Source: Cyclobacteriaceae bacterium (GTDB lineage Bacteria; Bacteroidota; Bacteroidia; Cytophagales; Cyclobacteriaceae). From it: DNA of 64,000 nucleotides. Below are positions 1 to 64,000 of this stretch, one piece after another. Each line of letters opens with the position of its first letter. The first letter of the stretch is position 1. The stretch spans positions 62,001-126,000 of the forward strand of contig JAOUDZ010000001.1 in NCBI GenBank assembly GCA_029858965.1, in the 5' to 3' direction. The notes under the pieces are model-generated. The model made no database searches. It saw only the letters and a program-made list of their open reading frames with translations, and had not been told where the DNA came from. The translations under genes were made by a program, and so were the position numbers.

Positions 1-2184
1 TGGGGCAGCGAATAAATCTGGCGAAACCTGTAAGGGATAGTGTTCATCGCGAATGCGACTGTAATAAAGTGGCTGATAAACCGAATCCTTCATTGTTTCT
101 GGCCACATAGGTATAAAGGGTGCTAGTCCAGCCTGATGCGTAAGCATCTCTATAATCGTTACATCCTTTTTATTTGTTTTCTTCAGTTCAGGCAGATAGA
201 ATGATACTTTTTTGTAAATGTCAATCAATTTTTTTTCATGCATGAACATGACGGCTTGCAAGGTTGCAGAGACCTTAGTAAGTGAAGCAAGGTCGTAAAT
301 TGTCTCATTGGTGACGGGGTTATTGTTCTCGTACGTCAGTCCGCCAAACGATTTTTCATACACTACTTTCCCATCCTTAGCCACAAACACCTGGCAACCC
401 GGTGTGGCTCCAATTTGGATAGCTTCATCAACAATGCGATTAATTTTTTCCAGGGTCCTGCTGTCCATTCCAGCATCCTCAGGTATAGAATACGCCAGCC
501 TGTTAATACTCTTGGTTTTCATGCCTGTTCCCTCCGCAAGCTGAGGCGAGGCTGTGAATGGCAGAATACCACTTGCACCAAGGGCGCCAAAAATTACCTG
601 AGGAACAGCTCTCAATGTTTCAGGAGTATTGGTGTAGGCTGTAATTACTGTCTCCAGCTCACCGGCAGACCGCAGGAAACTTTCGTTTCCGAAATCACAA
701 TAAATGATATCGCGTGTGTCGGATAATTGATTCAACAACCTATTCAATCGTTCGATGAACGCCGGAGGTGTCTGCGGAAAGATGCCTACGATAATAACTT
801 CCTGATCTGTTAATGCATCAGACAACTCAACCAAATCTGTTTTATCATTCACAGTAAAGTAAGCTGCATTAACATACTTCATCAAATACGAATAGAAATC
901 TGTATTCGGGATATTTGCTTCACCGGTGATATACGCAAAGTGTTTACCCTCGAGCGATGTAACCGGTATTGTGTTCTCAGAATTCCGAACAACGGTGACA
1001 GCCTCAGCGTACAATTTTTGATTGAGCAAGGAAGCCTCAGGTGAATTCAATCGCGAGATCAGGTTATCAAGATTTATTTCTTGCTTACGCGATAGTCCGG
1101 CATCATACTTAGCCGCCAATATTTTTCTTACTGTAAAATCAAGCTGTTCTTCAATCTCGTGTTTTGACTTTACAAGTTTTTTTATTTTACGAACAGCAGG
1201 TCCTATTTCCGTCGAACCAATCAACACATCATTCCCTGCCTGAAAGGCCAGCAATTCCGCATCTCCACTTCGGTTTTTTTCTGTCATTTCCTTAATCTGC
1301 CCGAGGTCAACAAAGGAGAGTCCGGTAAAATTCATTTTATTCTTTAGCCAGTTGGCGGTGAAGAGCAATGAAAGTGTGGTCGCGTCAAATCCATTTTTCT
1401 TCGCGAGCTTCAGGTTTTCGTAAAACAACGGAAAGCTGGAAGCCGCTGGCATTACCCCGGCCAAATCATTTTCAAAAAGTTTCTGATAGGGGTAGGCCCG
1501 AACCGAATCAATATTGGCTTGTATTGTCGGAAAGTGTTCCTGGACATCAGTTATGGTCAGCCCATTTATCGTAAAATGTTTGGCACAGGCCAGTACACCA
1601 TGATCATGCAATCCACGTACAAATGCAGTTGTTTTATCTGCCACCTTAAGATAGTTTTCTCCAAAGGAACGATAACTGATATTCGGATCTTGTGGATTAT
1701 TATTTACGTCTGCGATTGGGGCAAAATTTAAATTCAATCCCACGATTTTCATCTGCCGCGCTATCTCTGTACCCATTTGATAGATCATCGAATCATTTTT
1801 CAATGCACCTAACACGAGGGCTCTGGGATAACTTAACGTGCTGTCTACCATTTGGCCCAATCCCCACTCTCCATCTTGACCGACGAAAAGTGGTATTGCA
1901 GAAACATGCTGCAATCTTTTTGTAATTGTGGCTTGATTGTATGGCGTTTCGTGCTGAAATATGACGCCTCCAATTTCGTGGCTTTTAATCTGGTCTTCAA
2001 TTCTTGCCATATCCTCCAGCGGAGTGTTGGAAGGTACTGTTACCATAAAAAGTTGTCCGATTTTTTCCTCCACATCCAGGGAATTGAAAACACTATCCAC
2101 CCACCGACTCTTGTCGGATTGGGCTTCAGCGCTTGGGAATGCCACACGCAAGAGAAGAAAACATACAAAAACTTTTTTTATCAT
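1..2184 (-). CDS. GH3-like / serine hydrolase (beta-lactamase type) fusion protein, 3' end outside window
   Basis: The reverse-strand frame runs from ATG at 2184 off the left edge with no stop, giving at least 728 residues. Residues 1-22 are a signal peptide ending in EAQ. Residues about 25-380 have the layout of the glycoside hydrolase family 3 (NagZ-type) barrel: EEKIGQLF, GLNLNFAPIADVN, and a Lys-His-Phe at 202-204. The serine-hydrolase/class C beta-lactamase domain begins near residue 570 and shows the nucleophile motif SLTK at 634-637. Such fusions are common in Bacteroidota and are linked to peptidoglycan or chitin-oligosaccharide processing. The position of the GH3 catalytic Asp-x-His dyad reads D213-V-Q215, so the general acid/base His is missing, although the nucleophile-position Asp293 (GLSFVD) is present. 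The GH3 half may therefore be inactive or altered. The C-terminus cannot be judged. Confidence 0.85.
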   Translation of the reverse strand, partial: MIKKVFVCFLLLRVAFPSAEAQSDKSRWVDSVFNSLDVEEKIGQLFMVTVPSNTPLEDMARIEDQIKSHEIGGVIFQHETPYNQATITKRLQHVSAIPLFVGQDGEWGLGQMVDSTLSYPRALVLGALKNDSMIYQMGTEIARQMKIVGLNLNFAPIADVNNNPQDPNISYRSFGENYLKVADKTTAFVRGLHDHGVLACAKHFTINGLTITDVQEHFPTIQANIDSVRAYPYQKLFENDLAGVMPAASSFPLFYENLKLAKKNGFDATTLSLLFTANWLKNKMNFTGLSFVDLGQIKEMTEKNRSGDAELLAFQAGNDVLIGSTEIGPAVRKIKKLVKSKHEIEEQLDFTVRKILAAKYDAGLSRKQEINLDNLISRLNSPEASLLNQKLYAEAVTVVRNSENTIPVTSLEGKHFAYITGEANIPNTDFYSYLMKYVNAAYFTVNDKTDLVELSDALTDQEVIIVGIFPQTPPAFIERLNRLLNQLSDTRDIIYCDFGNESFLRSAGELETVITAYTNTPETLRAVPQVIFGALGASGILPFTASPQLAEGTGMKTKSINRLAYSIPEDAGMDSRTLEKINRIVDEAIQIGATPGCQVFVAKDGKVVYEKSFGGLTYENNNPVTNETIYDLASLTKVSATLQAVMFMHEKKLIDIYKKVSFYLPELKKTNKKDVTIIEMLTHQAGLAPFIPMWPETMKDSVYQPLYYSRIRDEHYPLQVSPDLFAAP

Positions 2185-2351
2185 CAACCTGTTTAGTTTT
2201 GAAATGGATGATTATAGAGGCAACTTTGTGTGCTTCAAGATGTAAAATTAGTCAATTAGGAGTGCTTTTAGTGCATCTTACCCTTGAATGGGTGCAGTTT
2301 TAGACAGTGCCATGGCATGTCCGCTAAGAGGATATTCTTTAAAGTAACCAC

Positions 2352-2753
2352 ATGAAGTTCCCGCAATTATTTACAAAAATTCCCAAACACAAGCGATTTG
2401 GTTATACCCCAAGGCACTATGATCCACAGGAAGAGGAACGTAAGGAGAGAGAGTTGCGGATCCGACAAGAATTGATTACCGAAGGCGGCGCAGGGAAAAG
2501 GGAAGATAATGGATTGAAAGGGGAATTGTCAACCGATTATCGTTCGCGCATTGCCGGGTCATTCAAGAATGCAAAGAAAACCCATTCCGGGCAGTCTGAT
2601 ACTTCAGCAAACATGTTACGCCTTATCATTGCGCTGACCATGACCGTGGGTTTGATTGCTTACTTGCAGGTCGGGAAAAACGCATTGATTGGGGTTGCTT
2701 TGTTTATTATTCCACTTTATTTATACCTAAAATTTAGAAAGTCCCGGGGTTAA
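2352..2753 (+). CDS. Small conserved membrane protein upstream of mutL
   Basis: A 133-residue protein whose function I do not recognise. The first about 90 residues are hydrophilic and highly charged, with many Glu/Arg at 26-45. The C-terminus has two closely spaced hydrophobic segments at about 95-112 and 116-130, so the N-terminal part probably faces the cytoplasm. It lies 34 bp before mutL on the same strand, so cotranscription is likely. I recall similar small proteins in front of mutL in related genomes, but that is memory and not something the sequence proves. Confidence 0.7.
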   Translation: MKFPQLFTKIPKHKRFGYTPRHYDPQEEERKERELRIRQELITEGGAGKREDNGLKGELSTDYRSRIAGSFKNAKKTHSGQSDTSANMLRLIIALTMTVGLIAYLQVGKNALIGVALFIIPLYLYLKFRKSRG

Positions 2754-2787
2754 TCCGGACCATATTCAATTTGCATATTCAATATTG

Positions 2788-4578
2788 ATGCCTGATATAA
2801 TTCAGCTTTTACCGGATTCTATTGCCAACCAGATTGCTGCAGGCGAGGTCGTTCAAAGACCCGCTTCGGCAGCAAAAGAATTGCTGGAGAATGCCATCGA
2901 TGCGGAAGCCACATCGATCAAGCTGATCATAAAGGAGGCAGGAAAAACACTTCTTCAGGTAATGGATGACGGGAAGGGAATGTCTGAGACTGATGCCCGA
3001 ATGAGCCTGGAGCGACATGCCACTTCAAAAATCAGGAAAGCGGAAGATTTGTTTCAGCTGCGCACAATGGGGTTCCGGGGAGAAGCCCTTGCGTCTCTGG
3101 CAGCCGTCTCCCAAATGGAAATGAAAACGCGATTAGCTGACCAGGAGCTTGGGACTTTGTTGGTTATAGAAGGTTCTGAAGTGAAGCGTCAGGAGCCAAC
3201 AGCATGTGATATTGGCACCAGCATAGCTGTAAAGAATCTTTTTTACAATATCCCCGCGCGGCGGAATTTTCTGAAATCAAATGCAAATGAATATCAGCAC
3301 ATTCTTGACGAATTTCAACGGCTTGCGCTTTCACATCCTGAAATTTCATTTCAACTAATTGAAACAGATACAATCGAATATGATTTACCGCCATGCAAAC
3401 TAAGCCAACGGATAGTGAACATTTTCGGAAAATCGTATCAGGAGCAGCTGGCTCCGTGTCAGGAAGAGACTGCGCTGGTCAGGATAAGCGGATACCTGGG
3501 TAAACCACAAGCTGCGCGCAAAAAAAGGGGCGAGCAATTCTTATTTGTGAATAAGCGATTTATTCGGAACAATTATCTTAACCATGCCGTAATGACCGGT
3601 TTCGAAGGACTACTCTCCGATAACAGCTTTCCATTTTACGTACTCTTCATCGAAATAGACCCCAGGCATATCGACGTCAATGTTCACCCTACCAAAACGG
3701 AAATTAAGTTTGATGATGAGCGTGCAGTCTATGCCGTTGTACTGTCAGCCGTACGTCAGGCTATTGGAGCGCACAACCTAACGCCAGCCATTGATTTTGA
3801 TGCTGACGTAAATATTATCGATAAATTGGCGAACGCATCTCCTCAATCAAAGGAAGTATATTTTGAAGAACGATTCAGCACAGCGCTCAACCGTTCCAAT
3901 CTTGAGCATTGGGAAAAGGTTTTTGATGATGATAAAAAAGAAAGTCCTGAGCTAGCGTCTCAGGTTCAAACCCTTCGGTTCGATAGTGCAGTTAATCAGC
4001 CCTCGGATTTACTTCAGGAGAAAACATACTTTCAACTTCATGACCGATATATCGTTAAACAGGTGAAGTCAGGAGTATTATTTGTAGATCAGCATGCAGC
4101 TCATGAAAGAATTTTATTTGAGAAATTCTTGAACCAGAGCAGAAATAGATCGGCGCAAAGTCAGCAAAGCCTATTTCCCCTCACGCTCACATTTAACGCA
4201 GCTGACTTTGCCTTAATCATGGAGATGCAACAGGAAATTGAAGCATTGGGTTTTAGAATAGAAGTATTTGGCAAAAACACCTTGTTGGTAAACGGTGTGC
4301 CGGCCAATATTTCCTCCAGCCGCGAAAGGGACTTGTTTGAAGGGCTTATAGAGCAGTTCAAAATCAATCAGGCTGAATTATCGGTTCCGCTGGGTGAAAA
4401 TCTTGCACGCGCGCTGGCAAAGCGTGCCGCAACAAAGCCTGGCCAGATGCTGGTCCGGGATGAAATGAAGGCGCTGGTGGATAGTCTGTTTGCCTGCACC
4501 ACACCAAATTATTCACCGGACGGGAGGCCCACTTTCTTTATTTTTGAATTGAATAAAATAGAAACTTACTTTCGATAG
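2788..4578 (+). CDS. mutL: DNA mismatch repair protein MutL
   Basis: A 596-residue MutL, normal in length. MutL couples mismatch recognition by MutS to strand removal. The N-terminal GHKL ATPase motifs are present: ENAIDA (about 35-40), DDGKGM (about 60-65) and GFRGEALAS (about 95-103). The C-terminal domain carries DQHAAHERILFE at about 434-445, which fits the DQHA(x)2E(x)4E endonuclease motif of MutL proteins that nick DNA themselves. The zinc-site motif usually written CPHGRP reads SPDGRP near 576-581, so two expected ligands differ. ATG at 2788 is preferred over an in-frame TTG one codon earlier. The gene is followed after 24 bp by two rhomboid protease genes on the same strand. Confidence 0.96.
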   Translation: MPDIIQLLPDSIANQIAAGEVVQRPASAAKELLENAIDAEATSIKLIIKEAGKTLLQVMDDGKGMSETDARMSLERHATSKIRKAEDLFQLRTMGFRGEALASLAAVSQMEMKTRLADQELGTLLVIEGSEVKRQEPTACDIGTSIAVKNLFYNIPARRNFLKSNANEYQHILDEFQRLALSHPEISFQLIETDTIEYDLPPCKLSQRIVNIFGKSYQEQLAPCQEETALVRISGYLGKPQAARKKRGEQFLFVNKRFIRNNYLNHAVMTGFEGLLSDNSFPFYVLFIEIDPRHIDVNVHPTKTEIKFDDERAVYAVVLSAVRQAIGAHNLTPAIDFDADVNIIDKLANASPQSKEVYFEERFSTALNRSNLEHWEKVFDDDKKESPELASQVQTLRFDSAVNQPSDLLQEKTYFQLHDRYIVKQVKSGVLFVDQHAAHERILFEKFLNQSRNRSAQSQQSLFPLTLTFNAADFALIMEMQQEIEALGFRIEVFGKNTLLVNGVPANISSSRERDLFEGLIEQFKINQAELSVPLGENLARALAKRAATKPGQMLVRDEMKALVDSLFACTTPNYSPDGRPTFFIFELNKIETYFR

Positions 4579-4602
4579 ACTATAGCCTACAAACACTAGA
4601 TT

Positions 4603-5229
4603 ATGCTGAGACTTACCCCGGTTGTCAGGAGCTTGATAATAATAAATGTCCTGTTTTTCGTCGCCAAGATTATTGCACCCACCAAAGATTTTGGGTATTG
4701 TATTGGGATAAGCTTTCCGAATGACCTAGTCACGGGTTTCCTTTCTTTGTGGAATGTAAAAACTGACTGTTTCAAGCCTTATCAATTATTCACCTACATG
4801 TTTGTGCACGGCAGCTTTATGCATATCTTTTTTAATATGCTTATGCTGGCATTTATGGGACCCATGCTGGAGGAATATTGGGGCACAAAGCGATTTACTA
4901 TTTTTTACGTCGTAACCGGAATTGGCGCCGGAGTGTTTAACATTCTCGTTAATATGTTTTTTGGCGCAGGTTCGTTTGGCATAATGATGGGTGCCTCCGG
5001 TGCGGTTTACGGAGTTTTGATGGGTATTGGTATGGTATTTCCGGATATGGAAATTCAGCTCCTGATCCCTCCTATTCCCATCAAAGCAAAGTACCTTGTG
5101 CTGGTACTGGGGGGACTGAATTTCATGTTGGACAGCAGCGGAAACGTGGCCCATTTTGCCCATTTGGGCGGTGTGGTTTTTGCTTTTATTTTGATAACGA
5201 TCTGGAAGAATCAGGGTAGGATTTATTAG
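4603..5229 (+). CDS. Rhomboid family intramembrane serine protease (first of a tandem pair)
   Basis: A 208-residue polytopic membrane protein of the rhomboid family, which cleaves membrane-anchored substrates inside the bilayer. The nucleophile motif is GASGA with Ser132, and the catalytic His187 sits in AHFAHLGG. The conserved HGSFMHIFFNML segment (about residues 68-79) supplies the loop-1/TM2 His and Asn region. Six hydrophobic segments can be drawn. The next gene is a second rhomboid, and mutL lies directly upstream. The two rhomboids diverge strongly outside the motifs, so this is not a recent duplication. The substrate is unknown. Confidence 0.93.
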   Translation: MLRLTPVVRSLIIINVLFFVAKIIAPTKDFGYCIGISFPNDLVTGFLSLWNVKTDCFKPYQLFTYMFVHGSFMHIFFNMLMLAFMGPMLEEYWGTKRFTIFYVVTGIGAGVFNILVNMFFGAGSFGIMMGASGAVYGVLMGIGMVFPDMEIQLLIPPIPIKAKYLVLVLGGLNFMLDSSGNVAHFAHLGGVVFAFILITIWKNQGRIY

Positions 5230-5240
5230 TATTGACAGTT

Positions 5241-6122
5241 ATGTTGGAAGAATTCAAAAACGCATTTCAACGACCTAACAACGGTCATGTTCAGTTGATC
5301 ATCATCAATGTGGTGGTGTATTTGGTTATTGCTGTCATTTTTGTGTTCTCCACTGCCTTCCAGGCGCCCGGGTTCTTTGAGGTGATTCACCACCAACTCG
5401 CTATCCCTGCACCAATCGTCGAGTTTATTCAAAAACCCTGGACGGTCATCACCTACGCTTTTGTACATGATTGGACCGGCATATTTCACATTCTGTTCAA
5501 CATGTTGGTTTTTTATTGGTTTGGGAAACTATTCGTGGAATATCTGGGGAGTGATAAACTTATAGCAGTTTATTTTCTGGGTGCACTTGCCGGGGGCGTT
5601 GCTTACCTTTTGGTATACAATCTAATACCGTTCTATGAAGCAAGAATTCCTACAGGAGGAATGGTTGGCGCTTCAGCAGCCGTTTATGCTGTTGTAGTCG
5701 CGACCGCCACGCTGCTTCCCGATTATACGTTCTTTCTACTCTTTCTGGGGCCTGTAAGAATCAAATATATTGCTGGATTCTACATCATTGTTTCTTTCTT
5801 AGGATCTGTAGGTCCCAATGAAGGCGGAAATGTGGCACACCTGGGTGGGGCGTTGATTGGATTCTTGTACATCAAGCAACTTCAGGCTGGTGTTAATTGG
5901 GGAAGTTGGATCACGGCGATTATAGAATTTATCAAAAGTTTGTTTGCGCCCAAGCCCGCCGTTAAGGTTACGTACCGAAAGCAATCAACTACAAAGAAGG
6001 CGGCAAAATCTTCCGTTTCTCAGGCAGAAATAGATACAATCCTGGATAAAATCTCAGATGGTGGTTATGAAAGTCTGACCAAAGACGAGAAGGAAAAGTT
6101 ATTTAATGCCAGCAAGAAATAG
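5241..6122 (+). CDS. Rhomboid family protease with C-terminal DUF6576-like tail
   Basis: A 293-residue rhomboid. Ser145 lies in GASAA and His200 in VAHLGG, with HILFNMLVFYWFG at about 82-94 giving the conserved His/Asn segment. A basic linker after the last membrane segment leads to a soluble tail at about 255-293 (EIDTILDKISDGGYESLT...), the form of the short DUF6576 tail found on Bacteroidota rhomboids. I chose ATG at 5241 rather than the in-frame TTG at 5232, because the TTG lies only 2 bp after the stop of the preceding rhomboid. The pair almost certainly forms one transcription unit. The tail may recruit a cytoplasmic partner; that is inference. Confidence 0.92.
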   Translation: MLEEFKNAFQRPNNGHVQLIIINVVVYLVIAVIFVFSTAFQAPGFFEVIHHQLAIPAPIVEFIQKPWTVITYAFVHDWTGIFHILFNMLVFYWFGKLFVEYLGSDKLIAVYFLGALAGGVAYLLVYNLIPFYEARIPTGGMVGASAAVYAVVVATATLLPDYTFFLLFLGPVRIKYIAGFYIIVSFLGSVGPNEGGNVAHLGGALIGFLYIKQLQAGVNWGSWITAIIEFIKSLFAPKPAVKVTYRKQSTTKKAAKSSVSQAEIDTILDKISDGGYESLTKDEKEKLFNASKK

Positions 6123-6154
6123 CATCCTTTTTTCACAGCCGGATCGCCTTCCCA

Positions 6155-6835
6155 TTATTGATACATTCTATTGAAAAAAGCTTTCAGTGAAGTCGTAATG
6201 ACAGATGGATCAGTGGAGTATAATATCTCATAGCTTTGCTGATTGAACTTTGCCAGACCATTATAGTACTCTACTTCGGACAAGCCATGGTCATCGATAA
6301 TCTCTTCCCGTATCTCCTGATCATTAATCACCTGGATATATGTTTTTATCCGGTCATTTTCATTGATTAGTTTCACGACCTTTCGTTTTTCTCGCTGCCC
6401 TCTGGAGAGATATTCCCACGGAGATTTGAAACCATCAGCCACTGACATTTTCCGGGGTTGCGTTCGTGGCGTCCTGACTATCCGACTTTCATAGAGCCTG
6501 GTTCCGGTTATGGTTATTTCTTTTAACATCCGAATGCGTTCACTCAACCGGATAAGGATATCTTCTTCTTCAAAGAAAAGGGGTAACTCAAGCGTGTTAT
6601 AACTAACCAGGGATAATACAAGTGTATCCGCTGCGGAGGTAAGAAGTTTAAAACCCCCATTCGAATCTGTTACCACACCTCGATTGGAATTCTTTATACG
6701 GACGTGAACACCTGCCAGCGCCTTCAGCGAAATAGAGTCTACAACGATCCCACGTGTTATTTTCTGTGAAAAGCCAGATACAACAATGGTCAAAACAAGT
6801 GTAGTAAGGCAGGATGATTTTTTCCAACTATTCAT
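6155..6835 (-). CDS. Secreted protein with carboxypeptidase-regulatory-like domain
   Basis: A 226-residue protein with a signal peptide (about 1-23, ending in SGFSQ). Next comes a CarboxypepD_reg-like beta-sandwich at about 26-95: a GIVVDS start, a GVHVRIKN strand, and GVVTDSNGGFKL, the characteristic turn. The remainder (about 100-226) is charged and unrecognised. Bacteroidota use this sandwich as an N-terminal module of TonB-dependent receptors, but here no barrel follows, so the protein is probably a stand-alone periplasmic or surface protein. It is convergent with the second rhomboid gene. Its function is unknown. Confidence 0.8.
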   Translation of the reverse strand: MNSWKKSSCLTTLVLTIVVSGFSQKITRGIVVDSISLKALAGVHVRIKNSNRGVVTDSNGGFKLLTSAADTLVLSLVSYNTLELPLFFEEEDILIRLSERIRMLKEITITGTRLYESRIVRTPRTQPRKMSVADGFKSPWEYLSRGQREKRKVVKLINENDRIKTYIQVINDQEIREEIIDDHGLSEVEYYNGLAKFNQQSYEILYSTDPSVITTSLKAFFNRMYQ

Positions 6836-6886
6836 GTACCATGATCGACTCGAAACGCATTAGTTGTAGGATGAATGGAACGGAAA

Positions 6887-7933
6887 TTAAGTTTTATTCG
6901 CTAGTTGTCCACAGGCAGCATCGATATCTTTTCCCCGGCTTTTCCGGATTCGAGTAGTAATGCCGTTCCGCTCAAGCATGTCCATGTACATATTCAACGC
7001 TGCTTCAGGTGCTTGCTGAAATTCTCCATCATCAATAGGATTATACTCTATCAGGTTAACTTTGGAGGGCACGATTTTGCAAAATTTAAGCAGGGCTGTA
7101 GCATGTTCCTCAGTATCATTAATGCCTTTCCATACAACATATTCATACGTGACTTTCTTCTTCGTTTTTTGATACCAGTATTGAAGGGCCTTGCCAAGGT
7201 CATGCAACGGGTTGGTTTCATTAATAGGCATTATGGCTGACCGCGTTTTATCCAGCGCTGCGTGCAGAGAAACAGCCAGATTGAACTTCACATCATCATC
7301 GGCCATCTTCACAATCATCTTTGCAATTCCAACGGTAGATACTGTAATACGCTTTGAAGCCATATTCAACCCTTTCTGATCCGTAATTTTTTCAATGGCT
7401 GAAACGACGTTCGCATAATTAAGCAGTGGTTCTCCCATACCCATAAATACGATATTTGTAAGCGGGCGCCCAAAGAACAGCTCAGCCTGGTCCCTGATTG
7501 CAACGACCTGGTCATAGATCTCATCCGGGCTTAGGTTTCGCTGTCGTTTAAGTCGCGCTGTTGCACAGAATTTGCATGCCAGGCTGCATCCTACCTGGGA
7601 AGAAACACAAGCTGTGATTCGTTTTTCAGTGGGAATTAGAACGGATTCTACTACCATCCCATCATATAGCGTCACGGCATTTTTTATTGTGCCATCGGCG
7701 CTGCGTTGCATGTGGTCCACTTTAATGTGGTTGATGGTGAAATTCTCCTTCAGCATATCCCGGAGGCTTATGGAAAGGTTGGTCATCTGATCAAAACTCT
7801 TTGCCGACTTATTCCATAGCCATTCGTACACCTGCTGGGCCCGAAAGGACTTTTCTCCCTGCTGGGCAAAGAATTCCTTCAGCTCATCGAGTTTGAGTTT
7901 TCTGATATCCCGTTTGGAAGATGCTTCTACCAT
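6887..7933 (-). CDS. rlmN: Dual-specificity 23S rRNA / tRNA adenine C2-methyltransferase RlmN
   Basis: A 348-residue radical-SAM enzyme that methylates C2 of A2503 in 23S rRNA and A37 in certain tRNAs. The 4Fe-4S-binding motif CxxxCxxC is at C116, C120 and C123 (CSLACKFC). The catalytic C-terminal cysteine, which becomes methylated in this family, is in AACGQL at C341. GMGEPLLNY at about 165-173 is the family glycine/glutamate motif. The length is typical. The start ATG at 7933 fits the family N-terminus. A TACCTTTG sequence on the same strand at 7938-7945 would leave almost no leader if it is a promoter -7 box. Confidence 0.97.
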   Translation of the reverse strand: MVEASSKRDIRKLKLDELKEFFAQQGEKSFRAQQVYEWLWNKSAKSFDQMTNLSISLRDMLKENFTINHIKVDHMQRSADGTIKNAVTLYDGMVVESVLIPTEKRITACVSSQVGCSLACKFCATARLKRQRNLSPDEIYDQVVAIRDQAELFFGRPLTNIVFMGMGEPLLNYANVVSAIEKITDQKGLNMASKRITVSTVGIAKMIVKMADDDVKFNLAVSLHAALDKTRSAIMPINETNPLHDLGKALQYWYQKTKKKVTYEYVVWKGINDTEEHATALLKFCKIVPSKVNLIEYNPIDDGEFQQAPEAALNMYMDMLERNGITTRIRKSRGKDIDAACGQLANKT

Positions 7934-8044
7934 GGCACAAAGGTAGAGAAAGAACTTAATCTTTCATTTTGGACGCTAAACTACCAACAGGCACAAGATT
8001 AACCTGGTTTGCCAGAATTTCTGTCGATCGATAACAAATTTGAA

Positions 8045-8470
8045 TTACTTGATCCGTACAAATATTTTTGTTTCACAGACCCGGGTACTGTTGGAAATAA
8101 TGAGTGAGTCGGATTTCAATTTCTCCACTGTAAACCCCTCAATAATAGTCCTGGATTTTTTGTCAAGGAAGTAAAGTCCACGACCATCGAATCGATATAA
8201 AAAAGAATTGGAATTATACGATTTCCTTTTGCTGACGATTTTAGTGCTCTCCTTTGCGGTACTATTATCCTTAAATTCTATAACCTGGGGTGATTTGTTC
8301 GACCTGCCCTTCATGTCATCAATAAGATTCTGCATATCATCGTCTTCGACTCCCAATTCATCGTCCACACAACTGCTCTCATTCACAAGTTGCCACCGGC
8401 CAACAATTGACGCTGACTGTGAAAATGAAAAAAATGGAATAAGAACGAGTATGGCAACTATCGTTTTCAT
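8045..8470 (-). CDS. Small secreted lipocalin-like protein
   Basis: A 141-residue protein with a signal peptide (MKTIVAILVLIPFFSFSQ). The mature part starts with VGRWQL and continues as predicted beta strands, a pattern shared by lipocalin-like proteins of Bacteroidota. Two cysteines, one near the N-terminus (ESSC) and one near the C-terminus (RVC), could form a disulfide. No catalytic motif is visible. It is a single gene, divergent from the DUF1611 gene, and has a TAAATTTG box 18 bp before the ATG. Function unknown. Confidence 0.75.
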   Translation of the reverse strand: MKTIVAILVLIPFFSFSQSASIVGRWQLVNESSCVDDELGVEDDDMQNLIDDMKGRSNKSPQVIEFKDNSTAKESTKIVSKRKSYNSNSFLYRFDGRGLYFLDKKSRTIIEGFTVEKLKSDSLIISNSTRVCETKIFVRIK

Positions 8471-8487
8471 GGCATGTGGAATTTAAA

Positions 8488-8495
8488 CAAATTTA
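8488..8495 (-). promoter_or_regulatory. Candidate -7 element TAnnTTTG for the lipocalin-like gene
   Basis: The reverse strand reads TAAATTTG, a full match to the Bacteroidota sigma-A -7 consensus TAnnTTTG, with 17 nt between it and the ATG at 8470. A TTG about 17 nt further upstream may serve as a weak -33 element. Motif match only. Confidence 0.4.
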
Positions 8496-8661
8496 CTCAA
8501 AATTCGGGCCGCAATAATGCTGAAATGGCATTATATGCCTTCCAGGAACCCAATACCCGAAACTGACGCATTAGCTAAACCATGACTACCATTACGCTAA
8601 ACAACTTCTTTTTGAAAACTCGCATTATTAGTCGAAATTTTCGCCCTTCAAAAGCAGACTC

Positions 8662-9735
8662 ATGGAGCAACATAATGCAATCGTCATTACCGGCGGATAC
8701 CTTGATTCCAGCAACGCAAAAACAGCGCATGGATTAATTCGAGGTTCAGACCGTTACAATATTGTTGGGATTATTGACCAGGAAAGCGCCGGAAAAGATG
8801 CAGGGGAAGTGTTGGATGGAAGAAAGCGCGACATTCCGGTATATGGCTCAATACGTGACTTTATTAATACAGGTAAACAAGCTACTTATTGCGTGATTGG
8901 TGTTGCCACAAAAGGTGGCGTAATACCGCAAGCAATTCAGATGATTCTCAAAGAGGCATTGGAAAACAATCTAAATCTTGTTAACGGCTTGCATGAATAC
9001 GTCTCAGACGTCCCAGAACTTGCAGCACTGGCTGCGCAAAAAGGACTTGAAATTATTGATGTTCGCAAACCCAAAAAGTTCAGGGATCTGCATTTTTGGT
9101 CAGGAAAAATTATAGAAGCAAAGTGCCCCAAGATTGCAGTATTGGGCACTGACTGTGCCTTGGGAAAACGTACGACAACTCGCTTTTTAGTATCTGCGAT
9201 GCGAAAAGCAGGTTATAAAGCGGAAATGATATACACTGGTCAAACCGGATGGATGCAAGGTGCGAAATATGGATTCGTATTCGATTCTACGCTTAACGAT
9301 TTTATTTCCGGTGAAATGGAGCACGCCGTTGTTACCTGCTACAAGGAAGTGAAACCTGACATTATCTTTATTGAGGGACAGTCTGCGTTGCGCAATCCCA
9401 GTGGTCCGGCCGGGGCAGAATGGATTGTTTCCGCAGCTGCCGATGCTGTGGTATTACAGCATAATCCGGCCCGGAAACAATACAAGGATATGGAATACTA
9501 TCCCGCTTATATCCCGGAATTGAAAGACGAAGTATCTTTAATCAAAATTTACGGTGCCCCGACGGTAGCCATTACCATTAATTCAGAAAGGATGACAACG
9601 GCGGAGGCGCGAAAAGCTGCATCCAAATATCAGGAAGAACTAGGTATTCCGGCAATATTGCCACTGGAGGATGGGGTGGATAGATTAGTTCCTATCTTTG
9701 AAACGATGATAAAGAAAAGCCTGATCCAGGCCTGA
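8662..9735 (+). CDS. DUF1611 family protein (DgcN-like N-acyltransferase candidate)
   Basis: A 357-residue DUF1611 protein. The N-terminal about 140 residues resemble a Rossmann-like domain. The C-terminal domain begins with a P-loop-like motif, GTDCALGKRTTT (about 162-173), typical of the family. Some members (DgcN) are reported to N-acetylate D-glutamate, after which an enolase-superfamily partner (DgcA) racemises the product. The next gene, 22 bp downstream, is exactly such an epimerase-family protein, which supports that role here. A less specific reading is a P-loop protein in dipeptide or D-amino-acid metabolism. The pairing is seen directly; the substrate is inferred. Confidence 0.85.
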   Translation: MEQHNAIVITGGYLDSSNAKTAHGLIRGSDRYNIVGIIDQESAGKDAGEVLDGRKRDIPVYGSIRDFINTGKQATYCVIGVATKGGVIPQAIQMILKEALENNLNLVNGLHEYVSDVPELAALAAQKGLEIIDVRKPKKFRDLHFWSGKIIEAKCPKIAVLGTDCALGKRTTTRFLVSAMRKAGYKAEMIYTGQTGWMQGAKYGFVFDSTLNDFISGEMEHAVVTCYKEVKPDIIFIEGQSALRNPSGPAGAEWIVSAAADAVVLQHNPARKQYKDMEYYPAYIPELKDEVSLIKIYGAPTVAITINSERMTTAEARKAASKYQEELGIPAILPLEDGVDRLVPIFETMIKKSLIQA

Positions 9736-9757
9736 TATTTCCTCAACGAATTAACGT

Positions 9758-10825
9758 ATGAAAATTAAAGATATTAAAGTCTGGAGTGTAGATCTGGGAA
9801 ACACAAAACCATACACTATTGCTTTTAAAACCATTGATGAGGTAAGAAACGCCTTTGTCGAGATCACGCTTGATAATGGTCTAACCGGCATCGGCGCGGG
9901 TAACCCAAGTGAATATGTAGTAGGCGAAACACTGGATCAATGTCTTGGTGCATTGCAGGAAAAGAACCTTGAATTCTTAATTGATCGTGACATTCGGGAG
10001 CTCAATCAGCTAACGTACGAGATCTGGCAAAAATTTCCTGACAATCCCTCTGCTCGTGCCGCGCTGGATATCGCCTTGTACGACGTCTTTACAAAGTTTC
10101 TGGATGTCCCGTTAGTCCAATTCCTGGGACAAAAAATCAAGAAACTACCTACCTCAAATACGATCGGGATAAAAAATGTGGCGGAAACATTAAAAGAAGC
10201 AGCAGAGTATATTAAGCAAGGATTTAACGTACTGAAAGTAAAACTTGGTAAAGATCTCGAAGAAGATGTTGAGCGTATTATGAAATTACGCGAAAAGTTC
10301 GGCGCCGGAATAGTAATCCGGGTTGATGCTAACCAGGGATATTCGGTGGAACAAACGATCCAGTTTTACGGGCGCACATACGATCTTAATGTTGAACTCA
10401 TCGAACAGCCGCTTCCCGCCAAGGCCATTTCTGAATTAAAGGGTCTGCCTAAGGAAGTCCGAAGCGTTGTTGCTGCTGATGAATCATTGATTACGCCTGT
10501 CGATGCGATTGAGTTGTTAAAACCACCCAGGGCTGTAGGAATATTCAACATTAAGCTGATGAAATGTGGCGGAGTCAGCCAGGGTTTAAAAATAGCTGAC
10601 ATCGCATTGCATGCAGGTATTGACTTGTTCTGGGGGTGTAACGATGAAAGTATTGTAAGCATCACAGCTGCCCTGCATGCTGCATTTGCCTGCGCTAATA
10701 CAAAGTACATAGACCTTGACGGAAGTCTTGATTTAGCGCGCGATGTTGTAAAAGGCGGATTTATTTTGAAGGATGGTCACATGTCCTGTTCCGATAAGCC
10801 AGGGCTAGGTGTAGAGAGAATATGA
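9758..10825 (+). CDS. Enolase-superfamily epimerase (dipeptide epimerase / DgcA-like)
   Basis: A 355-residue member of the muconate-lactonising subgroup of the enolase superfamily. The catalytic layout is visible: KVKLGK in the second barrel strand (Lys pair), the metal ligands Asp in RVDANQ, Glu in IEQPLP and Asp in AADES, then the second-side Lys in NIKLMK, and the DLDG motif near residue 325 typical of L-Ala-D/L-Glu epimerases. Substrates are either dipeptides from murein recycling or N-acetyl-D-glutamate if it works with the upstream DUF1611 protein. It is cotranscribed with that gene. The exact specificity cannot be read from the sequence. Confidence 0.92.
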   Translation: MKIKDIKVWSVDLGNTKPYTIAFKTIDEVRNAFVEITLDNGLTGIGAGNPSEYVVGETLDQCLGALQEKNLEFLIDRDIRELNQLTYEIWQKFPDNPSARAALDIALYDVFTKFLDVPLVQFLGQKIKKLPTSNTIGIKNVAETLKEAAEYIKQGFNVLKVKLGKDLEEDVERIMKLREKFGAGIVIRVDANQGYSVEQTIQFYGRTYDLNVELIEQPLPAKAISELKGLPKEVRSVVAADESLITPVDAIELLKPPRAVGIFNIKLMKCGGVSQGLKIADIALHAGIDLFWGCNDESIVSITAALHAAFACANTKYIDLDGSLDLARDVVKGGFILKDGHMSCSDKPGLGVERI

Positions 10826-10910
10826 GAGAAAGCAGACTTGTGACTTTACGGTGTTAGTCTCTGCAAACATCAGGGAAAATACAAAACAATTATGTTGTCT
10901 TAAAATTTCG

Positions 10911-12626
10911 CTACTGGATTTCTGGGATGGCTAGCTTCACCAGCGTACCTATACCAACTTCAGATTCAACTTGTATTTGTCCGTTGAGTTTATCAATGGC
11001 TTCCTTAACAATGTAAAGCCCCAGCCCCGACCCCGCGCCATCATCCGTCGCGCGATAAAACATCTTAAAGATGTTGGGAAGATGATCTCTGTCTATACCC
11101 TTGCCGTTGTCCTGGATGGCCAAAGTAGCGAGGTGTTCGCGTATTGTGATATCCACCTTAATCACGGGATCTTTGCCATTTCGGTAGCGGATAGCATTTG
11201 AAATAATATTATTCAGAATGACTTTCAACCTCCAACGATCAGAATAAAAGGGCTCATCCTGATAGATATTAATAACCTTCTCGACTGAATTTCCAGGGCT
11301 GGTGGCGAACTTTAGCTGATTGAATGTTTCATCGATTAAGGGTTCGAATAAAATTTCTTCGCGCTTCACTTCCAACCGGGAGTTCCTGGACTGATCCAGT
11401 ATTTCTTTAATAAAATCGTCCTGCTGCATTGCACTCTTATAGATCATCTCCAGGTACATATTCTTTTTGGACGTGTCTTTATCCTTTTTTGCGAGGTTAA
11501 TCAATCCAAAAACCGAGGCAATAGGTGCGCGAAGGTCATGCGATACACTGTATACAAAATTATCCAGTTCCGTATTTCGCTTGCTAAGTTCCTTATTGGT
11601 ACGGACGATCTTGTCTTCAGCCTCCTTCCGTGTGTTGATCTCTTCATTCAACGCACGGGTTCGTTCCTGCACCATGGTTTCCAGATTTTCGTTAAACTCT
11701 TCGAGCTTACGCTGAGCCACACCACGTTCTATTACGGTAGCCGACAGGATGATGGTCGAGATGCTTATTACACCAATAAAGATCTGCAGCAGCAACATGG
11801 AGTTGTAGGACTCAGACAACACGAACGGACCAACACCGATTATCGTCATGTAGATGGAGATAAGCGATACGATAAGAACTCCGGTGATGGCAATAATCAG
11901 CTCAAAACGGAAAGCCAGCCACAGTAAAAACGGCAATACCACGAAAGGCAGGGTACGTTCAAGTGTTGGTCTGAGATAATCTACTTTAAGCAGTAAGTAG
12001 ATTCCAACAAGGCTGAGCAGAAAAATACCCGCTTCCATTGCTTTCCCAGTGGAAAACTTAAATCCAATTCTTTTCGCTATCGAGAGTATTAAAGGGGTAA
12101 ACAATAGAATCCCAACCACCTTTCCAACCCACCAGGAGAATCCAGTTCTCAATAGATTCTCAGCCAGGACCGCATCGTTCAAATATAAACTCAAGGTTCC
12201 GATACCTGAGCCCACTGCACACATCAATAGCGTAGTGAACAAAAACCTGAAAGTACTCTTGGTTACACCAAAGGGATAGTCGTCTTTAATCCAAGCCTTC
12301 ACCATGTAATTGCCCACAACCACTTCCACGGTATTCCCGATAGCAATCAAGCTACTAATCGTAATGATCGTTTGAGGGGGGAGTTCCGGACTGTTCCAAT
12401 AGGCCATGACGTTAGCCACCAAAGCGCCTATGGTAATGCCTGGCCAGGCCGACCTGCCCAACAATATTATCAGCGCAAACCCAATTCCAGAGGGAGGCCA
12501 GGCCGGCAGTGCTGTTGTATTCTCAAAAGCGAAAAAATACCCCATCCTTGCGGATAGGTAGTACAGCAAGGCCACCACAATAATTTTGAGGTCGAGCTTG
12601 TATTTAAGTGACAGTTTATGAATCAA
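10911..12626 (-). CDS. MASE1-domain sensor histidine kinase (orphan)
   Basis: A 571-residue membrane kinase. Residues about 12-300 form a MASE1-type integral membrane sensor with about eight hydrophobic segments and the ALPAWPPSGIGFA signature near 38-50. A coiled coil follows (about 305-350), then HisKA with phosphoacceptor His363 (SVSHDLRAP), and a HATPase domain with DNGKGID and GSGLGLYI. There is no receiver domain and no response regulator nearby. The reading frame has a stop upstream and no suitable ATG, so TTG at 12626 appears to be the start. A TATATTTG box lies 22 nt before it. A paralogous architecture occurs at 57500-59158. Confidence 0.93.
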   Translation of the reverse strand: MIHKLSLKYKLDLKIIVVALLYYLSARMGYFFAFENTTALPAWPPSGIGFALIILLGRSAWPGITIGALVANVMAYWNSPELPPQTIITISSLIAIGNTVEVVVGNYMVKAWIKDDYPFGVTKSTFRFLFTTLLMCAVGSGIGTLSLYLNDAVLAENLLRTGFSWWVGKVVGILLFTPLILSIAKRIGFKFSTGKAMEAGIFLLSLVGIYLLLKVDYLRPTLERTLPFVVLPFLLWLAFRFELIIAITGVLIVSLISIYMTIIGVGPFVLSESYNSMLLLQIFIGVISISTIILSATVIERGVAQRKLEEFNENLETMVQERTRALNEEINTRKEAEDKIVRTNKELSKRNTELDNFVYSVSHDLRAPIASVFGLINLAKKDKDTSKKNMYLEMIYKSAMQQDDFIKEILDQSRNSRLEVKREEILFEPLIDETFNQLKFATSPGNSVEKVINIYQDEPFYSDRWRLKVILNNIISNAIRYRNGKDPVIKVDITIREHLATLAIQDNGKGIDRDHLPNIFKMFYRATDDGAGSGLGLYIVKEAIDKLNGQIQVESEVGIGTLVKLAIPEIQ

Positions 12627-12648
12627 AATTAATTAGCTCATTATCAAG

Positions 12649-12656
12649 CAAATATA
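12649..12656 (-). promoter_or_regulatory. Candidate -7 element TAnnTTTG for the first MASE1 kinase
   Basis: The reverse strand reads TATATTTG, a full TAnnTTTG match 22 nt before the TTG start at 12626. It supports that start. No convincing -33 TTTG was seen. Confidence 0.4.
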
Positions 12657-12866
12657 ACACATAATTTTTTGCATTATCCACCATTCCGGGCCTGAATTTT
12701 GAATTTCAGGGACGAGCAGCTTTTTTAGGGGGTCCGATGGTTCCTATCCTTTGGAGCTCATCGACTGGAAAACATACCAAACTAGTAAACTTTATCCGGT
12801 AAATGATTATAAGGGAACCGACTAAGACCTGAAAATTATATCTTCACGAGAGATTTTAACAGCCCT

Positions 12867-14027
12867 ATGGATCTTACTATTTTGTTTTCTCCCGTTGACG
12901 ACTCTCTGCTCGCCAACATATCCTCTCCTTCCAGCTTCCTGAAGAACATTCAGGTCTTCGGTGAAAAAATGCCGGATTATAAAAAAGCACATATTGCCAT
13001 TTTTGGCATAAAAGAGGAACGCGGAACGGTTCGCAATAAAGGCACGGCTGCAGGTCCGGACGAAATCAGAAAAAAGCTTTACAGCCTCAAGCGCGGGATA
13101 GGCGCTTATCGCATTGTTGATTTAGGCAATCTCAATGTGGGACACGATCTTCCGGAAACTTACGTAAGGATAAGTGAAGTATGCCGAATGATGTTAGAGC
13201 ATAACGTGCTGCCGGTTATTATTGGAGGTTCACACGATCTCGACTTTGGCCAATACTGTGCCTATGAAACCATGGATAAGCTGGTAAGTCTATTAAACAT
13301 AGATGCCTATCTGGACCTGGAAGAGAAAAAGGAATCCGGTGAAAGTCAGCAGCATATCCACAAAATATTGTTGCACGAGCCCAACTACCTATTCAGTTAT
13401 ACGCACCTGGCATATCAGAGCTATCTCATCGACCCGCTTTCCGTTTCCATTCTTGAAAAATTGTATTTTGAAGCTTTTCGTATCGGGCTAATGCGCACCA
13501 ACATGCAGGAAATGGAACCCACAATTCGAAACGCTGACATGATGTCAGTCGATATTACCGCGATCCGTTCCTCAGATGCACCCGGGAATGCTAACGCACA
13601 GCCTTTTGGACTCTCCGGTGAGGAAGCATGCCAGGTATGCTGGTATGCCGGTATGAACGAAAAACTCAGCTCGGTTGGATTTTATGAGTATAACCCCCAG
13701 TTTGACGATGTTCATAAAAAAACTGCGTCAGTAGTTGCAACCATGATCTGGTATTTTATTGAAGGTTATTACCACCGAAAGAATGAGCAAAACTTTAAGA
13801 GCAATGACTTCATGAAATATTCTGTCTCAATGCCTGTGGAGCCGGAAATTCTCACATTCTACAAAAGTAAGGTGAGTGAAAAGTGGTGGTTAGAAGTGCC
13901 ATATCCCACCGGGCGGAAGCGATATGCCAGAAACAGCATTGCCCCCTGCAGCTACAATGATTATCAAACGGCCATCAAGGGCGAAGTCCCGGAAAGGTAT
14001 ATCAGCATGCTGGCAAAATTAATTTAA
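12867..14027 (+). CDS. Arginase/formimidoylglutamase-family protein with altered metal site
   Basis: A 386-residue protein of the ureohydrolase (arginase/HutG) fold. The family motifs can be aligned: GGSHD with His123, then DAYLD at 146-150 in place of DAHxD, then SVDIT at 227-231 in place of SxDxD. Of the six binuclear manganese ligands, four are kept (H123, D146, D150, D229) and two differ (Tyr148 for His, Thr231 for Asp). I recall related Bacteroidota arginase-family proteins with similar changes, so this may be a family trait and not damage. It may be a non-hydrolytic or mononuclear-metal member. No histidine-utilisation or arginine genes are adjacent. The gene stands alone, divergent from the MASE1 kinase. 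Confidence 0.8.
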   Translation: MDLTILFSPVDDSLLANISSPSSFLKNIQVFGEKMPDYKKAHIAIFGIKEERGTVRNKGTAAGPDEIRKKLYSLKRGIGAYRIVDLGNLNVGHDLPETYVRISEVCRMMLEHNVLPVIIGGSHDLDFGQYCAYETMDKLVSLLNIDAYLDLEEKKESGESQQHIHKILLHEPNYLFSYTHLAYQSYLIDPLSVSILEKLYFEAFRIGLMRTNMQEMEPTIRNADMMSVDITAIRSSDAPGNANAQPFGLSGEEACQVCWYAGMNEKLSSVGFYEYNPQFDDVHKKTASVVATMIWYFIEGYYHRKNEQNFKSNDFMKYSVSMPVEPEILTFYKSKVSEKWWLEVPYPTGRKRYARNSIAPCSYNDYQTAIKGEVPERYISMLAKLI

Positions 14028-14191
14028 TCGGGCTTGATTATTATCGCAAACCTGCCAGGATGTACTCATCATGTTCAGCATTGCCATCTTGGGCATGCCA
14101 TTGAAATTTTCTAATTACGCCAGCGCAGCACAAGGAACTCACTGTATGACAATAAACGTTGCTTAGAAAATTGAAACGTAAAGGTACCCAG

Positions 14192-14914
14192 ATGAAGTAT
14201 TTACTGCCCGTCCTTTCCATGCTGGTGATTGCTTGCTCATCCAACCCGGACCCACAGAGAATTATTGACAGGGCTATCGAAACGGCGGGCGGAAAGAAAT
14301 TTGAAAGGAGCACCATAGCATTTGATTTTAGAAACCGTCACTATATCACCCACAGAGATGGTGGTAAATATTCTCATGAAAGAGTCTTCAACGATTCAAC
14401 GAACACTATTCACGACTACCTCACAAATGATGGTTTCCATCGCGAAATCAATGGCGAGAAAGCAAGTGTCCCGGATACGATGGCGGTAAAGTATGCACGT
14501 TCCGTAAATTCCACAATTTACTTTGCCTTGTTACCATACGGCTTGAACGATGCAGCAGTGAAGAAAAAGTTTCTTGGTAAAACAACAATTAATGATCAAC
14601 CCTACTTCATAATAGAAATAACCTTCGCGCAGGAAGGTGGGGGAGAGGATTTCAACGATGTATTTCTATACTGGATACATGAGCAGAATTATACTATGGA
14701 CTATGTGGCCTATCTATACTTCACCGATGGTGGCGGCCTTCGTCTTCGCAAGGCATATAATCCCAGGATGATCAATGGCATTCTATTTCAGGACTATATC
14801 AACTACGCCGCTAATGCGGATTCAGCCACGGTTTATCAAATGGAGGCCTTGTACAAACAGAATCTGTTAGAAGAACTAAGCCGGATTGAGTTAGAAAACA
14901 TCACGGTCAACTAA
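14192..14914 (+). CDS. Lipoprotein of the DUF6503 type
   Basis: A 240-residue lipoprotein. ATG at 14192 gives a classical lipoprotein signal (MKYLLPVLSMLVIAC), so an in-frame TTG 33 bp upstream is not needed. The mature part starts with SSNPDPQRIIDRAIETAGG and contains the long beta-rich region typical of DUF6503 proteins of Bacteroidota, which resemble LolA/LolB-fold outer-membrane-lipoprotein-like domains. It is probably anchored in the outer membrane facing the periplasm or the surface. There is no catalytic motif. It sits alone between the arginase-family gene and the NRAMP pseudogene, with which it is convergent. Confidence 0.75.
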   Translation: MKYLLPVLSMLVIACSSNPDPQRIIDRAIETAGGKKFERSTIAFDFRNRHYITHRDGGKYSHERVFNDSTNTIHDYLTNDGFHREINGEKASVPDTMAVKYARSVNSTIYFALLPYGLNDAAVKKKFLGKTTINDQPYFIIEITFAQEGGGEDFNDVFLYWIHEQNYTMDYVAYLYFTDGGGLRLRKAYNPRMINGILFQDYINYAANADSATVYQMEALYKQNLLEELSRIELENITVN

Positions 14915-14988
14915 TTTCACTTTTGATGTTCAGGTCGATGAATGCGTTGCGATTGTGTTGGTTATGCCGCCATGTAAGTGACCTACAA

Positions 14989-16269
14989 CTATTTTCTTTC
15001 CCTGAGAAAAACTAACCCTGCTACTGATATAACGATCCTGGACGTGAGTCCATAAACGATTAATAAGTGTCCGGAAGAATTTGTACTAAACCCTGATATT
15101 ATTGCCTTATCCACGTTGCTTAAACTGATCAGCAATACAGCAGCAAGCACCACCATAAGCAAAACATTATAATACCAACCATGCCTGAACCTCTCCGGGA
15201 TTAATATGGGGTCGCTTACAATTAGAATCATAAAGATAACCAAGAGTGGCAGCATAAAACCGTTTAGGACCTGTACAGCCAAAATCACTTTGATGGGTCT
15301 TAATCCCATGATACCGATCATGAAGCAAGTCATCAGCACAGCAACTCGTACCACCCTAAGCTTTTTCTCCTGCTTCACGCCGTAAACAGTTGCCGCAATA
15401 ATGGATGAAGCATAGGGAGCAGTGATGGTCGATGAAAATCCTGCTGCAAATAAACCGATTGCCAATGCCAGCGATGCGCCTTTCCCTGCCTGTGTTTTAA
15501 ACTCCGTAATCAAAACTGAAAAGGAAGAAAAATCGTGTATTGCAGTTCCTGCTACCAGTATTGCTCCCGTTATCAATCCGCCAAGCAGAATAGAAATAAT
15601 AAGCCCAACGCGCATCATCGGAATGGTCTGCCCCTTACTTATTCCGGACGCCAGCAATAGATTGCAGGGAACGACAGTCGTGCCCACCAAGCCCAGCACC
15701 AACAACTCCCCACCTGATGGAATAACAGGATTTATTGTAGCGTCAGCAGGCTGCCGACTGAAAATCCCTGCATCCACGCCAGCCGGATAAAAGCCAAACC
15801 CATAACAGCAATCAATGCCATCATAAGGTTGGATATCCATTTTGGTTTGCCTTGCCACAGCAATGCAAGTGCGGCAACTGAAATACCGGACGCAAGCCAT
15901 GGTGTTCCGACTCCTGACAAAAGATTTAAGCCAGAAACGGCACCTAAAATATTACCTGCTTCATATGCCGCACAGCCACCAATTACAGATCCGTCAATAA
16001 GCCATTGAAGAACTTTACCTGTTTTGTCACCAAACTGCACCGTCAAGGCTTGTCCAATGTTCATCCAACATCCCACTGGCAATGGTAATGCGCGCAGCCA
16101 CCTCCTGCAGGATAATACAGGCCACAATGGCAACATGTACAGCCTACAACAAATCTAATGCAAAGGTTGATCCTGCGGCTACTGCGGTGGTTACTGCGCC
16201 TGGACCAATGAAAGCAGCTGATACTACAGACCAAACTACTACACTTTTCCAGGTCCTGGCTTTCTCCAT
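14989..16269 (-). pseudogene. Decayed NRAMP-family divalent metal transporter
   Basis: Three pieces in different frames together form an NRAMP-type permease. Piece 1 runs from ATG 16269 (MEKARTWKSVVVWSVV) to an in-frame TAG at 16144-16146, where relatives have Trp in a Leu-Leu-Trp-Ala stretch. It reads on through the stop to IASGM. A 7-bp near-tandem duplication (CATCC AA CATCC at 16062-16073) then shifts the frame, and MNIGQALTVQFGD follows in piece 2. A second shift lies at about 15725-15760, after which piece 3 supplies GLVGTTVVPCNLLL and the remaining membrane helices to the stop at 14989. The total length would suit a roughly 420-residue transporter. It starts 45 bp after the yicC stop and was probably cotranscribed. 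One nonsense change plus two frameshifts argue for true decay and not one sequencing error. Confidence 0.85.
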
Positions 16270-16314
16270 GCTGGCGGGACGATTTAAAGCACAGCCATCT
16301 AGATTTTCAAATAG

Positions 16315-17193
16315 CTACACAACGTTACTCAATTGCTCTTTTATTTTTTCGAGTTCCTCCTTCATCACCACCACGTGTTTTTGAATAGCCGCATCGCTTG
16401 CCTTCGATCCGATCGTATTTATCTCACGGCCAATTTCCTGTGAAATGAAGCCCAGTTTCTTCCCATTGTTCTGCGATTCCTTGAGAATTAGCTCGAAGTA
16501 ATCCAAGTGAGCCTTAAGGCGTACTTTCTCTTCGTTAATATCCAGTTTCTCGATGTAAAAAATTATTTCCTGTTCCAGCCGATTTGTATCATATCCTTGC
16601 TCGCCAAAGAATGAAACAACATTTCCCTTAAGCTTATCGCGCACACGCTGAACGCGTTTGGGATCCAATTCTTCGATCTGTTTAAGTTCCTGACCAATAA
16701 CAGCGCAACATGCCTGGAGCATGTTGCCGAGCACTTTGCCTTCGGCCTTCCGAAAGGCTTCACACTGGTCAATCGCTTCCGTGATACAGTTCCTTACCTT
16801 TATCCATTCCTCCTCGCTGGTACGCTCCTTTATCTTATTCTGCATAACATCGGGAGAATTCAATGCTATTTCAAATAGTCCATCATAAGGCGACACTACC
16901 CTGTCCGCCAATTTTTTCAGTTCGGCATAATAAGCAGAAAACAAATTGATGTTGTATGATTGCTTGACTTCATCGTCACCATACCGTTGGTATTCAATAT
17001 TTATCGAAACCTTACCGCGCTCCAGTTTTTCACTGATCAAGTTTCTTACTTCAATTTCCTTATCGGAAAAGACTTTTGGCAAGCGAAGATTCAGATCCAG
17101 GAACTTTGAATTCAGGCTTTTGATTTCAGCTGTAATTTGAACCTGGCCATCATCCTTGGCACTTTGGCCAAATCCGGTCATAGATTTAATCAT
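16315..17193 (-). CDS. yicC: YicC/YloC family endoribonuclease
   Basis: A 292-residue YicC-family protein with the invariant N-terminus MIKSMTGFG and the C-terminal DUF1732 block GKKLGFISQEIGREINTIGSKA. YicC/YloC proteins form ring-like hexamers and act as endoribonucleases in RNA turnover. Length is normal. The start ATG at 17193 is certain from the family N-terminus. In many bacteria gmk follows; here the NRAMP pseudogene follows instead. Confidence 0.95.
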   Translation of the reverse strand: MIKSMTGFGQSAKDDGQVQITAEIKSLNSKFLDLNLRLPKVFSDKEIEVRNLISEKLERGKVSINIEYQRYGDDEVKQSYNINLFSAYYAELKKLADRVVSPYDGLFEIALNSPDVMQNKIKERTSEEEWIKVRNCITEAIDQCEAFRKAEGKVLGNMLQACCAVIGQELKQIEELDPKRVQRVRDKLKGNVVSFFGEQGYDTNRLEQEIIFYIEKLDINEEKVRLKAHLDYFELILKESQNNGKKLGFISQEIGREINTIGSKASDAAIQKHVVVMKEELEKIKEQLSNVV

Positions 17194-17374
17194 GAAATAA
17201 ATGTTCAGTTATTAATATGAGCGTACAGACGACCCACTCATGAAAACAGACTGAGATGGATACGGATTACAAAGTACGAAAACAAATGAAGTTAGAATGA
17301 AACCCAGAGGCTAATTTGCCAGACCGACCAGATAATCACTGCTGCAATATGCTATTCTGGTGGTTTTCTTAGTC

Positions 17375-20300
17375 CTAGAAATCAAAGCCAAGCGTGACAT
17401 AGAATCTTGGTTTACTCACCTGGTAATTTTCTACGGGCCAGGCCAGATCAAACTTCATGTAGTAGCCAAGCATAACAGTGCGCATACCAACCCCATAGCT
17501 GTATAACCACGGGTTAAGATAATTCTTAATCTGCGCCTTGAACGGTCCGTTTACAATTTCTTCATAACTCACACTATTCCCTGAACTGAATGGTGGTTTG
17601 CCCGACCAGCTTGTACCAATATCATAGAAAGAAATAAATTGCATGTTGCGGAGAAAGTTGGAGGAAATCGGACCACCCGCTAGCGCCCTGACCAATGGTA
17701 CTCTAAGTTCGGCATTCGCCATTAACACGCTGTTGCCAAATAATGTAGCGTAGTCAAAGCCGCGGAGTGCTGTGGCAAATTCTACAAATAAGATGTCTTG
17801 ATTTTCTGATGGATATCCAAGCGGATTTTGGACACCATCGCTTGTTCTTCCTCCTTTGCGCGTCTTATAAAAGAACCAGTTGTCCATTCCACCCAACAAA
17901 TACTTTTTAGGAGAATTGCCGAAGAATGTTCCGCCAAATCCTCTCACCGCAAAAACAATTTCCTTGTATATTTTTTGATAATGCCGAATATCAATTGAAG
18001 CCTGGCTGAAACTCAAATCCGAATTCTGCAATCCCTGATGATGTTGGAAACTGATCTTCCCGCGTGTGCCTTCGATCAGATTCAAGCCTGTAGAGACTGA
18101 GTTGTCATACACTAGTTCAGATTCTATGCCGGCATACATATTGTTTATTGGCGTAGCGGACGGCGGTGTAGACGGATAATCTGCAGGGCCAAGGCCTACC
18201 GATCTGGCCAGGGCACCAAATGGCTTCAGTGTAAATCGTATTCTATCTGTAATGGGAAGAGAAGCGCTTACTTCAATTCTGTTCAAGGAGTAACGGTATA
18301 GGTTACTTTGAACACCACTTTCAAGGGGCTCGGCCTCCCATCGGATGCCCTTACGGTCAAGGCGGGCACTAAAGTCGATTAAGGATTTGAGATACTGAAA
18401 CTCTGCATAGAAGTCACCATTTCGCAAATCTACGCTCGTCATCAAGCCACCGAAAAACCGGTAGTTTTCCAACATATCGTTCATTTGTGTTTCTATGGAA
18501 ATTCCCAGTCCACGAAGAGGATCCACTACCAGGGAAGTGACCAGGTTGTTTGAGCTGAATTTCGATTCATAAGGAAAGGGACCTGTTATGCGGCTCTTTT
18601 CACGTGCTTTCATGTATCGTGTAAGGAAAGATTCACCAGGCTGGGCAGATTTTACAACTTCATCTTCAAATACATAATTATCCGTATTCACGACCTCTTT
18701 TTCAGGCTGGGTTTGTTTTACAGTGCCATCATCAAACGCATAATTATCCGTATTCACAGCGTCCGGGTCTGCCTGCGCATCCTTTGCTGCAAGTGAATCG
18801 ATTGTCGAAGGGACTACCTTCGAAAGGCCCACCGTATCCGGGGAAGATATGGCAGCAGAATCAGCGATTATCTTTATTGTATCTTTTTGGGGCTGAGCTT
18901 GTTTAAGTCTGGCATTGAGCAAGTCCTTAATGCTCATATTCTGATCTTCCTCCTGCGCCTTTCTTCTTTCGCGAATTACACGTGCCTGCTGCAATTCCTT
19001 TCTGCGCGTTGCCGGCGTAAATACCTGCCGATTGATATTGAAGGTGCGGTGAACAAAAATATTTTGCTTCAAGTCTTTTGTAATCACCGTTGCCAGGGTA
19101 TTCGTGGTAAAATTCAGGTCAAAATCCTTAATGCTGGATGATAAGTTGGTAATCTGCGAATAGATTCCCGATTTGCGGTTGAACTTAAACAGATTCACAA
19201 TTCCACGTTGATCGCTCAGATAGTAAAAATTGTTTTCATCTAGTGCCAGGGGCGAAACATCCTTGCTCAACGTATTGGTCACACGATTGAGTAAGAACTT
19301 TGTACTGTCAAGGTCATAGATAAATAAATTATAGACATCTGTTAATTGTTCAAACCGTAGCTTCGTGTTGGCCCGTAGCGTATCAGATGCCCGGTTGGAG
19401 GTGAATACAATCCGGTTTGTGTTTGGAATAAAGCTGGGATCAAGGTCATCATAAATATCATTTGTCAGTCTTCGTGGCGCTCTGTTGCGTGTGGCACTCA
19501 TCAAAAAGAGATCACTTTTTCCCTCAAAATCCGCGCTAAGGATAACGAGTCTTCCATTACTTGAAAAACCAAAGCTGCGAACATTGCTAAATCTTTCCAG
19601 ATCGCGCTGTGATTTTGTTCCGGTGACGAAATCATACAACCAAAACACATAGTCCCCATTCTTGACTCCTATCACGCCGAGGGTATTTGCACCAGCCCAC
19701 GCAATAAGTGGAAGGCGGCTATCAACCCGCTGTTTGATCACTTTGCTTCCTCCCGAAATAATCGTTTTCTCTCTTCCATTGTCCAGCGACCTCACCTTAA
19801 CAATGTACCTTCCCCGGTCATTTTCAGCATAGGCAATATTGCGCCCGTCCGGACTGATCTTTACCGTCGTAAATTCTGTTGTCTTATTATGTTGCTGTGT
19901 AAAGGAAATTGAATCTTGCGGACTTAGATAAGACTTGCTAACTGCTACCTCCATATCAGAATAGAATTTTTTCCATTCTGCCTGTAATTGCTTAAAACTA
20001 ATGCCCAGGGTTATCAAAATACTTTTCTCTTCGTTTCGTGTAACGCGGGTGTAGTTCAGGATATTGGCAACACTGCTTTTGCCATATTTCTCAGCAATGA
20101 AATTCCAGATTGATTGACCCACGAGTTCAGCGTCCTTACCGGACAGCCTTGTAGCCCGTTTTGCCTTCCGGGTGCTCACCAACTGCCGGATATAATCGTC
20201 CATTTCTATGCTCCAGCCCTTTGCAACATAGAGCGATGCGCCATCCACAAACCACTCCGGAAGGTTCATTAAAATTGAACTCTGAAACATATCCTTGAGG

Positions 20301-20773
20301 TTTCCTCCAAACATCATTTCATTTACCATCAGGTCAGAGATCTGAAAGAGCAACTCCTCCTTAAATTCCTGTGCCGTGCCCAAATGAGCTACCTCCACAT
20401 AAGGTTTAATGAATTCCGTTTCACCGCCAACATTAAATACATTATGATTTAAGCCAACATTACTTTGCCGGAGATCACTTAACGAGTTGTATAAAAAGAC
20501 CTTGGTTTTGAAATAAGGCGGATACCCTAGCAAATCAGTAATACGATCAAATTCCCTTTCCAGGTATTCAAGTGCTTCCTGGGCCACAGCCTTGCGGGCG
20601 TCATAATAATAGACATCGAAATTCTCTCCGCTCAGATACACCCAGTCAAATTGCCTGTATTGAATTCTATTCTTACCAAAAACCTCTCTTGATTGCTGAG
20701 CCTCAACCGTGAAAAAGCCTAGTAAAATCAGTGCCAATGTTGTAAAAATACCGCTTCGCAAATTCTTCTTCAT
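17375..20773 (-). CDS. TolB-type beta-propeller fused to an outer-membrane beta-barrel
   Basis: A very large exported protein of 1132 residues. Residues 1-25 are a signal peptide ending in EAQQ. Residues about 26-280 contain a peptidase-MA-like region (LNHNVFNVGG, LPEWFVDGASLYVA), but the canonical HExxH is not seen. Residues about 290-600 are WD40/TolB-type propeller blades (ISPDGRNIAYAENDRGRY, PSFIPNTNRIVFTSNRA). A charged, repetitive linker spans about 610-715. The C-terminal about 400 residues resemble an Omp85/surface-antigen-type barrel, ending in the aromatic residue of YVTLGFDF. The linker contains two copies of NTDNYxFxD with a 22-residue period. The start ATG overlaps the stop of the upstream FAD oxidoreductase (ATGA), implying coupled translation. 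Probably a surface-assembly protein; function unproven. Confidence 0.85.
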   Translation of the reverse strand: MKKNLRSGIFTTLALILLGFFTVEAQQSREVFGKNRIQYRQFDWVYLSGENFDVYYYDARKAVAQEALEYLEREFDRITDLLGYPPYFKTKVFLYNSLSDLRQSNVGLNHNVFNVGGETEFIKPYVEVAHLGTAQEFKEELLFQISDLMVNEMMFGGNLKDMFQSSILMNLPEWFVDGASLYVAKGWSIEMDDYIRQLVSTRKAKRATRLSGKDAELVGQSIWNFIAEKYGKSSVANILNYTRVTRNEEKSILITLGISFKQLQAEWKKFYSDMEVAVSKSYLSPQDSISFTQQHNKTTEFTTVKISPDGRNIAYAENDRGRYIVKVRSLDNGREKTIISGGSKVIKQRVDSRLPLIAWAGANTLGVIGVKNGDYVFWLYDFVTGTKSQRDLERFSNVRSFGFSSNGRLVILSADFEGKSDLFLMSATRNRAPRRLTNDIYDDLDPSFIPNTNRIVFTSNRASDTLRANTKLRFEQLTDVYNLFIYDLDSTKFLLNRVTNTLSKDVSPLALDENNFYYLSDQRGIVNLFKFNRKSGIYSQITNLSSSIKDFDLNFTTNTLATVITKDLKQNIFVHRTFNINRQVFTPATRRKELQQARVIRERRKAQEEDQNMSIKDLLNARLKQAQPQKDTIKIIADSAAISSPDTVGLSKVVPSTIDSLAAKDAQADPDAVNTDNYAFDDGTVKQTQPEKEVVNTDNYVFEDEVVKSAQPGESFLTRYMKAREKSRITGPFPYESKFSSNNLVTSLVVDPLRGLGISIETQMNDMLENYRFFGGLMTSVDLRNGDFYAEFQYLKSLIDFSARLDRKGIRWEAEPLESGVQSNLYRYSLNRIEVSASLPITDRIRFTLKPFGALARSVGLGPADYPSTPPSATPINNMYAGIESELVYDNSVSTGLNLIEGTRGKISFQHHQGLQNSDLSFSQASIDIRHYQKIYKEIVFAVRGFGGTFFGNSPKKYLLGGMDNWFFYKTRKGGRTSDGVQNPLGYPSENQDILFVEFATALRGFDYATLFGNSVLMANAELRVPLVRALAGGPISSNFLRNMQFISFYDIGTSWSGKPPFSSGNSVSYEEIVNGPFKAQIKNYLNPWLYSYGVGMRTVMLGYYMKFDLAWPVENYQVSKPRFYVTLGFDF
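18673..18757. repeat. Two-copy in-frame repeat in the linker of the TolB/barrel protein
   Basis: The 19-base string cataattatccgtattcac occurs at 18673-18691 and again at 18739-18757. The period is 66 bp, so each unit encodes 22 residues containing NTDNY and an acidic segment. Recent tandem duplication in a surface-protein linker is likely. Confidence 0.8.
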
Positions 20774-21843
20774 TTAGGGGAAGACCAATATAATAATTTA
20801 TAACGTTCAATATCCACCTCTTTGTTTATGGCTTCGCCTTTTTCAATAGAGCGGATTAACATTTCTGATAAAAAAGGGGTAAGGCTTACGCCTTTTGTGC
20901 CCATTCCGTTAAATATAAAGCAGGACCGCAATTCAGGATGTCTCCCCAGAATTGGTCTTCGATCAGGTGTTGTTGGCCGAAGACCCCATTCCTGCCCAAC
21001 AATATTAAACGGAAAATTGACCAATTCTTTCATTTTTTCAACCAATTCTCTCCTCGCGTCCTCAGAAATACCAACATTATTATCCTGCAAATTATACGTA
21101 GCGCCAACTCTCCAATCGCCCCCATCATGAGCAGGAACTATATAAACACCTCTGTTGATAATTAATTCCTGCTGATGGGAAGAAAGTATCCTAATTGTCT
21201 CCCCCTTCAGCGGGCGTATAGGAAGCCAATCAAACCACTTGTTCCTGTGTGTGCCATTGCAAAAGATAATCTTCCCGGCATGATAATGCTTATACCGAAT
21301 GCCCTCAGGAAGTATGGAAAGATCGTTTTCTGCAGCCTCTTCATCCAAAAAAATCGCTTCCCGCGCTATCAACTTTCTTACCGATTCGATGTAGCATTTG
21401 GTATCCAGGTAGCCGCATTGTCTTACCAGCAAACCACCATAAACATCGTTAACATTAGGATACGTGGCGCGTGTAGAAATATCTTCGATATAGGCTTCAA
21501 ATTCAGGCCCTGCACTTTTTGCCATCCATTCATTTTGTTCCGCAAAAGAACCGAAAGGACGATACAGTTGCATTGGATACAGGAACTTTTCACCTGATAC
21601 CTCTTCAACACCGCGATAATATTCGTGGAGGTATGGAAATAATCGATCTGCCATCCACGTCTTTACCACCCTCTGCCCTGTTATTGGATTGAATAAACCT
21701 GCCGCAATCCGTGAAGAAGTATTGTTTAGGGGCTGATCGATTACCAAAATCCGTTTTTTCATTGTCAGCAGCTGGAACGCCACGGCGGAACCTGCAAGCC
21801 CCTGCCCTATTATAATATAGTCTACATCTTGGGATTTTGTCAT
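20770..21843 (-). CDS. FAD-dependent oxidoreductase (DAO family)
   Basis: A 357-residue flavoprotein. The N-terminal dinucleotide motif reads YIIIGQGLAGSAVAFQL (about 9-25). The C-terminal FAD contact region reads WGLRPTTPDRRPILG followed by FNGMGTKGVSLTP, typical of D-amino-acid-oxidase/glycine-oxidase-fold enzymes and of the MnmC oxidase domain. A substrate cannot be assigned. The stop TGA overlaps the ATG of the giant TolB/barrel gene by 4 bp, so both are cotranscribed. The upstream intergenic region (21844-22045) is shared divergently with the MBL-fold gene. Confidence 0.9.
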   Translation of the reverse strand: MTKSQDVDYIIIGQGLAGSAVAFQLLTMKKRILVIDQPLNNTSSRIAAGLFNPITGQRVVKTWMADRLFPYLHEYYRGVEEVSGEKFLYPMQLYRPFGSFAEQNEWMAKSAGPEFEAYIEDISTRATYPNVNDVYGGLLVRQCGYLDTKCYIESVRKLIAREAIFLDEEAAENDLSILPEGIRYKHYHAGKIIFCNGTHRNKWFDWLPIRPLKGETIRILSSHQQELIINRGVYIVPAHDGGDWRVGATYNLQDNNVGISEDARRELVEKMKELVNFPFNIVGQEWGLRPTTPDRRPILGRHPELRSCFIFNGMGTKGVSLTPFLSEMLIRSIEKGEAINKEVDIERYKLLYWSSPK

Positions 21844-22022
21844 CTGGCCTTTGAATGCGACAAACTACGCAAACCGATTTTCATTTCTATAAGGAAATTC
21901 TGCGAAATGATCTGATGCAATCTGGCTTGTCTTGCAACATTACCCAGCAATGTAGTTTTCACCCGTACCTTGCCACCCGGACGCATATAATCAAGAAAAT
22001 ATACATCCTGAAAAAATCCCTT

Positions 22023-22030
22023 TACCTTTG
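22023..22030 (+). promoter_or_regulatory. Candidate -7 element for the MBL hydrolase gene
   Basis: TACCTTTG matches TAnnTTTG and lies 15 nt before ATG 22046. It overlaps a possible TTG start at 22028, which is therefore unlikely to be used. Confidence 0.45.
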
Positions 22031-22045
22031 AAAAAAATCATCGCC

Positions 22046-22696
22046 ATGCTTCGTGTTCAAGTTTTCGTTTTTGGCCCATTTCAGGAAAATACATATGTTT
22101 TGTATGATGAATCAAAAGAAGCCGTAATCATTGACCCTGGTTGTTATGAAGAAAGCGAAAAAACCGAGTTAACTGAATTTGTTCGATCAAATCAACTAAA
22201 GGTGATGATGCTGCTGAATACACATTGTCATATAGACCATGTACTGGGCAATGCCTTTGTCAGGCAAACGTATAATATTAAACTTCATATTCATCGAAAT
22301 GATGAACCGGTACTGAAAGCCGTTCGTGTTTACGCTCCGAATTACGGCTTTCATTTGTACCAGGAAGCATCTGCAGACGCATATCTTGCTGAGGGTGATG
22401 AGGTGGCCTTTGGTCATCAAAAATTCAAAGTACTTTTTGTCCCGGGGCATTCGCCTGGTCATATCGTGTTCTACAATGAAAAAGAGAAGATCGTCATTGG
22501 TGGTGATGTTTTATTCAAAAACAGTATTGGCAGGACGGATTTGCCCGGGGGGGATGCTGATACCTTAATTAACAGTATTCATCAGAAACTTTTTACTTTA
22601 CCAGATGATGTAACGGTGTTTCCGGGCCATGGTCCCAGCACCACGATTGGCTTTGAAAAGGTCTCAAATCCCTTTTGCGGGCTTACCTCAAATTAA
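22046..22696 (+). CDS. MBL-fold metallo-hydrolase (glyoxalase II-like)
   Basis: A 216-residue metallo-beta-lactamase-fold hydrolase. The zinc motif THCHIDH is at residues 59-65, PGHSPGH is at about 134-140, and the distal Asp is in GGDVLF. This is the hydroxyacylglutathione-hydrolase-like subgroup common in bacteria, probably a thioester hydrolase. ATG at 22046 fits the family start (RVQVFVFGPFQENTYVLYD). An earlier in-frame TTG lies inside the promoter box. pssA follows after 6 bp on the same strand. Confidence 0.92.
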   Translation: MLRVQVFVFGPFQENTYVLYDESKEAVIIDPGCYEESEKTELTEFVRSNQLKVMMLLNTHCHIDHVLGNAFVRQTYNIKLHIHRNDEPVLKAVRVYAPNYGFHLYQEASADAYLAEGDEVAFGHQKFKVLFVPGHSPGHIVFYNEKEKIVIGGDVLFKNSIGRTDLPGGDADTLINSIHQKLFTLPDDVTVFPGHGPSTTIGFEKVSNPFCGLTSN

Positions 22697-22702
22697 TTCT
22701 CC

Positions 22703-23377
22703 ATGATTAAACAGCTTCCAAATTTTCTAACCTGTTGCAATTTGATTTGCGGCTGCCTGGGGATAATATTTTTGTGGGAAGACCAAACCATACCTTCTGC
22801 TTACTTTGTATGGGCCGCAGTGCTTTTTGATTTTTTTGATGGCTTTGCTGCGCGCATGCTAAAGATATCCTCACCGATAGGAAAAGAGCTTGACTCTTTG
22901 GCTGACGTAGTAAGTTTTGGCGTACTTCCCGCTTTGCTTATGTATAAGTTGATTGCTTTCGAATCGCCTGTCCCTTTCTTGCCCTATATCGCTCTTCTCA
23001 TTGCCATTTGTTCCGCCATTCGGCTTGCCGTTTTTAACACTGATGTGACCCAGTCTGAGTCCTTTAGAGGGTTACCAACGCCGGCCAATGCACTTTTCAT
23101 CACAGCTTTTCCTTTCCTGCATCATCCAGCCTTCGATATATTGCACAGCCCGATAGTTTTAACCCTGATTACCATAATTTTCTCACTGTTGCTGGTTTCC
23201 AGAATTGAACTTTTCGCATTGAAATTTGAAAACTTTAGCTGGAAGGAGAACAAAATCAGGTTTACTTTCCTTGCACTTTCTGTATTACTGTTGGCGGTAC
23301 TGCAATTTGCCGCCTTGCCCCTGATCATAATTTTGTACATCGCCCTTTCGTTAGGAGACAGGGTGTTTTCGAAATAA
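22703..23377 (+). CDS. pssA: CDP-diacylglycerol--serine O-phosphatidyltransferase
   Basis: A 224-residue integral membrane enzyme of the CDP-alcohol phosphatidyltransferase family that makes phosphatidylserine, the precursor of phosphatidylethanolamine. The signature D(x)2DG(x)2AR(x)8G(x)3D(x)3D is complete: D43 FF DG FA AR, then Gly, LDSLAD. About seven to eight membrane segments are present. It lies between the MBL hydrolase and porU on the same strand; spacing to its upstream neighbour is 6 bp. Confidence 0.95.
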   Translation: MIKQLPNFLTCCNLICGCLGIIFLWEDQTIPSAYFVWAAVLFDFFDGFAARMLKISSPIGKELDSLADVVSFGVLPALLMYKLIAFESPVPFLPYIALLIAICSAIRLAVFNTDVTQSESFRGLPTPANALFITAFPFLHHPAFDILHSPIVLTLITIIFSLLLVSRIELFALKFENFSWKENKIRFTFLALSVLLLAVLQFAALPLIIILYIALSLGDRVFSK

Positions 23378-23406
23378 GGAGCTATTTTTCGGCTAAAATC
23401 AAATCT

Positions 23407-26400
23407 TTGCTATCAGTATCTACCATACGACTGGTTTTTGTAGGCTTTTTGGCCGTTCAAATTTCCATCTGTGACGCGCAATCTTCTGTTTTGGAGTCCG
23501 GAACATGGTATAAGTTGGGTATTGAAAAACAAGGTGTTTACAAAATTACCTATGACCAATTCAAGAAAATGGGGTTTGACCCGTCTGCAACGGATCCCCG
23601 AAAAATAAAAATCTATGGCAACGAGGGTGGAATGCTACCCCAGCCCAACAGTACCAGTCGCCCGGTTGATCTTTTTGAGAACTCCATACTTATAAGCGGT
23701 GAGGGAGATGGGTCGTTCGACAAGAATGATTTCATACTTTTTTACGCAAAAGGTCCTGATCGTGTTCAATTCGATCTGCAGCGAAATATTTTTTCCTATG
23801 AACACAATCTTTACAGTGAAAAGAACTTCTACTTTATCACACTTTCGGCGGACAATGGTAAGCGCGTCCTTACCTCCGAAAGTATTGAGGGGAACTTCCC
23901 TGTAATAGAACAATTTGAGGATTATGTATACCATGAGTCGGATGAATACAACGAACTTCATTCCGGTCGCGAATGGTTTGGAGAGCGATATGACCTGGTA
24001 ACAGACTACGCCTACCAATTTGATGTCAGCGGCGTCGTGCCCAACTCCACCGTGAAATTGGTATCTGACGTTATGGCACAATCCTTTAATGAATCTTCTT
24101 TTGATCTACTTTTCAATAAGGTTCCGATCGGAGAACAGGTTGTTCCCATAATTGCAAATACGCAATACAGTATAAAGGGACGTCATAAAAGAGACACCCT
24201 CCTGCTGGACGCAAATACAATAGCTGCTCCCGGCAAAGCAAAACAAGAAGTTCAATACCACTATAACAAGGCAAGCTCAGGACGATCAGTAGGGTTTCTC
24301 GATTTTCTATTAATAAACTTCACACGAACGTTGGCATTGTATGGGGACCAGACCACTTTCAGATCAATCGAAAGCCTGGCGCAAACTATATCACAGTATC
24401 GTATCAATGCACCCGAGAATTGCACCATTTGGGATGTCACCAATCCTGGTGAAATCAAACAACAAAGATACACCTGGCAAAATGGTGTAGCCACGTTTTC
24501 CACCTCCAGCGCAGGCCTCAAGGAGTTTATTATTTTCAATTCAACTATACCTTCGCCAGCGCTTGCTGGGAGCGTACCCAATCAAAACCTGCATGGATTT
24601 TCCCCTGCTAATCTTATCCTGATCACACATCCCAATTTCAGCAATGAAGCACAGCGGTTGGCCAGTCATCGTCAGGCGCAAAACAACTGGTCAACTGTGG
24701 TTGTAACGCCTGAAGAAATATTCAATGAATACTCATCGGGACGGCAAGATGTAACCGCTATCCGCGATTTCGTCAAGTCTATGTACGACAAAAATCCGGC
24801 TGTCCTGAAAGCGCTGTTAATTATGGGCAGAGGGTCCTATGATTACAAAGACAGAATGCCGAACAACACCAACTTTGTACCTACGTATGAATCGCGTAAC
24901 TCCCTTGCCCCGCTGGAGACGTACTCGTCTGATGATTATTTCGCATTTCTGGAAAACGACGAAGGCAATTGGGACGAAAGTCCTGCACAAAACAGCACAC
25001 TGGATATTGGTGTTGGAAGACTTCCCGTTAAAACAGCCACGGAAGCTAAAAATGTAGTAGATAAGATAATCGCTTACGACACCAACAAAAAGAATTTTAA
25101 CAGGTGGCGAAAGGATATCGTATTCGTGGCTGACGACGGGAATAATGCGGATGGGTTTAGCAGCACCCATCAGTATCAGGCCAACACCATGGCTGAGGCA
25201 ATAGAATCCATTCATCCGGCGTTTGACACAAAAAAAATATTTTTAGGTATCTATCCAAAGACAACAAAGCCAAATGGTGAAGTAATACCGGAAGCGAACA
25301 AGGATATTACCAGTTGGTTCGACCGTGGTTCGCTGATCATCAATTATACCGGACACGGCAGCGAAAGACTGTGGGCAGATGAAAAGATTTTTGTTAGTGA
25401 TGACATCATTGCGCTGGAAAATAAACGTTATCCCTTTTTGGTCACTGCGACCTGCGAGTTTGGCCGGCAGGATGACCCGGCCGATATATCCAGCGCAGAG
25501 TTAAGCGTCATCCAGCCTAATGGTGGTGCGATTGGGCTCGTCAGCACAGCCCGACCTGTAAATTCAGCTACGAACTTCCTGTTGAATCAGGAGTTCTATA
25601 TTTCCCTTTTTGAAAAAGAATCGAACAGCTACCTCACCCTTGGAGAGATCTTTAGGCGGACGAAAAACAACAGCATGAGTGGCGTTTCAAATCGAAACTT
25701 TTCTTTGCTTGCCGACCCATCCATGAGGCTGGCTTTGCCTTCCGATTCAATTACCATTTCAGAACTGAAAACGGCCACTGGATCGGATACACTAAAAGCA
25801 TTATCAACCGTTATCGTTAAAGGTGAAATTCAGGATGAGACGGGCGCACGATTGAACTCCTTTAACGGAACGCTCGAGGCCACGCTATTTGACAAAGCCA
25901 TAGAATTGACGACAACCGGCGAAAATGATCCCCCTTTTAAGTTCAACGCATGGACCAATGCCTTATACAGGGGAAAAGCCACCATAGAAAACGGAGCTTT
26001 CGAGTTTCAGTTCATCATGCCAAATAATCTTGCAGACGAAATTGGCAAGGGAAAACTAAGCCTTTATGCTTCAGATCCACAACAAGGACGCGATGCCGGC
26101 GGAACAACAGCCGCATTTTCAATTGGGGGAATTGAAAAAAGTCCTGAGCCTGACGCCATTTCGCCGACAGTAGAGCTTTTCATGGGAGACACCACATTCA
26201 TCAATGGTGGCGTGACAACCCCAAATACAATATTGATTGCAAAATTGCATGATGCAAGTGGCATAAATATTTCAAACTACAGTATTGAAAACACGCTGAT
26301 TGCCGTACTGGACAATGAAGATCAGGTATTTGTGCTAAGTGACTATTATGAATCCGAAACAAATGATTTCACAAGGGGATGGGTTTATTTTCCGCTTAAA

Positions 26401-26814
26401 GGTCTAGCGCCTGGGGGGCATAGTATTACTGTGCGCGCGTGGGATACCTATAACAATCCCGGGCAGGCAACCATCAACTTTATCGTAACCGATGGCCAAA
26501 TTTTGGTGATTGAAACGTTGGGAAATATCCCAAACCCATTCCAGAATGAGACAAAGCTATTCTTTACCCACAACCGCTCCGGGGACGATTTGCAGGGTCA
26601 GCTCTACATTTACAGCATTACCGGACAGGTTATGAAAACATACGATTTTGACATCCCTGATAGTCCATATCATGTAGATTTGCTTGAAATCAATGGTTTA
26701 ACCGACTTTGGGAAAAAACTTCCCGGAGGTGTATACTTAGCCCGATTGGCAGTTCGTTCATTAACGAATGGTGCTAAAAGTGAGCGCGTTACAAAACTTA
26801 TTGTGGTGAATTAA
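23407..26814 (+). CDS. porU: Type IX secretion system sortase PorU (C25 gingipain-like)
   Basis: A protein of about 1135 residues. PorU is the surface transpeptidase that removes the C-terminal signal of type IX cargo and attaches cargo to anionic lipopolysaccharide. A signal peptide ends in ICDAQ. The gingipain-type C25 domain spans about 400-770, with the catalytic His650 in YTGHGSE and Cys683 in TATCEFG. The end of the protein is itself a type IX sorting-like domain (NPFQNETKLFF... VYSITGQV-like, ending KLIVVN). The start is unusual: no in-frame ATG precedes the signal peptide. TTG 23407 is the only common start, with open frame continuing upstream to the pssA stop. porV follows directly. 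Confidence 0.93.
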   Translation: MLSVSTIRLVFVGFLAVQISICDAQSSVLESGTWYKLGIEKQGVYKITYDQFKKMGFDPSATDPRKIKIYGNEGGMLPQPNSTSRPVDLFENSILISGEGDGSFDKNDFILFYAKGPDRVQFDLQRNIFSYEHNLYSEKNFYFITLSADNGKRVLTSESIEGNFPVIEQFEDYVYHESDEYNELHSGREWFGERYDLVTDYAYQFDVSGVVPNSTVKLVSDVMAQSFNESSFDLLFNKVPIGEQVVPIIANTQYSIKGRHKRDTLLLDANTIAAPGKAKQEVQYHYNKASSGRSVGFLDFLLINFTRTLALYGDQTTFRSIESLAQTISQYRINAPENCTIWDVTNPGEIKQQRYTWQNGVATFSTSSAGLKEFIIFNSTIPSPALAGSVPNQNLHGFSPANLILITHPNFSNEAQRLASHRQAQNNWSTVVVTPEEIFNEYSSGRQDVTAIRDFVKSMYDKNPAVLKALLIMGRGSYDYKDRMPNNTNFVPTYESRNSLAPLETYSSDDYFAFLENDEGNWDESPAQNSTLDIGVGRLPVKTATEAKNVVDKIIAYDTNKKNFNRWRKDIVFVADDGNNADGFSSTHQYQANTMAEAIESIHPAFDTKKIFLGIYPKTTKPNGEVIPEANKDITSWFDRGSLIINYTGHGSERLWADEKIFVSDDIIALENKRYPFLVTATCEFGRQDDPADISSAELSVIQPNGGAIGLVSTARPVNSATNFLLNQEFYISLFEKESNSYLTLGEIFRRTKNNSMSGVSNRNFSLLADPSMRLALPSDSITISELKTATGSDTLKALSTVIVKGEIQDETGARLNSFNGTLEATLFDKAIELTTTGENDPPFKFNAWTNALYRGKATIENGAFEFQFIMPNNLADEIGKGKLSLYASDPQQGRDAGGTTAAFSIGGIEKSPEPDAISPTVELFMGDTTFINGGVTTPNTILIAKLHDASGINISNYSIENTLIAVLDNEDQVFVLSDYYESETNDFTRGWVYFPLKGLAPGGHSITVRAWDTYNNPGQATINFIVTDGQILVIETLGNIPNPFQNETKLFFTHNRSGDDLQGQLYIYSITGQVMKTYDFDIPDSPYHVDLLEINGLTDFGKKLPGGVYLARLAVRSLTNGAKSERVTKLIVVN

Positions 26815-26815
26815 T

Positions 26816-26823
26816 TATCTTTG
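26816..26823 (+). promoter_or_regulatory. Candidate -7 element for porV
   Basis: TATCTTTG, a full TAnnTTTG match in the short porU-porV gap, 20 nt before ATG 26844. It suggests that porV can be transcribed separately. The -33 region has TTG at 26801 but with a short 12-bp spacer. Confidence 0.35.
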
Positions 26824-26843
26824 GACCTTTGAAAAATACATTG

Positions 26844-28034
26844 ATGCATTATCGCGTAATTGCCTTAGTGGCCCTGGGGCTCACACAGGTCCATAATACG
26901 TTCTCGCAGGGTACGGTAATTAGCAATCCAGATGAGTTGTTAGGCGCCCAAAATGCTATTACCACGGCAGTTCCATTTCTGGCCATCACGCCGGATGCCC
27001 GCCATGCGGCCTTAGGTGATGGCGGTGTGGCTACTTCGCCAGATGCAAATGCATCGTACTGGAATGCAGGAAAGCTTGCCTTTATCGATAAGAAATATGG
27101 TGGCACAATTTCGTACACACCTTGGCTGGGGAAGATCGTCAACGATATGTCTATATCATACCTGTCTGGTTTCTATAAGATTACGCGAGAGCAGGTAGTT
27201 TCGGTTTCTGTCAAATACTTTGATCTGGGGGACATCAGTTTTCGCGATGCGAACAACAACCCGCTGGGGGATTTCAACCCGCGGGAATTTGCTTTTGATG
27301 CAACGTATTCCAGGATGCTTTCGGAAAACTTCAGTATGGGTATCACTGGCAGATACATTTATTCTAACCTAACAGGAGCTTTTTCCGGAATTGATGCAAA
27401 GCCCGGCAACAGTGTAGCCGTAGACATTGGTGCTTATTACACCACAAGCTTCAAAACCGCGAAGGCTTCTAGCTTATCCCTTGGTGCTACAGTCACGAAT
27501 ATCGGAGCCAAACTGTCGTATACAGATAACCAGAACAAAGATTTTTTACCCACCAATTTGCGTTTGGGAGGAGCCTACACCACAGCCTTAGATCCATACA
27601 ATTCCCTCACGTTTATACTGGACTTTAACAAGCTATTGGTACCAACGCCACCTATTCGCTCTACGGATGGCTCCATTATTTATGGCAAGGATGATAATCG
27701 GTCAGTATTGGGCGGTATGTTCGGATCCTTTTCGGATGCTCCTAATGGATTTAAGGAGGAGATGCAGGAAATTATGACCTCTATTGGCATTGAATATTGG
27801 TATGACAATACCTTCGCTGGCCGCGTCGGATATTTTAACGAAGCCCAAAATAAAGGGAACCGGAAGTACATGACTGTTGGCCTTGGCTTTCGCAAGAAAC
27901 AATTTGGTATTGATGTGGCTTACCTTGTGCCTGTTAATAAACGAGAAAGTCCGCTGGCAGAGACCTTGCGCTTCACCTTACTGTTCCAACTCCAGCAAAC
28001 GGATAGTGAAAAGAAAGAATCCGTTACCGATTAA
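26844..28034 (+). CDS. porV: Type IX secretion system outer-membrane protein PorV (LptO)
   Basis: A 396-residue outer-membrane beta-barrel of the FadL-like fold. PorV shuttles cargo from the translocon to PorU. The signal peptide ends in TFSQG. The mature start has the family pattern AVPFLAITPDARHAALGDGGVATSPDANASYWNAGKLAF. The C-terminus ends in a beta strand before a short charged tail. A TTG at 26829 could add five residues, but a promoter-like TATCTTTG ends only 5 nt before it, so ATG 26844 is preferred. It is located between porU and the M16-like gene, all on one strand. Confidence 0.93.
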   Translation: MHYRVIALVALGLTQVHNTFSQGTVISNPDELLGAQNAITTAVPFLAITPDARHAALGDGGVATSPDANASYWNAGKLAFIDKKYGGTISYTPWLGKIVNDMSISYLSGFYKITREQVVSVSVKYFDLGDISFRDANNNPLGDFNPREFAFDATYSRMLSENFSMGITGRYIYSNLTGAFSGIDAKPGNSVAVDIGAYYTTSFKTAKASSLSLGATVTNIGAKLSYTDNQNKDFLPTNLRLGGAYTTALDPYNSLTFILDFNKLLVPTPPIRSTDGSIIYGKDDNRSVLGGMFGSFSDAPNGFKEEMQEIMTSIGIEYWYDNTFAGRVGYFNEAQNKGNRKYMTVGLGFRKKQFGIDVAYLVPVNKRESPLAETLRFTLLFQLQQTDSEKKESVTD

Positions 28035-28040
28035 TACCTG

Positions 28041-29303
28041 ATGCTCGACCGTACACTAGCTCCCCCGTTTAACCGGAGCACGTCTTTTGATTTAATTCAA
28101 CCAAAGAAATTTATTTCTGCCCATGGCGCCGAAGTTTACCTTGTGCTCGGCGGGACGCAAGACGTCTGCAAAGTGGAGCTTATTTTTCCTGCAGGCCGGT
28201 GGTTCGAAAAAGCTTTGGGGGCATCCTATTTTACAGCCCAACTCCTGTCGAAAGGAACCAAGGATAAAAGCAGTTACGAGATAGCGGAACGCTTTGACCA
28301 CTATGGTGCCCATCTGGAGATCAACCCCGGAATGGATGTTGTTTCAGTTTCTCTTTATATGCTGAATAAAAATCTGGAAGTTTCTTTAGCGCTCTTATTG
28401 GAATTACTCACAGCGTCCGTTTTTCCCGAGAAAGAACTGGATCAGTTGAAATCTATCTACCTCCAGAACATGCGGGTGAACCGGGAGAAAACAAGTTTTC
28501 TGGCTTCTACATTAATCCGCAAGAATATTTTTGGCGAAACCCACCCGTATGGCAGGGAGTTGGAAGATGAGGCTGTGCATGCACTCCAGCAGCAAGCGCT
28601 TGTCGATCATTTTAACCAATATTTCAAAGCATCAACTATCCTCGTTTCCGGAAGTGTTTCAGAAAAGCATCAACAAGTTATGCAGGAAATGTTTGCACCT
28701 TTCCTCTTCCATCCGTTAACCCTGCAAGAGGATGCACACCCGGCTGAACCAAAACCATTCCGGCAGGTCGTGGAAAAATCAGGAAGTGTACAAACTTCCA
28801 TCCGTATGGGAAAAACATCAATTGGAAGGGCCCATCCAGAGTATGCCGACGTACAGTTTCTCAACCATATCCTGGGAGGATATTTCGGCTCACGCCTGAT
28901 GAAAAACATCCGGGAAGAGAAAGGCCTGTCGTACGGTATAAGTTCATCACTCCACACGATGAACAGGGGTAGCTATCTGGTGATTGGGGCTGATGTAAAC
29001 CGGGAGAATCTTGACATTGCGTTTGACGAAATTCACAAGGAATTATGGCGACTTCGCTCAGAGAAAGTGGATGCGGAAGAATTAGAAACTGCACGCAATC
29101 ACTTTATCGGAAGTTTACAGTTAGAGATCACAACCTCTTTTGCCCATGCCGATAAAATTAAGAACATACTGCTCTTCAACCTGAGTCCAAATTTTTACCA
29201 CCAGATGATTACCCGCGTTGACCAAATAACTGACGAGGATCTGTTGCAGGTTGCAGAACGCTATTTTAGCGAGGACAGTTTTATGGAAGTCGCTGTTGGT
29301 TAG
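28041..29303 (+). CDS. M16-family (insulinase-like) protein without zinc motif
   Basis: A 420-residue protein of the pitrilysin/insulinase fold. The two-domain layout is recognisable (FTAQLLSKGTKD near 64-75, GGYFGSRLMKNIREEKGLSYG near 272-292, the usual R/Y contact block). At the place of the HxxEH zinc-binding motif the sequence reads YFTAQ (63-67), so both His and the catalytic Glu are absent. M16 proteases often form a heterodimer of one active and one inactive subunit; this would be the inactive type, with no active partner in the window. The gene starts 6 bp after porV and is probably cotranscribed. Confidence 0.88.
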   Translation: MLDRTLAPPFNRSTSFDLIQPKKFISAHGAEVYLVLGGTQDVCKVELIFPAGRWFEKALGASYFTAQLLSKGTKDKSSYEIAERFDHYGAHLEINPGMDVVSVSLYMLNKNLEVSLALLLELLTASVFPEKELDQLKSIYLQNMRVNREKTSFLASTLIRKNIFGETHPYGRELEDEAVHALQQQALVDHFNQYFKASTILVSGSVSEKHQQVMQEMFAPFLFHPLTLQEDAHPAEPKPFRQVVEKSGSVQTSIRMGKTSIGRAHPEYADVQFLNHILGGYFGSRLMKNIREEKGLSYGISSSLHTMNRGSYLVIGADVNRENLDIAFDEIHKELWRLRSEKVDAEELETARNHFIGSLQLEITTSFAHADKIKNILLFNLSPNFYHQMITRVDQITDEDLLQVAERYFSEDSFMEVAVG

Positions 29304-29768
29304 GGACGCTTTCACCCACTACCCATTCTCCTAACTTTCCAAGAACAAGATATGTATCTTTACCATTCCCGATTGCAAACGAAGACGAATGTCTTTCATA
29401 TTGTAACCTGTCATCATCGCACATCACTGTTGAAGGACTCGTACACTACCGACCAGCAAATGACAAACATGAAAGGGTAGTCAAGTCAAAGAATTTTAAC
29501 ATTGCTATAGAAATTGAGACTCTCGGAAAGCGTGGACATAAATGATCCATGCAAACAGGCCCAAGACAGTACTCTCTTAAATTGAAAATCAATAATACAT
29601 CACGCTGCCGGATACTTGACTTGCTATATTTCTTTTTATCCTTCTTTTGATAAAAATATATTGGTAGCGGTATTGGCTGTATCTTCGTGATGATGATTCT
29701 TCAACTCTCTCCGCTCAACTCCAAAATGTGAAATTGGGTTGATATCCTTGATGCTATAAACTTTTAAC
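29304..29768. other. Gene-free interval upstream of the mod cluster
   Basis: 465 bp without a convincing gene. The longest ATG-initiated stretch noted (42 codons from about 29352) resembles nothing I know. The part nearest the ModE-like gene is A/T rich (29630-29690) and probably holds its promoter, but no full TAnnTTTG box is close to ATG 29769. Confidence 0.6.
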
Positions 29769-30110
29769 ATGAAAAATAAAGAAATCCGTGTTCGCTGCTG
29801 GGTTTACATTGATGGCTCAAAGTTTTTTGGCCCTGGCAGGGCAGAACTTCTTAGCCTAATCAAAGAATCCGGATCAATTTCAAAAGCCGCAAAGGCAATG
29901 GGAATGTCCTATAAAAAGGCATGGGCCATGATCGATGAAATGAATAGTCTAGGGCAAAAGCCATATGTTATTACCCAAAAAGGAGGTCATCAGGGGGGCG
30001 GAACAGCACTAACTGAAACCGGCAAAAAAGCAGTTGCTGCATACGAAAGGTTGTTGCATAAGATACAAACAACTATAAACAGGGAATCAACTATTCTGGA
30101 ATTTTTTTAA
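29769..30110 (+). CDS. ModE-type winged-helix regulator lacking the molybdate-binding domain
   Basis: A 113-residue protein equivalent to the N-terminal DNA-binding half of ModE. The winged helix is visible as SGSISKAAKAMGMSYKKAWAMIDEMN (about 34-59), followed by the wing KGGHQGGGTALTETGK. ModE controls molybdate uptake genes. The classical protein has about 260 residues with two C-terminal molybdate-binding modules; these are absent here, as in many stand-alone versions. Located 178 bp upstream of modA on the same strand, it is likely the regulator of the transporter, possibly sensing molybdate indirectly. Confidence 0.88.
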   Translation: MKNKEIRVRCWVYIDGSKFFGPGRAELLSLIKESGSISKAAKAMGMSYKKAWAMIDEMNSLGQKPYVITQKGGHQGGGTALTETGKKAVAAYERLLHKIQTTINRESTILEFF

Positions 30111-30250
30111 ACACCGCTGCTGGCAAATGAAGTGGCCGGATTTTTTTTGTGTGAACTGCGTCCTGGTGTATACCTACGTTTCTGCCTGAGGCGCATAAAT
30201 AATTCTGATTCATGAGTACGATTGCGTCGCTAATATTTATATGTTTACAG

Positions 30251-30274
30251 CGATATAGCCGAATACCCATATCG
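30251..30274. promoter_or_regulatory. Inverted repeat before modA, candidate ModE operator
   Basis: CGATAT (30251-30256) and ATATCG (30269-30274) form a perfect 6-bp inverted repeat with a 12-bp spacer, ending 14 bp before the modA ATG. ModE sites in other bacteria are A/T-rich palindromes with CG-TATA-like halves, so an operator role is plausible. It is inferred from position and symmetry. Confidence 0.4.
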
Positions 30275-30288
30275 TTTTCCATTAAAGA

Positions 30289-31050
30289 ATGAACAGCCTG
30301 AAAATCATACTTATAATTGTATTTTCTGCACTTTCAATTGATTCCCGGGCTCAACACAAAAACAGTATATTAATAGCCGCAGCTTCTGATCTTAAATTTG
30401 CACTCGATTCAATAGTATATGTTTTTAAAACGAAACATACAGGTACCGTAGATATAACCTACAGTTCGTCAGGTAAACTATTTGAACAAATAACCAACGG
30501 CGCACCTTTCGATCTTTTCTTTTCGGCTGATAACACCTATCCCAATCAACTCAAAGAAAAAGGTCTTGGCAACTCAGATGTTTACGCATACGGAATAGGA
30601 CGGATCGTACTTTGGAGCAAGAAAATAGATCCACAAAAAGAGGGGATGAATTCACTGTTAAAACCCTCCATTAAAAAGATTGCAATCGCGAACCCTGCGC
30701 ATGCCCCATACGGTAAAAGAGCCGAAGAAGCCTTAGTCCACCACAAACTACTTGAATCGGTCAAAGGAAAATTGGTCTATGGAGAAAATATCTCACAAAC
30801 CGCTCAGTTCGTAACCGCAGGGGCTGCGGATATTGGTATTGTTGCATTGTCTCTGGCGCTTTCACCGAATATGAAAAATGAAAACGGAAAATATTATTTG
30901 ATTCCGCAAAGCAGTCATAAACCTTTGGTGCAAGGCGCAATCGTTACCAGCCATGCCAAAGGAAATGATCTTGCAAAGACTTTCTTCGAATTTGTAAAAA
31001 GCGAAACGGCAATCGCCATACTGCTTCACTTTGGTTTTACAAAACCGTAA
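30289..31050 (+). CDS. modA: Molybdate ABC transporter, periplasmic substrate-binding protein
   Basis: A 253-residue binding protein with a signal peptide ending in SRAQ. Ligand-site features of ModA are present: AAASDLKFALD at the start of the mature chain, YSSSGKLFEQI, and NGAPFDLFFSAD (about 65-76). It captures molybdate or tungstate and delivers it to ModBC. It is the first gene of a tight operon; modB starts 5 bp after its stop. The upstream inverted repeat and ModE-like gene suggest metal-responsive control. Confidence 0.95.
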   Translation: MNSLKIILIIVFSALSIDSRAQHKNSILIAAASDLKFALDSIVYVFKTKHTGTVDITYSSSGKLFEQITNGAPFDLFFSADNTYPNQLKEKGLGNSDVYAYGIGRIVLWSKKIDPQKEGMNSLLKPSIKKIAIANPAHAPYGKRAEEALVHHKLLESVKGKLVYGENISQTAQFVTAGAADIGIVALSLALSPNMKNENGKYYLIPQSSHKPLVQGAIVTSHAKGNDLAKTFFEFVKSETAIAILLHFGFTKP

Positions 31051-31055
31051 TAAAG

Positions 31056-31730
31056 ATGCTGGATTTCGAACCTTTTTACCTTACCTTGAAACTGGCTTTC
31101 ACCACGACATGCTTGCTTTTTATCATAGGCATTCCGATTGCACATTGGCTTGCCTTTAGCCACTCAAAATTCAAGGTTATAGTAGAAGCTTTTGTGGGGC
31201 TACCCGTAGTTCTTCCACCGTCTGTCCTTGGATTTTATCTGCTTCTGGCATTCAGCCCTGAGAATAGTTTTGGCCGGTTTCTGGAACTGTATTTTAACAT
31301 CAGGCTTGTATTTACTTTTCCGGGCCTCGTAATCGCTTCCGTGATCTATAGTCTTCCCTTTATGATACAACCTGTACAATCCGGATTCCGCATGATTCCT
31401 GAAACATTGATTGAAACAGCTTATACATTGGGTAAAAGCAGGCTCACGACACTAACAAAGGTGCTGATACCCAACATCAGGATTGCACTGCTCACCGGGT
31501 GTGTGCTTTCGTTCGCACATACCATTGGAGAATTCGGCGTAGTACTTATGGTTGGCGGAAATATTCCAAAAGAAACGCGCGTTGTATCGGTTGCGATCTA
31601 TGATGAGGTTCAGGCGATGAACTACCACCAGGCCAATGTCTATTCCGCTATACTATTAGTCTTTGCGTTCCTTGTACTGGTAAGTATTTACCTGGTCAAT
31701 CATCGCATGCAAAAAGCCCGATATCTATGA
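31056..31730 (+). CDS. modB: Molybdate ABC transporter permease
   Basis: A 224-residue inner-membrane permease with about five hydrophobic segments. It has the ABC-coupling EAA-type loop (ETAYTLGKSRLTTLTKVLIPNIR, about 125-147) and the family segment GLPVVLPPSVLGFYLL (about 48-63). It forms the molybdate channel with ModC. The stop overlaps the modC start by 4 bp (ATGA), a sign of translational coupling. Confidence 0.95.
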   Translation: MLDFEPFYLTLKLAFTTTCLLFIIGIPIAHWLAFSHSKFKVIVEAFVGLPVVLPPSVLGFYLLLAFSPENSFGRFLELYFNIRLVFTFPGLVIASVIYSLPFMIQPVQSGFRMIPETLIETAYTLGKSRLTTLTKVLIPNIRIALLTGCVLSFAHTIGEFGVVLMVGGNIPKETRVVSVAIYDEVQAMNYHQANVYSAILLVFAFLVLVSIYLVNHRMQKARYL

Positions 31731-32422
31731 TCAACATAAGCATTGCCAAGAAACTGTCCGGAGCGACCGGCGAATTAAATCTGCACTTTCACGCCACGAT
31801 ACTTACAGGAGAACTAATAACCATCTACGGTCCTTCAGGAGCGGGAAAGACGAGTATATTAAGAATGTTGGCCGGCCTGCTGGAACCCGATAGCGGGCAC
31901 ATTCAAGTTGATGACGCAGTGTGGTTTGATAAGGACAAAAGCATCAACCTTAAACCACAAAGAAGAAATATCGGAATGGTATTTCAGGAATATTCATTGT
32001 TTCCCAATATGACGGTGAGAGAGAATCTTGAGTTTGCGCTAAACAAAGGGCAGTCCAAATCCATTGTCGATGAACTCCTTGAACTGACAGAATTAGGGCA
32101 ACTACAAAATAAGAAACCAGCCACACTTTCAGGAGGACAAATGCAGCGTATAGCCCTGGCCAGGGCATTAATCAGAAAACCAAAGCTATTGCTGCTGGAT
32201 GAACCGTTATCAGCGCTTGACACAGAGATGCAATCCAAACTGCAGGATTATATTTTAGAACTCCATCAACAGTTTGACCTCACGACTATCGTTGTGACGC
32301 ATGACCTCATTGAGGTAATTAAAATGTCAAAGAGAGTTTTGATAATCGAAGAAGGCCGCATCGCTAAAGATGGAATGCCATTGGATGTCCTTCCATTAAG
32401 GCATTTAAAATCATTATTGTAA
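31727..32422 (+). CDS. modC: Molybdate ABC transporter ATP-binding protein
   Basis: A 231-residue ABC ATPase. Walker A is GPSGAGKTS (about 36-44), the signature is LSGGQMQRIALARAL (about 129-143), Walker B is LLLLDEPLSALD, and the switch His is in VVTHD. At 231 residues it is shorter than the classical ModC of about 350 and lacks the C-terminal molybdate-binding (TOBE/Mop) domain. With the shortened ModE, both molybdate-sensing modules of the textbook system are missing. Last gene of modABC. Confidence 0.95.
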   Translation: MINISIAKKLSGATGELNLHFHATILTGELITIYGPSGAGKTSILRMLAGLLEPDSGHIQVDDAVWFDKDKSINLKPQRRNIGMVFQEYSLFPNMTVRENLEFALNKGQSKSIVDELLELTELGQLQNKKPATLSGGQMQRIALARALIRKPKLLLLDEPLSALDTEMQSKLQDYILELHQQFDLTTIVVTHDLIEVIKMSKRVLIIEEGRIAKDGMPLDVLPLRHLKSLL

Positions 32423-32534
32423 CCAGCAGATAAGAATATTTCGGCAGGATAGCCGGCAATCTGCGCGGTCCACCAGGACGTGTAATAATATTCAGACGAC
32501 CATTAGTAAGAATTAAAAGCGGTTGCTTTTTATT

Positions 32535-32542
32535 TAACTTTG
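32535..32542 (+). promoter_or_regulatory. Candidate -7 element upstream of the GT39 gene
   Basis: TAACTTTG matches TAnnTTTG, 71 bp before ATG 32614. No good -33 box is seen at the proper distance. Low support. Confidence 0.3.
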
Positions 32543-32613
32543 TGTACTCCATAAAAACGACTTTACTAAAACCAAAACAGAAGTGAAGCGCTGATAGCTA
32601 GCGATACCAACCT

Positions 32614-34287
32614 ATGGCCAGCAGAAAACCAGAACAATCCCAATTCAAATCCATAGATTCAGGAGACTGGTTGATCATGCTATTTTTTGTAATGGCGAAA
32701 CTGCTGGTTCATTTCTTCACATATTCAAACTTTGAATTGCACAGGGATGCGTACCTGTACTACGCACAAAGTGAACATCTTGCCTGGGGCTATATTTCAG
32801 TACCCCCATCCATTGCTTTTATTGGGAAAATAGCCACCACAATTTTCGGAAACACCACATTTTCATTACGTTTCTTCCCTGCAGTGATCGGCGCAATTAA
32901 CCTCATCATAATCGGATTATCGGTTAAAGAAATCGGCGGTAAAAAGATAGCTCTTGCCCTTGCAAGTTTTGCTTACTTGCTGTCACCTGCCTACCTACAT
33001 ACAAATGCACTCTTTCAACCCGTAGCATTTAATCATTTCTATTGGCTACTTTCAAGTTACTTAATCCTGCTCCTGATTAGACGAAACAATCCCAGAATCT
33101 GGATATGGATCGCAATCACATTTGGATTTGCCTTTCTAAATAAATATTCAATTGTATTCTTTTTTGCAGCATTTGCCTTCTCCTTGCTGCTGTCAAAGTA
33201 TCGATACCTCTACCTTTCAAAATACTTTCTGCTTGCCTTGGCCATTGGATTCACCATAGTTCTGCCAAACCTAATCTGGCAATATCAACATAATTGGCCT
33301 GTAATGCTTCACATGGCAGAATTACGGGAGACCCAGCTAGTGCATGTGCGTCTGTCAGACTTTATTACTGCACAATTATTAATGAACAGTCAGGCGTTCT
33401 TAATATGGTTTGGTGCTCTTTTGATTTTATTATTTTACCGGAAAGAAAAACAATACAACTTGTTTGGGTTCATGTACGTGCTCATCATCGTTTTGTTGAT
33501 TCTGGGTAGCGGCAAAGCGTATTACGCCTTAGGTGTATATCCCATCCTGTTTGTCTTTGGCGGTTATTTCACCGAAAAGTATTCCGGGAGATACAAGCAT
33601 TATATTGCCGCTGGCATGGTGTTCTTCATGTTCATCGACTTGTATATTTCACTCTCCTTTGATGGGATTCCATTTACTACTTTTCAGAAAGTCGAAAAAG
33701 AGGGTGCATTCAGATGGGAAGATGGCGTGAACCACGACATACCCCAGGACATGGCAGATATGACAGGCTGGAAAGAAATCGGTGAAAAGGTCAGGGACAT
33801 ATACGTGGGTCTGGGCCCGGGAAACGTCAATAACTGCGATATTTATTGCTACCATTATGGCCAGGCCGGTGCTGTAATGTTTTACGGCGAAAAAGTCAAT
33901 ATTCCACAACCTATTTCATTTAATGGAAGCTTCGTGTTTTGGGCCCCGGACAGCCTTACTAAAGATTACATGATCTGGATCCATTCCGACCTTGGAAATG
34001 ACGTTAAGCCCGATAGTCTGTTGCCCCGACTATTTCAAATGGTGGAATTAAAGGCAACGATTAAAAATAAGTATTTTAGGGAAGACGGAACCAAGATATA
34101 TCTGTGTGAATATCCTACAGCCGAGTTCAAAAATTACTATAAGTCGAGAATAGACAAATTGAAAAATATATACCGGCAACCGCGCGTGGAGATAACAGAA
34201 ACAAAAGTACGATTCGGAATATCGGCGCAAAGTGACGCGCGAGGCTGCCTGAAGACGCAGAAAAATGACAGGCTTGGGAACCGCTGA
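32614..34287 (+). CDS. Membrane glycosyltransferase of the ArnT/PMT (GT39-like) type
   Basis: A 557-residue polytopic protein with about eleven to twelve membrane helices in the first 350 residues and a soluble C-terminal region. The first periplasmic loop carries HRDAYLYYAQSEHLAWGYISVPP, the acidic catalytic-loop pattern of PMT/ArnT transferases, which use polyprenyl-phosphate sugars. The C-terminal domain (about 360-540) is extracytoplasmic and may bind the acceptor. No lipid-A or O-antigen operon is nearby, so the acceptor is unknown. The very C-terminus is Arg/Lys rich. It sits alone between modC and the GDCCVxC gene. Confidence 0.88.
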   Translation: MASRKPEQSQFKSIDSGDWLIMLFFVMAKLLVHFFTYSNFELHRDAYLYYAQSEHLAWGYISVPPSIAFIGKIATTIFGNTTFSLRFFPAVIGAINLIIIGLSVKEIGGKKIALALASFAYLLSPAYLHTNALFQPVAFNHFYWLLSSYLILLLIRRNNPRIWIWIAITFGFAFLNKYSIVFFFAAFAFSLLLSKYRYLYLSKYFLLALAIGFTIVLPNLIWQYQHNWPVMLHMAELRETQLVHVRLSDFITAQLLMNSQAFLIWFGALLILLFYRKEKQYNLFGFMYVLIIVLLILGSGKAYYALGVYPILFVFGGYFTEKYSGRYKHYIAAGMVFFMFIDLYISLSFDGIPFTTFQKVEKEGAFRWEDGVNHDIPQDMADMTGWKEIGEKVRDIYVGLGPGNVNNCDIYCYHYGQAGAVMFYGEKVNIPQPISFNGSFVFWAPDSLTKDYMIWIHSDLGNDVKPDSLLPRLFQMVELKATIKNKYFREDGTKIYLCEYPTAEFKNYYKSRIDKLKNIYRQPRVEITETKVRFGISAQSDARGCLKTQKNDRLGNR

Positions 34288-34300
34288 AAAATAAATCGCC

Positions 34301-34510
34301 ATGGAGATAATAACCAAATCGCTAATTACGTGCCCACACTGCGGATATCAGAAAGAAGAAGAAATGCCTCAAGATGCATGTCAGTATTTTTATGAATGCG
34401 AGCACTGTAAAACGGTAATAAAGGCACGTCATGGTGATTGTTGTGTCTATTGCAGCTTCGGGACAGTTAAATGCCCACCAGTGCAAGCGCATAAGGATTG
34501 CTGTTCATAG
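34301..34510 (+). CDS. GDCCVxC-type Cys-rich small metal-binding protein
   Basis: A 69-residue protein with eleven cysteines (11, 14, 27, 33, 36, 47, 48, 51, 58, 67, 68). It contains CPHC, CEHC and the diagnostic GDCCVYC motif at 45-51 followed by KCPP. Such short proteins are described as putative heavy-metal-binding proteins. Two zinc-ribbon-like CxxC pairs plus the GDCCVYC cluster could hold two metal ions. It lies 13 bp after the GT39 gene and 53 bp before the toroid gene on the same strand. No mercury- or arsenic-resistance gene is in the window. Function inferred only from the motif. Confidence 0.85.
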   Translation: MEIITKSLITCPHCGYQKEEEMPQDACQYFYECEHCKTVIKARHGDCCVYCSFGTVKCPPVQAHKDCCS

Positions 34511-34563
34511 TAAATACAAAACCTGGCTGTTCACAGTTTCGATAAAAACAGTTTATAATTAAA

Positions 34564-35565
34564 ATGAATTTGCAAGAAACCATAAACTGGTTGCTAGAAG
34601 GCGATGTATCGATACAATATCAGGTCCATCGTGATTTGTTTGGCGTAGACCGTGAAGATTTGAGAAATAGCATTGCGCGAAAAGGATGGGGTGCTCGCTT
34701 CTTATCGAAAAGAAAACCTGATGGACATTGGGGGCAGAAATTCTACCAACCAAAATGGACTTCTACTCACTATACCTTACTGGATTTACGGAATCTTTGC
34801 ATAGCTCCTGATAATCCGCTGATACAGGAATCCATTGACATCATCATAAACAATGAAAAAGGAAAAGACGGTGGCATTAGACCAATTGGGATGGAACAAA
34901 AATGTGATGTATGCCTAAACGGTATGTTTCTGAACTACGCTTCCTATTTTAAAGCTGATGGCGATAAGCTAAAATCAATAATTAACTTCATCCTCTCCCA
35001 ACTAATGCCTGATGGTGGATTCAACTGCTTGTCAAACAGAACCGGTGCAAAGCATAGTTCTCTTCACTCGTCCCTGTCAGTCTTGGAAGGAATAACCGAA
35101 TATCAGGTAAATGGATATCGCTACAGATTGGATGAACTTAGAAAAGCTAAACAGTCATCTATTGATTTCATTCTTTTACATCAATTATTCCTGTCCGACA
35201 AAACCGGGGAAATCATAAATAAGAACTTTCTCAAGCTAGCCTACCCCTGCCGATGGCGGTATGATATACTTAAAGCACTGGATTACTTCCAGTACGAAAG
35301 GAGCAAATGGGATATCCGCATGAAGCCTGCATTGGAGGTTCTGCTAAAGAAGAGAAACGCTGATTCAACCTGGAATGTACAAGCGAAGCATCCGGGACAA
35401 GTTCACTTTGAAATGGAAAAAGCCGGAAAGCCAAGCAGGTGGAATACGCTAAGGGCTTTGCGCGTATTGAAACATTTTGGGATTGAAAAGCCCGATGCTA
35501 CCGCCAGACAATGCGCAACAACAAGCAATAAAATAAAAGTGGAGGAAAAACAATTACTGATGTAA
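34564..35565 (+). CDS. Predicted alpha/alpha-toroid protein (prenyltransferase/squalene-cyclase-like)
   Basis: A 333-residue soluble protein with repeated helical segments of the toroid type. It starts with INWLLEGDVSIQYQVHRDL, followed by repeat-like elements such as KPDGHWGQ, MPDGGFNCLSNRTGAKHSSLHSS (QW-like turns) and GKPSRWNTLRALRVLKHFG near the end. The pattern recalls the C-terminal half of squalene cyclases and prenyltransferase alpha/alpha barrels, but the DxDD motif of cyclases is not seen, so a catalytic role is doubtful. Two cysteines in CDVC near 117-120 may bind metal. Function unknown. Confidence 0.75.
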   Translation: MNLQETINWLLEGDVSIQYQVHRDLFGVDREDLRNSIARKGWGARFLSKRKPDGHWGQKFYQPKWTSTHYTLLDLRNLCIAPDNPLIQESIDIIINNEKGKDGGIRPIGMEQKCDVCLNGMFLNYASYFKADGDKLKSIINFILSQLMPDGGFNCLSNRTGAKHSSLHSSLSVLEGITEYQVNGYRYRLDELRKAKQSSIDFILLHQLFLSDKTGEIINKNFLKLAYPCRWRYDILKALDYFQYERSKWDIRMKPALEVLLKKRNADSTWNVQAKHPGQVHFEMEKAGKPSRWNTLRALRVLKHFGIEKPDATARQCATTSNKIKVEEKQLLM

Positions 35566-35641
35566 TACAAATAGCAGCTTATCAAACAGCCGATATTATC
35601 GTGAGATTCAACTATTCGAAACGCCTAAAAAGAGTTATGCG

Positions 35642-36496
35642 ATGAACAACATACAGGATTTTATTACGAACAGTCAAATGTTCAGAACCTTCAAGGTTGA
35701 CGACCTGCTTTTTGTTGAATTCAAATGCCCCATAGAAGAGTCGAGCGACAATATCTGGTGCAACAACAATTTTTTTGCCTTTATCCTTACGGGCGAAACA
35801 TTGTTAAAAACTCCAGGCAGTGAATATCCCCTTACATCGGGGGACTGTGTCTTTGCCAGGAAAGGAAGCATTTTAATTGAGAGTGAACCGCAGGAAAATT
35901 TTTGCGAGTTACTTGTATTTGTTCCCGATGACTTCATCCGATCAGTAATTCATAAATACAGAATTTCCCTGGTCCCGGAAACTTCAGCGACGCAGTACGA
36001 CCCAATATTTCCGTTTGGCCATGATGCGCTATTGAAGGCATACTTCGAATCCCTGCTAAGCTATTTTAATCAGCCTGAGCCGCCCGTTGGCGCGCTGCTC
36101 AAGTTAAAACTTGAAGAACTAATACTGAATATTCTTTCAAACAATAAATACTTGCCACTTCAATGCTATTTCAGCGCGTTGTCGAAATCCACCAAATCTT
36201 CTATTGCGGAAGTAATGCAGGATAATTTTATGCATAACCTATCCATACCCGAATTCGCACGGCTCTGCGCCAGAAGCCTTTCCGCATACAAGCGCGAGTT
36301 CTACAGTTTATACCAAACCACGCCTGGTAAATGGCTCCTGGAAAAGCGACTGGAATACAGCCGGTATTTATTGGAAACAACAAGCAAAAGCCTTGATGAT
36401 ATCTATCTTGCGAGCGGGTTTGAAAACAAATCGCATTTCACCAGAGCATTCAAAAACAAGTATGGCCGCACACCTGGTAAATTCAAAGTGAATTAA
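35642..36496 (+). CDS. AraC-family transcriptional regulator
   Basis: A 284-residue regulator. The N-terminal about 150 residues are cupin-like (FFAFILTGETLLKTPGSEYPLTSGDCVFARKGS), the usual ligand or dimerisation arm. The C-terminal about 100 residues contain two helix-turn-helix units, ending in LDDIYLASGFENKSHFTRAFKNKYGRTPGKFK, a clear AraC signature. It is followed by a perfect 8-bp inverted repeat and then by a flavin monooxygenase gene on the same strand, its most likely target. Confidence 0.93.
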   Translation: MNNIQDFITNSQMFRTFKVDDLLFVEFKCPIEESSDNIWCNNNFFAFILTGETLLKTPGSEYPLTSGDCVFARKGSILIESEPQENFCELLVFVPDDFIRSVIHKYRISLVPETSATQYDPIFPFGHDALLKAYFESLLSYFNQPEPPVGALLKLKLEELILNILSNNKYLPLQCYFSALSKSTKSSIAEVMQDNFMHNLSIPEFARLCARSLSAYKREFYSLYQTTPGKWLLEKRLEYSRYLLETTSKSLDDIYLASGFENKSHFTRAFKNKYGRTPGKFKVN

Positions 36497-36516
36497 GAAT
36501 TAGCTACCGCCAACCA

Positions 36517-36543
36517 CAAATAACTTTTCAGCACAGTTATTTG
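36517..36543. promoter_or_regulatory. Perfect 8-bp inverted repeat between the AraC gene and the flavoprotein gene
   Basis: CAAATAAC (36517-36524) and GTTATTTG (36536-36543) are exact reverse complements separated by 11 bp, 100 bp before ATG 36643. It could be an operator for the monooxygenase gene or a weak A/T-rich terminator stem after the AraC gene. No T-run follows, which favours the operator. Confidence 0.45.
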
Positions 36544-36642
36544 ACCTTTCAGCAAACCCATTCCTGATCCCTTCAGCTAGTTTTGATCTGTTAACCAACC
36601 CCTGGAAAGGGACGTCCTTTGCCAGTACAAAACAATGCTGCT

Positions 36643-37734
36643 ATGAAAAATCAAGATGAAACCAAAACCGAATCAACCTTTTATGAGACTATTATTATTG
36701 GTGGTGGTCAGGCCGGCCTTTCAGTAGGGTACGGTCTTGCAAAAGCTGGGAGGCAATTTACAATCCTGGATGCTAATGAAAGAATAGGTGACGCCTGGCG
36801 AAATCGATGGGACTCACTCAAACTATTTACGCCGACCTATTTGAATGGCCTTGCGGGAATGCCCTTCCCCGGCAAGCAACATGTGTTTATTTCGAAAGAT
36901 GAAATGGCTGACTATCTTGAGACGTACGCGAAAAAGTTCAAGCTTCCGGTGCGCACTGGATTAACCGTCGATAGGTTATCCAGGCAGGACAACCATTTTC
37001 TTGTTTCCGCCGACGGAAAATTTTTCAAGGCAAAAAATGTGGTGGTCGCTATGGCCAACTATCAAAATGCAAAAGTACCTGCCTTTGCCAAGGATATCGA
37101 TAGCTCAATTGTTCAACTGCATTCAAAAGAATACAAAAATCCATCGCAACTAAACGAGGGAAGTGTGCTGGTTGTGGGCGCCGGCACTTCAGGTGCTGAC
37201 ATTGCACTGGAAGTAAGCAAGACGCATCATACATGGATATCTGGCAAGGAGGTAGGTCACGTTCCATTCCGGATTGAAACTTCAATAGCCCGCTACTTAC
37301 TGATCCGCATGGTCAGATTTGTTGGGCATCACTTGTTAAATACAGGTACGCCATTTGGTCGAAAGCTGAGACCAAAAGCGTTGACCAGTGCCGGACCCCT
37401 TGTAAGGGTAAAGCCAAAAGACCTTACAGACGCAGGTATTGAACGCGTTCCAAAGGTAATTGGTGTGCAAAACGGACTTCCACTTCTCGAAAACAATAAA
37501 ACACTTCCTGTAAAAAATATTATTTGGTGTACCGGATATAGTCCCGGTTTTTCCTGGGTTGATATGCCAGTTCTTGGAGAAGGTGAGGAGCCGTTTCACA
37601 GTAGAGGTGTAGTTAACCGGGAACCCGGACTTTACTTTGTCGGCCTGAATTTTCTTTATTCCATGACGTCTGACACCGTTACAGGCATTAAGCGGGACGC
37701 TGCGCACATTGTAAGAAAGATCATAAAATCTTGA
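36643..37734 (+). CDS. Flavin-containing monooxygenase-like oxidoreductase
   Basis: A 363-residue flavoprotein with two dinucleotide-binding motifs: IIIGGGQAGLSVGYGL (FAD, about 17-32) and VLVVGAGTSGADIALEV (NADPH, about 175-191). The region between carries FTPTYLNGLAGMPFP, typical of FMO/YUC-like enzymes. The C-terminal IWCTGYSPGFSW is the ATG-like FAD motif. It probably oxidises a small nitrogen- or sulfur-containing compound. ATG at 36643 is preferred over a TTG eight codons upstream. It follows an AraC regulator, and the two may form a small inducible unit. Confidence 0.88.
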   Translation: MKNQDETKTESTFYETIIIGGGQAGLSVGYGLAKAGRQFTILDANERIGDAWRNRWDSLKLFTPTYLNGLAGMPFPGKQHVFISKDEMADYLETYAKKFKLPVRTGLTVDRLSRQDNHFLVSADGKFFKAKNVVVAMANYQNAKVPAFAKDIDSSIVQLHSKEYKNPSQLNEGSVLVVGAGTSGADIALEVSKTHHTWISGKEVGHVPFRIETSIARYLLIRMVRFVGHHLLNTGTPFGRKLRPKALTSAGPLVRVKPKDLTDAGIERVPKVIGVQNGLPLLENNKTLPVKNIIWCTGYSPGFSWVDMPVLGEGEEPFHSRGVVNREPGLYFVGLNFLYSMTSDTVTGIKRDAAHIVRKIIKS

Positions 37735-38135
37735 TCACGTGTAAATAATTCAATGCCCCTGCAAGAACCAATTTGGAATTCGCTGCATTGGTAAGTATTT
37801 ACATTCCGATTGATTCGATGCTTCAAAGCTGACAGTCTTTAGTAAAACGGTCTGAAATTTCCCGCCGCCGTGTCAACCTTATCCCACACGCAATCGAACC
37901 AAGGAGTTGGTAGCGTCAGAAATAATAGACTTCGTTGTCCAGTCTCAACTCGCCAAAGGTACCTGCTCCGGCAGAACCTTTTATTTTGAAATGGTGTCAT
38001 TTGTCAGGTTAATGCACTGATTCTTTACGCTAAAAGCAAAATAAGACCTGAACTCCAATAACATTTCGCAAAGCCATTTCTTTTTCCTTTCTTGGTTTCA
38101 ATCCCTTTGGGTAACCAAGCAATAAAAACCACAAA
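37735..38135. other. Gene-free interval with possible coding remnants
   Basis: About 400 bp without an intact gene. The reverse strand at about 37925-37990 reads FKIKGSAGAGTFGELRLDN before a stop, which looks protein-like but is too short to identify. Near the right end, CTTGGTT (38091-38097) and AACCAAG (38113-38119) form a 7-bp inverted repeat 17 bp before the next ATG, a possible operator. Confidence 0.4.
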
Positions 38136-41100
38136 ATGATAAGCCCAATTTCCCTCAGAAGTCTGCCAGCGATTTTTCTGCTTATTTCAGCATTGGTGTC
38201 ATGCAAAGAATCTACACCAATTGAGCCTCCACTTGTTGTTCGGGAAGATCCCATGCAGGGTGCGATAAGAGCGCAAGAAATCAGGAAGACTACGCCAGCT
38301 CAGCTAGCAGATGGTCTTACCCTCAGTTTGTGGGCTTCCGATTCTCTTGCTCCTGATCCTATTGCCATGTCGATTGACGACCAAGGACGCATTTATCTGA
38401 CCAGAACGAACAGGCAAAAAAATTCTGAATTTGATATACGCGGACACAGGGACTGGATGATCGCATCGATTGGTCTGCAATCGGTCGAAGAAAGACGCGC
38501 TTTCTTAAGAAGCACTTTTGCCCCGGAACGAAGCAAGGAAAATGAATGGCTTGCAGACTTGAACCATGATGGCAGCCATGACTGGCGAGATTTAGCAGTA
38601 GAGAAAGACGAAGTATGGCGTCTGGAAGATGAATCAGGCGATGGCATTGCTGATGTCTCAACCCGGATAGTAAGTGACTTTCATGAAGAAATAACTGATG
38701 TAGCAGGTGGTTTATTGGTTAGAAAAGAGGATATGTTCGTTGCGATCGGCCCGGATGTCTGGCGACTGAAAGATACCAACGCAGACGGCATACCAGATCA
38801 AAAGGAGTCGATCAGCCATGGCTACGCTGTGCATATTGGATTCGGTGGCCATGGGATGTCCGGAATAATAGAAGGCCCGGACGGCAAAATTTATTGGGGT
38901 ATAGGCGATATCGGTGCGAATATTACAGCGCTCGATGGAACTGTCCATTCGTATCCAAACGAGGGAATTATTGCCCGCTCGAATGCGGATGGCAGTGACT
39001 TTGAAGTATTTGCAAAGGGCTTACGCAACACCCATGAATTTGTGTTTGATGAATATGGAAACATTATCAGTTCAGACAATGACGGGGATCATCCGGGGGA
39101 AAGCGAGCGCCTTGTGCATATTGTTGAAGGGTCAGACGCAGGCTGGAGAGCAAATTGGCAATATGGTAAGTATGTAGATCCGAAGAATAATACCTACAAA
39201 GTATGGATGGATGAAGAGTTGTTTAAGCCCCGGTGGGAAGGACAGGCTGCCTACATTATCCCGCCAATCATCAATTATCACAACGGTCCCACAGGGATGC
39301 AATATAATCCCGGCACGGCGCTAGGAGCTGACTGGAAGAATAGATTTTTCCTGGTGGAATTCGTAGGAAACCCAAGCCGGTCGCATATCTGGTCATTTAG
39401 CTTAAAACCTGCAGGAGCATCCTTTTCGCTGGCGGAAGAAAAGGATGTTATCAGTGGTATTTTACCTACTGGTATAAAGTTTGGCCCGGATGGAGCGTTG
39501 TATGTGGCCGACTGGATCAATGGATGGGATACCAAGAATTATGGAAGAGTATGGAAGTTGGATGTGACCGAAGAAAAAAACGATTTGAAGGCAGCTAGAA
39601 TAGAAACAAAGCGTCTGATGCTGTTGGATTACGCAAAACAATCTGACGAAGAATTACTTTCATTGCTATCCTATGCAGACATGCGTATTCGGCAAAAAGC
39701 CCAATTTGAATTAACCAAAAGAGGCAGTTTGGAGATTTTCAAGCGAGCGATCGCCCAGCGCGATAACCAGTTGGCACGCATTCATGGTATCTGGGGTATT
39801 GGTCAATTGGCCAGCAAGGATAGAACAAGTACTGCATCACTCATCGACTTGCTGAAGGATAGCGATCCGGAGATAATTGCGCAAGCCGCCAAAATAATTG
39901 GTGATGTTAAGTATGCAGAGGCTGCAAGTCAGTTGATCCCGCTACTTTCCCACCAATATCCACGTGCGGTGTTTTTTGGCACCCAAGCCCTGGGACGTAT
40001 AGCCTACCCGGAAGCAGTTGATCCCATCATTAAAATGCTCGAGCGAAATAATGATGAGGACATATACCTCAGGCATGCAGGCGTATTGGCGCTAACGCGC
40101 ATTGGAAAGGAAGATGCCGTTACCGCGCTGGCAGATAACCCAAGCAGAGCGCTCCGGATTGCTGCAGTGTTGGTGTTGCGCAGAATGCAAAGTGAAAAAG
40201 TTTCACTTTTTCTTCAAGACTCCGATGAGTATATCGTAACGGAGGCAGCACGCGCCATCAACGACGATCTGTCTATTGAAGCAGCTTTACCTGCCCTTGC
40301 CGCTACGCTGGGTGAAAAAAGATTCTCAAATGAAGCCTTGTTAAGGCGGGGGATCAACGCCTGCCTTCGCGTAGGGGGAGAAAAAGAAATGGATCTTATG
40401 ATCTCATTCTCAAAACGAATTGACATTCCTGCCCATATACGGGCAGAAGCATTGGCCACGTTGGGTGGTTGGCCAAACCCTTCCACCCTGGACCGGGTAG
40501 ATGGCCGTCTTCGCGGCAAGATTGAACGTGATCCAACAGTGGCCACAACAAAGGCAAGCGCTATGGCTGGTTCCTTGTTGCAGAACAAAGATGCTGACAT
40601 CCTGGTTGCCACAGCACAAATGCTGAGTACACTTGGAATCAAGGACTACAATGCGTCATTCGTGAAAATAATGCAGCAGCATAGTTCACCGGAAGTGCGG
40701 TCGGCTATGCTAACGGCCCTTCATAAGTTGAAATACGATAACATTGAAGCTGTCATTACGCGGGGAATGAATGATAAGGATATGAACGTACGTACAACGG
40801 CAGTGGGTCTATTGAATGAGCTGGATATTACGAAGGAAAATTTACCCGGCATTGTGGATCCAATCTTCAAAAAAGGAACTGTGCAGGAACAACAACAATT
40901 GCTAAGGGTGCTGGGTGAAATGCCATTGGCAAAAAGTCAGCCGGTGTTAGATGGGTTGATTGACCAACTGGCAGCAAAAAAACTTTCACCTGCTATTACA
41001 TTAGATTTGACTGAGGCAGTGGATTCCACGCATTCTGAAACACTAATCGCCAAGTTAGATCCACTTCGCCCCACCGGCAACAGTACGGAAGGTTTCCTGG

Positions 41101-41534
41101 AAACACTGTATGGCGGAGATGCAAGACGCGCAAGAAGATATTTCATGGAAAATTCCACTGTTCAATGTGCGCGCTGCCACGCCATCAGAGGTGCGGGTGG
41201 AATTGTTGGACCAGAACTTACCTATATCGGAGACAAACTGAGTCGTGAAGAACTGTTGCGTGCGCTCATTGAACCCAGCGCAAGACTCTCTCCTGGTTAT
41301 GGATCTGTAAAACTTACCCTGAAAGATGGGCAGGTAATCACAGGCATCCTTATGGAAGAAAAAGAGGGTAAGTTGATCATCAAAACTTCAGAAGCTGAGC
41401 CACTTGAGGTCGCAACCTCACGGATAGACAAAAGGGAAAACATGCCTTCCAGCATGCCTCCTATGGGCAGTCTGATGTCAAGGCGGGAAATTAGAGACAT
41501 GATTGAATTCTTATCGAGCTTGAAGCAAAGGTAG
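38136..41534 (+). CDS. PVC-type haem-binding CxxCH lipoprotein with dehydrogenase-like propeller and HEAT repeats
   Basis: A large (1132-residue) exported protein. The signal ends with LISALVSC, a lipobox. Residues about 45-480 form the membrane-bound-dehydrogenase/PQQ-sugar-dehydrogenase-like beta-propeller (GLRNTHEFVFDEYGNIISSDNDGDH, IKFGPDGALYVADWI). Residues about 500-970 are HEAT-like helical repeats. The C-terminal cytochrome c module has one CxxCH (CARCH, near 1010) and the family block GPELTYIGDKLSREELLRALIEPSA. Such proteins are abundant in Planctomycetes/Verrucomicrobia and occur in Cytophagales. It probably passes electrons from an unknown organic substrate. No neighbouring sugar-utilisation genes are seen. 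Confidence 0.9.
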   Translation: MISPISLRSLPAIFLLISALVSCKESTPIEPPLVVREDPMQGAIRAQEIRKTTPAQLADGLTLSLWASDSLAPDPIAMSIDDQGRIYLTRTNRQKNSEFDIRGHRDWMIASIGLQSVEERRAFLRSTFAPERSKENEWLADLNHDGSHDWRDLAVEKDEVWRLEDESGDGIADVSTRIVSDFHEEITDVAGGLLVRKEDMFVAIGPDVWRLKDTNADGIPDQKESISHGYAVHIGFGGHGMSGIIEGPDGKIYWGIGDIGANITALDGTVHSYPNEGIIARSNADGSDFEVFAKGLRNTHEFVFDEYGNIISSDNDGDHPGESERLVHIVEGSDAGWRANWQYGKYVDPKNNTYKVWMDEELFKPRWEGQAAYIIPPIINYHNGPTGMQYNPGTALGADWKNRFFLVEFVGNPSRSHIWSFSLKPAGASFSLAEEKDVISGILPTGIKFGPDGALYVADWINGWDTKNYGRVWKLDVTEEKNDLKAARIETKRLMLLDYAKQSDEELLSLLSYADMRIRQKAQFELTKRGSLEIFKRAIAQRDNQLARIHGIWGIGQLASKDRTSTASLIDLLKDSDPEIIAQAAKIIGDVKYAEAASQLIPLLSHQYPRAVFFGTQALGRIAYPEAVDPIIKMLERNNDEDIYLRHAGVLALTRIGKEDAVTALADNPSRALRIAAVLVLRRMQSEKVSLFLQDSDEYIVTEAARAINDDLSIEAALPALAATLGEKRFSNEALLRRGINACLRVGGEKEMDLMISFSKRIDIPAHIRAEALATLGGWPNPSTLDRVDGRLRGKIERDPTVATTKASAMAGSLLQNKDADILVATAQMLSTLGIKDYNASFVKIMQQHSSPEVRSAMLTALHKLKYDNIEAVITRGMNDKDMNVRTTAVGLLNELDITKENLPGIVDPIFKKGTVQEQQQLLRVLGEMPLAKSQPVLDGLIDQLAAKKLSPAITLDLTEAVDSTHSETLIAKLDPLRPTGNSTEGFLETLYGGDARRARRYFMENSTVQCARCHAIRGAGGIVGPELTYIGDKLSREELLRALIEPSARLSPGYGSVKLTLKDGQVITGILMEEKEGKLIIKTSEAEPLEVATSRIDKRENMPSSMPPMGSLMSRREIRDMIEFLSSLKQR

Positions 41535-41654
41535 TCTGCGGCAGGTATTTCTTAATCTCTGTTATTGGTTGTCCTTACACATGAATTTTGGTTTTTTAAC
41601 CGACCCGAAAGGCAAGGAAAATTCTCAAATAAAATGTAATCCTGATGCGGATAA

Positions 41655-42473
41655 CTATGCGATTTTCCGCAGTGAAAATCTATAATATTGGCGGGAACCA
41701 TTCTTTAGTGTTTCATAAAAACGCGAACCGACGACACCGGCAAACTCCGAAAAAAGTTTTTGCCACTTTTGCGGTATTAGTGTGCGAATGCGCTCTTTTT
41801 TAGTTTCATCCTCTGCTTCAATAGAACGGATGACGTTGGCTGTTATGTTTTCCTCGACCAGCACCTCCATCCCCGAATCACGGAGTTGATTTTTGAGTGT
41901 GCTCATGTTTTCCACATTTTCTTCATTCCGGAAATCGACCAAAAGCAAATGTCCTCCGGGTTTTAAAACGCGCTTGACTTCACTTAGAAATTTGCTTACC
42001 GAACCATACGCATGACATGACTCAACATTAATAACAACATCAACACTGCCATCCTTGAGGGGTATTGCTTCCGCACTGCCTTGCATGAACTTTAGATTGG
42101 GCAAGACATGGATCTTATTCGCAAGGTCAACAGCGCTTTGCGCCAGGTCCATTCCTGTATAAAATGCTGGCTTTAACCTGCCTGCGATATGGCGTGCCCC
42201 ACCCCCTCGCCCGCTGCCAACTTCGAGAACTTGTTTTCCTTCAATCTCAGTTTTAATAGCCAGATAATGATACATCTGCAATGGGTATCTTTGAATCTTG
42301 GTATCTTCAGGCAAATCCAAGGGTGGCTCATTAGCATTGGGTGAATAGCCATAATTCATAAAATGCCAGTCAGCTTCAGGAATGTATTTCGCCAAAAGTT
42401 CGTAAGTCACTTTCGCATTAAACCTCTTGAACCAGGCATAACGCTTTAGTGCATGTATTATCATTTTAATCAT
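41655..42473 (-). CDS. Class I SAM-dependent methyltransferase
   Basis: A 272-residue methyltransferase. Motif I is VLEVGSGRGGGARHIA (about 82-97), with the post-motifs VINVESCHAYGSVSKFLSEVKRVLKPGGHLLLVDFR. The N-terminal WHFMNYGYSPN and RYPLQMYHYLA segments resemble lipid or polyketide O-methyltransferases of the mycobacterial Rv2952 type, but the acceptor here is unknown. ATG at 42473 is chosen because the upstream open frame would start only with TTG and gives an unrelated extension. It is convergent with the PVC-type gene; the TsdA-like gene lies upstream on the same strand, 200 bp away. Confidence 0.88.
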   Translation of the reverse strand: MIKMIIHALKRYAWFKRFNAKVTYELLAKYIPEADWHFMNYGYSPNANEPPLDLPEDTKIQRYPLQMYHYLAIKTEIEGKQVLEVGSGRGGGARHIAGRLKPAFYTGMDLAQSAVDLANKIHVLPNLKFMQGSAEAIPLKDGSVDVVINVESCHAYGSVSKFLSEVKRVLKPGGHLLLVDFRNEENVENMSTLKNQLRDSGMEVLVEENITANVIRSIEAEDETKKERIRTLIPQKWQKLFSEFAGVVGSRFYETLKNGSRQYYRFSLRKIA

Positions 42474-42673
42474 CTGGCAAGCAGTTAAGTTGTCACAATG
42501 TAATAATTTAAAATACAAATCTTTTCATGCCTAAGCGTAGCCTAGCTTACAGCCGCATCACATATTGCAGTACGAACAGGACGCCCATTCAATTGCGATT
42601 GAATACCATCAAAGAAATACAATCGGGTTTGAAATTTATACTTCAACCTAAATCACCCTGATCCACTTATCCT

Positions 42674-43702
42674 CTAATTTTTCTTTTGCAGATCCTTGAT
42701 TGGTCCAAAAGGGCCAAACTTATGCTGCTGCTCAGAAAAAGTATCTGCATACGGGCCAAAAGGATGGTCGAATGGTTTGGTGGAAATATCCGGCCAATCC
42801 TGAGAAAGATCTTTACCGGGCCGCGGCAATGAATTGATGTAGGCAGCAACATCCCACGCCTCTTCATCGGTCAATGTAGGATTGTCATATGAAGCGCCGT
42901 ACGGCATATTCGATTTTACATAAGCCGCAAAACGGGATAGACGAAACAATCCTGCGCCCACATTAAAACTATTGTCGTGCGATAGCGGAGGATACTTCCA
43001 CTCAGGGCTGTTTCCTTCCCGAAATCCTTCTCCACCCAGACCGTGACAACTCATACAATGAACTTCAAATACTTTCATTCCTTTAGCAGCATCCGCCGGC
43101 CTGTTTAGCAAAGGGAGTTCCAGGAGCCCGGCACCGTTTGGATAGACTCCTTTGGGTACTTCACTCCCTACCCATTTGATGTACGCAACAAATGCACGCA
43201 TTTCTGTGCTGTTCTCATCAAGTCTTCTCCCGTTTAGACTACGTTCAATGCAGTCATTTACCCTTCTTTCTACAGATTCGATTTGCCCAGACCGGGCTCG
43301 TTTTTTTGGATACGTCGCTGCCACTGCAGCATAGCTATTCCCAAACGGCTTTTTGCCAGCTTTCAAATGACAATTCTGGCAATTCATCCCATTACTGATG
43401 GCCATCAATTTCCCTTTTGGACCAAGATAAAGCGCAGTGTGCGCCACAAGTTCCCGACCATACCGGATCAAATCACCTTCTGGCGTATTTTCAATTTTTG
43501 TGGAATCAGGAGGCTGCCAAATACTTATACTTGTTTGATCAACTTGCTCTTTCAGTATGGCGGTGGACTTGGCGGTGTTAGGTTGTGGCGGATCTGGCGG
43601 TGGCAAGAATAGTGAAGTAGCTGCACCGGCAATAAATAGGACGCAAACCAGCGCGAAACAATTCAGGTAGGAAATAAATTTTAACAATGAATCTTCTCTC
43701 AT
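42674..43702 (-). CDS. Dihaem c-type cytochrome, TsdA-like (thiosulfate dehydrogenase family)
   Basis: A 342-residue cytochrome with an N-terminal membrane anchor (about 8-30) and two haem motifs: CQNCH at 108-112 and CMSCH at 216-220. The sequence around the first haem (CHLKAGKKPFGNSYAAVAATYP, then RARSGQIESVERRVNDCIERSLNGR) follows the TsdA pattern, including the conserved Arg/Glu and C-R/G-rich block. TsdA oxidises thiosulfate to tetrathionate or works in reverse. The axial Cys ligand expected in TsdA cannot be placed with certainty (C151 of NDCIERS is one candidate). It is the third gene of a reverse-strand cluster behind two DsrE-like genes. Confidence 0.85.
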   Translation of the reverse strand: MREDSLLKFISYLNCFALVCVLFIAGAATSLFLPPPDPPQPNTAKSTAILKEQVDQTSISIWQPPDSTKIENTPEGDLIRYGRELVAHTALYLGPKGKLMAISNGMNCQNCHLKAGKKPFGNSYAAVAATYPKKRARSGQIESVERRVNDCIERSLNGRRLDENSTEMRAFVAYIKWVGSEVPKGVYPNGAGLLELPLLNRPADAAKGMKVFEVHCMSCHGLGGEGFREGNSPEWKYPPLSHDNSFNVGAGLFRLSRFAAYVKSNMPYGASYDNPTLTDEEAWDVAAYINSLPRPGKDLSQDWPDISTKPFDHPFGPYADTFSEQQHKFGPFGPIKDLQKKN

Positions 43703-43738
43703 CGAAGCTTGCCAAGCAAATCTGGTTTCTTTTATTTT

Positions 43739-44146
43739 CTACTCCTTTATGTATCCCCAGCCCTCAGCTTGTTTTGTGACGAGTTCTATAATGGCATCCG
43801 GCACAACATCAACCCCCGGAAGGAGCTGGCTGGTGTCAATATTGTGACGCTTCATTGTTATAGCACAAGCTTTGAAGGATACATTCTGATTCGCTGCAAG
43901 CGCACGCACGCCCTTCTCAATTGTGGATTCATCTTTCAGTACCATCTGAAGTGCCGGCCCATATACCACTACTTCAAATTGTGATTCCGGATAGGCGGAT
44001 GCCATCATAGTAACATGTCGCAATACGGTTTGGTGAGCCAGTGTATCCTTGCTGCTCATATCAAACGCAATTTTTACAGGCCTGGCCTGAGACCATACCA
44101 TAAAGGCAAGGAGAAATAGCGTGGTTGTACAGAATAGTTTCTTCAT
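43739..44146 (-). CDS. Periplasmic DsrE-family protein
   Basis: A 135-residue protein with a signal peptide ending in MVWSQ. The mature part has the DsrE fold pattern: KIAFDMSSKD, an LRHVTMMASAYPESQFEVVVYGPALQMVL strand-helix run, and a conserved cysteine in FKACAITMKRHNI, the sulfur-carrying position in DsrE-type proteins. It ends with VPDAIIELVTKQAEGWGYIK. DsrE proteins move sulfur as Cys persulfide; an exported version is unusual but known in Bacteroidota. It lies 36 bp upstream of the TsdA-like gene and 103 bp downstream of the Tat gene. Confidence 0.87.
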   Translation of the reverse strand: MKKLFCTTTLFLLAFMVWSQARPVKIAFDMSSKDTLAHQTVLRHVTMMASAYPESQFEVVVYGPALQMVLKDESTIEKGVRALAANQNVSFKACAITMKRHNIDTSQLLPGVDVVPDAIIELVTKQAEGWGYIKE

Positions 44147-44249
44147 GACCTTTTCATACCATTAATAAAATCCAGAAGCGATAACTAAGATTACGCAAAG
44201 ATCTATCACATGCGCTAAATAGTAATTATCGCTTCTGAAATAACTTGCC

Positions 44250-44933
44250 TTATCCCGCAAAGCAGTATCCGCATCCCTTTTCCTGTGCACGGCCAACAGC
44301 CCAAACCCCTGAAGGGACAACCTGAATGCCCGGGAGGAGGCTTCCCAGCCACTCCTTTTTCACTTCTGCAGGATCCTTCTTCAAATTTCCGGCTGCAACG
44401 GCAGTATACACTGTAATCGCTGCATCACAAACACAGAACATAACCCCACTTTCCTGCAATTCATTTATACCAATGGCAACGTTCCCAATTCCAGGTACAC
44501 TAAAATCACCTGTTTTGGGCTTCATAAAAGGGTTACGCGTCGCCGGAGCTTTGGTCAAAGGATCATCGGCTTTAAACATTTCACCAAACCGATACGCCTG
44601 CCAAAGTTTGTCCTCAAATGCATAGGGAATAGCATCATGGCGCAGCACAACAACAACACCACATTCCTTTTCAGGTGTTCCCGTATGGTCGTTTGTCATC
44701 AAGAATACTCTTGGCCAGGCGAACGGGAAAATTTCATGTGGTCTCGTGCAATCAAATACGATACGATGCTTGCCTCTAATTTTATTAAACCATGCATCTG
44801 GATCATCCTCAGCCATTTCACTCGACGCATTGCCACCGAACAATGGACTTGGAATAGCATACATGCCCGCTGTCGCACCGACGGCAAGCGCACCAATAAA
44901 ATTTCTGCGGGAAGTAGATTCGTTTTTTTTCAT
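44250..44933 (-). CDS. Tat-exported DsrE-like protein
   Basis: A 227-residue protein with a twin-arginine signal, STSRRNFIGALAVGATAG (about 6-23), implying export in folded state, often with a bound cofactor. The mature region has DsrE-like features: a strand-helix beginning HRIVFDCTRP, VVVVLRHDAIPYAFEDKLWQAY, and a cysteine pair in GVMFCVCDAA at the position where DsrE proteins carry the reactive Cys. The C-terminus adds a second pair, GCGYCFAG. It shares VVPSGVWAV... with the VVPDAIIEL block of the neighbouring DsrE protein. It is the first gene of the DsrE-TsdA cluster. Biochemical role unknown. Confidence 0.82.
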   Translation of the reverse strand: MKKNESTSRRNFIGALAVGATAGMYAIPSPLFGGNASSEMAEDDPDAWFNKIRGKHRIVFDCTRPHEIFPFAWPRVFLMTNDHTGTPEKECGVVVVLRHDAIPYAFEDKLWQAYRFGEMFKADDPLTKAPATRNPFMKPKTGDFSVPGIGNVAIGINELQESGVMFCVCDAAITVYTAVAAGNLKKDPAEVKKEWLGSLLPGIQVVPSGVWAVGRAQEKGCGYCFAG

Positions 44934-45005
44934 AATATATAGGGTTTAGACTGGATACATTTAAACTGATTATTTTCTTGATTTAATGAATTCAAAAGGC
45001 CAATG

Positions 45006-45025
45006 TTGATCACCCCTTGATCACC
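45006..45025. repeat. Direct repeat TTGATCACC x2, candidate operator of the DsrE-TsdA cluster
   Basis: TTGATCACC occurs at 45006-45014 and 45017-45025, an 11-bp period close to one helical turn, about 73-92 bp upstream of the Tat-DsrE start codon at 44933. Each copy contains the palindrome TGATCA. Tandem sites with this spacing are typical of regulator binding. Inference from pattern only. Confidence 0.4.
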
Positions 45026-45069
45026 ACTGAAAAGTCAACAATCTATCCGATATCTAAGGGCCATTGCTG

Positions 45070-45092
45070 CGACAGGCAGCAGATGCCTGTCG
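45070..45092. terminator. Strong hairpin, possible terminator or structured element
   Basis: CGACAGGCA (45070-45078), loop GCAGA, TGCCTGTCG (45084-45092): a perfect 9-bp stem. On the plus strand only TTT follows, and on the minus strand no T-run follows, so termination is uncertain. It could stop reverse transcripts of the purD-ricT-gldH operon or mark a small repeat family. Confidence 0.4.
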
Positions 45093-45347
45093 TTTAAGAA
45101 TCATCTCATGAAAGATAAGAAGTCACCAGTACAAAGTCAACAGCCATGGCAGGAGGTTAATTCAAAACATGGGGGGCTAAAACGCTTTTTCGCCTTTCCG
45201 CTATTCCGCCTGGAATTCCATCTATTATTCGATACCCTCCCCTCCAGGAATGATGCATTTCACAGCAGTGAACGTCCTTTCACTGAGCTTAACTATCAAC
45301 CTTATGCAGGTTTAACAGAGGATGGTGTAATATTTAGGCACATTATT

Positions 45348-45818
45348 TTATTTGTGGGCTTTTTCTACGCGCAGCCCAACAGCGAAGATTCCTGGCAATG
45401 TATCCAGTCGCATAAACTGTTCAAACTCTACCCGGTACTTTCCTTTGCTTTTGAATTGGTAGTCCCCAAGCAGCAAAAATCTGTGATCATACAAATCTCC
45501 AATACCCCCCTTGCCTAAAGGCTTGCCAGTTTTTTGATCAAAGAGAAATTCAGTCATGAGCTTCTTCTGGATTTCTACGCCGGATGAATCTTGCAGATAG
45601 TATGTGAAAAAGAACCTTGCATATGGATAGGAAACTGCATTCCGGATATTGCCATAAAGATTGTACTGCTGATTGATATCATCAATTTGGAATTCAAAAT
45701 GAGGCTTGTCAGTGACTACCCATTGGCGTTTCTCCAAGTCTGTGATTTGCTCATACACCCGTGTATCATCACATGCTAAAGCAATAGCCGCGATGCATAA
45801 CGCTATTAAAACTCTCAT
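45348..45818 (-). CDS. gldH: Gliding motility lipoprotein GldH
   Basis: A 156-residue lipoprotein: the signal MRVLIALCIAAIALAC ends in a lipobox Cys16. The mature chain has the GldH pattern: FEFQIDDINQQYNLYGNIRNAVSYPYARFFFTYYL, then a GKGGIGDLYDH block. GldH is required for gliding and type IX-associated functions in Flavobacterium, and is conserved in Bacteroidota that may not glide. The start overlaps the stop of ricT by 4 bp (ATGA), so both are translated from one message. It is the last gene of the purD-ricT-gldH unit. Confidence 0.92.
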   Translation of the reverse strand: MRVLIALCIAAIALACDDTRVYEQITDLEKRQWVVTDKPHFEFQIDDINQQYNLYGNIRNAVSYPYARFFFTYYLQDSSGVEIQKKLMTEFLFDQKTGKPLGKGGIGDLYDHRFLLLGDYQFKSKGKYRVEFEQFMRLDTLPGIFAVGLRVEKAHK

Positions 45819-46966
45819 CGCTGGCTCCCGGGTTTGGGATTACGGTTATTTCGGTTATCGCCACCACTTCTCCGCTTTTTGCGCTTCTTGGGTTTACTTT
45901 TAAACTTTTGATCCATGCGGGCGAGGTCGCTGTTAAGGGTTTCAACTGGAATTTTTACTGCAGCGACATCCAGATCAAGGCTTGCAGGTTTCTTACCTTC
46001 GCGGTTTAAGCGTAGAATTTGATTGACACGTTCTATGTTCAATGGATACCAGGTGTTTTCTGAAACAAATCCAAACCACATTATTTTCCGGAAGATATCG
46101 GTCTTCTGGAGTGTAGCCTCACCCTTTTCTGTGAGCAACGGGCCTTCAATCTTGGGAATATGTTCCAACGCCTCCATGTAGGTCTCGAGTTCATAATTGA
46201 GGCAACATTTCAGCCTCCCACATTGCCCGGAAAGTTTGCTGGGATTAAGTGACAGATTCTGATATCGGGCTGCACTGGTAGCAACATTCTTAAAATCGCT
46301 CAACCAGGTTGAACAACATAATTCTCTCCCGCACACGCCGATCCCTCCCAATCTTCCTGCTTCTTGCCGCAAACTTATTTGGCGCATTTCTACCCTGATT
46401 CTGAATTCACCGGCCAATAGTTTGATCAATTCACGAAAGTCAACACGATCATCCGCTGAATAAAAGAAAGTGGCTTTGATGTTATCCGCCTGAAACTCTA
46501 TGTCCGAAAGTTTCATTTCAAGTTTGAGGTCACGAATAATCTCCCGGGTTCTGTAGAGTGTAGGCAGCTCGCGTTTTTTTACTTCTTCAAATTTTTCCAA
46601 ATCTTTCTGGTGCGCCAATCGATAGATCTTCTTAATCTCGCTATCGTTTTGCACCTTTTTCTTTTGCAATTGCAGTCGCACCAATTCACCTTGCATAGAA
46701 ACGTGCCCAATGTGGTGGCCGCTGGGCACTTCGACTACAATAGCATCACCGGTAGTAAGATTGAGGCCCTCGGTATTAGCATAGAAGTCCTTCCGCCCGT
46801 TCTTGAAACGTACTTCCACAATATTGAACTTATCTTGGCCCGGCATTTCCATATTGGAAAGCCAATCAAAAACATTCATTTTATTGCAGCCACCCGTTTT
46901 GCATGCACCGTTATTATTGCATCCGGAAACTACTCCATTTTTCGTTGATACACATGAACATCCCAT
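45815..46966 (-). CDS. ricT: RicT/PSP1-domain protein with N-terminal cysteine cluster
   Basis: A 383-residue PSP1/RicT-family protein. The N-terminus is Cys rich (C3, C5, C16, C22, C27), followed by NVFDWLSNMEMP. The PSP1 core shows DRVDFRELIKLLAGEFRIRVEMRQISLRQEAGRLGGIGVCGRELCCS and CGRLKCCLNYE, the cysteine motifs that ligate Fe-S clusters in the RicAFT complex of Bacillus, which affects RNase Y-dependent RNA processing. The C-terminus is Lys/Arg rich and probably disordered. It begins 5 bp after the purD stop and overlaps gldH, linking it to cell-surface functions by operon context only. Confidence 0.9.
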   Translation of the reverse strand: MGCSCVSTKNGVVSGCNNNGACKTGGCNKMNVFDWLSNMEMPGQDKFNIVEVRFKNGRKDFYANTEGLNLTTGDAIVVEVPSGHHIGHVSMQGELVRLQLQKKKVQNDSEIKKIYRLAHQKDLEKFEEVKKRELPTLYRTREIIRDLKLEMKLSDIEFQADNIKATFFYSADDRVDFRELIKLLAGEFRIRVEMRQISLRQEAGRLGGIGVCGRELCCSTWLSDFKNVATSAARYQNLSLNPSKLSGQCGRLKCCLNYELETYMEALEHIPKIEGPLLTEKGEATLQKTDIFRKIMWFGFVSENTWYPLNIERVNQILRLNREGKKPASLDLDVAAVKIPVETLNSDLARMDQKFKSKPKKRKKRRSGGDNRNNRNPKPGSQR

Positions 46967-46971
46967 CCCAC

Positions 46972-48258
46972 TTAAACTTTATAATTCAATAAATCTTGTC
47001 CGATGTCTTTTCGGTAGTACAAGCCTTCCCAACTAATTTGCGCTGCGGCTGCATACGCCTGGTCCCTTGCCTCCGACAAAGACTTACCTTTTCCGGAGAT
47101 GGCTAGTACGCGTCCTCCGTGCGTCAGGACATGTTCTTTTTGTCTGGTGGTTCCTGCATGGAACACCATTGCTTGTCCTTCTTCTCCCAGCCCCTCAATA
47201 ACCTTTCCCGTCTCATATTCGCCTGGATAACCGCCAGAAACCAACGCTATAGTTACGGTACAATTCTCATCGATTTGAATTTGTTTATTTTTTAATTCTC
47301 CTTTTGCGGCAGCAATCAAAAGCTCAACAAAATCACTTTTAATGCGTGGCATAACAGCTTGCGTTTCCGGATCTCCCATGCGCGCATTGTACTCAATTAC
47401 AAATGGATTCCCCCCCATGTTCATGATTCCCACGAAGATAAATCCCTTATAATCTATTCCTTCACGATTCAATCCATCAATGGTAGGCTTTACGATTAGC
47501 TTATCAATTTTCTGCATAAACGAAGGATCGGCAAATACAACCGGTGAAACCGCACCCATACCACCAGTATTCGGTCCTGTATCTCCTTCACCGATCCTCT
47601 TATAATCTTTTGCTTCCGGCAGGATTACATAATCCTTGCCATCGGTGAGCACAAACACGGAAAGTTCTATACCATTCAAGAATTCCTCAATCAGCACTTT
47701 TGCACTAGCTGCCCCAAATCTTTTGTTGACCAGCATTTCTTTTATTACTGCTTTCGCCTCACCCTGGCTCAGGCTTATAATCACGCCTTTCCCTGCTGCA
47801 AGTCCATCGGCTTTCAGCACAATGGGCGGCTTGCAGCTGGAAATATAGTCAAGCGCCTGACTCAAATCCGAGACGATAAACGATTTGGCTTTTGCCGTTG
47901 GGATATTATGCCGAAGCATAAATTGCTTAGAATAGTCCTTACTACCCTCAAGTTGCGCCCCAATTTTACCAGGGCCAATCATGAGGATTCCTTTCAATGC
48001 TGTATCATTTTCAAAATAGTCACGGATACCATTTACCAACGGTCCTTCCGGCCCTACAACCACAAGACCGACGGAATTTTCAAGGCAGAATTTGCCCAGT
48101 CCTTCAAAATCGTTAACGCCCAGGTCAACATTTTCAGCGACCAGTGCGGTTCCCGCGTTTCCAGGGGCCACAAAAATCTTTTGGCAAAGTGGGCTTTGCT
48201 TCATTTTCCATGCAAGGGCATGTTCCCTCCCACCGTTACCAATAACGAGAATGTTCAT
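46972..48258 (-). CDS. purD: Phosphoribosylamine--glycine ligase
   Basis: A 428-residue ATP-grasp enzyme for the second step of purine synthesis (phosphoribosylamine + glycine + ATP to GAR). The start MNILVIGNGGREHALAWKMKQS is diagnostic, followed by VGPEGPLVNG, KADGLAAGKGVI and the metal/ATP region EYNARMGDPETQ. Full length. A TATCTTTG box lies 22 nt before the ATG. First gene of an operon with ricT and gldH. Confidence 0.97.
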   Translation of the reverse strand: MNILVIGNGGREHALAWKMKQSPLCQKIFVAPGNAGTALVAENVDLGVNDFEGLGKFCLENSVGLVVVGPEGPLVNGIRDYFENDTALKGILMIGPGKIGAQLEGSKDYSKQFMLRHNIPTAKAKSFIVSDLSQALDYISSCKPPIVLKADGLAAGKGVIISLSQGEAKAVIKEMLVNKRFGAASAKVLIEEFLNGIELSVFVLTDGKDYVILPEAKDYKRIGEGDTGPNTGGMGAVSPVVFADPSFMQKIDKLIVKPTIDGLNREGIDYKGFIFVGIMNMGGNPFVIEYNARMGDPETQAVMPRIKSDFVELLIAAAKGELKNKQIQIDENCTVTIALVSGGYPGEYETGKVIEGLGEEGQAMVFHAGTTRQKEHVLTHGGRVLAISGKGKSLSEARDQAYAAAAQISWEGLYYRKDIGQDLLNYKV

Positions 48259-48280
48259 AAGTTCATTTTCGGTTGAATCC

Positions 48281-48288
48281 CAAAGATA
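48281..48288 (-). promoter_or_regulatory. Candidate -7 element for the purD operon
   Basis: The reverse strand reads TATCTTTG, a full TAnnTTTG match, 22 nt before ATG 48258. No close TTTG -33 element was seen; a T-rich stretch lies about 20 bp upstream. Confidence 0.45.
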
Positions 48289-48369
48289 ACCGCGAATTCG
48301 GTTAAATAAAACCTGGGTTAAAATCCAGTGATGGCCGAATTCTCTGCAATAGACTGGGTATCTGGCTCA

Positions 48370-48405
48370 AAAATAAAAAACGTGAATGATTGCGCATTCA
48401 CGTTT
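48370..48405 (-). terminator. Rho-independent terminator of recQ
   Basis: On the reverse strand AAACGTGAATG, a 6-nt loop and CATTCACGTTT form a perfect 11-bp stem (48378-48405), followed by a T-rich run (TTTTTTATTTTT). It lies 27 bp after the recQ stop at 48433 and before the purD promoter. Confidence 0.88.
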
Positions 48406-48432
48406 CAAAGATAATGTACAATACTGAGCTCC

Positions 48433-50631
48433 CTAATTTGCGTATTCAGACATGAACTTTATACGCATCATCCTGACTTCTTCTTCTGAATAGTCAGACA
48501 TGGTCCCGTCGCCTAAAGCCTCATCAAGATTGTCGGTATCTGCATTCATAAAATAATCATGAATATCATTCTGTTTATGATAGTCAATTACCTCATCGAT
48601 GTAATAATTCAGGTTCAGCTTGGTGCCCGAATAGCATATATTTTCAATCTCCGTCAATAACTCATCAAATGACATTCTGGCCTTTTCAGCAATTTCCTCC
48701 AGATCCACTTTTCGATCAATTTGCTGAATGATCAGAATTTTAGTTTTTGATTTGTTGACGGAGGATTTTATAACTACTTCACTCGCTGTTTCGATGTCAT
48801 TATCTTCGACATATTTTAGGATAACTTCTAAAAACTCATTGCCGAACTTATTTACCTTTCCCATGCCAACACCGTTTACTTGTGCCAGCTCATCTTTGGT
48901 TGTTGGATAAGTTGTAGCCATTTCTTCCAGTGATGGATCCTGAAAGATTACGTAAGGTGGGAGGTTCTTCTCTTTTGCAATCTTCTTCCTTATGGTCTTC
49001 AGTATTTCGAAAAGCCTTACATCATACGCTTTGGTATTTACTGGACCTCTATCGGCAGATTCCTCCTCTTCTTCGATTTCTGTTGTGAAGTCGTGATCGC
49101 GTGCCAGTTCAATCATGTGAGGTTTCTTCAAAAACTTTTCACCCCTTTCGCTGATTTTTAATACACCGATATTGTCAATATCTTTTTCCAGATATTGATA
49201 AATCAGCGTCTGCCGAATGACGGATTTCCAGTAATCTGAGTCCTCGCCGTTTCCCATTCCATAAACGTCCAGATCGAAGTGTCCATAGCTCTTCACATAT
49301 TCATCTTCCACACCGCGAATAACATTTACTAAATGGTTTAGACCAAAACGCTCATTGGTTTGCTTAACGGCCTGCAATACTAATTTTACCGATTCTGATC
49401 CATCAAATCGTTCACGCGGATGCACACAATTGTCGCACATACCGCAATTCTCCTGGGTATATTCTTCTCCAAAGTAGTGCAGCAATTGCCTTCTGCGACA
49501 AACTGGTGATTCAGCATAAAACTCCATTTCCTGCAAAAGGACACGCGAATTCTCGCGTTCCTGGACAGGCTTATCTTTGTTAAATTTTTCTAGTTTATTA
49601 AGATCATTGTGGCTGTAGAACATCAAGCACAATCCCTCCAGGCCATCGCGTCCACCCCTACCGGTTTCCTGATAATATCCTTCCAATGATTTCGGAACAT
49701 CGTAGTGGACAACAAAACGAACATCAGGCTTATCGATTCCCATCCCAAAGGCAATGGTTGCAACGATAATGTCAACCTCCTCATTCAGAAAATCATCCTG
49801 ATTTTTCATCCGAACATCCGGATCAAGACCCGCGTGATATGGAGCTGCCTTAAAACCATTAACATTCAAAAGCCGGGCTATTTCTTCAACCTTCTTTCGG
49901 CTCAAACAATATATAATACCGGATTTTCCCTTATGATCCTTGAGGAATTTAATAAGCTGTTTCTTAGTTTCCTTTTTTGGCCGAACCTCATAGTAGAGAT
50001 TCTTACGGTTGAAAGAGGAGATAAAAACATCCGCCTCTTCCATCTGCAGGTTCTTCTGAATATCGATTTGTACCTTAGGCGTTGCAGTGGCAGTAAGTGC
50101 AATCACCGGCATATCACCCAAATTTTGAATCATTGTTTTAATCTTCCTGTACTCCGGCCTGAAATCATGACCCCACTCAGAAATGCAATGTGCTTCATCA
50201 ATGGCTACAAAAGAAACATTAACCTTCTTGAGGAACTCTATCGTCTCTTCCTTATTAAGTGATTCAGGAGCAACGTACAAAAGTTTAACAACCCCGTTCA
50301 TACAGTCTTTCTTCAACCTTGTTATTTCACCTTTGCTAAGGGTGGAATTCAAGAATCGTGCGTTTACACCATACGCATTCATTTGATCCACCTGATTTTT
50401 CATCAGCGCGATAAGCGGAGAAATTACAATGGCCAAACCATCCCTGACCATTGCAGGTAATTGATAACACAATGATTTGCCGGCACCAGTCGGCATGATT
50501 ACAAAAGTATTTTTTCCATCCAGTAAATTCCGGATGATCGTTTCCTGATTGCCTCGAAACTGGCTGTACCCGAATATTTCTTTCAGACTTTCTTTGAGAG
50601 CGTCTTTCTCTTCGACCAACATCATTTTCAT
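48433..50631 (-). CDS. recQ: ATP-dependent DNA helicase RecQ
   Basis: A 732-residue RecQ. The helicase core shows FGYSQFRGNQE, Walker A PTGAGKSLCYQLP (about 45-57), the DEAH box in AIDEAHCISEWGHDFRPEY, and motif VI GRGGRDG. The zinc-binding module carries CRRRQLLHYFGE...CGMCDNC, followed by the winged helix and an HRDC domain (about 555-640, VNGVGMGKVNKFG). An acidic C-terminal extension follows (about 650-732). RecQ unwinds recombination and replication intermediates. Alternative starts lie within the first three codons. It is divergent from the kpsF-like gene and ends at a clear terminator. Confidence 0.97.
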   Translation of the reverse strand: MKMMLVEEKDALKESLKEIFGYSQFRGNQETIIRNLLDGKNTFVIMPTGAGKSLCYQLPAMVRDGLAIVISPLIALMKNQVDQMNAYGVNARFLNSTLSKGEITRLKKDCMNGVVKLLYVAPESLNKEETIEFLKKVNVSFVAIDEAHCISEWGHDFRPEYRKIKTMIQNLGDMPVIALTATATPKVQIDIQKNLQMEEADVFISSFNRKNLYYEVRPKKETKKQLIKFLKDHKGKSGIIYCLSRKKVEEIARLLNVNGFKAAPYHAGLDPDVRMKNQDDFLNEEVDIIVATIAFGMGIDKPDVRFVVHYDVPKSLEGYYQETGRGGRDGLEGLCLMFYSHNDLNKLEKFNKDKPVQERENSRVLLQEMEFYAESPVCRRRQLLHYFGEEYTQENCGMCDNCVHPRERFDGSESVKLVLQAVKQTNERFGLNHLVNVIRGVEDEYVKSYGHFDLDVYGMGNGEDSDYWKSVIRQTLIYQYLEKDIDNIGVLKISERGEKFLKKPHMIELARDHDFTTEIEEEEESADRGPVNTKAYDVRLFEILKTIRKKIAKEKNLPPYVIFQDPSLEEMATTYPTTKDELAQVNGVGMGKVNKFGNEFLEVILKYVEDNDIETASEVVIKSSVNKSKTKILIIQQIDRKVDLEEIAEKARMSFDELLTEIENICYSGTKLNLNYYIDEVIDYHKQNDIHDYFMNADTDNLDEALGDGTMSDYSEEEVRMMRIKFMSEYAN

Positions 50632-50650
50632 CTTATAAAACCTAAAATTG

Positions 50651-50658
50651 TATCTTTG
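50651..50658 (+). promoter_or_regulatory. Candidate -7 element for the kpsF-like gene
   Basis: TATCTTTG, a full TAnnTTTG match. A start codon would be expected about 15-25 nt downstream. The ATG at 50682 there is out of frame and is closed by TGA after four codons, which fits loss of the original kpsF start. Confidence 0.4.
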
Positions 50659-50693
50659 TTCAATCGTGCATCAAAGCTCACGATGAAAAGGAA

Positions 50694-51602
50694 TTGAATA
50701 TAGTCAAAAATATCAAGAAATTTGCATGTGATGCTTTAATAAAAAAATCTCCTGCAATTCAAAATCTGACTACTTTGATTGACGTAAGTTTTGATGCTTG
50801 CGTCAAAGAAATATATTCTGCAAAGGGGTGCATTGTTGTTACAGGCGTTGGCAAAAGTGCCAAAATTGCCAATAAAATTGTAGCAACGCTCAACTCCGCA
50901 GGAACCCAGGCAATCTTCATCCCCGGCGAAGATGCCATTCATGGTGATCCTGGAATGATCCAATCCAAAGATACTGTCATTTGCATATCCGGAAGTGGAA
51001 ACACGCCAGAGATAAAAGTTTTAATCCCGATACTCAAACGCATAGGATCAAGGCTTGTTGCATCAGTAGGCAATACAAATTCTAACCTGGCAGAGAAAGC
51101 CGATTTTATACTGAATGCAACGATTGCAAAGGAAGCTTACGTGCACAGGCTTACGCCGATCACCAGGACGAGTACACAACTTGCCTTTGGTGATGTTTTG
51201 GCAGTTTGCTTGCTGGAAATTAGCGATACCTCAAACGGCGATTTTGCTGAGCATCGTCTGGAAGGTTCTCTGGGTAGGCAATTCTACCTAAGCTTTTCAG
51301 ATACCTGTACCCACAAGGAATTGCAAAAGGTGATAGAAAAAGCCCTATTAGAAGATTTAACTGTCGAAATTTCATCAAAAAGGGTCGGTTGTAGAAGGGT
51401 TGTTACGGATGACCATGAGCTGCAGGGCGTCAAATCAGGTGGTGATCTTCGCCGGATACCTAAAAAAATATTAACATTAGCGAAGCCAAGGCTTTCGATT
51501 TTCAAAAGAGCTCAAAAAGATACCTTTGCTTCAGAAGCCTGGTCCCAACTTAGCAAAGGAAGAAATTGTATAAAATTTGAAAACTCTTTCGTAATTCGGT
51601 GA
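50694..51602 (+). CDS. Diverged and shortened KpsF/GutQ-type arabinose-5-phosphate isomerase
   Basis: A 302-residue homologue of KpsF/KdsD, which makes arabinose-5-phosphate for KDO. The SIS domain is clear (GCIVVTGVGKSAKIANK, DAIHGDPGMIQ, ISGSGNTPEIKVLIP), but motifs that are nearly invariant in the family are altered: the block usually CPNNLAPTTST reads AYVHRLTPITRTST, the HPGGSLG block reads HRLEGSLG, and TDGDLRR reads SGGDLRR. The second CBS domain is mostly missing; the chain ends in FENSFVIR. The Lys, both Glu and His thought to be catalytic appear to be kept. The start is uncertain: TTG 50694 is the only common in-frame start. Probably a gene under relaxed selection, with a normal kpsF elsewhere. 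Confidence 0.75.
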   Translation: MNIVKNIKKFACDALIKKSPAIQNLTTLIDVSFDACVKEIYSAKGCIVVTGVGKSAKIANKIVATLNSAGTQAIFIPGEDAIHGDPGMIQSKDTVICISGSGNTPEIKVLIPILKRIGSRLVASVGNTNSNLAEKADFILNATIAKEAYVHRLTPITRTSTQLAFGDVLAVCLLEISDTSNGDFAEHRLEGSLGRQFYLSFSDTCTHKELQKVIEKALLEDLTVEISSKRVGCRRVVTDDHELQGVKSGGDLRRIPKKILTLAKPRLSIFKRAQKDTFASEAWSQLSKGRNCIKFENSFVIR

Positions 51603-51637
51603 CTAACGTTTCTTTAACTTTTTACGCATTGAACTAG

Positions 51638-52714
51638 ATGAACAAAAACTTATTCGTAGTGCTCATGGCGGGCGGTGTTGGTGTACGCTTTTGGCCCTAT
51701 AGCCGCAATTCTAAACCTAAGCAATTTCTGGACGTTCTGGGCACCGGCAGAACGCTGTTGCAATCCACGTTTGACAGGTTCCTCCCGATTTGCCCTGTTG
51801 AAAATATTTATGTTGTGACACATGAAGAACATGGCAAACTAGTGCATGAACAGTTGCCCCTGTTGGCTGAAGAGCAGATCTTGGCAGAACCCATGCGCAA
51901 AAATACAGCAGCATGTATTGCCTACGCGAGTTATAAAATTGAGAAAAAAAACGCTGAAGCGGTTATTGTAGTTACACCTGCCGATCATTTAATAATGATG
52001 GAGGAGGAGTTTCAGGAGGTAATAAAGAAAGCTGCCGATCAGGCAATGGGTCAGGACAAACTAATTACGTTGGGCATTACACCTGTCCGACCCGAAACAG
52101 GATATGGATATATTCAATATCATACTGAAAAAAGTTTCGCCAAAAAGGTAAAAACATTTACCGAGAAGCCAGAATTGGCTCTTGCAAAGAAATTCATTGA
52201 GAGCGGAGACTTCGTTTGGAATTCAGGGATTTTTGTATGGGGTGTCAGGGCCATTAATAAGTCATTTCACGAATATCTTCCGGAAATGGCTGAAGTTTTT
52301 GATGATATTAAGCAAAAACTAGGAACTTCAGAGGAAAAAAGTGCCGTTCTAAGTGCCTATTCACAATGCAAAAATATTTCGATTGATTATGGCATTATGG
52401 AAAAAGCCCAAAACGTGTATGTATGTCTGGGCACCTTCACCTGGTCGGATCTTGGCTCGTGGGCTTCCATACACGAGATTTCTGATAAAGATGAAAATAA
52501 CAATGTCGTTAACGCCAATGCTCATATCTATGATACCCGTAACTGTATCATTAAGGGTTCCCCGGATAAGTTGATTGTAGTTCAGGGGTTGAATGGATAT
52601 TTGGTTGGCGAATTCGGGAACGTGATTATTGTTTGTGAGAAGGATCGTGAAGAACAGTTCCGCCGGTTTGTTAACGATTTGAAAACCGAACCAAATGCTT
52701 CTGAATTCATCTGA
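51638..52714 (+). CDS. manC: Mannose-1-phosphate guanylyltransferase
   Basis: A 358-residue nucleotidyltransferase that makes GDP-mannose from mannose-1-phosphate and GTP. The N-terminal motif MAGGVGVRFWPYSRNSKPKQF (about 10-30) and the second site FTEKPELALAKKFIESGDFVWNSGIF are complete. It lacks the C-terminal phosphomannose isomerase domain of bifunctional ManC/AlgA, as is usual in Bacteroidota. It lies 35 bp after the kpsF-like gene, so both sugar-phosphate genes could be cotranscribed and feed surface polysaccharide. Convergent with the M28 peptidase. Confidence 0.95.
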   Translation: MNKNLFVVLMAGGVGVRFWPYSRNSKPKQFLDVLGTGRTLLQSTFDRFLPICPVENIYVVTHEEHGKLVHEQLPLLAEEQILAEPMRKNTAACIAYASYKIEKKNAEAVIVVTPADHLIMMEEEFQEVIKKAADQAMGQDKLITLGITPVRPETGYGYIQYHTEKSFAKKVKTFTEKPELALAKKFIESGDFVWNSGIFVWGVRAINKSFHEYLPEMAEVFDDIKQKLGTSEEKSAVLSAYSQCKNISIDYGIMEKAQNVYVCLGTFTWSDLGSWASIHEISDKDENNNVVNANAHIYDTRNCIIKGSPDKLIVVQGLNGYLVGEFGNVIIVCEKDREEQFRRFVNDLKTEPNASEFI

Positions 52715-52724
52715 TGGGCACAAA

Positions 52725-52757
52725 TAATGCGGGGATATTCTTTTATCCACCGCATTA
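52725..52757. terminator. Convergent hairpin between manC and the M28 peptidase gene
   Basis: TAATGCGG (52725-52732) and CCGCATTA (52750-52757) pair exactly, with an inner GGATA/TATCC extension. The stem lies between the two convergent stops and overlaps the stop of the M28 gene. The T-run is poor, so bidirectional termination is likely but not certain. Confidence 0.55.
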
Positions 52758-54263
52758 CTTAATATCTGGCATAATGCGGGCCTCCCGATTTGCAATTTCC
52801 CATGCCATAAAGAAGATACATTTCGTGCGTTCAGTAAGCAGGTCAAACTCTATTTTTTCAATTTCGTCGCTTGGTTTATGGTAGTCCTCATGGATTCCAT
52901 CAAAGTAGAAGATGATCGGGATATTGTTTTTCGCAAAATTCCAATGATCCGATCGGTAATAAAGCCGTTCAGGATGGCGCTGATCGTTGTAGGTGTAATC
53001 AAAAATCAAGTTTGTATGGGCTTTGTTGACGGATTCACTGATAACATTCAATTCACTGGATAATTGATCTGCACCAATCACATAAATATATGGAGCACTT
53101 TCTTGATGTAAAGCGTCTCTCCTGCCCACCATATCAATATTCAACTCTACGACAGTTTCCCCCAACGGAAAAACCGGATGCTCTGTATAAAATTCCGAAC
53201 CCAGCAGTCCGCTTTCCTCCCCTGTAAAAGTCATAAATAGAATACTCCTTCTGGGGCCATAGCCTTCCTTTTTCGCAAGCGCGAAGACTTTTGCCAGTTC
53301 GATTACGGCAACGGTGCCTGAGCCATCATCGTCAGCCCCATTGTTGATCAAATCACCAGTGCCACTTTGTTTAATTCCAATATGGTCGTAGTGTGAGGAA
53401 ATGATCAATAACTCGTTTTTTTTGTCTTTTCCTTCCAGGAATCCAAGGACATTCTCGCTCTTTATAACCTTTACGGTCATGGAAGTCTTATAACTGATCA
53501 ATACGGGCTTGATCTTTTTTATAGATTTCGCTTTGGGATCATCTGAAACCTCTAACAGTTTATCCAGGGTAACACCGAGTAGCTTATCCACAATACGTGG
53601 TGATACAATAAACAAACCTGGCCGCTGATCCTCAATTGGGGTGGGGTATTTAAGACTTAGTCTGCTGTTGGTGGCATTGGCTTTGATCCGACCAAGTTGC
53701 ACGCCGTATACATCTTTGTCGCTCACATTGCATACAAAAACCATTCTTGCTCCCCGCTCTTTGGCTAGTGCTACCGCCTTGTTTCCGGCGATCCACTCAC
53801 TTTGGGAAAAAAGCAGAACGGCTTTATCCTTCACATCAACCTGATCGAAGTCAACCTGGGTGGCATTCCCAACAAAAACCAGCGGCACTGAAACCTCGCC
53901 GCCGCTATTATCAGAACCATAATATACAATGTCGGTGAAGTTATCATAACGCGTAGTTTCTGTCCTGACATAGGTTTCCGCTGGTCCCCGTTGATAAAGA
54001 TCCATTGTCTGGTAGTAATCTCCATCCAAAGGACCATCTAATTCCAATTCCTCAAAATTTGCACGAATGAATGCAGCCGCCATTTTCTGGCCACGCTTAC
54101 CTGTCTCTCTTCCTTCCATGGCATCCGACGCAAGGATCGACAAATTCGCCTTCAAGTCTGCGGATGAAATCTTGTTGCCGTACTTTCGTGCCGGAGGCTC
54201 TTGTGGTAAGCTCCAAAAACTGGAAATCACCCACATCAATATCAGAATGACGAAACTATTCAT
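52755..54263 (-). CDS. Secreted M28-family zinc aminopeptidase with PA domain
   Basis: A 502-residue exopeptidase. The signal peptide is about 1-20. A protease-associated (PA) insert spans about 130-250 (VFVGNATQVDFDQVDVKDKAVLLFSQ). The M28 catalytic core shows SSHYDHIG (zinc His/Asp), NNGADDDGSGTVAVIELA (bridging Asp), FTGEESGLLGS (Glu base and zinc Glu) and the late YRSDHWNFA and DYHKPSDE motifs. All metal ligands seem present, so it is probably active in the periplasm or outside the cell. Single gene. Confidence 0.93.
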   Translation of the reverse strand: MNSFVILILMWVISSFWSLPQEPPARKYGNKISSADLKANLSILASDAMEGRETGKRGQKMAAAFIRANFEELELDGPLDGDYYQTMDLYQRGPAETYVRTETTRYDNFTDIVYYGSDNSGGEVSVPLVFVGNATQVDFDQVDVKDKAVLLFSQSEWIAGNKAVALAKERGARMVFVCNVSDKDVYGVQLGRIKANATNSRLSLKYPTPIEDQRPGLFIVSPRIVDKLLGVTLDKLLEVSDDPKAKSIKKIKPVLISYKTSMTVKVIKSENVLGFLEGKDKKNELLIISSHYDHIGIKQSGTGDLINNGADDDGSGTVAVIELAKVFALAKKEGYGPRRSILFMTFTGEESGLLGSEFYTEHPVFPLGETVVELNIDMVGRRDALHQESAPYIYVIGADQLSSELNVISESVNKAHTNLIFDYTYNDQRHPERLYYRSDHWNFAKNNIPIIFYFDGIHEDYHKPSDEIEKIEFDLLTERTKCIFFMAWEIANREARIMPDIK

Positions 54264-54480
54264 GGAATTATTAAATAGGCCGGCAAGATCATCAGGTTCC
54301 TGGAAGTCAGCAAAGCTTTGGTCTTGAACTTAACAAATTCTTAAGGATGGCTAGGGGAAAATAAAGTGCTCCATTAAGCTTTCCTGAACGTGATTTCAGT
54401 ATTTTGGTTCTTGTGTTTAACCGAAACCTAACCATGCTGTTAAATTACTGATTCTAGAATTACCTTTGAAGCCTTTAGCG

Positions 54481-54488
54481 TAGTTTTG
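54481..54488 (+). promoter_or_regulatory. Candidate -7 element for gcvP
   Basis: TAGTTTTG matches TAnnTTTG, 37 nt before ATG 54526. A second match, TACCTTTG, lies at 54461-54468. Either could be used. No glycine riboswitch was recognised in the 262-bp leader region (54264-54525). Confidence 0.35.
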
Positions 54489-54525
54489 ATCCCAAATTTT
54501 AACATTTCTGAATATCAAACACCAG

Positions 54526-57417
54526 ATGAAATTCGATTCGCAATACACAGAAAAATTTGAAAGCCGGCATATTGGCCCTGATGCGCAGCAGGTTGAGGAG
54601 ATGTTGAAGGTTACCAAGGCATCGTCAATTGATGAATTGATCGATCAGACTATTCCAGCCGGTATCCGGATGAAGAAATCGCTTTCCCTACCCGAGGCGA
54701 AATCCGAATATCGGTTTTTACATGATTTCAAGAAGATTGCTTCTAAGAATAAGGTCTATAAGTCATTTATTGGAATGGGTTACTACAATACCATTACGCC
54801 CGGTGTTATACTGCGTAATATTTTAGAAAACCCGGGCTGGTATACCGCCTACACGCCTTATCAGGCGGAAATCGCTCAGGGGCGTCTGGAGGCCTTGATT
54901 AATTATCAAACCATGATAATTGAGCTCACCGGAATGCAAATCGCGAATGCTTCATTGTTGGATGAAGGAACTGCAGCAGCCGAAGCTATGCACCTGATGT
55001 ATGCTTCCCGAAAGGCTTCAAAAAAAAATGCAAGAAAATTTTTTGTTGATCAGCATACTTTCCCCCAAACTATCGACATACTCAAAACCCGGTCTGTCCC
55101 CATCGGCGTTGAGTTGATAATAGGCGAGCTCGATGCGCTGGATATTGCGGATCCTGAATTGTTTGCCGTTTATGTTCAGAATCCCGACAATAATGGCGCT
55201 ATTAAAGACTACACTCCTTTCGCACAAAGCGCCCATGAGAAAGACGTGCTTTTGGTGATGGGCGCAGATCTTATGAGTTTACTGCTCATGAAGTCGCCTG
55301 GCGAAATGGGTGCCGATGTAGCGATCGGGTCAAGCCAGCGATTCGGCGTGCCAATGGGATTTGGCGGACCGCACGCAGCTTTCTTCGCCACAAAGGATGA
55401 ATTCAAACGCCAAATGCCCGGAAGGATAATTGGTGCTTCGCTTGATGCCGCCGGAAATCCCGGGTATCGCATGGCCCTACAAACCCGTGAGCAACATATT
55501 CGAAGAGAAAAAGCAACATCAAACATTTGTACAGCACAGGTTCTGCTCTCTGTCATGGCGGGCATGTATGCGGTTTACCACGGTCCTAACGGGTTGAGAA
55601 AAATTTCCGGTCGTATACATGGCCTGGCAACAATCCTTGAACAGGGTCTTGGGGCATTGGGCGTTAGGCAGCTAAATGAACTGTATTTCGATACCTTAAG
55701 AGTAGCCGTAGCAGACGTGAAAGAACTTGAGCAAGTAGCGATTGGGCATAAAATTAACTTTCGCTACTTTCATGACAATCAAGTAGGCATCGCTTTGGAT
55801 GAGACAACTTCTGCGGAAGAAGTGAAACTTATTCTTGAAATTTTTTCAACGGTATTGAAGAAAAGGCCTCCTGTGGTTTCTGCCAATGGACAAGAGAAAA
55901 AATGGCCGGAATCGTTAGTCCGAAAATCAACCTATCTCACACATCCTGTTTTCAACACGCACCATTCTGAGCACGAGATGCTTCGCTACATCAAGCGTTT
56001 AGAGAATAAGGATCTTTCGATGGTACATTCTATGATTTCATTGGGATCCTGTACCATGAAGTTAAATGCTACCGCAGAGATGATTCCTGTTACTTGGCCT
56101 GAGCTTGGAAACATTCATCCCTTTGCGCCGGCCGATCAAACGGAAGGTTATAGGGAAATGATTGCAGCACTCGAAAGTTCCCTAAAAGAAATTACAGGCT
56201 TTAGCGGAATATCCCTTCAGCCCAACAGCGGTGCACAGGGAGAATACACGGGTTTGATGGTGATACGTGCCTATCATAAGGATCAAGGCGAAGGACATCG
56301 AAACATTTCTCTTATTCCAGCGTCAGCACATGGTACCAACCCGGCCAGTGCAATTATGGCTGGAATGGAAGTTGTGGTTGTGAAATCAGATGAAGAAGGC
56401 AAAATCGATGTATCAGATTTAAAAGCCAAGGCTAAACAATACAGCGACAGGCTAGCTTGTTTAATGGTAACGTATCCATCAACGCATGGCGTGTTTGAGG
56501 AAAACATAACTGAAATATGCGAGGCAGTACACATCCATGGCGGCCTTGTGTACATGGATGGTGCAAATATGAATGCACAGGTCGGATTAACATCGCCCGC
56601 CAATATCGGTGCAGACGTTTGCCATCTGAACCTGCATAAAACCTTCTGCATTCCGCATGGTGGCGGTGGACCTGGTATGGGGCCCATTTGTTGCAATGAT
56701 AAATTGAAGGATTACCTTCCAGGACATGCTGTGGTCAAAACCGGAGGTAAGAAAGCCATCCACGCTGTCTCCGCTGCCCCCTGGGGCAGCGCAAGCATCC
56801 TTACAATTTCCTATGCCTATGTTGCCATGATGGGCGGAGAGGGACTCACCCGCGCAACGAAGTTCGCCATCCTCAATGCGAACTACATCAAGGACCGTCT
56901 CCAGGGTCATTTCAAAATTCTTTACACGGGTACTAACGGCCGGTGTGCCCATGAGATGATCGTAGATTGCCGCGAGTTCAAGAAATGGGGCATTGAAGTG
57001 GAAGACATTGCAAAACGGTTGATGGATTATGGCTTTCATGCCCCTACCGTATCTTTTCCGGTAGCGGGAACTTTAATGATCGAGCCCACCGAAAGTGAAC
57101 CTAAGGAGGAACTTGACCGTTTTGTCGCTGCGCTAATTGAAATTCGGAATGAAATTCGGGAGATTGAAGAAGGCAGGGCTGATCGTGAAAACAACGTGCT
57201 GACACAAGCGCCGCATACAGCAGCCGTTATTACTGCTGATCATTGGGATCGCCCGTATTCCCGGCAAAAGGCGGCCTATCCTCTTCCTTTTGTCAAAGAG
57301 GCAAAGTTTTGGCCATCCGTAAGCAGAATAGATAATGCATACGGTGATCGCAATCTTGTTTGCAGTTGTCTTCCTATTGAAGCTTATAACGCGCAGGAAG
57401 AAGCAACGTCAGTATAG
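54526..57417 (+). CDS. gcvP: Glycine dehydrogenase (decarboxylating), P-protein of the glycine cleavage system
   Basis: A 963-residue single-chain P-protein (N- and C-terminal halves fused, unlike the split GcvPA/GcvPB). It decarboxylates glycine and passes the aminomethyl group to lipoyl H-protein. The start [17 protein letters not shown] is typical. The PLP-binding lysine is in [18 protein letters not shown] (about 704-721). Glycine-rich [12 protein letters not shown] (about 277-288) is the paired N-terminal block. Other Gcv genes are not in the window, but sdaA (serine dehydratase) lies about 3 kb downstream, so serine/glycine catabolism is partly grouped here. Confidence 0.98.
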
Positions 57418-57499
57418 CGATGGCTGTATTGGGTGCTGCTAACCCTATCGCTGTAAGGCGGCCATTTTCACTATCTTGGATTCTATAAGACTGCACAAC

Positions 57500-59158
57500 A
57501 TGCCCAACGTATTGGACCAGTTACCGAACAAACTTCCATGGTGGACATGGGTTATCCCTTTGCCGATCATACACGTGGGGACACAAATATCTATTTGGTC
57601 ACATGTGACGACCGGGTCCTCACTTTTCTATTTTCCGGTACCCATTGCGTTAATCCTGATGTACTGGTGGGGCCCGCGTGTGCTCGCAGGGTTTTACCTT
57701 AACGCCCTTCTAAGTGCGCATCTATGGGGTCTGGAGAACTTCCTCTACCATCCAGTATATGCAATGCCTGAAGTGGTTTTCGTCTTTCTTTCCTGGCTAT
57801 TCTTCATTCATTTGGCAAAAGGAAAATGCTGGCTTCCCAACATAAGACAGCTTGGATATTTTTTGATTTTGGGTCTCGTGGTACCACTCATCATATACAA
57901 GTTCATGCTCGAGGGGATATTCCTCTATTTCGACGAAATATCCATTGACAACTTCTGGTCTCTGCTTCTCGCAACAGGGCTTGGTGACTTTATTTCCATC
58001 TTTGGTCTATCCATTCCTGTGCTTTACCTGGCTTCCGGAATAATGACCCAAAAAGGGTTAACGAATATAAACGCACGTATACCCTTTCGCGTGAACCGAC
58101 TTGGCACTAAATTAAAGTCCACACGGTATATACTTGAAATTCTGCTATGTCTTCTCTTAGCATTTGCAATCAGTCAAACCCTAAACTTTGTAGACTATTG
58201 GTTTTTATATGGCATATTGTCCATGTATTTTGCTATTCGCTTTGGCTTTGGATTTGCCATTATCTTTAACTCTTTTATATTACTATTAACGTACGTGTTG
58301 CCCGCTCTACTTCATCCTTCGTTTACGAGAGCCATGATAGTTGATAACCAGATGGTCAAAATTCAGATTGGTTCCGGCCTTCTTTATGTTTTCAGTACGG
58401 TAACCGGGAGGGTGATGTCGGATTCGGGCGCATTGGAAAAACGTTTGAGTCAACAGAATAAAGAACTCGAACAAGCGAACAAGGAGCTGGACAGATTTGT
58501 GTATAGTGTTTCACACGATCTCAGCGCGCCACTGCGATCTATTTTGGGGCTGGTGAACATCAGTAGGTTTGAAGAAAGTATAGAACAGCTTAGATTCTAT
58601 ATTAATAACATTGAATCAAGTGTTCACAAACTCGATAATTTCATAAATGAAATTCTTGACTATTCCAGAAATGAGCGGCAGGAAATATTGCGGGAAAACC
58701 TTAATCTTGATGAGCTTTGTAGAGAAATTCTGGATAATTTGAAGTTCCAGGAAAACTTTAGCAGCATTGGGGTTGATCTCAGCGGTATTGGAAAAGATCC
58801 GATATATACTGACAAAATGCGATTGAAAATCATTTTGAATAATCTATTATCGAATGCTGTTAAATTCCAATCTGAAGGTCATGGCCGCGTACCTTTTATT
58901 CGCGTTAAATCAGAAAAAACGGCCGGCAAATTTATGATCGAAGTGGAGGATAATGGTGAGGGAATAAAGCCAGAGGTGAAAGATAGAATTTTTGGCATGT
59001 TTTTCCGTGGCACGCAGCGTTCTAACGGATCCGGTCTGGGCCTCTATATCGCGAAAGAAGCTGCTGAAAAAATTGACGGGACCATCAGCGTTGCCTCTGC
59101 GTACGGAATAGGGACTGTGTTTCGCCTTGATTTAAGATGTGAATCTACGCAGTTATAA
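57500..59158 (+). CDS. MASE1-like sensor histidine kinase (second copy)
   Basis: A 552-residue kinase with about eight membrane segments (about 15-300) of the MASE1 type, a coiled coil (about 310-330), HisKA with His339 (SVSHDLSAP), and a HATPase domain with VEDNGEGI and GSGLGLYIAKEA. It shares domain order and NKELDRFVYSVSHDL with the kinase at 10911-12626. No response regulator is near, so its partner is encoded elsewhere. ATG at 57500 is preferred over TTG 57476. Confidence 0.9.
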   Translation: MPNVLDQLPNKLPWWTWVIPLPIIHVGTQISIWSHVTTGSSLFYFPVPIALILMYWWGPRVLAGFYLNALLSAHLWGLENFLYHPVYAMPEVVFVFLSWLFFIHLAKGKCWLPNIRQLGYFLILGLVVPLIIYKFMLEGIFLYFDEISIDNFWSLLLATGLGDFISIFGLSIPVLYLASGIMTQKGLTNINARIPFRVNRLGTKLKSTRYILEILLCLLLAFAISQTLNFVDYWFLYGILSMYFAIRFGFGFAIIFNSFILLLTYVLPALLHPSFTRAMIVDNQMVKIQIGSGLLYVFSTVTGRVMSDSGALEKRLSQQNKELEQANKELDRFVYSVSHDLSAPLRSILGLVNISRFEESIEQLRFYINNIESSVHKLDNFINEILDYSRNERQEILRENLNLDELCREILDNLKFQENFSSIGVDLSGIGKDPIYTDKMRLKIILNNLLSNAVKFQSEGHGRVPFIRVKSEKTAGKFMIEVEDNGEGIKPEVKDRIFGMFFRGTQRSNGSGLGLYIAKEAAEKIDGTISVASAYGIGTVFRLDLRCESTQL

Positions 59159-59210
59159 ATGGATTTGTAAAAAGGGTGTCCCTTGCTTTTTCAATAAAAA
59201 AACTATCCCA

Positions 59211-60086
59211 ATGCGTTATGCATGGCTGATTCTTCCCGCATTGTTGTTCTGGCCAATTTTGCTCCATGCGCAGTTTAAAGATTCAGCATTACAGCAAATG
59301 GTCGATGCTGAACATGCATTTGTCAAAATGGCCAAAGAGCAAAGCACTAAAACAGCATTTTTACATTACCTCAGTGATGACGTAGTTACAACGGGTCCAA
59401 ATGGTCCAACCACGGGTAAAGCAGCAATAATAAACCAACCGGCCAATAACGGCTGGCTGTATTGGAAAGTATCTTTCTGCGATATCGCTTCATCGGGGGA
59501 TTTCGGTTTCACCACGGGACCTTGGGAATATCGTTTAAGCAAGGAAGATGAGAAAGCCGTAATATTCGGATCGTTTCATTCCGTCTGGAAAAAACAAAAT
59601 GACGGTTCCTGGAAAAACATTGTAGATATAGGTACACGACACAATACGCCAGCAGAAAATGAAGTTATTGCGACGACATCAATGCCCTTGAGATCATCGA
59701 AGACCAGGGAAAAGTCTCCTCCTGACCCAGCCCTAATACTTGAACAGGAAAAAGAATTCCTTGACGCCTATCTTCGCAAAGGTCTTGACGCATACCATTC
59801 TTTCGCTTCATCCGAAATTCGTATTTCAAGAGAAGGAATCCTCCCTATTGTTACAGCGGACCAGAAAAAAGAGTTTCTAGAAAGTGCCAACCTGCTTTCG
59901 AATCTCCAACTTATCGATGCTGGAATTGCTTCATCAGGGGATCTTGGTTATGTATATGGCACGGCTGATGTAACCCTGTCCACTGACTCACCAAGCAATA
60001 AGAAATCAGCAACCTATTTTCGCATCTGGAAGAAAGAAAAGCGTGCCCATTGGAAGATTGTGATAGATGTTGTCGCCTTCGAGTAG
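59211..60086 (+). CDS. Secreted protein with two NTF2-like (DUF4440/SnoaL-type) domains
   Basis: A 291-residue protein. The signal peptide ends in LLHAQF (ATG 59211 chosen because it gives this clean signal). Two similar domains follow, at about 22-150 and 180-288. Each begins with an acidic helix (MVDAEHAFVKMAKEQ, then LEQEKEFLDAYLRKG) and contains an ASSGDFG/ASSGDLG strand and a final WKKxxDGxWKxxxD strand, the hallmarks of DUF4440-type domains. Internal duplication is evident. No catalytic residues can be named; such proteins bind small molecules. Confidence 0.83.
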   Translation: MRYAWLILPALLFWPILLHAQFKDSALQQMVDAEHAFVKMAKEQSTKTAFLHYLSDDVVTTGPNGPTTGKAAIINQPANNGWLYWKVSFCDIASSGDFGFTTGPWEYRLSKEDEKAVIFGSFHSVWKKQNDGSWKNIVDIGTRHNTPAENEVIATTSMPLRSSKTREKSPPDPALILEQEKEFLDAYLRKGLDAYHSFASSEIRISREGILPIVTADQKKEFLESANLLSNLQLIDAGIASSGDLGYVYGTADVTLSTDSPSNKKSATYFRIWKKEKRAHWKIVIDVVAFE

Positions 60087-60227
60087 GAATTGTCTTAATG
60101 TCAAATGATAATCTGTACAACCGTTTGAATTTGAAAGAAAGACCAAGACCTTTGACCCAAATCAAAATTATGGTTTATCCCAACGCGCCCAGGCCGGCAT
60201 CCAATACACCTCTAAATTTCAATCACC

Positions 60228-61130
60228 ATGGCATTTCTGTTTGACTCTTTTGAAGGTTGGTTAAAGTATTCCACAGAACACAATTTGTCGCTAAGCAAAG
60301 TTGTGCTGGAATATGAGTATGCTGAAAAAGGAAGGAAGGAAGACGAGACAAGGGAGGGATTACGAGCAGCATGGCAAGTCATGAAGGAGGCTGTGCATAC
60401 GGGCCTGGAGGAGGAGATGACCTCGCGTTCCGGCATGATTAACAATGGCGCCAAGAAAGTTTACCGCTATCCAAAAGCAGTCCTATCCAAAGAATTTCAA
60501 AACCTGATTTCACGTGCGCTTGCAGCCAAAGAAGTCAACTCTTGTATGGGTAGAATTGTAGCAGCACCCACCGCTGGGGCGAGTGGGATAATGCCCGGCG
60601 TGTTATACACTCTCCAGGAGATTCACCAGATCGACGATGAAAAAATTCTTGATGCAATGCTTATTGCTGCGGGTATCGCATTAATCATGGAACAGAAGGC
60701 TTCCATCTCCGGAGCAGTAGGCGGGTGCCAGGCTGAAACAGGAACTGCCGCCGCAATGGGTGCAGGTGCGATTGTCTATTGCCTCGAAGGCAGTTCAGGA
60801 CAGATTTTTAATGCAGTGGCCATTACCGTGCAATGTATGCTTGGGCTGGTGTGTGATCCCGTTGCCGGGTTGGTGGAAGTTCCATGCGTCGTTCGCAATG
60901 CCAGCGCGGCAGCCATTGCCAATAGCTCGGCTCAGATTGCTCTGGCTGATGTAAGCAGCGTTATTCCCGTTGATGAAGTAATTGAAGCCATGGGTGAAAT
61001 TGGAGCCAGCATGGAAACGCGCTACAAAGAAACGGCCATGGGAGGATTGGCGGCGACCAAAACAGGGCAGGCCATTGCAAAGCGGGTGCTTATCAGAGAT
61101 ATTGAAATTCTCCCGGATGATAACAAATAG
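60228..61130 (+). CDS. sdaA: L-serine ammonia-lyase, iron-sulfur-dependent, alpha-type subunit
   Basis: A 300-residue serine dehydratase alpha domain converting L-serine to pyruvate and ammonia with a 4Fe-4S cluster. The cluster cysteines are in SCMGRIVAAPTAGASGIMPG, VGGCQAETGTAAAMGAGA and CMLGLVCDPVAGLVEVPCV. The beta domain, which in many bacteria is fused (about 450 residues) or a separate gene, is not in this window. It might work with an unlinked beta subunit. Convergent with the small membrane protein gene. Confidence 0.94.
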   Translation: MAFLFDSFEGWLKYSTEHNLSLSKVVLEYEYAEKGRKEDETREGLRAAWQVMKEAVHTGLEEEMTSRSGMINNGAKKVYRYPKAVLSKEFQNLISRALAAKEVNSCMGRIVAAPTAGASGIMPGVLYTLQEIHQIDDEKILDAMLIAAGIALIMEQKASISGAVGGCQAETGTAAAMGAGAIVYCLEGSSGQIFNAVAITVQCMLGLVCDPVAGLVEVPCVVRNASAAAIANSSAQIALADVSSVIPVDEVIEAMGEIGASMETRYKETAMGGLAATKTGQAIAKRVLIRDIEILPDDNK

Positions 61131-61161
61131 GAAACACGAGCCTAGGAAATGGATACCCCAA

Positions 61162-61617
61162 TTACTTTAGATAGTCCGGGAGAAACTCATTGCCGAAGAA
61201 ATACACAATAGAACTGAGCAGTACCGACCAGATTGCAGCGCTGACAAACATGAAGAAGATAATTCTCTCTTTCGGACTGCCTGAACTAACCGCCAGGATT
61301 GTCCCGCCAATGGGTGTTAACAACAGCGGCGTAAGCCCAGCGACACCTATCAAACCATACTTTTTCCAAATCCTAACATATTTACGGTTGTTTTCCGAAA
61401 ATCTATTTCTTTTCCCCAGTATTCTTTCGATTACTTTGATGCGAATCCAGTTCCCTGCATAAGTAAAGACCAATACAACGGTCATCATACCTGCAACAGT
61501 TACGAGTATCGTGGTCAATAATTTCAACCCCGCTGCATATCCTCCAAGTGGCCCAAAAATGAATTTCAGCATGCTTGAAAAATATACAGGTATGGCTTTG
61601 AGGATTTCTTCCAACAT
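61162..61617 (-). CDS. Small multidrug-export/VTT-like membrane protein
   Basis: A 151-residue protein with about four hydrophobic segments. The C-terminal half carries KYGLIGVAGLTPLLLTPIGGTILAVSSG, a re-entrant-like segment with Pro and Gly, found in the Sm_multidrug_ex (small multidrug export) and DedA/VTT-related proteins. A basic loop (IERILGKRNRFSENNRKYV) lies in the middle. Transport function is not established. It lies immediately downstream of upp on the reverse strand (15 bp gap). Confidence 0.75.
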   Translation of the reverse strand: MLEEILKAIPVYFSSMLKFIFGPLGGYAAGLKLLTTILVTVAGMMTVVLVFTYAGNWIRIKVIERILGKRNRFSENNRKYVRIWKKYGLIGVAGLTPLLLTPIGGTILAVSSGSPKERIIFFMFVSAAIWSVLLSSIVYFFGNEFLPDYLK

Positions 61618-61632
61618 AGATCATTGAACTAT

Positions 61633-62277
61633 TTATAACTTTGGACCGAAGCAAAGGTCACCGGCATCGCCCAGCCCAGGTACAATATAAAACTGATCGT
61701 TCAACCTTTCATCGACAGCGCACGTATATATTGAGTGAGGTAATTTCAAATTGGCCGTAATGAAGTCAATCCCTTCCTGAACGGAAACCAAAGATGCAAT
61801 ATAAATATGAGTAGGTGTACCGTGTTGAAGCAATGCATCAACAGCACGGACGAATGATTTTCCGGTAGCCAGCATCGGATCGATCAAAATTACATCCCGA
61901 TTATGGACTGACGGAGTCGCCAGGTATTCCAGGTTTATCACTACTTCTTCCCCACCCTCCCTTCTGTAGGCGCCAATAAAACCGCAATCCGATTGATCAA
62001 AGAAATCAAGAAATCCCTGAAAATAGGGCAACCCTGCCCGCATTACTGTAATCAAAACCGGCTTGTCAGTCATCAGTCTGACAACGGATTTCCCCAATGG
62101 TGTTGCGACAGAAGTTTGCGCATACGAAATATTTTTTGATATCTCATATGCCATAATTTGCCCTAATCGCTCAACATTTTTCCTGAATCTTAACCGATCC
62201 TGCTGACTACGCATATCCCGGAGTTCAGCCATGAAATGATTTGCAACTGAATTCTGCTCACTTAAATTAAATAACAT
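61633..62277 (-). CDS. upp: Uracil phosphoribosyltransferase
   Basis: A 214-residue salvage enzyme that makes UMP from uracil and PRPP. The PRPP motif DVILIDPMLATGKSFVRAVDAL (about 127-148) and VDERLNDQFYIVPGLGDAGDLCFG at the C-terminus are complete. ATG 62277 matches the family N-terminus (MLFNLSEQNSVANHF); a longer upstream open frame is antisense to the neighbouring peptidase gene and is rejected. Divergent from the M42-like peptidase. Confidence 0.95.
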   Translation of the reverse strand: MLFNLSEQNSVANHFMAELRDMRSQQDRLRFRKNVERLGQIMAYEISKNISYAQTSVATPLGKSVVRLMTDKPVLITVMRAGLPYFQGFLDFFDQSDCGFIGAYRREGGEEVVINLEYLATPSVHNRDVILIDPMLATGKSFVRAVDALLQHGTPTHIYIASLVSVQEGIDFITANLKLPHSIYTCAVDERLNDQFYIVPGLGDAGDLCFGPKL

Positions 62278-62329
62278 ATGTCGCACTTTTTTCTCACCAA
62301 AATTTAGAATAAAGTTGTGGGAAGAACTA

Positions 62330-63307
62330 ATGGCAAAGGCAACGATCTTGAAAAAACCAAAAACGGTCCTCCCAAGGCAACCTAAAAAATCGGACATGAA
62401 ACTCCTGAAACAACTATGTGAAATTCCAGCCCCATCCGGAAATGAATTCCGCATGAAAGAATTCCTGCTGAAATATGTCCAAAAAGAAAGGAAGAAATGG
62501 AAAGTTAAGCCTGAAATTTACACAGGCGAAGATTTTCAAGATTGCATCATTCTAAAATTCGGAAAACCCCGTACTGCCATTTTTGCCCATATGGATAGCA
62601 TTGGCTTTACGGTTCGCTATTTTAATCAGCTACTTCCCATTGGAAGTCCGGATGCTGAAATGGGAACCTTGCTTGTTGGACAGGATCGCCATGGCCCCAT
62701 TGAATGTGAGTTGGAATATGACAAAGACAATCATGCATTCTACAAATTCGGTCGGCAAATAGAGCGCGGCACCGAACTCACGTACAGTGTAAATTTTCGC
62801 GACAGCAAGAACTTTATACAGTCGGCATATCTCGACAACCGCCTTGGTATTTACAACGCCTTAAAAGTTGCCGAAACAATTCAAGATGGCGTTATCGTTT
62901 TTGGCTGTTGGGAGGAGCATGGGGGCGGATCAGTTCCATACCTTGCCAAATTCATTTATGAAAAGTGGAATATTAAACAAGCTCTTATCTCAGACATCAC
63001 ATGGATATCCGATGGCGTAGAGCCCGGCAACGGTGTTGCCATTTCCATGAGGGATAGAAATCTGCCAAGAAGAAGTTATGTAAACCGGATCATCGCTATT
63101 GCTGATAAGCGAAAAATAGCATATCAATTGGAGATTGAGGGTAGTGGTTCGAGCGATGGAAGGGAACTGCAAACTTCCCCATACCCTATCGACTGGTGTT
63201 TCATCGGCGCCCCAGAACAAAGTCCGCACACGCCGAACGAAAAGGTGCATAAAAATGATATTAAGACCATGATTGCATTGTACGAATGCCTGATGAAAGA
63301 CCTTTAG
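62330..63307 (+). CDS. M42/M20-like zinc aminopeptidase
   Basis: A peptidase of about 325 residues. Metal-site motifs follow the M42 pattern: FAHMDSIGFTVRY, AYLDNRLGIYNAL, WEEHGGGSVPYLAK (Glu base and zinc ligand), DITWISDGVEPG and a late PHTPNE with His ligand. M42 enzymes are cytoplasmic tetrahedral aminopeptidases that finish peptide degradation. The start may be ATG 62330 or ATG 62396; the region between (Lys rich) is not conserved in the family, so the second is quite possible. No signal peptide. Divergent from upp. Confidence 0.85.
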   Translation: MAKATILKKPKTVLPRQPKKSDMKLLKQLCEIPAPSGNEFRMKEFLLKYVQKERKKWKVKPEIYTGEDFQDCIILKFGKPRTAIFAHMDSIGFTVRYFNQLLPIGSPDAEMGTLLVGQDRHGPIECELEYDKDNHAFYKFGRQIERGTELTYSVNFRDSKNFIQSAYLDNRLGIYNALKVAETIQDGVIVFGCWEEHGGGSVPYLAKFIYEKWNIKQALISDITWISDGVEPGNGVAISMRDRNLPRRSYVNRIIAIADKRKIAYQLEIEGSGSSDGRELQTSPYPIDWCFIGAPEQSPHTPNEKVHKNDIKTMIALYECLMKDL

Positions 63308-63411
63308 CAGTCTTTATCGTGGTAAACGTTACTGGAATGCAATGCAAACCTTGGGTACAGTTTGCCCATATGGAAACATTTTCACCCCAAATGAGCCAAT
63401 CGTGTGGAAAT

Positions 63412-63444
63412 TTTGAAAACGTGTTGCACTGACTACTTACTTTG
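63412..63444 (+). promoter_or_regulatory. Possible promoter of the Gfo/Idh/MocA gene
   Basis: TTTG at 63412-63415 and TTACTTTG (7 of 8 to TAnnTTTG) at 63437-63444 are separated by 21 bp, close to the Bacteroidota -33/-7 spacing, with ATG 63479 34 nt downstream. Confidence 0.35.
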
Positions 63445-63478
63445 TTCAACTTAAGGGAAAATTCTAATACCAACAAAA

Positions 63479-64000
63479 ATGAAGGATATATCAACTTCCA
63501 GGAGAGATTTTATCAAGCGCACCGCAGTTGCAGGCGCAGGACTATCCATACTCCCATCGGGCATTCTTTTTGCCAAAGACGCGCTGCCCCATGTAAGACT
63601 AGGATTTATTGGTGTAGGCTTGCGTGGTCAAAACCACCTTGATCTTGCATTGCGAAGGGATGATGTTGAGGTTGTAGCCATCTGCGATGTACAACAGCGC
63701 ATGATTGACAGCAGCAAAGAACTCATCAAAAAATCAGGAAAACCTATGCCGCAGGTAATTTTCGAAGGTCCCCAGGGATATAAAAAACTCCTGGAAAACA
63801 AGAATATTGACGCGGTTATCATAGCAACCCCATGGGAGTGGCATACGGTGATGTGCATGGATGCCATGAACGCAAAAAAATATGTAGGCTGTGAAGTGAT
63901 CACCGGGATGACAATCGATGAATGCTGGCAGCTTGTCCATACGTCTGAACAGACGGGTATGCCGCTGATGATGCTGGAAAATGTTTGTTATCGGCGTGAT
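63479..64000 (+). CDS. Tat-exported Gfo/Idh/MocA-family protein (GH109-like), cut by window end
   Basis: The first 174 residues are visible. The twin-arginine signal reads STSRRDFIKRTAVAGAGLSIL. The NAD-binding Rossmann domain follows: LGFIGVGLRGQNHL (GxGxxG, about 41-54), VVAICDVQ, then DAVIIATPWEWH and KYVGCEVITGMT. The last visible residues, LENVCYRRD, resemble the conserved block of GH109 alpha-N-acetylgalactosaminidases, which use NAD in a redox-assisted hydrolysis. If confirmed it would cleave GalNAc-containing glycans outside the cytoplasm. The catalytic C-terminal half is not in the window. Confidence 0.8.
   Translation, partial: MKDISTSRRDFIKRTAVAGAGLSILPSGILFAKDALPHVRLGFIGVGLRGQNHLDLALRRDDVEVVAICDVQQRMIDSSKELIKKSGKPMPQVIFEGPQGYKKLLENKNIDAVIIATPWEWHTVMCMDAMNAKKYVGCEVITGMTIDECWQLVHTSEQTGMPLMMLENVCYRRD

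Follow-up and report, generated by a model that had tools for sequence, protein, structure and literature searches.

The window analysed here is a stretch of 64,000 nucleotides from a Cyclobacteriaceae bacterium (GCA_029858965.1, contig JAOUDZ010000001.1, positions 62,001 to 126,000). The open reading frame (ORF) listing shows three genuine minus-strand ORFs spanning 42674-44933, which encode a TsdA-like cytochrome, an exported DsrE protein and a DsrE-like protein with a Tat signal, with gaps of 36 bases (TsdA-DsrE) and 103 bases (DsrE-Tat protein). These three same-strand genes had been proposed by a sequence-only reading and are confirmed from ORFs, motifs and fold. The extent given there, 42674-45025, does contain the three ORFs, but position 45025 is no ORF boundary, the first listed start codon being 92 bases downstream of it. 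The genes next to the trio encode a GldH lipoprotein and a methyltransferase (ORF list and Pfam). Scans found promoters and terminators at chance level (6 where the mean is 6.1, and 3 where it is 3.0, respectively). The features are as follows:

42674..43702, minus strand: TsdA-like dihaem cytochrome c, 342 aa (ORF; 4wqc match, Pfam SoxA-TsdA_cyt-c and Cytochrom_C)
42905..42907, minus strand: codon of Met266, haem-2 axial Met position (Met in 73/73 rows; excerpts of PMC5146829; placed by arithmetic)
43250..43252, minus strand: codon of Cys151, haem-1 axial Cys ligand position, NDC-ERS motif (Cys in 73/73; placed by arithmetic)
43739..44146, minus strand: exported DsrE-family protein, 135 aa, signal-like N terminus (ORF; Pfam DsrE, Foldseek 1l1s)
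43865..43867, minus strand: codon of Cys94, sole conserved Cys, end of strand 3 (residues 89-94; 45/45; placed by arithmetic)
44250..44933, minus strand: predicted Tat-exported DsrE-fold protein, 227 aa (ORF; predicted structure, twin arginines R9 R10)
44271..44273, minus strand: codon of Cys221, near-invariant C-terminal Cys (92/93; absent from four thiosulfate dehydrogenases)
44427..44429, minus strand: codon of Cys169, DsrE active-site position, common to NF052225 proteins (93/93; placed by arithmetic)
44433..44435, minus strand: codon of Cys167, second Cys in CxC (91/93; absent from four thiosulfate dehydrogenases)
44637..44639, minus strand: codon of His99, invariant, common to NF052225 proteins (93/93; all nine alignment rows)

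The cytochrome and the exported DsrE protein

The TsdA-like protein is a homologue of the dihaem thiosulfate dehydrogenases in which the expected haem ligands are present, and the corresponding activity is predicted. It matches the solved TsdA structure 4wqc over residues 101-295 (phmmer, E 3.6e-37, 131 bits) and scores above the cut-off for both Pfam domains. The haem sites C108xxC111H and C216xxC219H are retained, like C151 and M266, in each of the 73 aligned TsdA rows, bearing out the dihaem cytochrome described earlier. Cys151 aligns with the DC-ERSLNG motif of TsdA in the phmmer alignment to 4wqc, and the corresponding cysteine (C138) is a haem-1 ligand (excerpts of PMC5146829 and PMC9237845). 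A hydrophobic segment at the N terminus probably serves as a membrane anchor. The two CxxCH haems, the haem-1 Cys and the haem-2 Met are shared with TsdA of Allochromatium vinosum and Campylobacter jejuni; at haem 2, however, the window protein has Asn where that of A. vinosum has Lys, and this Asn directly precedes Met266 in 70 of the 73 rows. Haem 2 was rejected as a guide to the redox direction of TsdA because Asn-Met is found both in TsdAs that oxidise and in ones that reduce (excerpts of PMC9237845 and PMC5146829).

The 135-aa protein is a member of the DsrE family (PF02635, 36.1 bits against a cut-off of 22.7, E 8e-9) whose signal-like N terminus predicts export. Its predicted structure (pLDDT 94.4) resembles 1l1s (Foldseek, E 8.1e-11, target TM 0.94). 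As the sequence-only reading had it, the protein carries a signal and a single conserved cysteine: C94 is the one Cys beyond the signal-like N terminus, is invariant in the aligned rows, and is matched by Cys in 11/11 further exported DsrE proteins. The same reading took an extracytoplasmic DsrE to be unusual, a view contradicted by the host genome, which encodes two more paralogues that have a signal and this same cysteine. Elsewhere, this genome also encodes an oxidoreductase-DsrC-DsrE2 cluster of the cytoplasmic type.

The Tat protein and the NF052225 family

Tat export of the 227-aa protein is predicted from its signal motifs. The twin arginines are kept in 90 of the 93 homologues, and contig ends cut the three exceptions; the Tat-signal model scores 16.4 bits, just below its cut-off of 16.7. 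The predicted structure adopts the DsrE fold (Z 13.8, with 107 residues aligned at an rmsd of 1.4), in agreement with the DsrE-like protein first proposed; the ten highest-ranking structures, with Z from 13.8 down to 8.7, are either DsrE/DsrF/Tus entries or ones that the window DsrE also finds, and the next stands at 4.4. Among solved structures, a single-sequence search returned only two unrelated chains (E 0.7) and a profile search nothing firm (1l1s, E 0.18; 2pd2, E 0.64), so the fold is settled only by the predicted structure. The window protein matches no Pfam family at E<=1, and Pfam DsrE is absent from the families matched by 55 members of the Tat-protein group at E<=0.1; given the fold, it is best described as a predicted DsrE-fold protein outside PF02635. 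Profile comparison with DsrE alone is modest (80.5%; 74% for NF052225 against DsrE).

Six cysteines are present, at positions 62, 91, 167, 169, 221 and 224. The two cysteine pairs noted earlier are correct as CxC and CxxC, with C62 and C91 additional. C62 is private to the window copy, C91 is found in 71 of the 93 homologues and C224 in 78, and C169 is invariant. The DsrE cysteines are thus kept in homologues (C169 93/93, C94 45/45), where their loss had been named as grounds for abandoning the proposal. Cys169 aligns with C94 of DsrE in the profile alignment and with a Cys of four thiosulfate dehydrogenases; set against these four, C167 and C221 belong to the Bacteroidota type only.

The Tat protein is also a distant relative of the thiosulfate dehydrogenase family NF052225, which we take, from its family name, size and tsd-sbp-doxDA context, to be the haem-free Acidithiobacillus AFE_0042 type. 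At 15.8 bits (E 0.0067) against a cut-off of 300, the window protein falls far below membership and is not filed as a member. Across the group, 51 of 55 members match the model at E<=0.1 (best 2.4e-8); the highest score among homologues scanned singly is that of L096 (42.4 bits, E 5.2e-11), and the homologue L090 has no match. An NF052225 search of the host genome gave nothing at E<=10, with three control genomes weakly positive. Compared with a profile built from only five NF052225-matching proteins, the Tat-protein profile reached 95.6% over 212 columns (E 1.2e-8), whereas unrelated TsdA controls gave 0.3-0.4%.

The NF052225 proteins are 24-26% identical to the window protein and share with it the twin arginines, D61, N81, H99, W111, Y114, C169 and Y223, the conserved cysteine standing in 9/9 rows of a nine-row alignment. 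The Tat protein differs in lacking, after the signal, a segment of some 35 residues, in its extra C167 and C221, and in its link to TsdA and DsrE, whereas NF052225 is linked to sbp and DoxDA. The sbp/doxDA context is absent from the window, where the neighbours are DsrE, TsdA, GldH lipoprotein and methyltransferase genes. In-silico Ala changes of L096 lowered its NF052225 score to 37.4 for the C169 equivalent and to 40.7 for a Leu control, costs of 5.0 and 1.7 bits. Scores after the other changes were 41.9 (C167), 43.2 (C221), 40.6 (His99), 43.2 (Arg98), 46.2 (Trp211), 39.9 (Tyr223) and 42.0 (Arg215); therefore only Cys169 stands out, and His99 does not exceed the control. Plasmids searched by tblastn with the window protein yielded no relative at E<=0.1. 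The more diverged L096 copy matched 13 plasmid records, of which 6 were examined. Acidithiobacillus plasmid stretches contained no thiosulfate genes.

Recurrence of the neighbourhood

Conservation of the neighbourhood, which the sequence-only reading had set as a test of itself, was found for gene content but not for gene order. Of 261 matched stretches, the best 80 served as loci and so lean to close relatives; at a distance of no more than 3 kb from the Tat protein gene, TsdA lies in 64/80 of them, DsrE in 39/80, both in 34/80 and neither in 11/80. TsdA is absent from this interval in 16 loci, in five of which the contig ends before 3 kb is reached, and DsrE in 41. The order Tat-TsdA-DsrE accounts for 27 of the 34 loci with both genes; the window order Tat-DsrE-TsdA appears in one, and is also seen in genomes G005 and G029. 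Order and strand are thus reshuffled among loci while proximity recurs. A few rows are identical (L039/L041, L045/L092, L061/L095), and the Tat tree left out L032, L070 and L074, which contig ends truncate. The Tat protein of the window appears closer to copies from Chitinophaga, and its TsdA and DsrE closer to a same-genus genome. This pattern suggests in-place replacement, which is not claimed, as grouping with near relatives was not rejected (p-AU 0.264).

A draw of 395 Bacteroidota genomes (thresholds of E 1e-3 for Tat, 1e-40 for TsdA and 1e-15 for DsrE, with at most 7, 5 and 10 candidates scored per genome) contained the Tat protein in eight, all of which also encode TsdA, against 44 TsdA-bearing genomes overall (hypergeometric 1.3e-8, genome kinship ignored). 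The two genes lie within 1 kb in 6/8 and apart in 2/8. TsdA is likewise present in 17 of the 19 drawn genomes with this DsrE type, within 3 kb in 13 of the 17. The association of the three genes is not due to chance. That the genes are chance neighbours or serve a non-sulfur function is very improbable; it would suit an absence from most relatives, with presence in only 3/59 genomes of the order, own included, and the variable gene order, but is opposed by the proximity that recurs despite reshuffling and by the presence of TsdA in every Tat-protein genome drawn.

Other sulfur genes (TauE, Sulf_transp, persulfide-dioxygenase-like MBL-rhodanese) occur in 16 of the best 80 loci, and in G029 a TauE-like gene lies directly downstream of TsdA. 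The exported DsrE is also found beside TsdA without the Tat gene, and five of seven such loci fetched hold a SoxB-like gene. The host genome has a SoxB-like gene on another contig but none next to the window trio. Strong SoxB-like matches (E<=1e-40) occur in 2/10 Tat-protein genomes, the host being one of the two, against 10/13 DsrE-bearing genomes without the Tat protein (Fisher p 0.012, at a threshold picked after seeing the data and with kinship ignored). The Sox system resembles this arrangement in that SoxA shares Pfam SoxA-TsdA_cyt-c with TsdA and SoxB-like genes adjoin TsdA-DsrE in relatives, and differs in that the SoxB-like proteins score about 256-274 bits where the SoxB cut-off is 550 and SoxY (PF13501) was found in none of 48 genomes. 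The same model is positive in Paracoccus versutus pBEN at 1.9e-31; the host is among the 48, in keeping with the earlier remark that no soxYZ genes are nearby. Erythrobacter flavus 21-3 likewise combines TsdA with SoxB-like proteins and an MBL-rhodanese, and tsdA plus soxB sets are reported in Bacteroidetes (excerpts of PMC7608252), whereas no SoxB-like gene adjoins the window trio. The word DsrE is absent from the main text of that paper. Judged by title and abstract start, none of the matches listed in a literature search (subscription papers and preprints being outside its scope) describes an exported DsrE-TsdA system.

A putative thiosulfate module and its alternatives

In cytoplasmic DsrE3A and TusA of Metallosphaera cuprina, a single conserved Cys can carry thiosulfate. 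These proteins, of which DsrE3A shares the DsrE fold, bind it as Cys-S-thiosulfonate (excerpts of PMC4175335) and are encoded in a dsrE-tusA cluster next to hdr-like genes, while the window proteins are predicted to be exported. TsdA itself acts via an S-thiosulfonate on the haem cysteine (excerpts of PMC4423706). The reading we favour, with belief and doubt in equal measure, is that the trio forms a periplasmic thiosulfate/tetrathionate module that uses cysteine-bound thiosulfonate and has TsdA as its electron outlet. TsdA would join two thiosulfates to tetrathionate, or split it, through the haem-1 cysteine thiosulfonate, with haem 2 relaying the electrons in the direction of the membrane. 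Its soluble cysteine partners would be the DsrE protein exported by Sec and the Tat-exported protein, C94 and C169 each carrying thiosulfate or its sulfane part, and a disulfide between C167 and C221 could let the Tat protein oxidise or release the bound group. Substrate, thiosulfonate chemistry, partnership or complex formation, electron route and direction are all conjectural here.

Kinship with NF052225 and the near-invariant C167 and C221, superfluous for a single-cysteine carrier, would also suit a Tat protein that is itself the thiosulfate dehydrogenase, re-oxidised by a TsdA acting mainly as electron acceptor. Thiosulfate would then attack a disulfide or cysteine (C169 with C167 or C221), and a second thiosulfate would free tetrathionate. 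The NF052225 gene of Gluconobacter does adjoin a redox partner (sbp and doxDA), as in the tsd-sbp-doxDA arrangement of A. ferrooxidans (PMC6335251, section 11), but neither horse-heart cytochrome c nor ubiquinone was reduced by the Acidithiobacillus enzyme (PMC6335251) and C167 and C221 are not common to NF052225, which leaves this alternative doubtful. The module might instead reduce or detoxify tetrathionate, its DsrE-fold proteins taking up released thiosulfate or clearing thiosulfonate from thiols. The haem-2 Asn-Met is indeed that of the tetrathionate-reducing C. jejuni enzyme (excerpts of PMC5146829), but thiosulfate oxidisers have the same Asn (excerpts of PMC9237845) and the neighbours, where present, are of the oxidation type (Sulf_transp, MBL-rhodanese, TauE, SoxB-like); we consider it unlikely. 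Similarly unlikely is the exported persulfide relay of the sequence-only reading, in which sulfane sulfur from a carrier is taken up and electrons pass to the cytochrome. Cytoplasmic DsrE proteins do carry persulfide, as is established (excerpts of PMC3397948), and the DsrC-DsrE2 cluster would fit such a role, but TsdA chemistry is that of thiosulfate and tetrathionate, and the nearest named family of the Tat protein is a thiosulfate dehydrogenase rather than a persulfide transferase. The gene observation beneath that interpretation is confirmed and the interpretation as a whole partly supported; the persulfide cargo is not upheld, relatives best supporting thiosulfate bound as cysteine-S-thiosulfonate.

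Two linked claims are offered together, tentatively. If NF052225 comprises DsrE-fold single-cysteine enzymes, thiosulfate oxidation would have evolved from a sulfur-carrier fold, which Bacteroidota coupled to TsdA. The exported DsrE, in turn, would stand in for SoxYZ: TsdA, a SoxA relative, would load thiosulfate on the DsrE cysteine and a SoxB-like hydrolase would strip off sulfate, the Tat protein replacing SoxB in clusters like that of the window. Hints of this second claim lie in the SoxB-like genes of TsdA-DsrE loci without the Tat gene and in the uneven distribution of strong SoxB-like matches.

What is new here is the distant kinship of the Tat protein with NF052225, seen in profiles. 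Most discussions of TsdA treat it by itself or together with a cytochrome partner. Against the known partner TsdB (excerpts of PMC9237845), TsdA in Bacteroidota has recurrent, exported putative sulfur-carrier partners encoded by DsrE-fold genes. A 2019 review still asks for the structure and mechanism of the Acidithiobacillus thiosulfate dehydrogenase (PMC6335251, section 11); the kinship would supply this type of enzyme with a fold and with a candidate for its catalytic cysteine, and a one-residue mutation makes the question testable. If exported DsrE does replace SoxYZ, this would explain how SoxB-like enzymes work in SoxYZ-free genomes of the Bacteroidota, a phylum in which, to our knowledge, thiosulfate oxidation is little studied.

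Genes, folds and conserved residues of the trio

The three genes are arranged on the minus strand between a GldH lipoprotein gene and a methyltransferase gene:

45348-45818: GldH lipoprotein gene, upstream of the trio
44933-44250, minus: Tat-exported protein of DsrE fold (Tat protein), 227 aa, first in transcription order
44146-43739, minus: exported DsrE, 135 aa, second in transcription order
43702-42674, minus: TsdA-like dihaem cytochrome (TsdA), 342 aa, third in transcription order
41655-42518: methyltransferase gene, downstream of the trio

Gaps of 103 bases (Tat protein to DsrE) and 36 bases (DsrE to TsdA) separate them. A promoter and terminator scan gave no excess over chance, which leaves an operon plausible at most. 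On the opposite (plus) strand, 1.1 kb from the trio, 38136-41534 encodes a protein of 1132 aa that resembles a lipoprotein and carries DUF7133, HEAT repeats and, at its C terminus, a CxxCH segment like that of cytochrome c.

The window DsrE scores above the Pfam DsrE cut-off, its predicted structure has a mean pLDDT of 94.4, and the nearest structure is MTH1491 (1l1s, E 8.1e-11). C94, its sole post-signal cysteine, is conserved in 45/45 relatives, 40 of which have no second cysteine beyond residue 25. Export of a DsrE protein is in itself nothing unusual in this genome, because two further signal-bearing paralogues with the same cysteine are encoded elsewhere (loci L001 and L003). Another locus of the genome (L004, contig C217) carries consecutive minus-strand genes for an FAD/NAD-dependent oxidoreductase, a DsrC-like and a DsrE2-like protein (1465-1998, 2027-2335, 2353-3429). 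The oxidoreductase resembles sulfide:quinone oxidoreductase by eye, and the cluster looks like a second, cytoplasmic sulfur relay.

No Pfam family matches the window Tat protein, and 55 members of its group match signal or anchor models only. Its AlphaFold model (mean pLDDT 87.3; 174 residues at 90 or above) retrieves the DsrE-like 2pd2 in Foldseek (E 1.8e-4) and reaches a top VIA-align score of Z 13.8 (rmsd 1.4, 107 residues). The ten best VIA-align entries (Z at least 8.7) are DsrE/DsrF/Tus proteins or are also retrieved by the window DsrE; the eleventh drops to Z 4.4. Profile alignment places C169 onto C94 of DsrE (80.5%, E 1.3e-5, 57 columns), and strand 3 ends at these cysteines in the respective models. 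C169, H99, D61, N81, W111, Y114 and Y223 are present in 93/93 homologues; the other cysteines are C221 (92), C167 (91), C224 (78), C91 (71) and C62, which is private to the window copy.

The window TsdA matches solved TsdA at E 3.6e-37 and contains the Pfam SoxA-TsdA and cytochrome c domains. All 73 TsdA sequences from related loci have the two CxxCH motifs, C151 for haem 1 and M266 for haem 2, and Asn directly precedes that methionine in 70/73. This Asn is uninformative on direction, as it is reported both in the Campylobacter jejuni tetrathionate reductase (PMC5146829) and in thiosulfate oxidisers (PMC9237845).

Association in Bacteroidota

Relatives of the Tat protein were sought in 84,980 species genomes, and 261 stretches matched. 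The best 80 of the 261 were used, all Bacteroidota by title. A TsdA gene lies no more than 3 kb from the Tat gene at 64/80 of these best loci, a DsrE gene at 39/80, both at 34/80 and neither at 11/80; of the 16 without nearby TsdA, 5 are cut by a contig end inside that distance.

Arrangements at the 34 loci with both partners
Tat-TsdA-DsrE: 27/34
DsrE and TsdA flanking the Tat gene, opposite strand: 4/34
TsdA-DsrE downstream of the Tat gene, opposite strand: 2/34
Tat-DsrE-TsdA, as in the window: 1/34

The window's arrangement is also found in two genomes, G005 (same genus) and G029. A draw of 395 Bacteroidota genomes, with matching genome handles in the searches for the three proteins, yielded the Tat protein in 8, TsdA in 44 and window-type DsrE in 19. 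TsdA is present in 8/8 Tat-protein genomes (hypergeometric 1.3e-8, with no correction for how closely the genomes are related). In six of the eight the two genes are at most 1 kb apart; in G156 and G206 they are on separate contigs. TsdA occurs in 17 of the 19 DsrE genomes and in 13 of those 17 is no more than 3 kb away. The sequence-only reading is confirmed in its observation of the trio. Neither of the two findings that it named as refuting turned up: the cysteines are conserved, and the neighbourhood in relatives is conserved in gene content, not in strict gene order.

The Tat gene is patchy within the window's taxonomic order (3/59 genomes, its own included). G005 has four copies (L007-L010), one of which alone adjoins DsrE and TsdA; two others adjoin a permease-like ORF, TauE-like by eye. 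The window Tat gene (44250-44933) seems closest to Chitinophaga copies and TsdA plus DsrE (42674-44146) to G005. Replacement of the Tat gene in place is possible on these sequences, at a non-significant p-AU of 0.264.

Kinship with a thiosulfate dehydrogenase family

The NCBIfam model NF052225 stands for a haem-free thiosulfate dehydrogenase family. Of 55 Tat proteins, 51 match it with an E-value no higher than 0.1, the lowest being 2.4e-8. The L096 protein reaches 5.2e-11, the L090 protein gives no match, and the window protein scores E 0.0067 (15.8 bits; cut-off 300), a distant relative outside the family; the model has zero matches over the window genome. A tblastn search with L096 returned 13 plasmid records, chiefly Alphaproteobacteria. 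Five proteins from six of these comprise four above the cut-off (375-421 bits) and one close to it (285). Three alphaproteobacterial plasmid loci (L180, L181, L182) encode proteins that score above the NF052225 cut-off yet carry the annotation 'transcriptional initiation protein Tat'. In Gluconobacter, the NF052225 gene is followed by genes for a substrate-binding protein and DoxDA, the gene types of the Acidithiobacillus ferrooxidans tsd-sbp-doxDA set (PMC6335251).

The Bacteroidota Tat proteins and the four plasmid proteins share the twin arginines, D61, N81, H99, W111, Y114, F166, C169 and Y223; C167 and C221 are absent from the latter. Profile comparison links the Tat and NF052225 groups (95.6%, E 1.2e-8, 212 columns) and NF052225 with DsrE (74%, E 2.8e-5), against 0.4% and 0.3% for TsdA controls. 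Replacing C169 in L096 costs 5.0 bits of NF052225 score, the largest loss among nine single changes. NF052225 proteins probably have a DsrE fold with one reactive cysteine; among solved structures the family finds no match (lowest E 0.87).

Sulfur genes and proposed working

At least one of TauE, a sulfur-transport (YeeE-type) gene pair and an MBL-rhodanese gene accompanies 16 of the best 80 of 261 loci; in G029 a TauE-like gene immediately follows TsdA. Other contigs of the window genome carry sulfur-transport genes and a SoxB-like gene. Among TsdA-DsrE loci without a Tat gene, 5/7 fetched (L149-L155) have a SoxB-like gene. A Runella slithyformis plasmid encodes TsdA, DsrE, SoxB-like, OprD porin, YeeE and DUF6691, and a Spirosoma linguale plasmid TsdA together with DsrE. 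The SoxB-like proteins are called no more than that because their scores of about 256-274 bits fall short of the 550 that the SoxB model requires. A strong SoxB-like match occurs in 2/10 genomes with the Tat protein versus 10/13 DsrE-bearing genomes that lack it (Fisher 0.012, with a post hoc threshold and the window's genome running counter). SoxY matched 0/48 genomes; a rerun on 11 of the 48 and two plasmids included a positive control, Paracoccus versutus, which matched at 1.9e-31. A ModA/CysP-like substrate-binding protein gene adjoins TsdA and DsrE at 8 loci, among them L153 of genome G434 (4426-5346); such a protein is also part of tsd-sbp-doxDA clusters.

The interpretation given by the earlier reading is supported in part. 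TsdA is reported to work via an S-thiosulfonate on the haem cysteine (PMC4423706), and Metallosphaera cuprina DsrE3A and TusA to accept thiosulfate from tetrathionate as Cys-S-thiosulfonate (PMC4175335). The simplest model joins these chemistries in two carriers and TsdA. Thiosulfate would bind C94 of DsrE and C169 of the Tat protein and pass between TsdA and both cysteine proteins, and electrons would go from TsdA to the membrane. The analysis establishes the genes, their folds, conserved residues, association and kinship; we infer the substrate, adduct, exchange, electron route and direction.

Two readings are bolder. Exported DsrE may, on the thin grounds of the SoxB-like counts above, stand in for SoxYZ in SoxYZ-free Bacteroidota, and the haem-free thiosulfate dehydrogenase may be an enzyme of DsrE fold.
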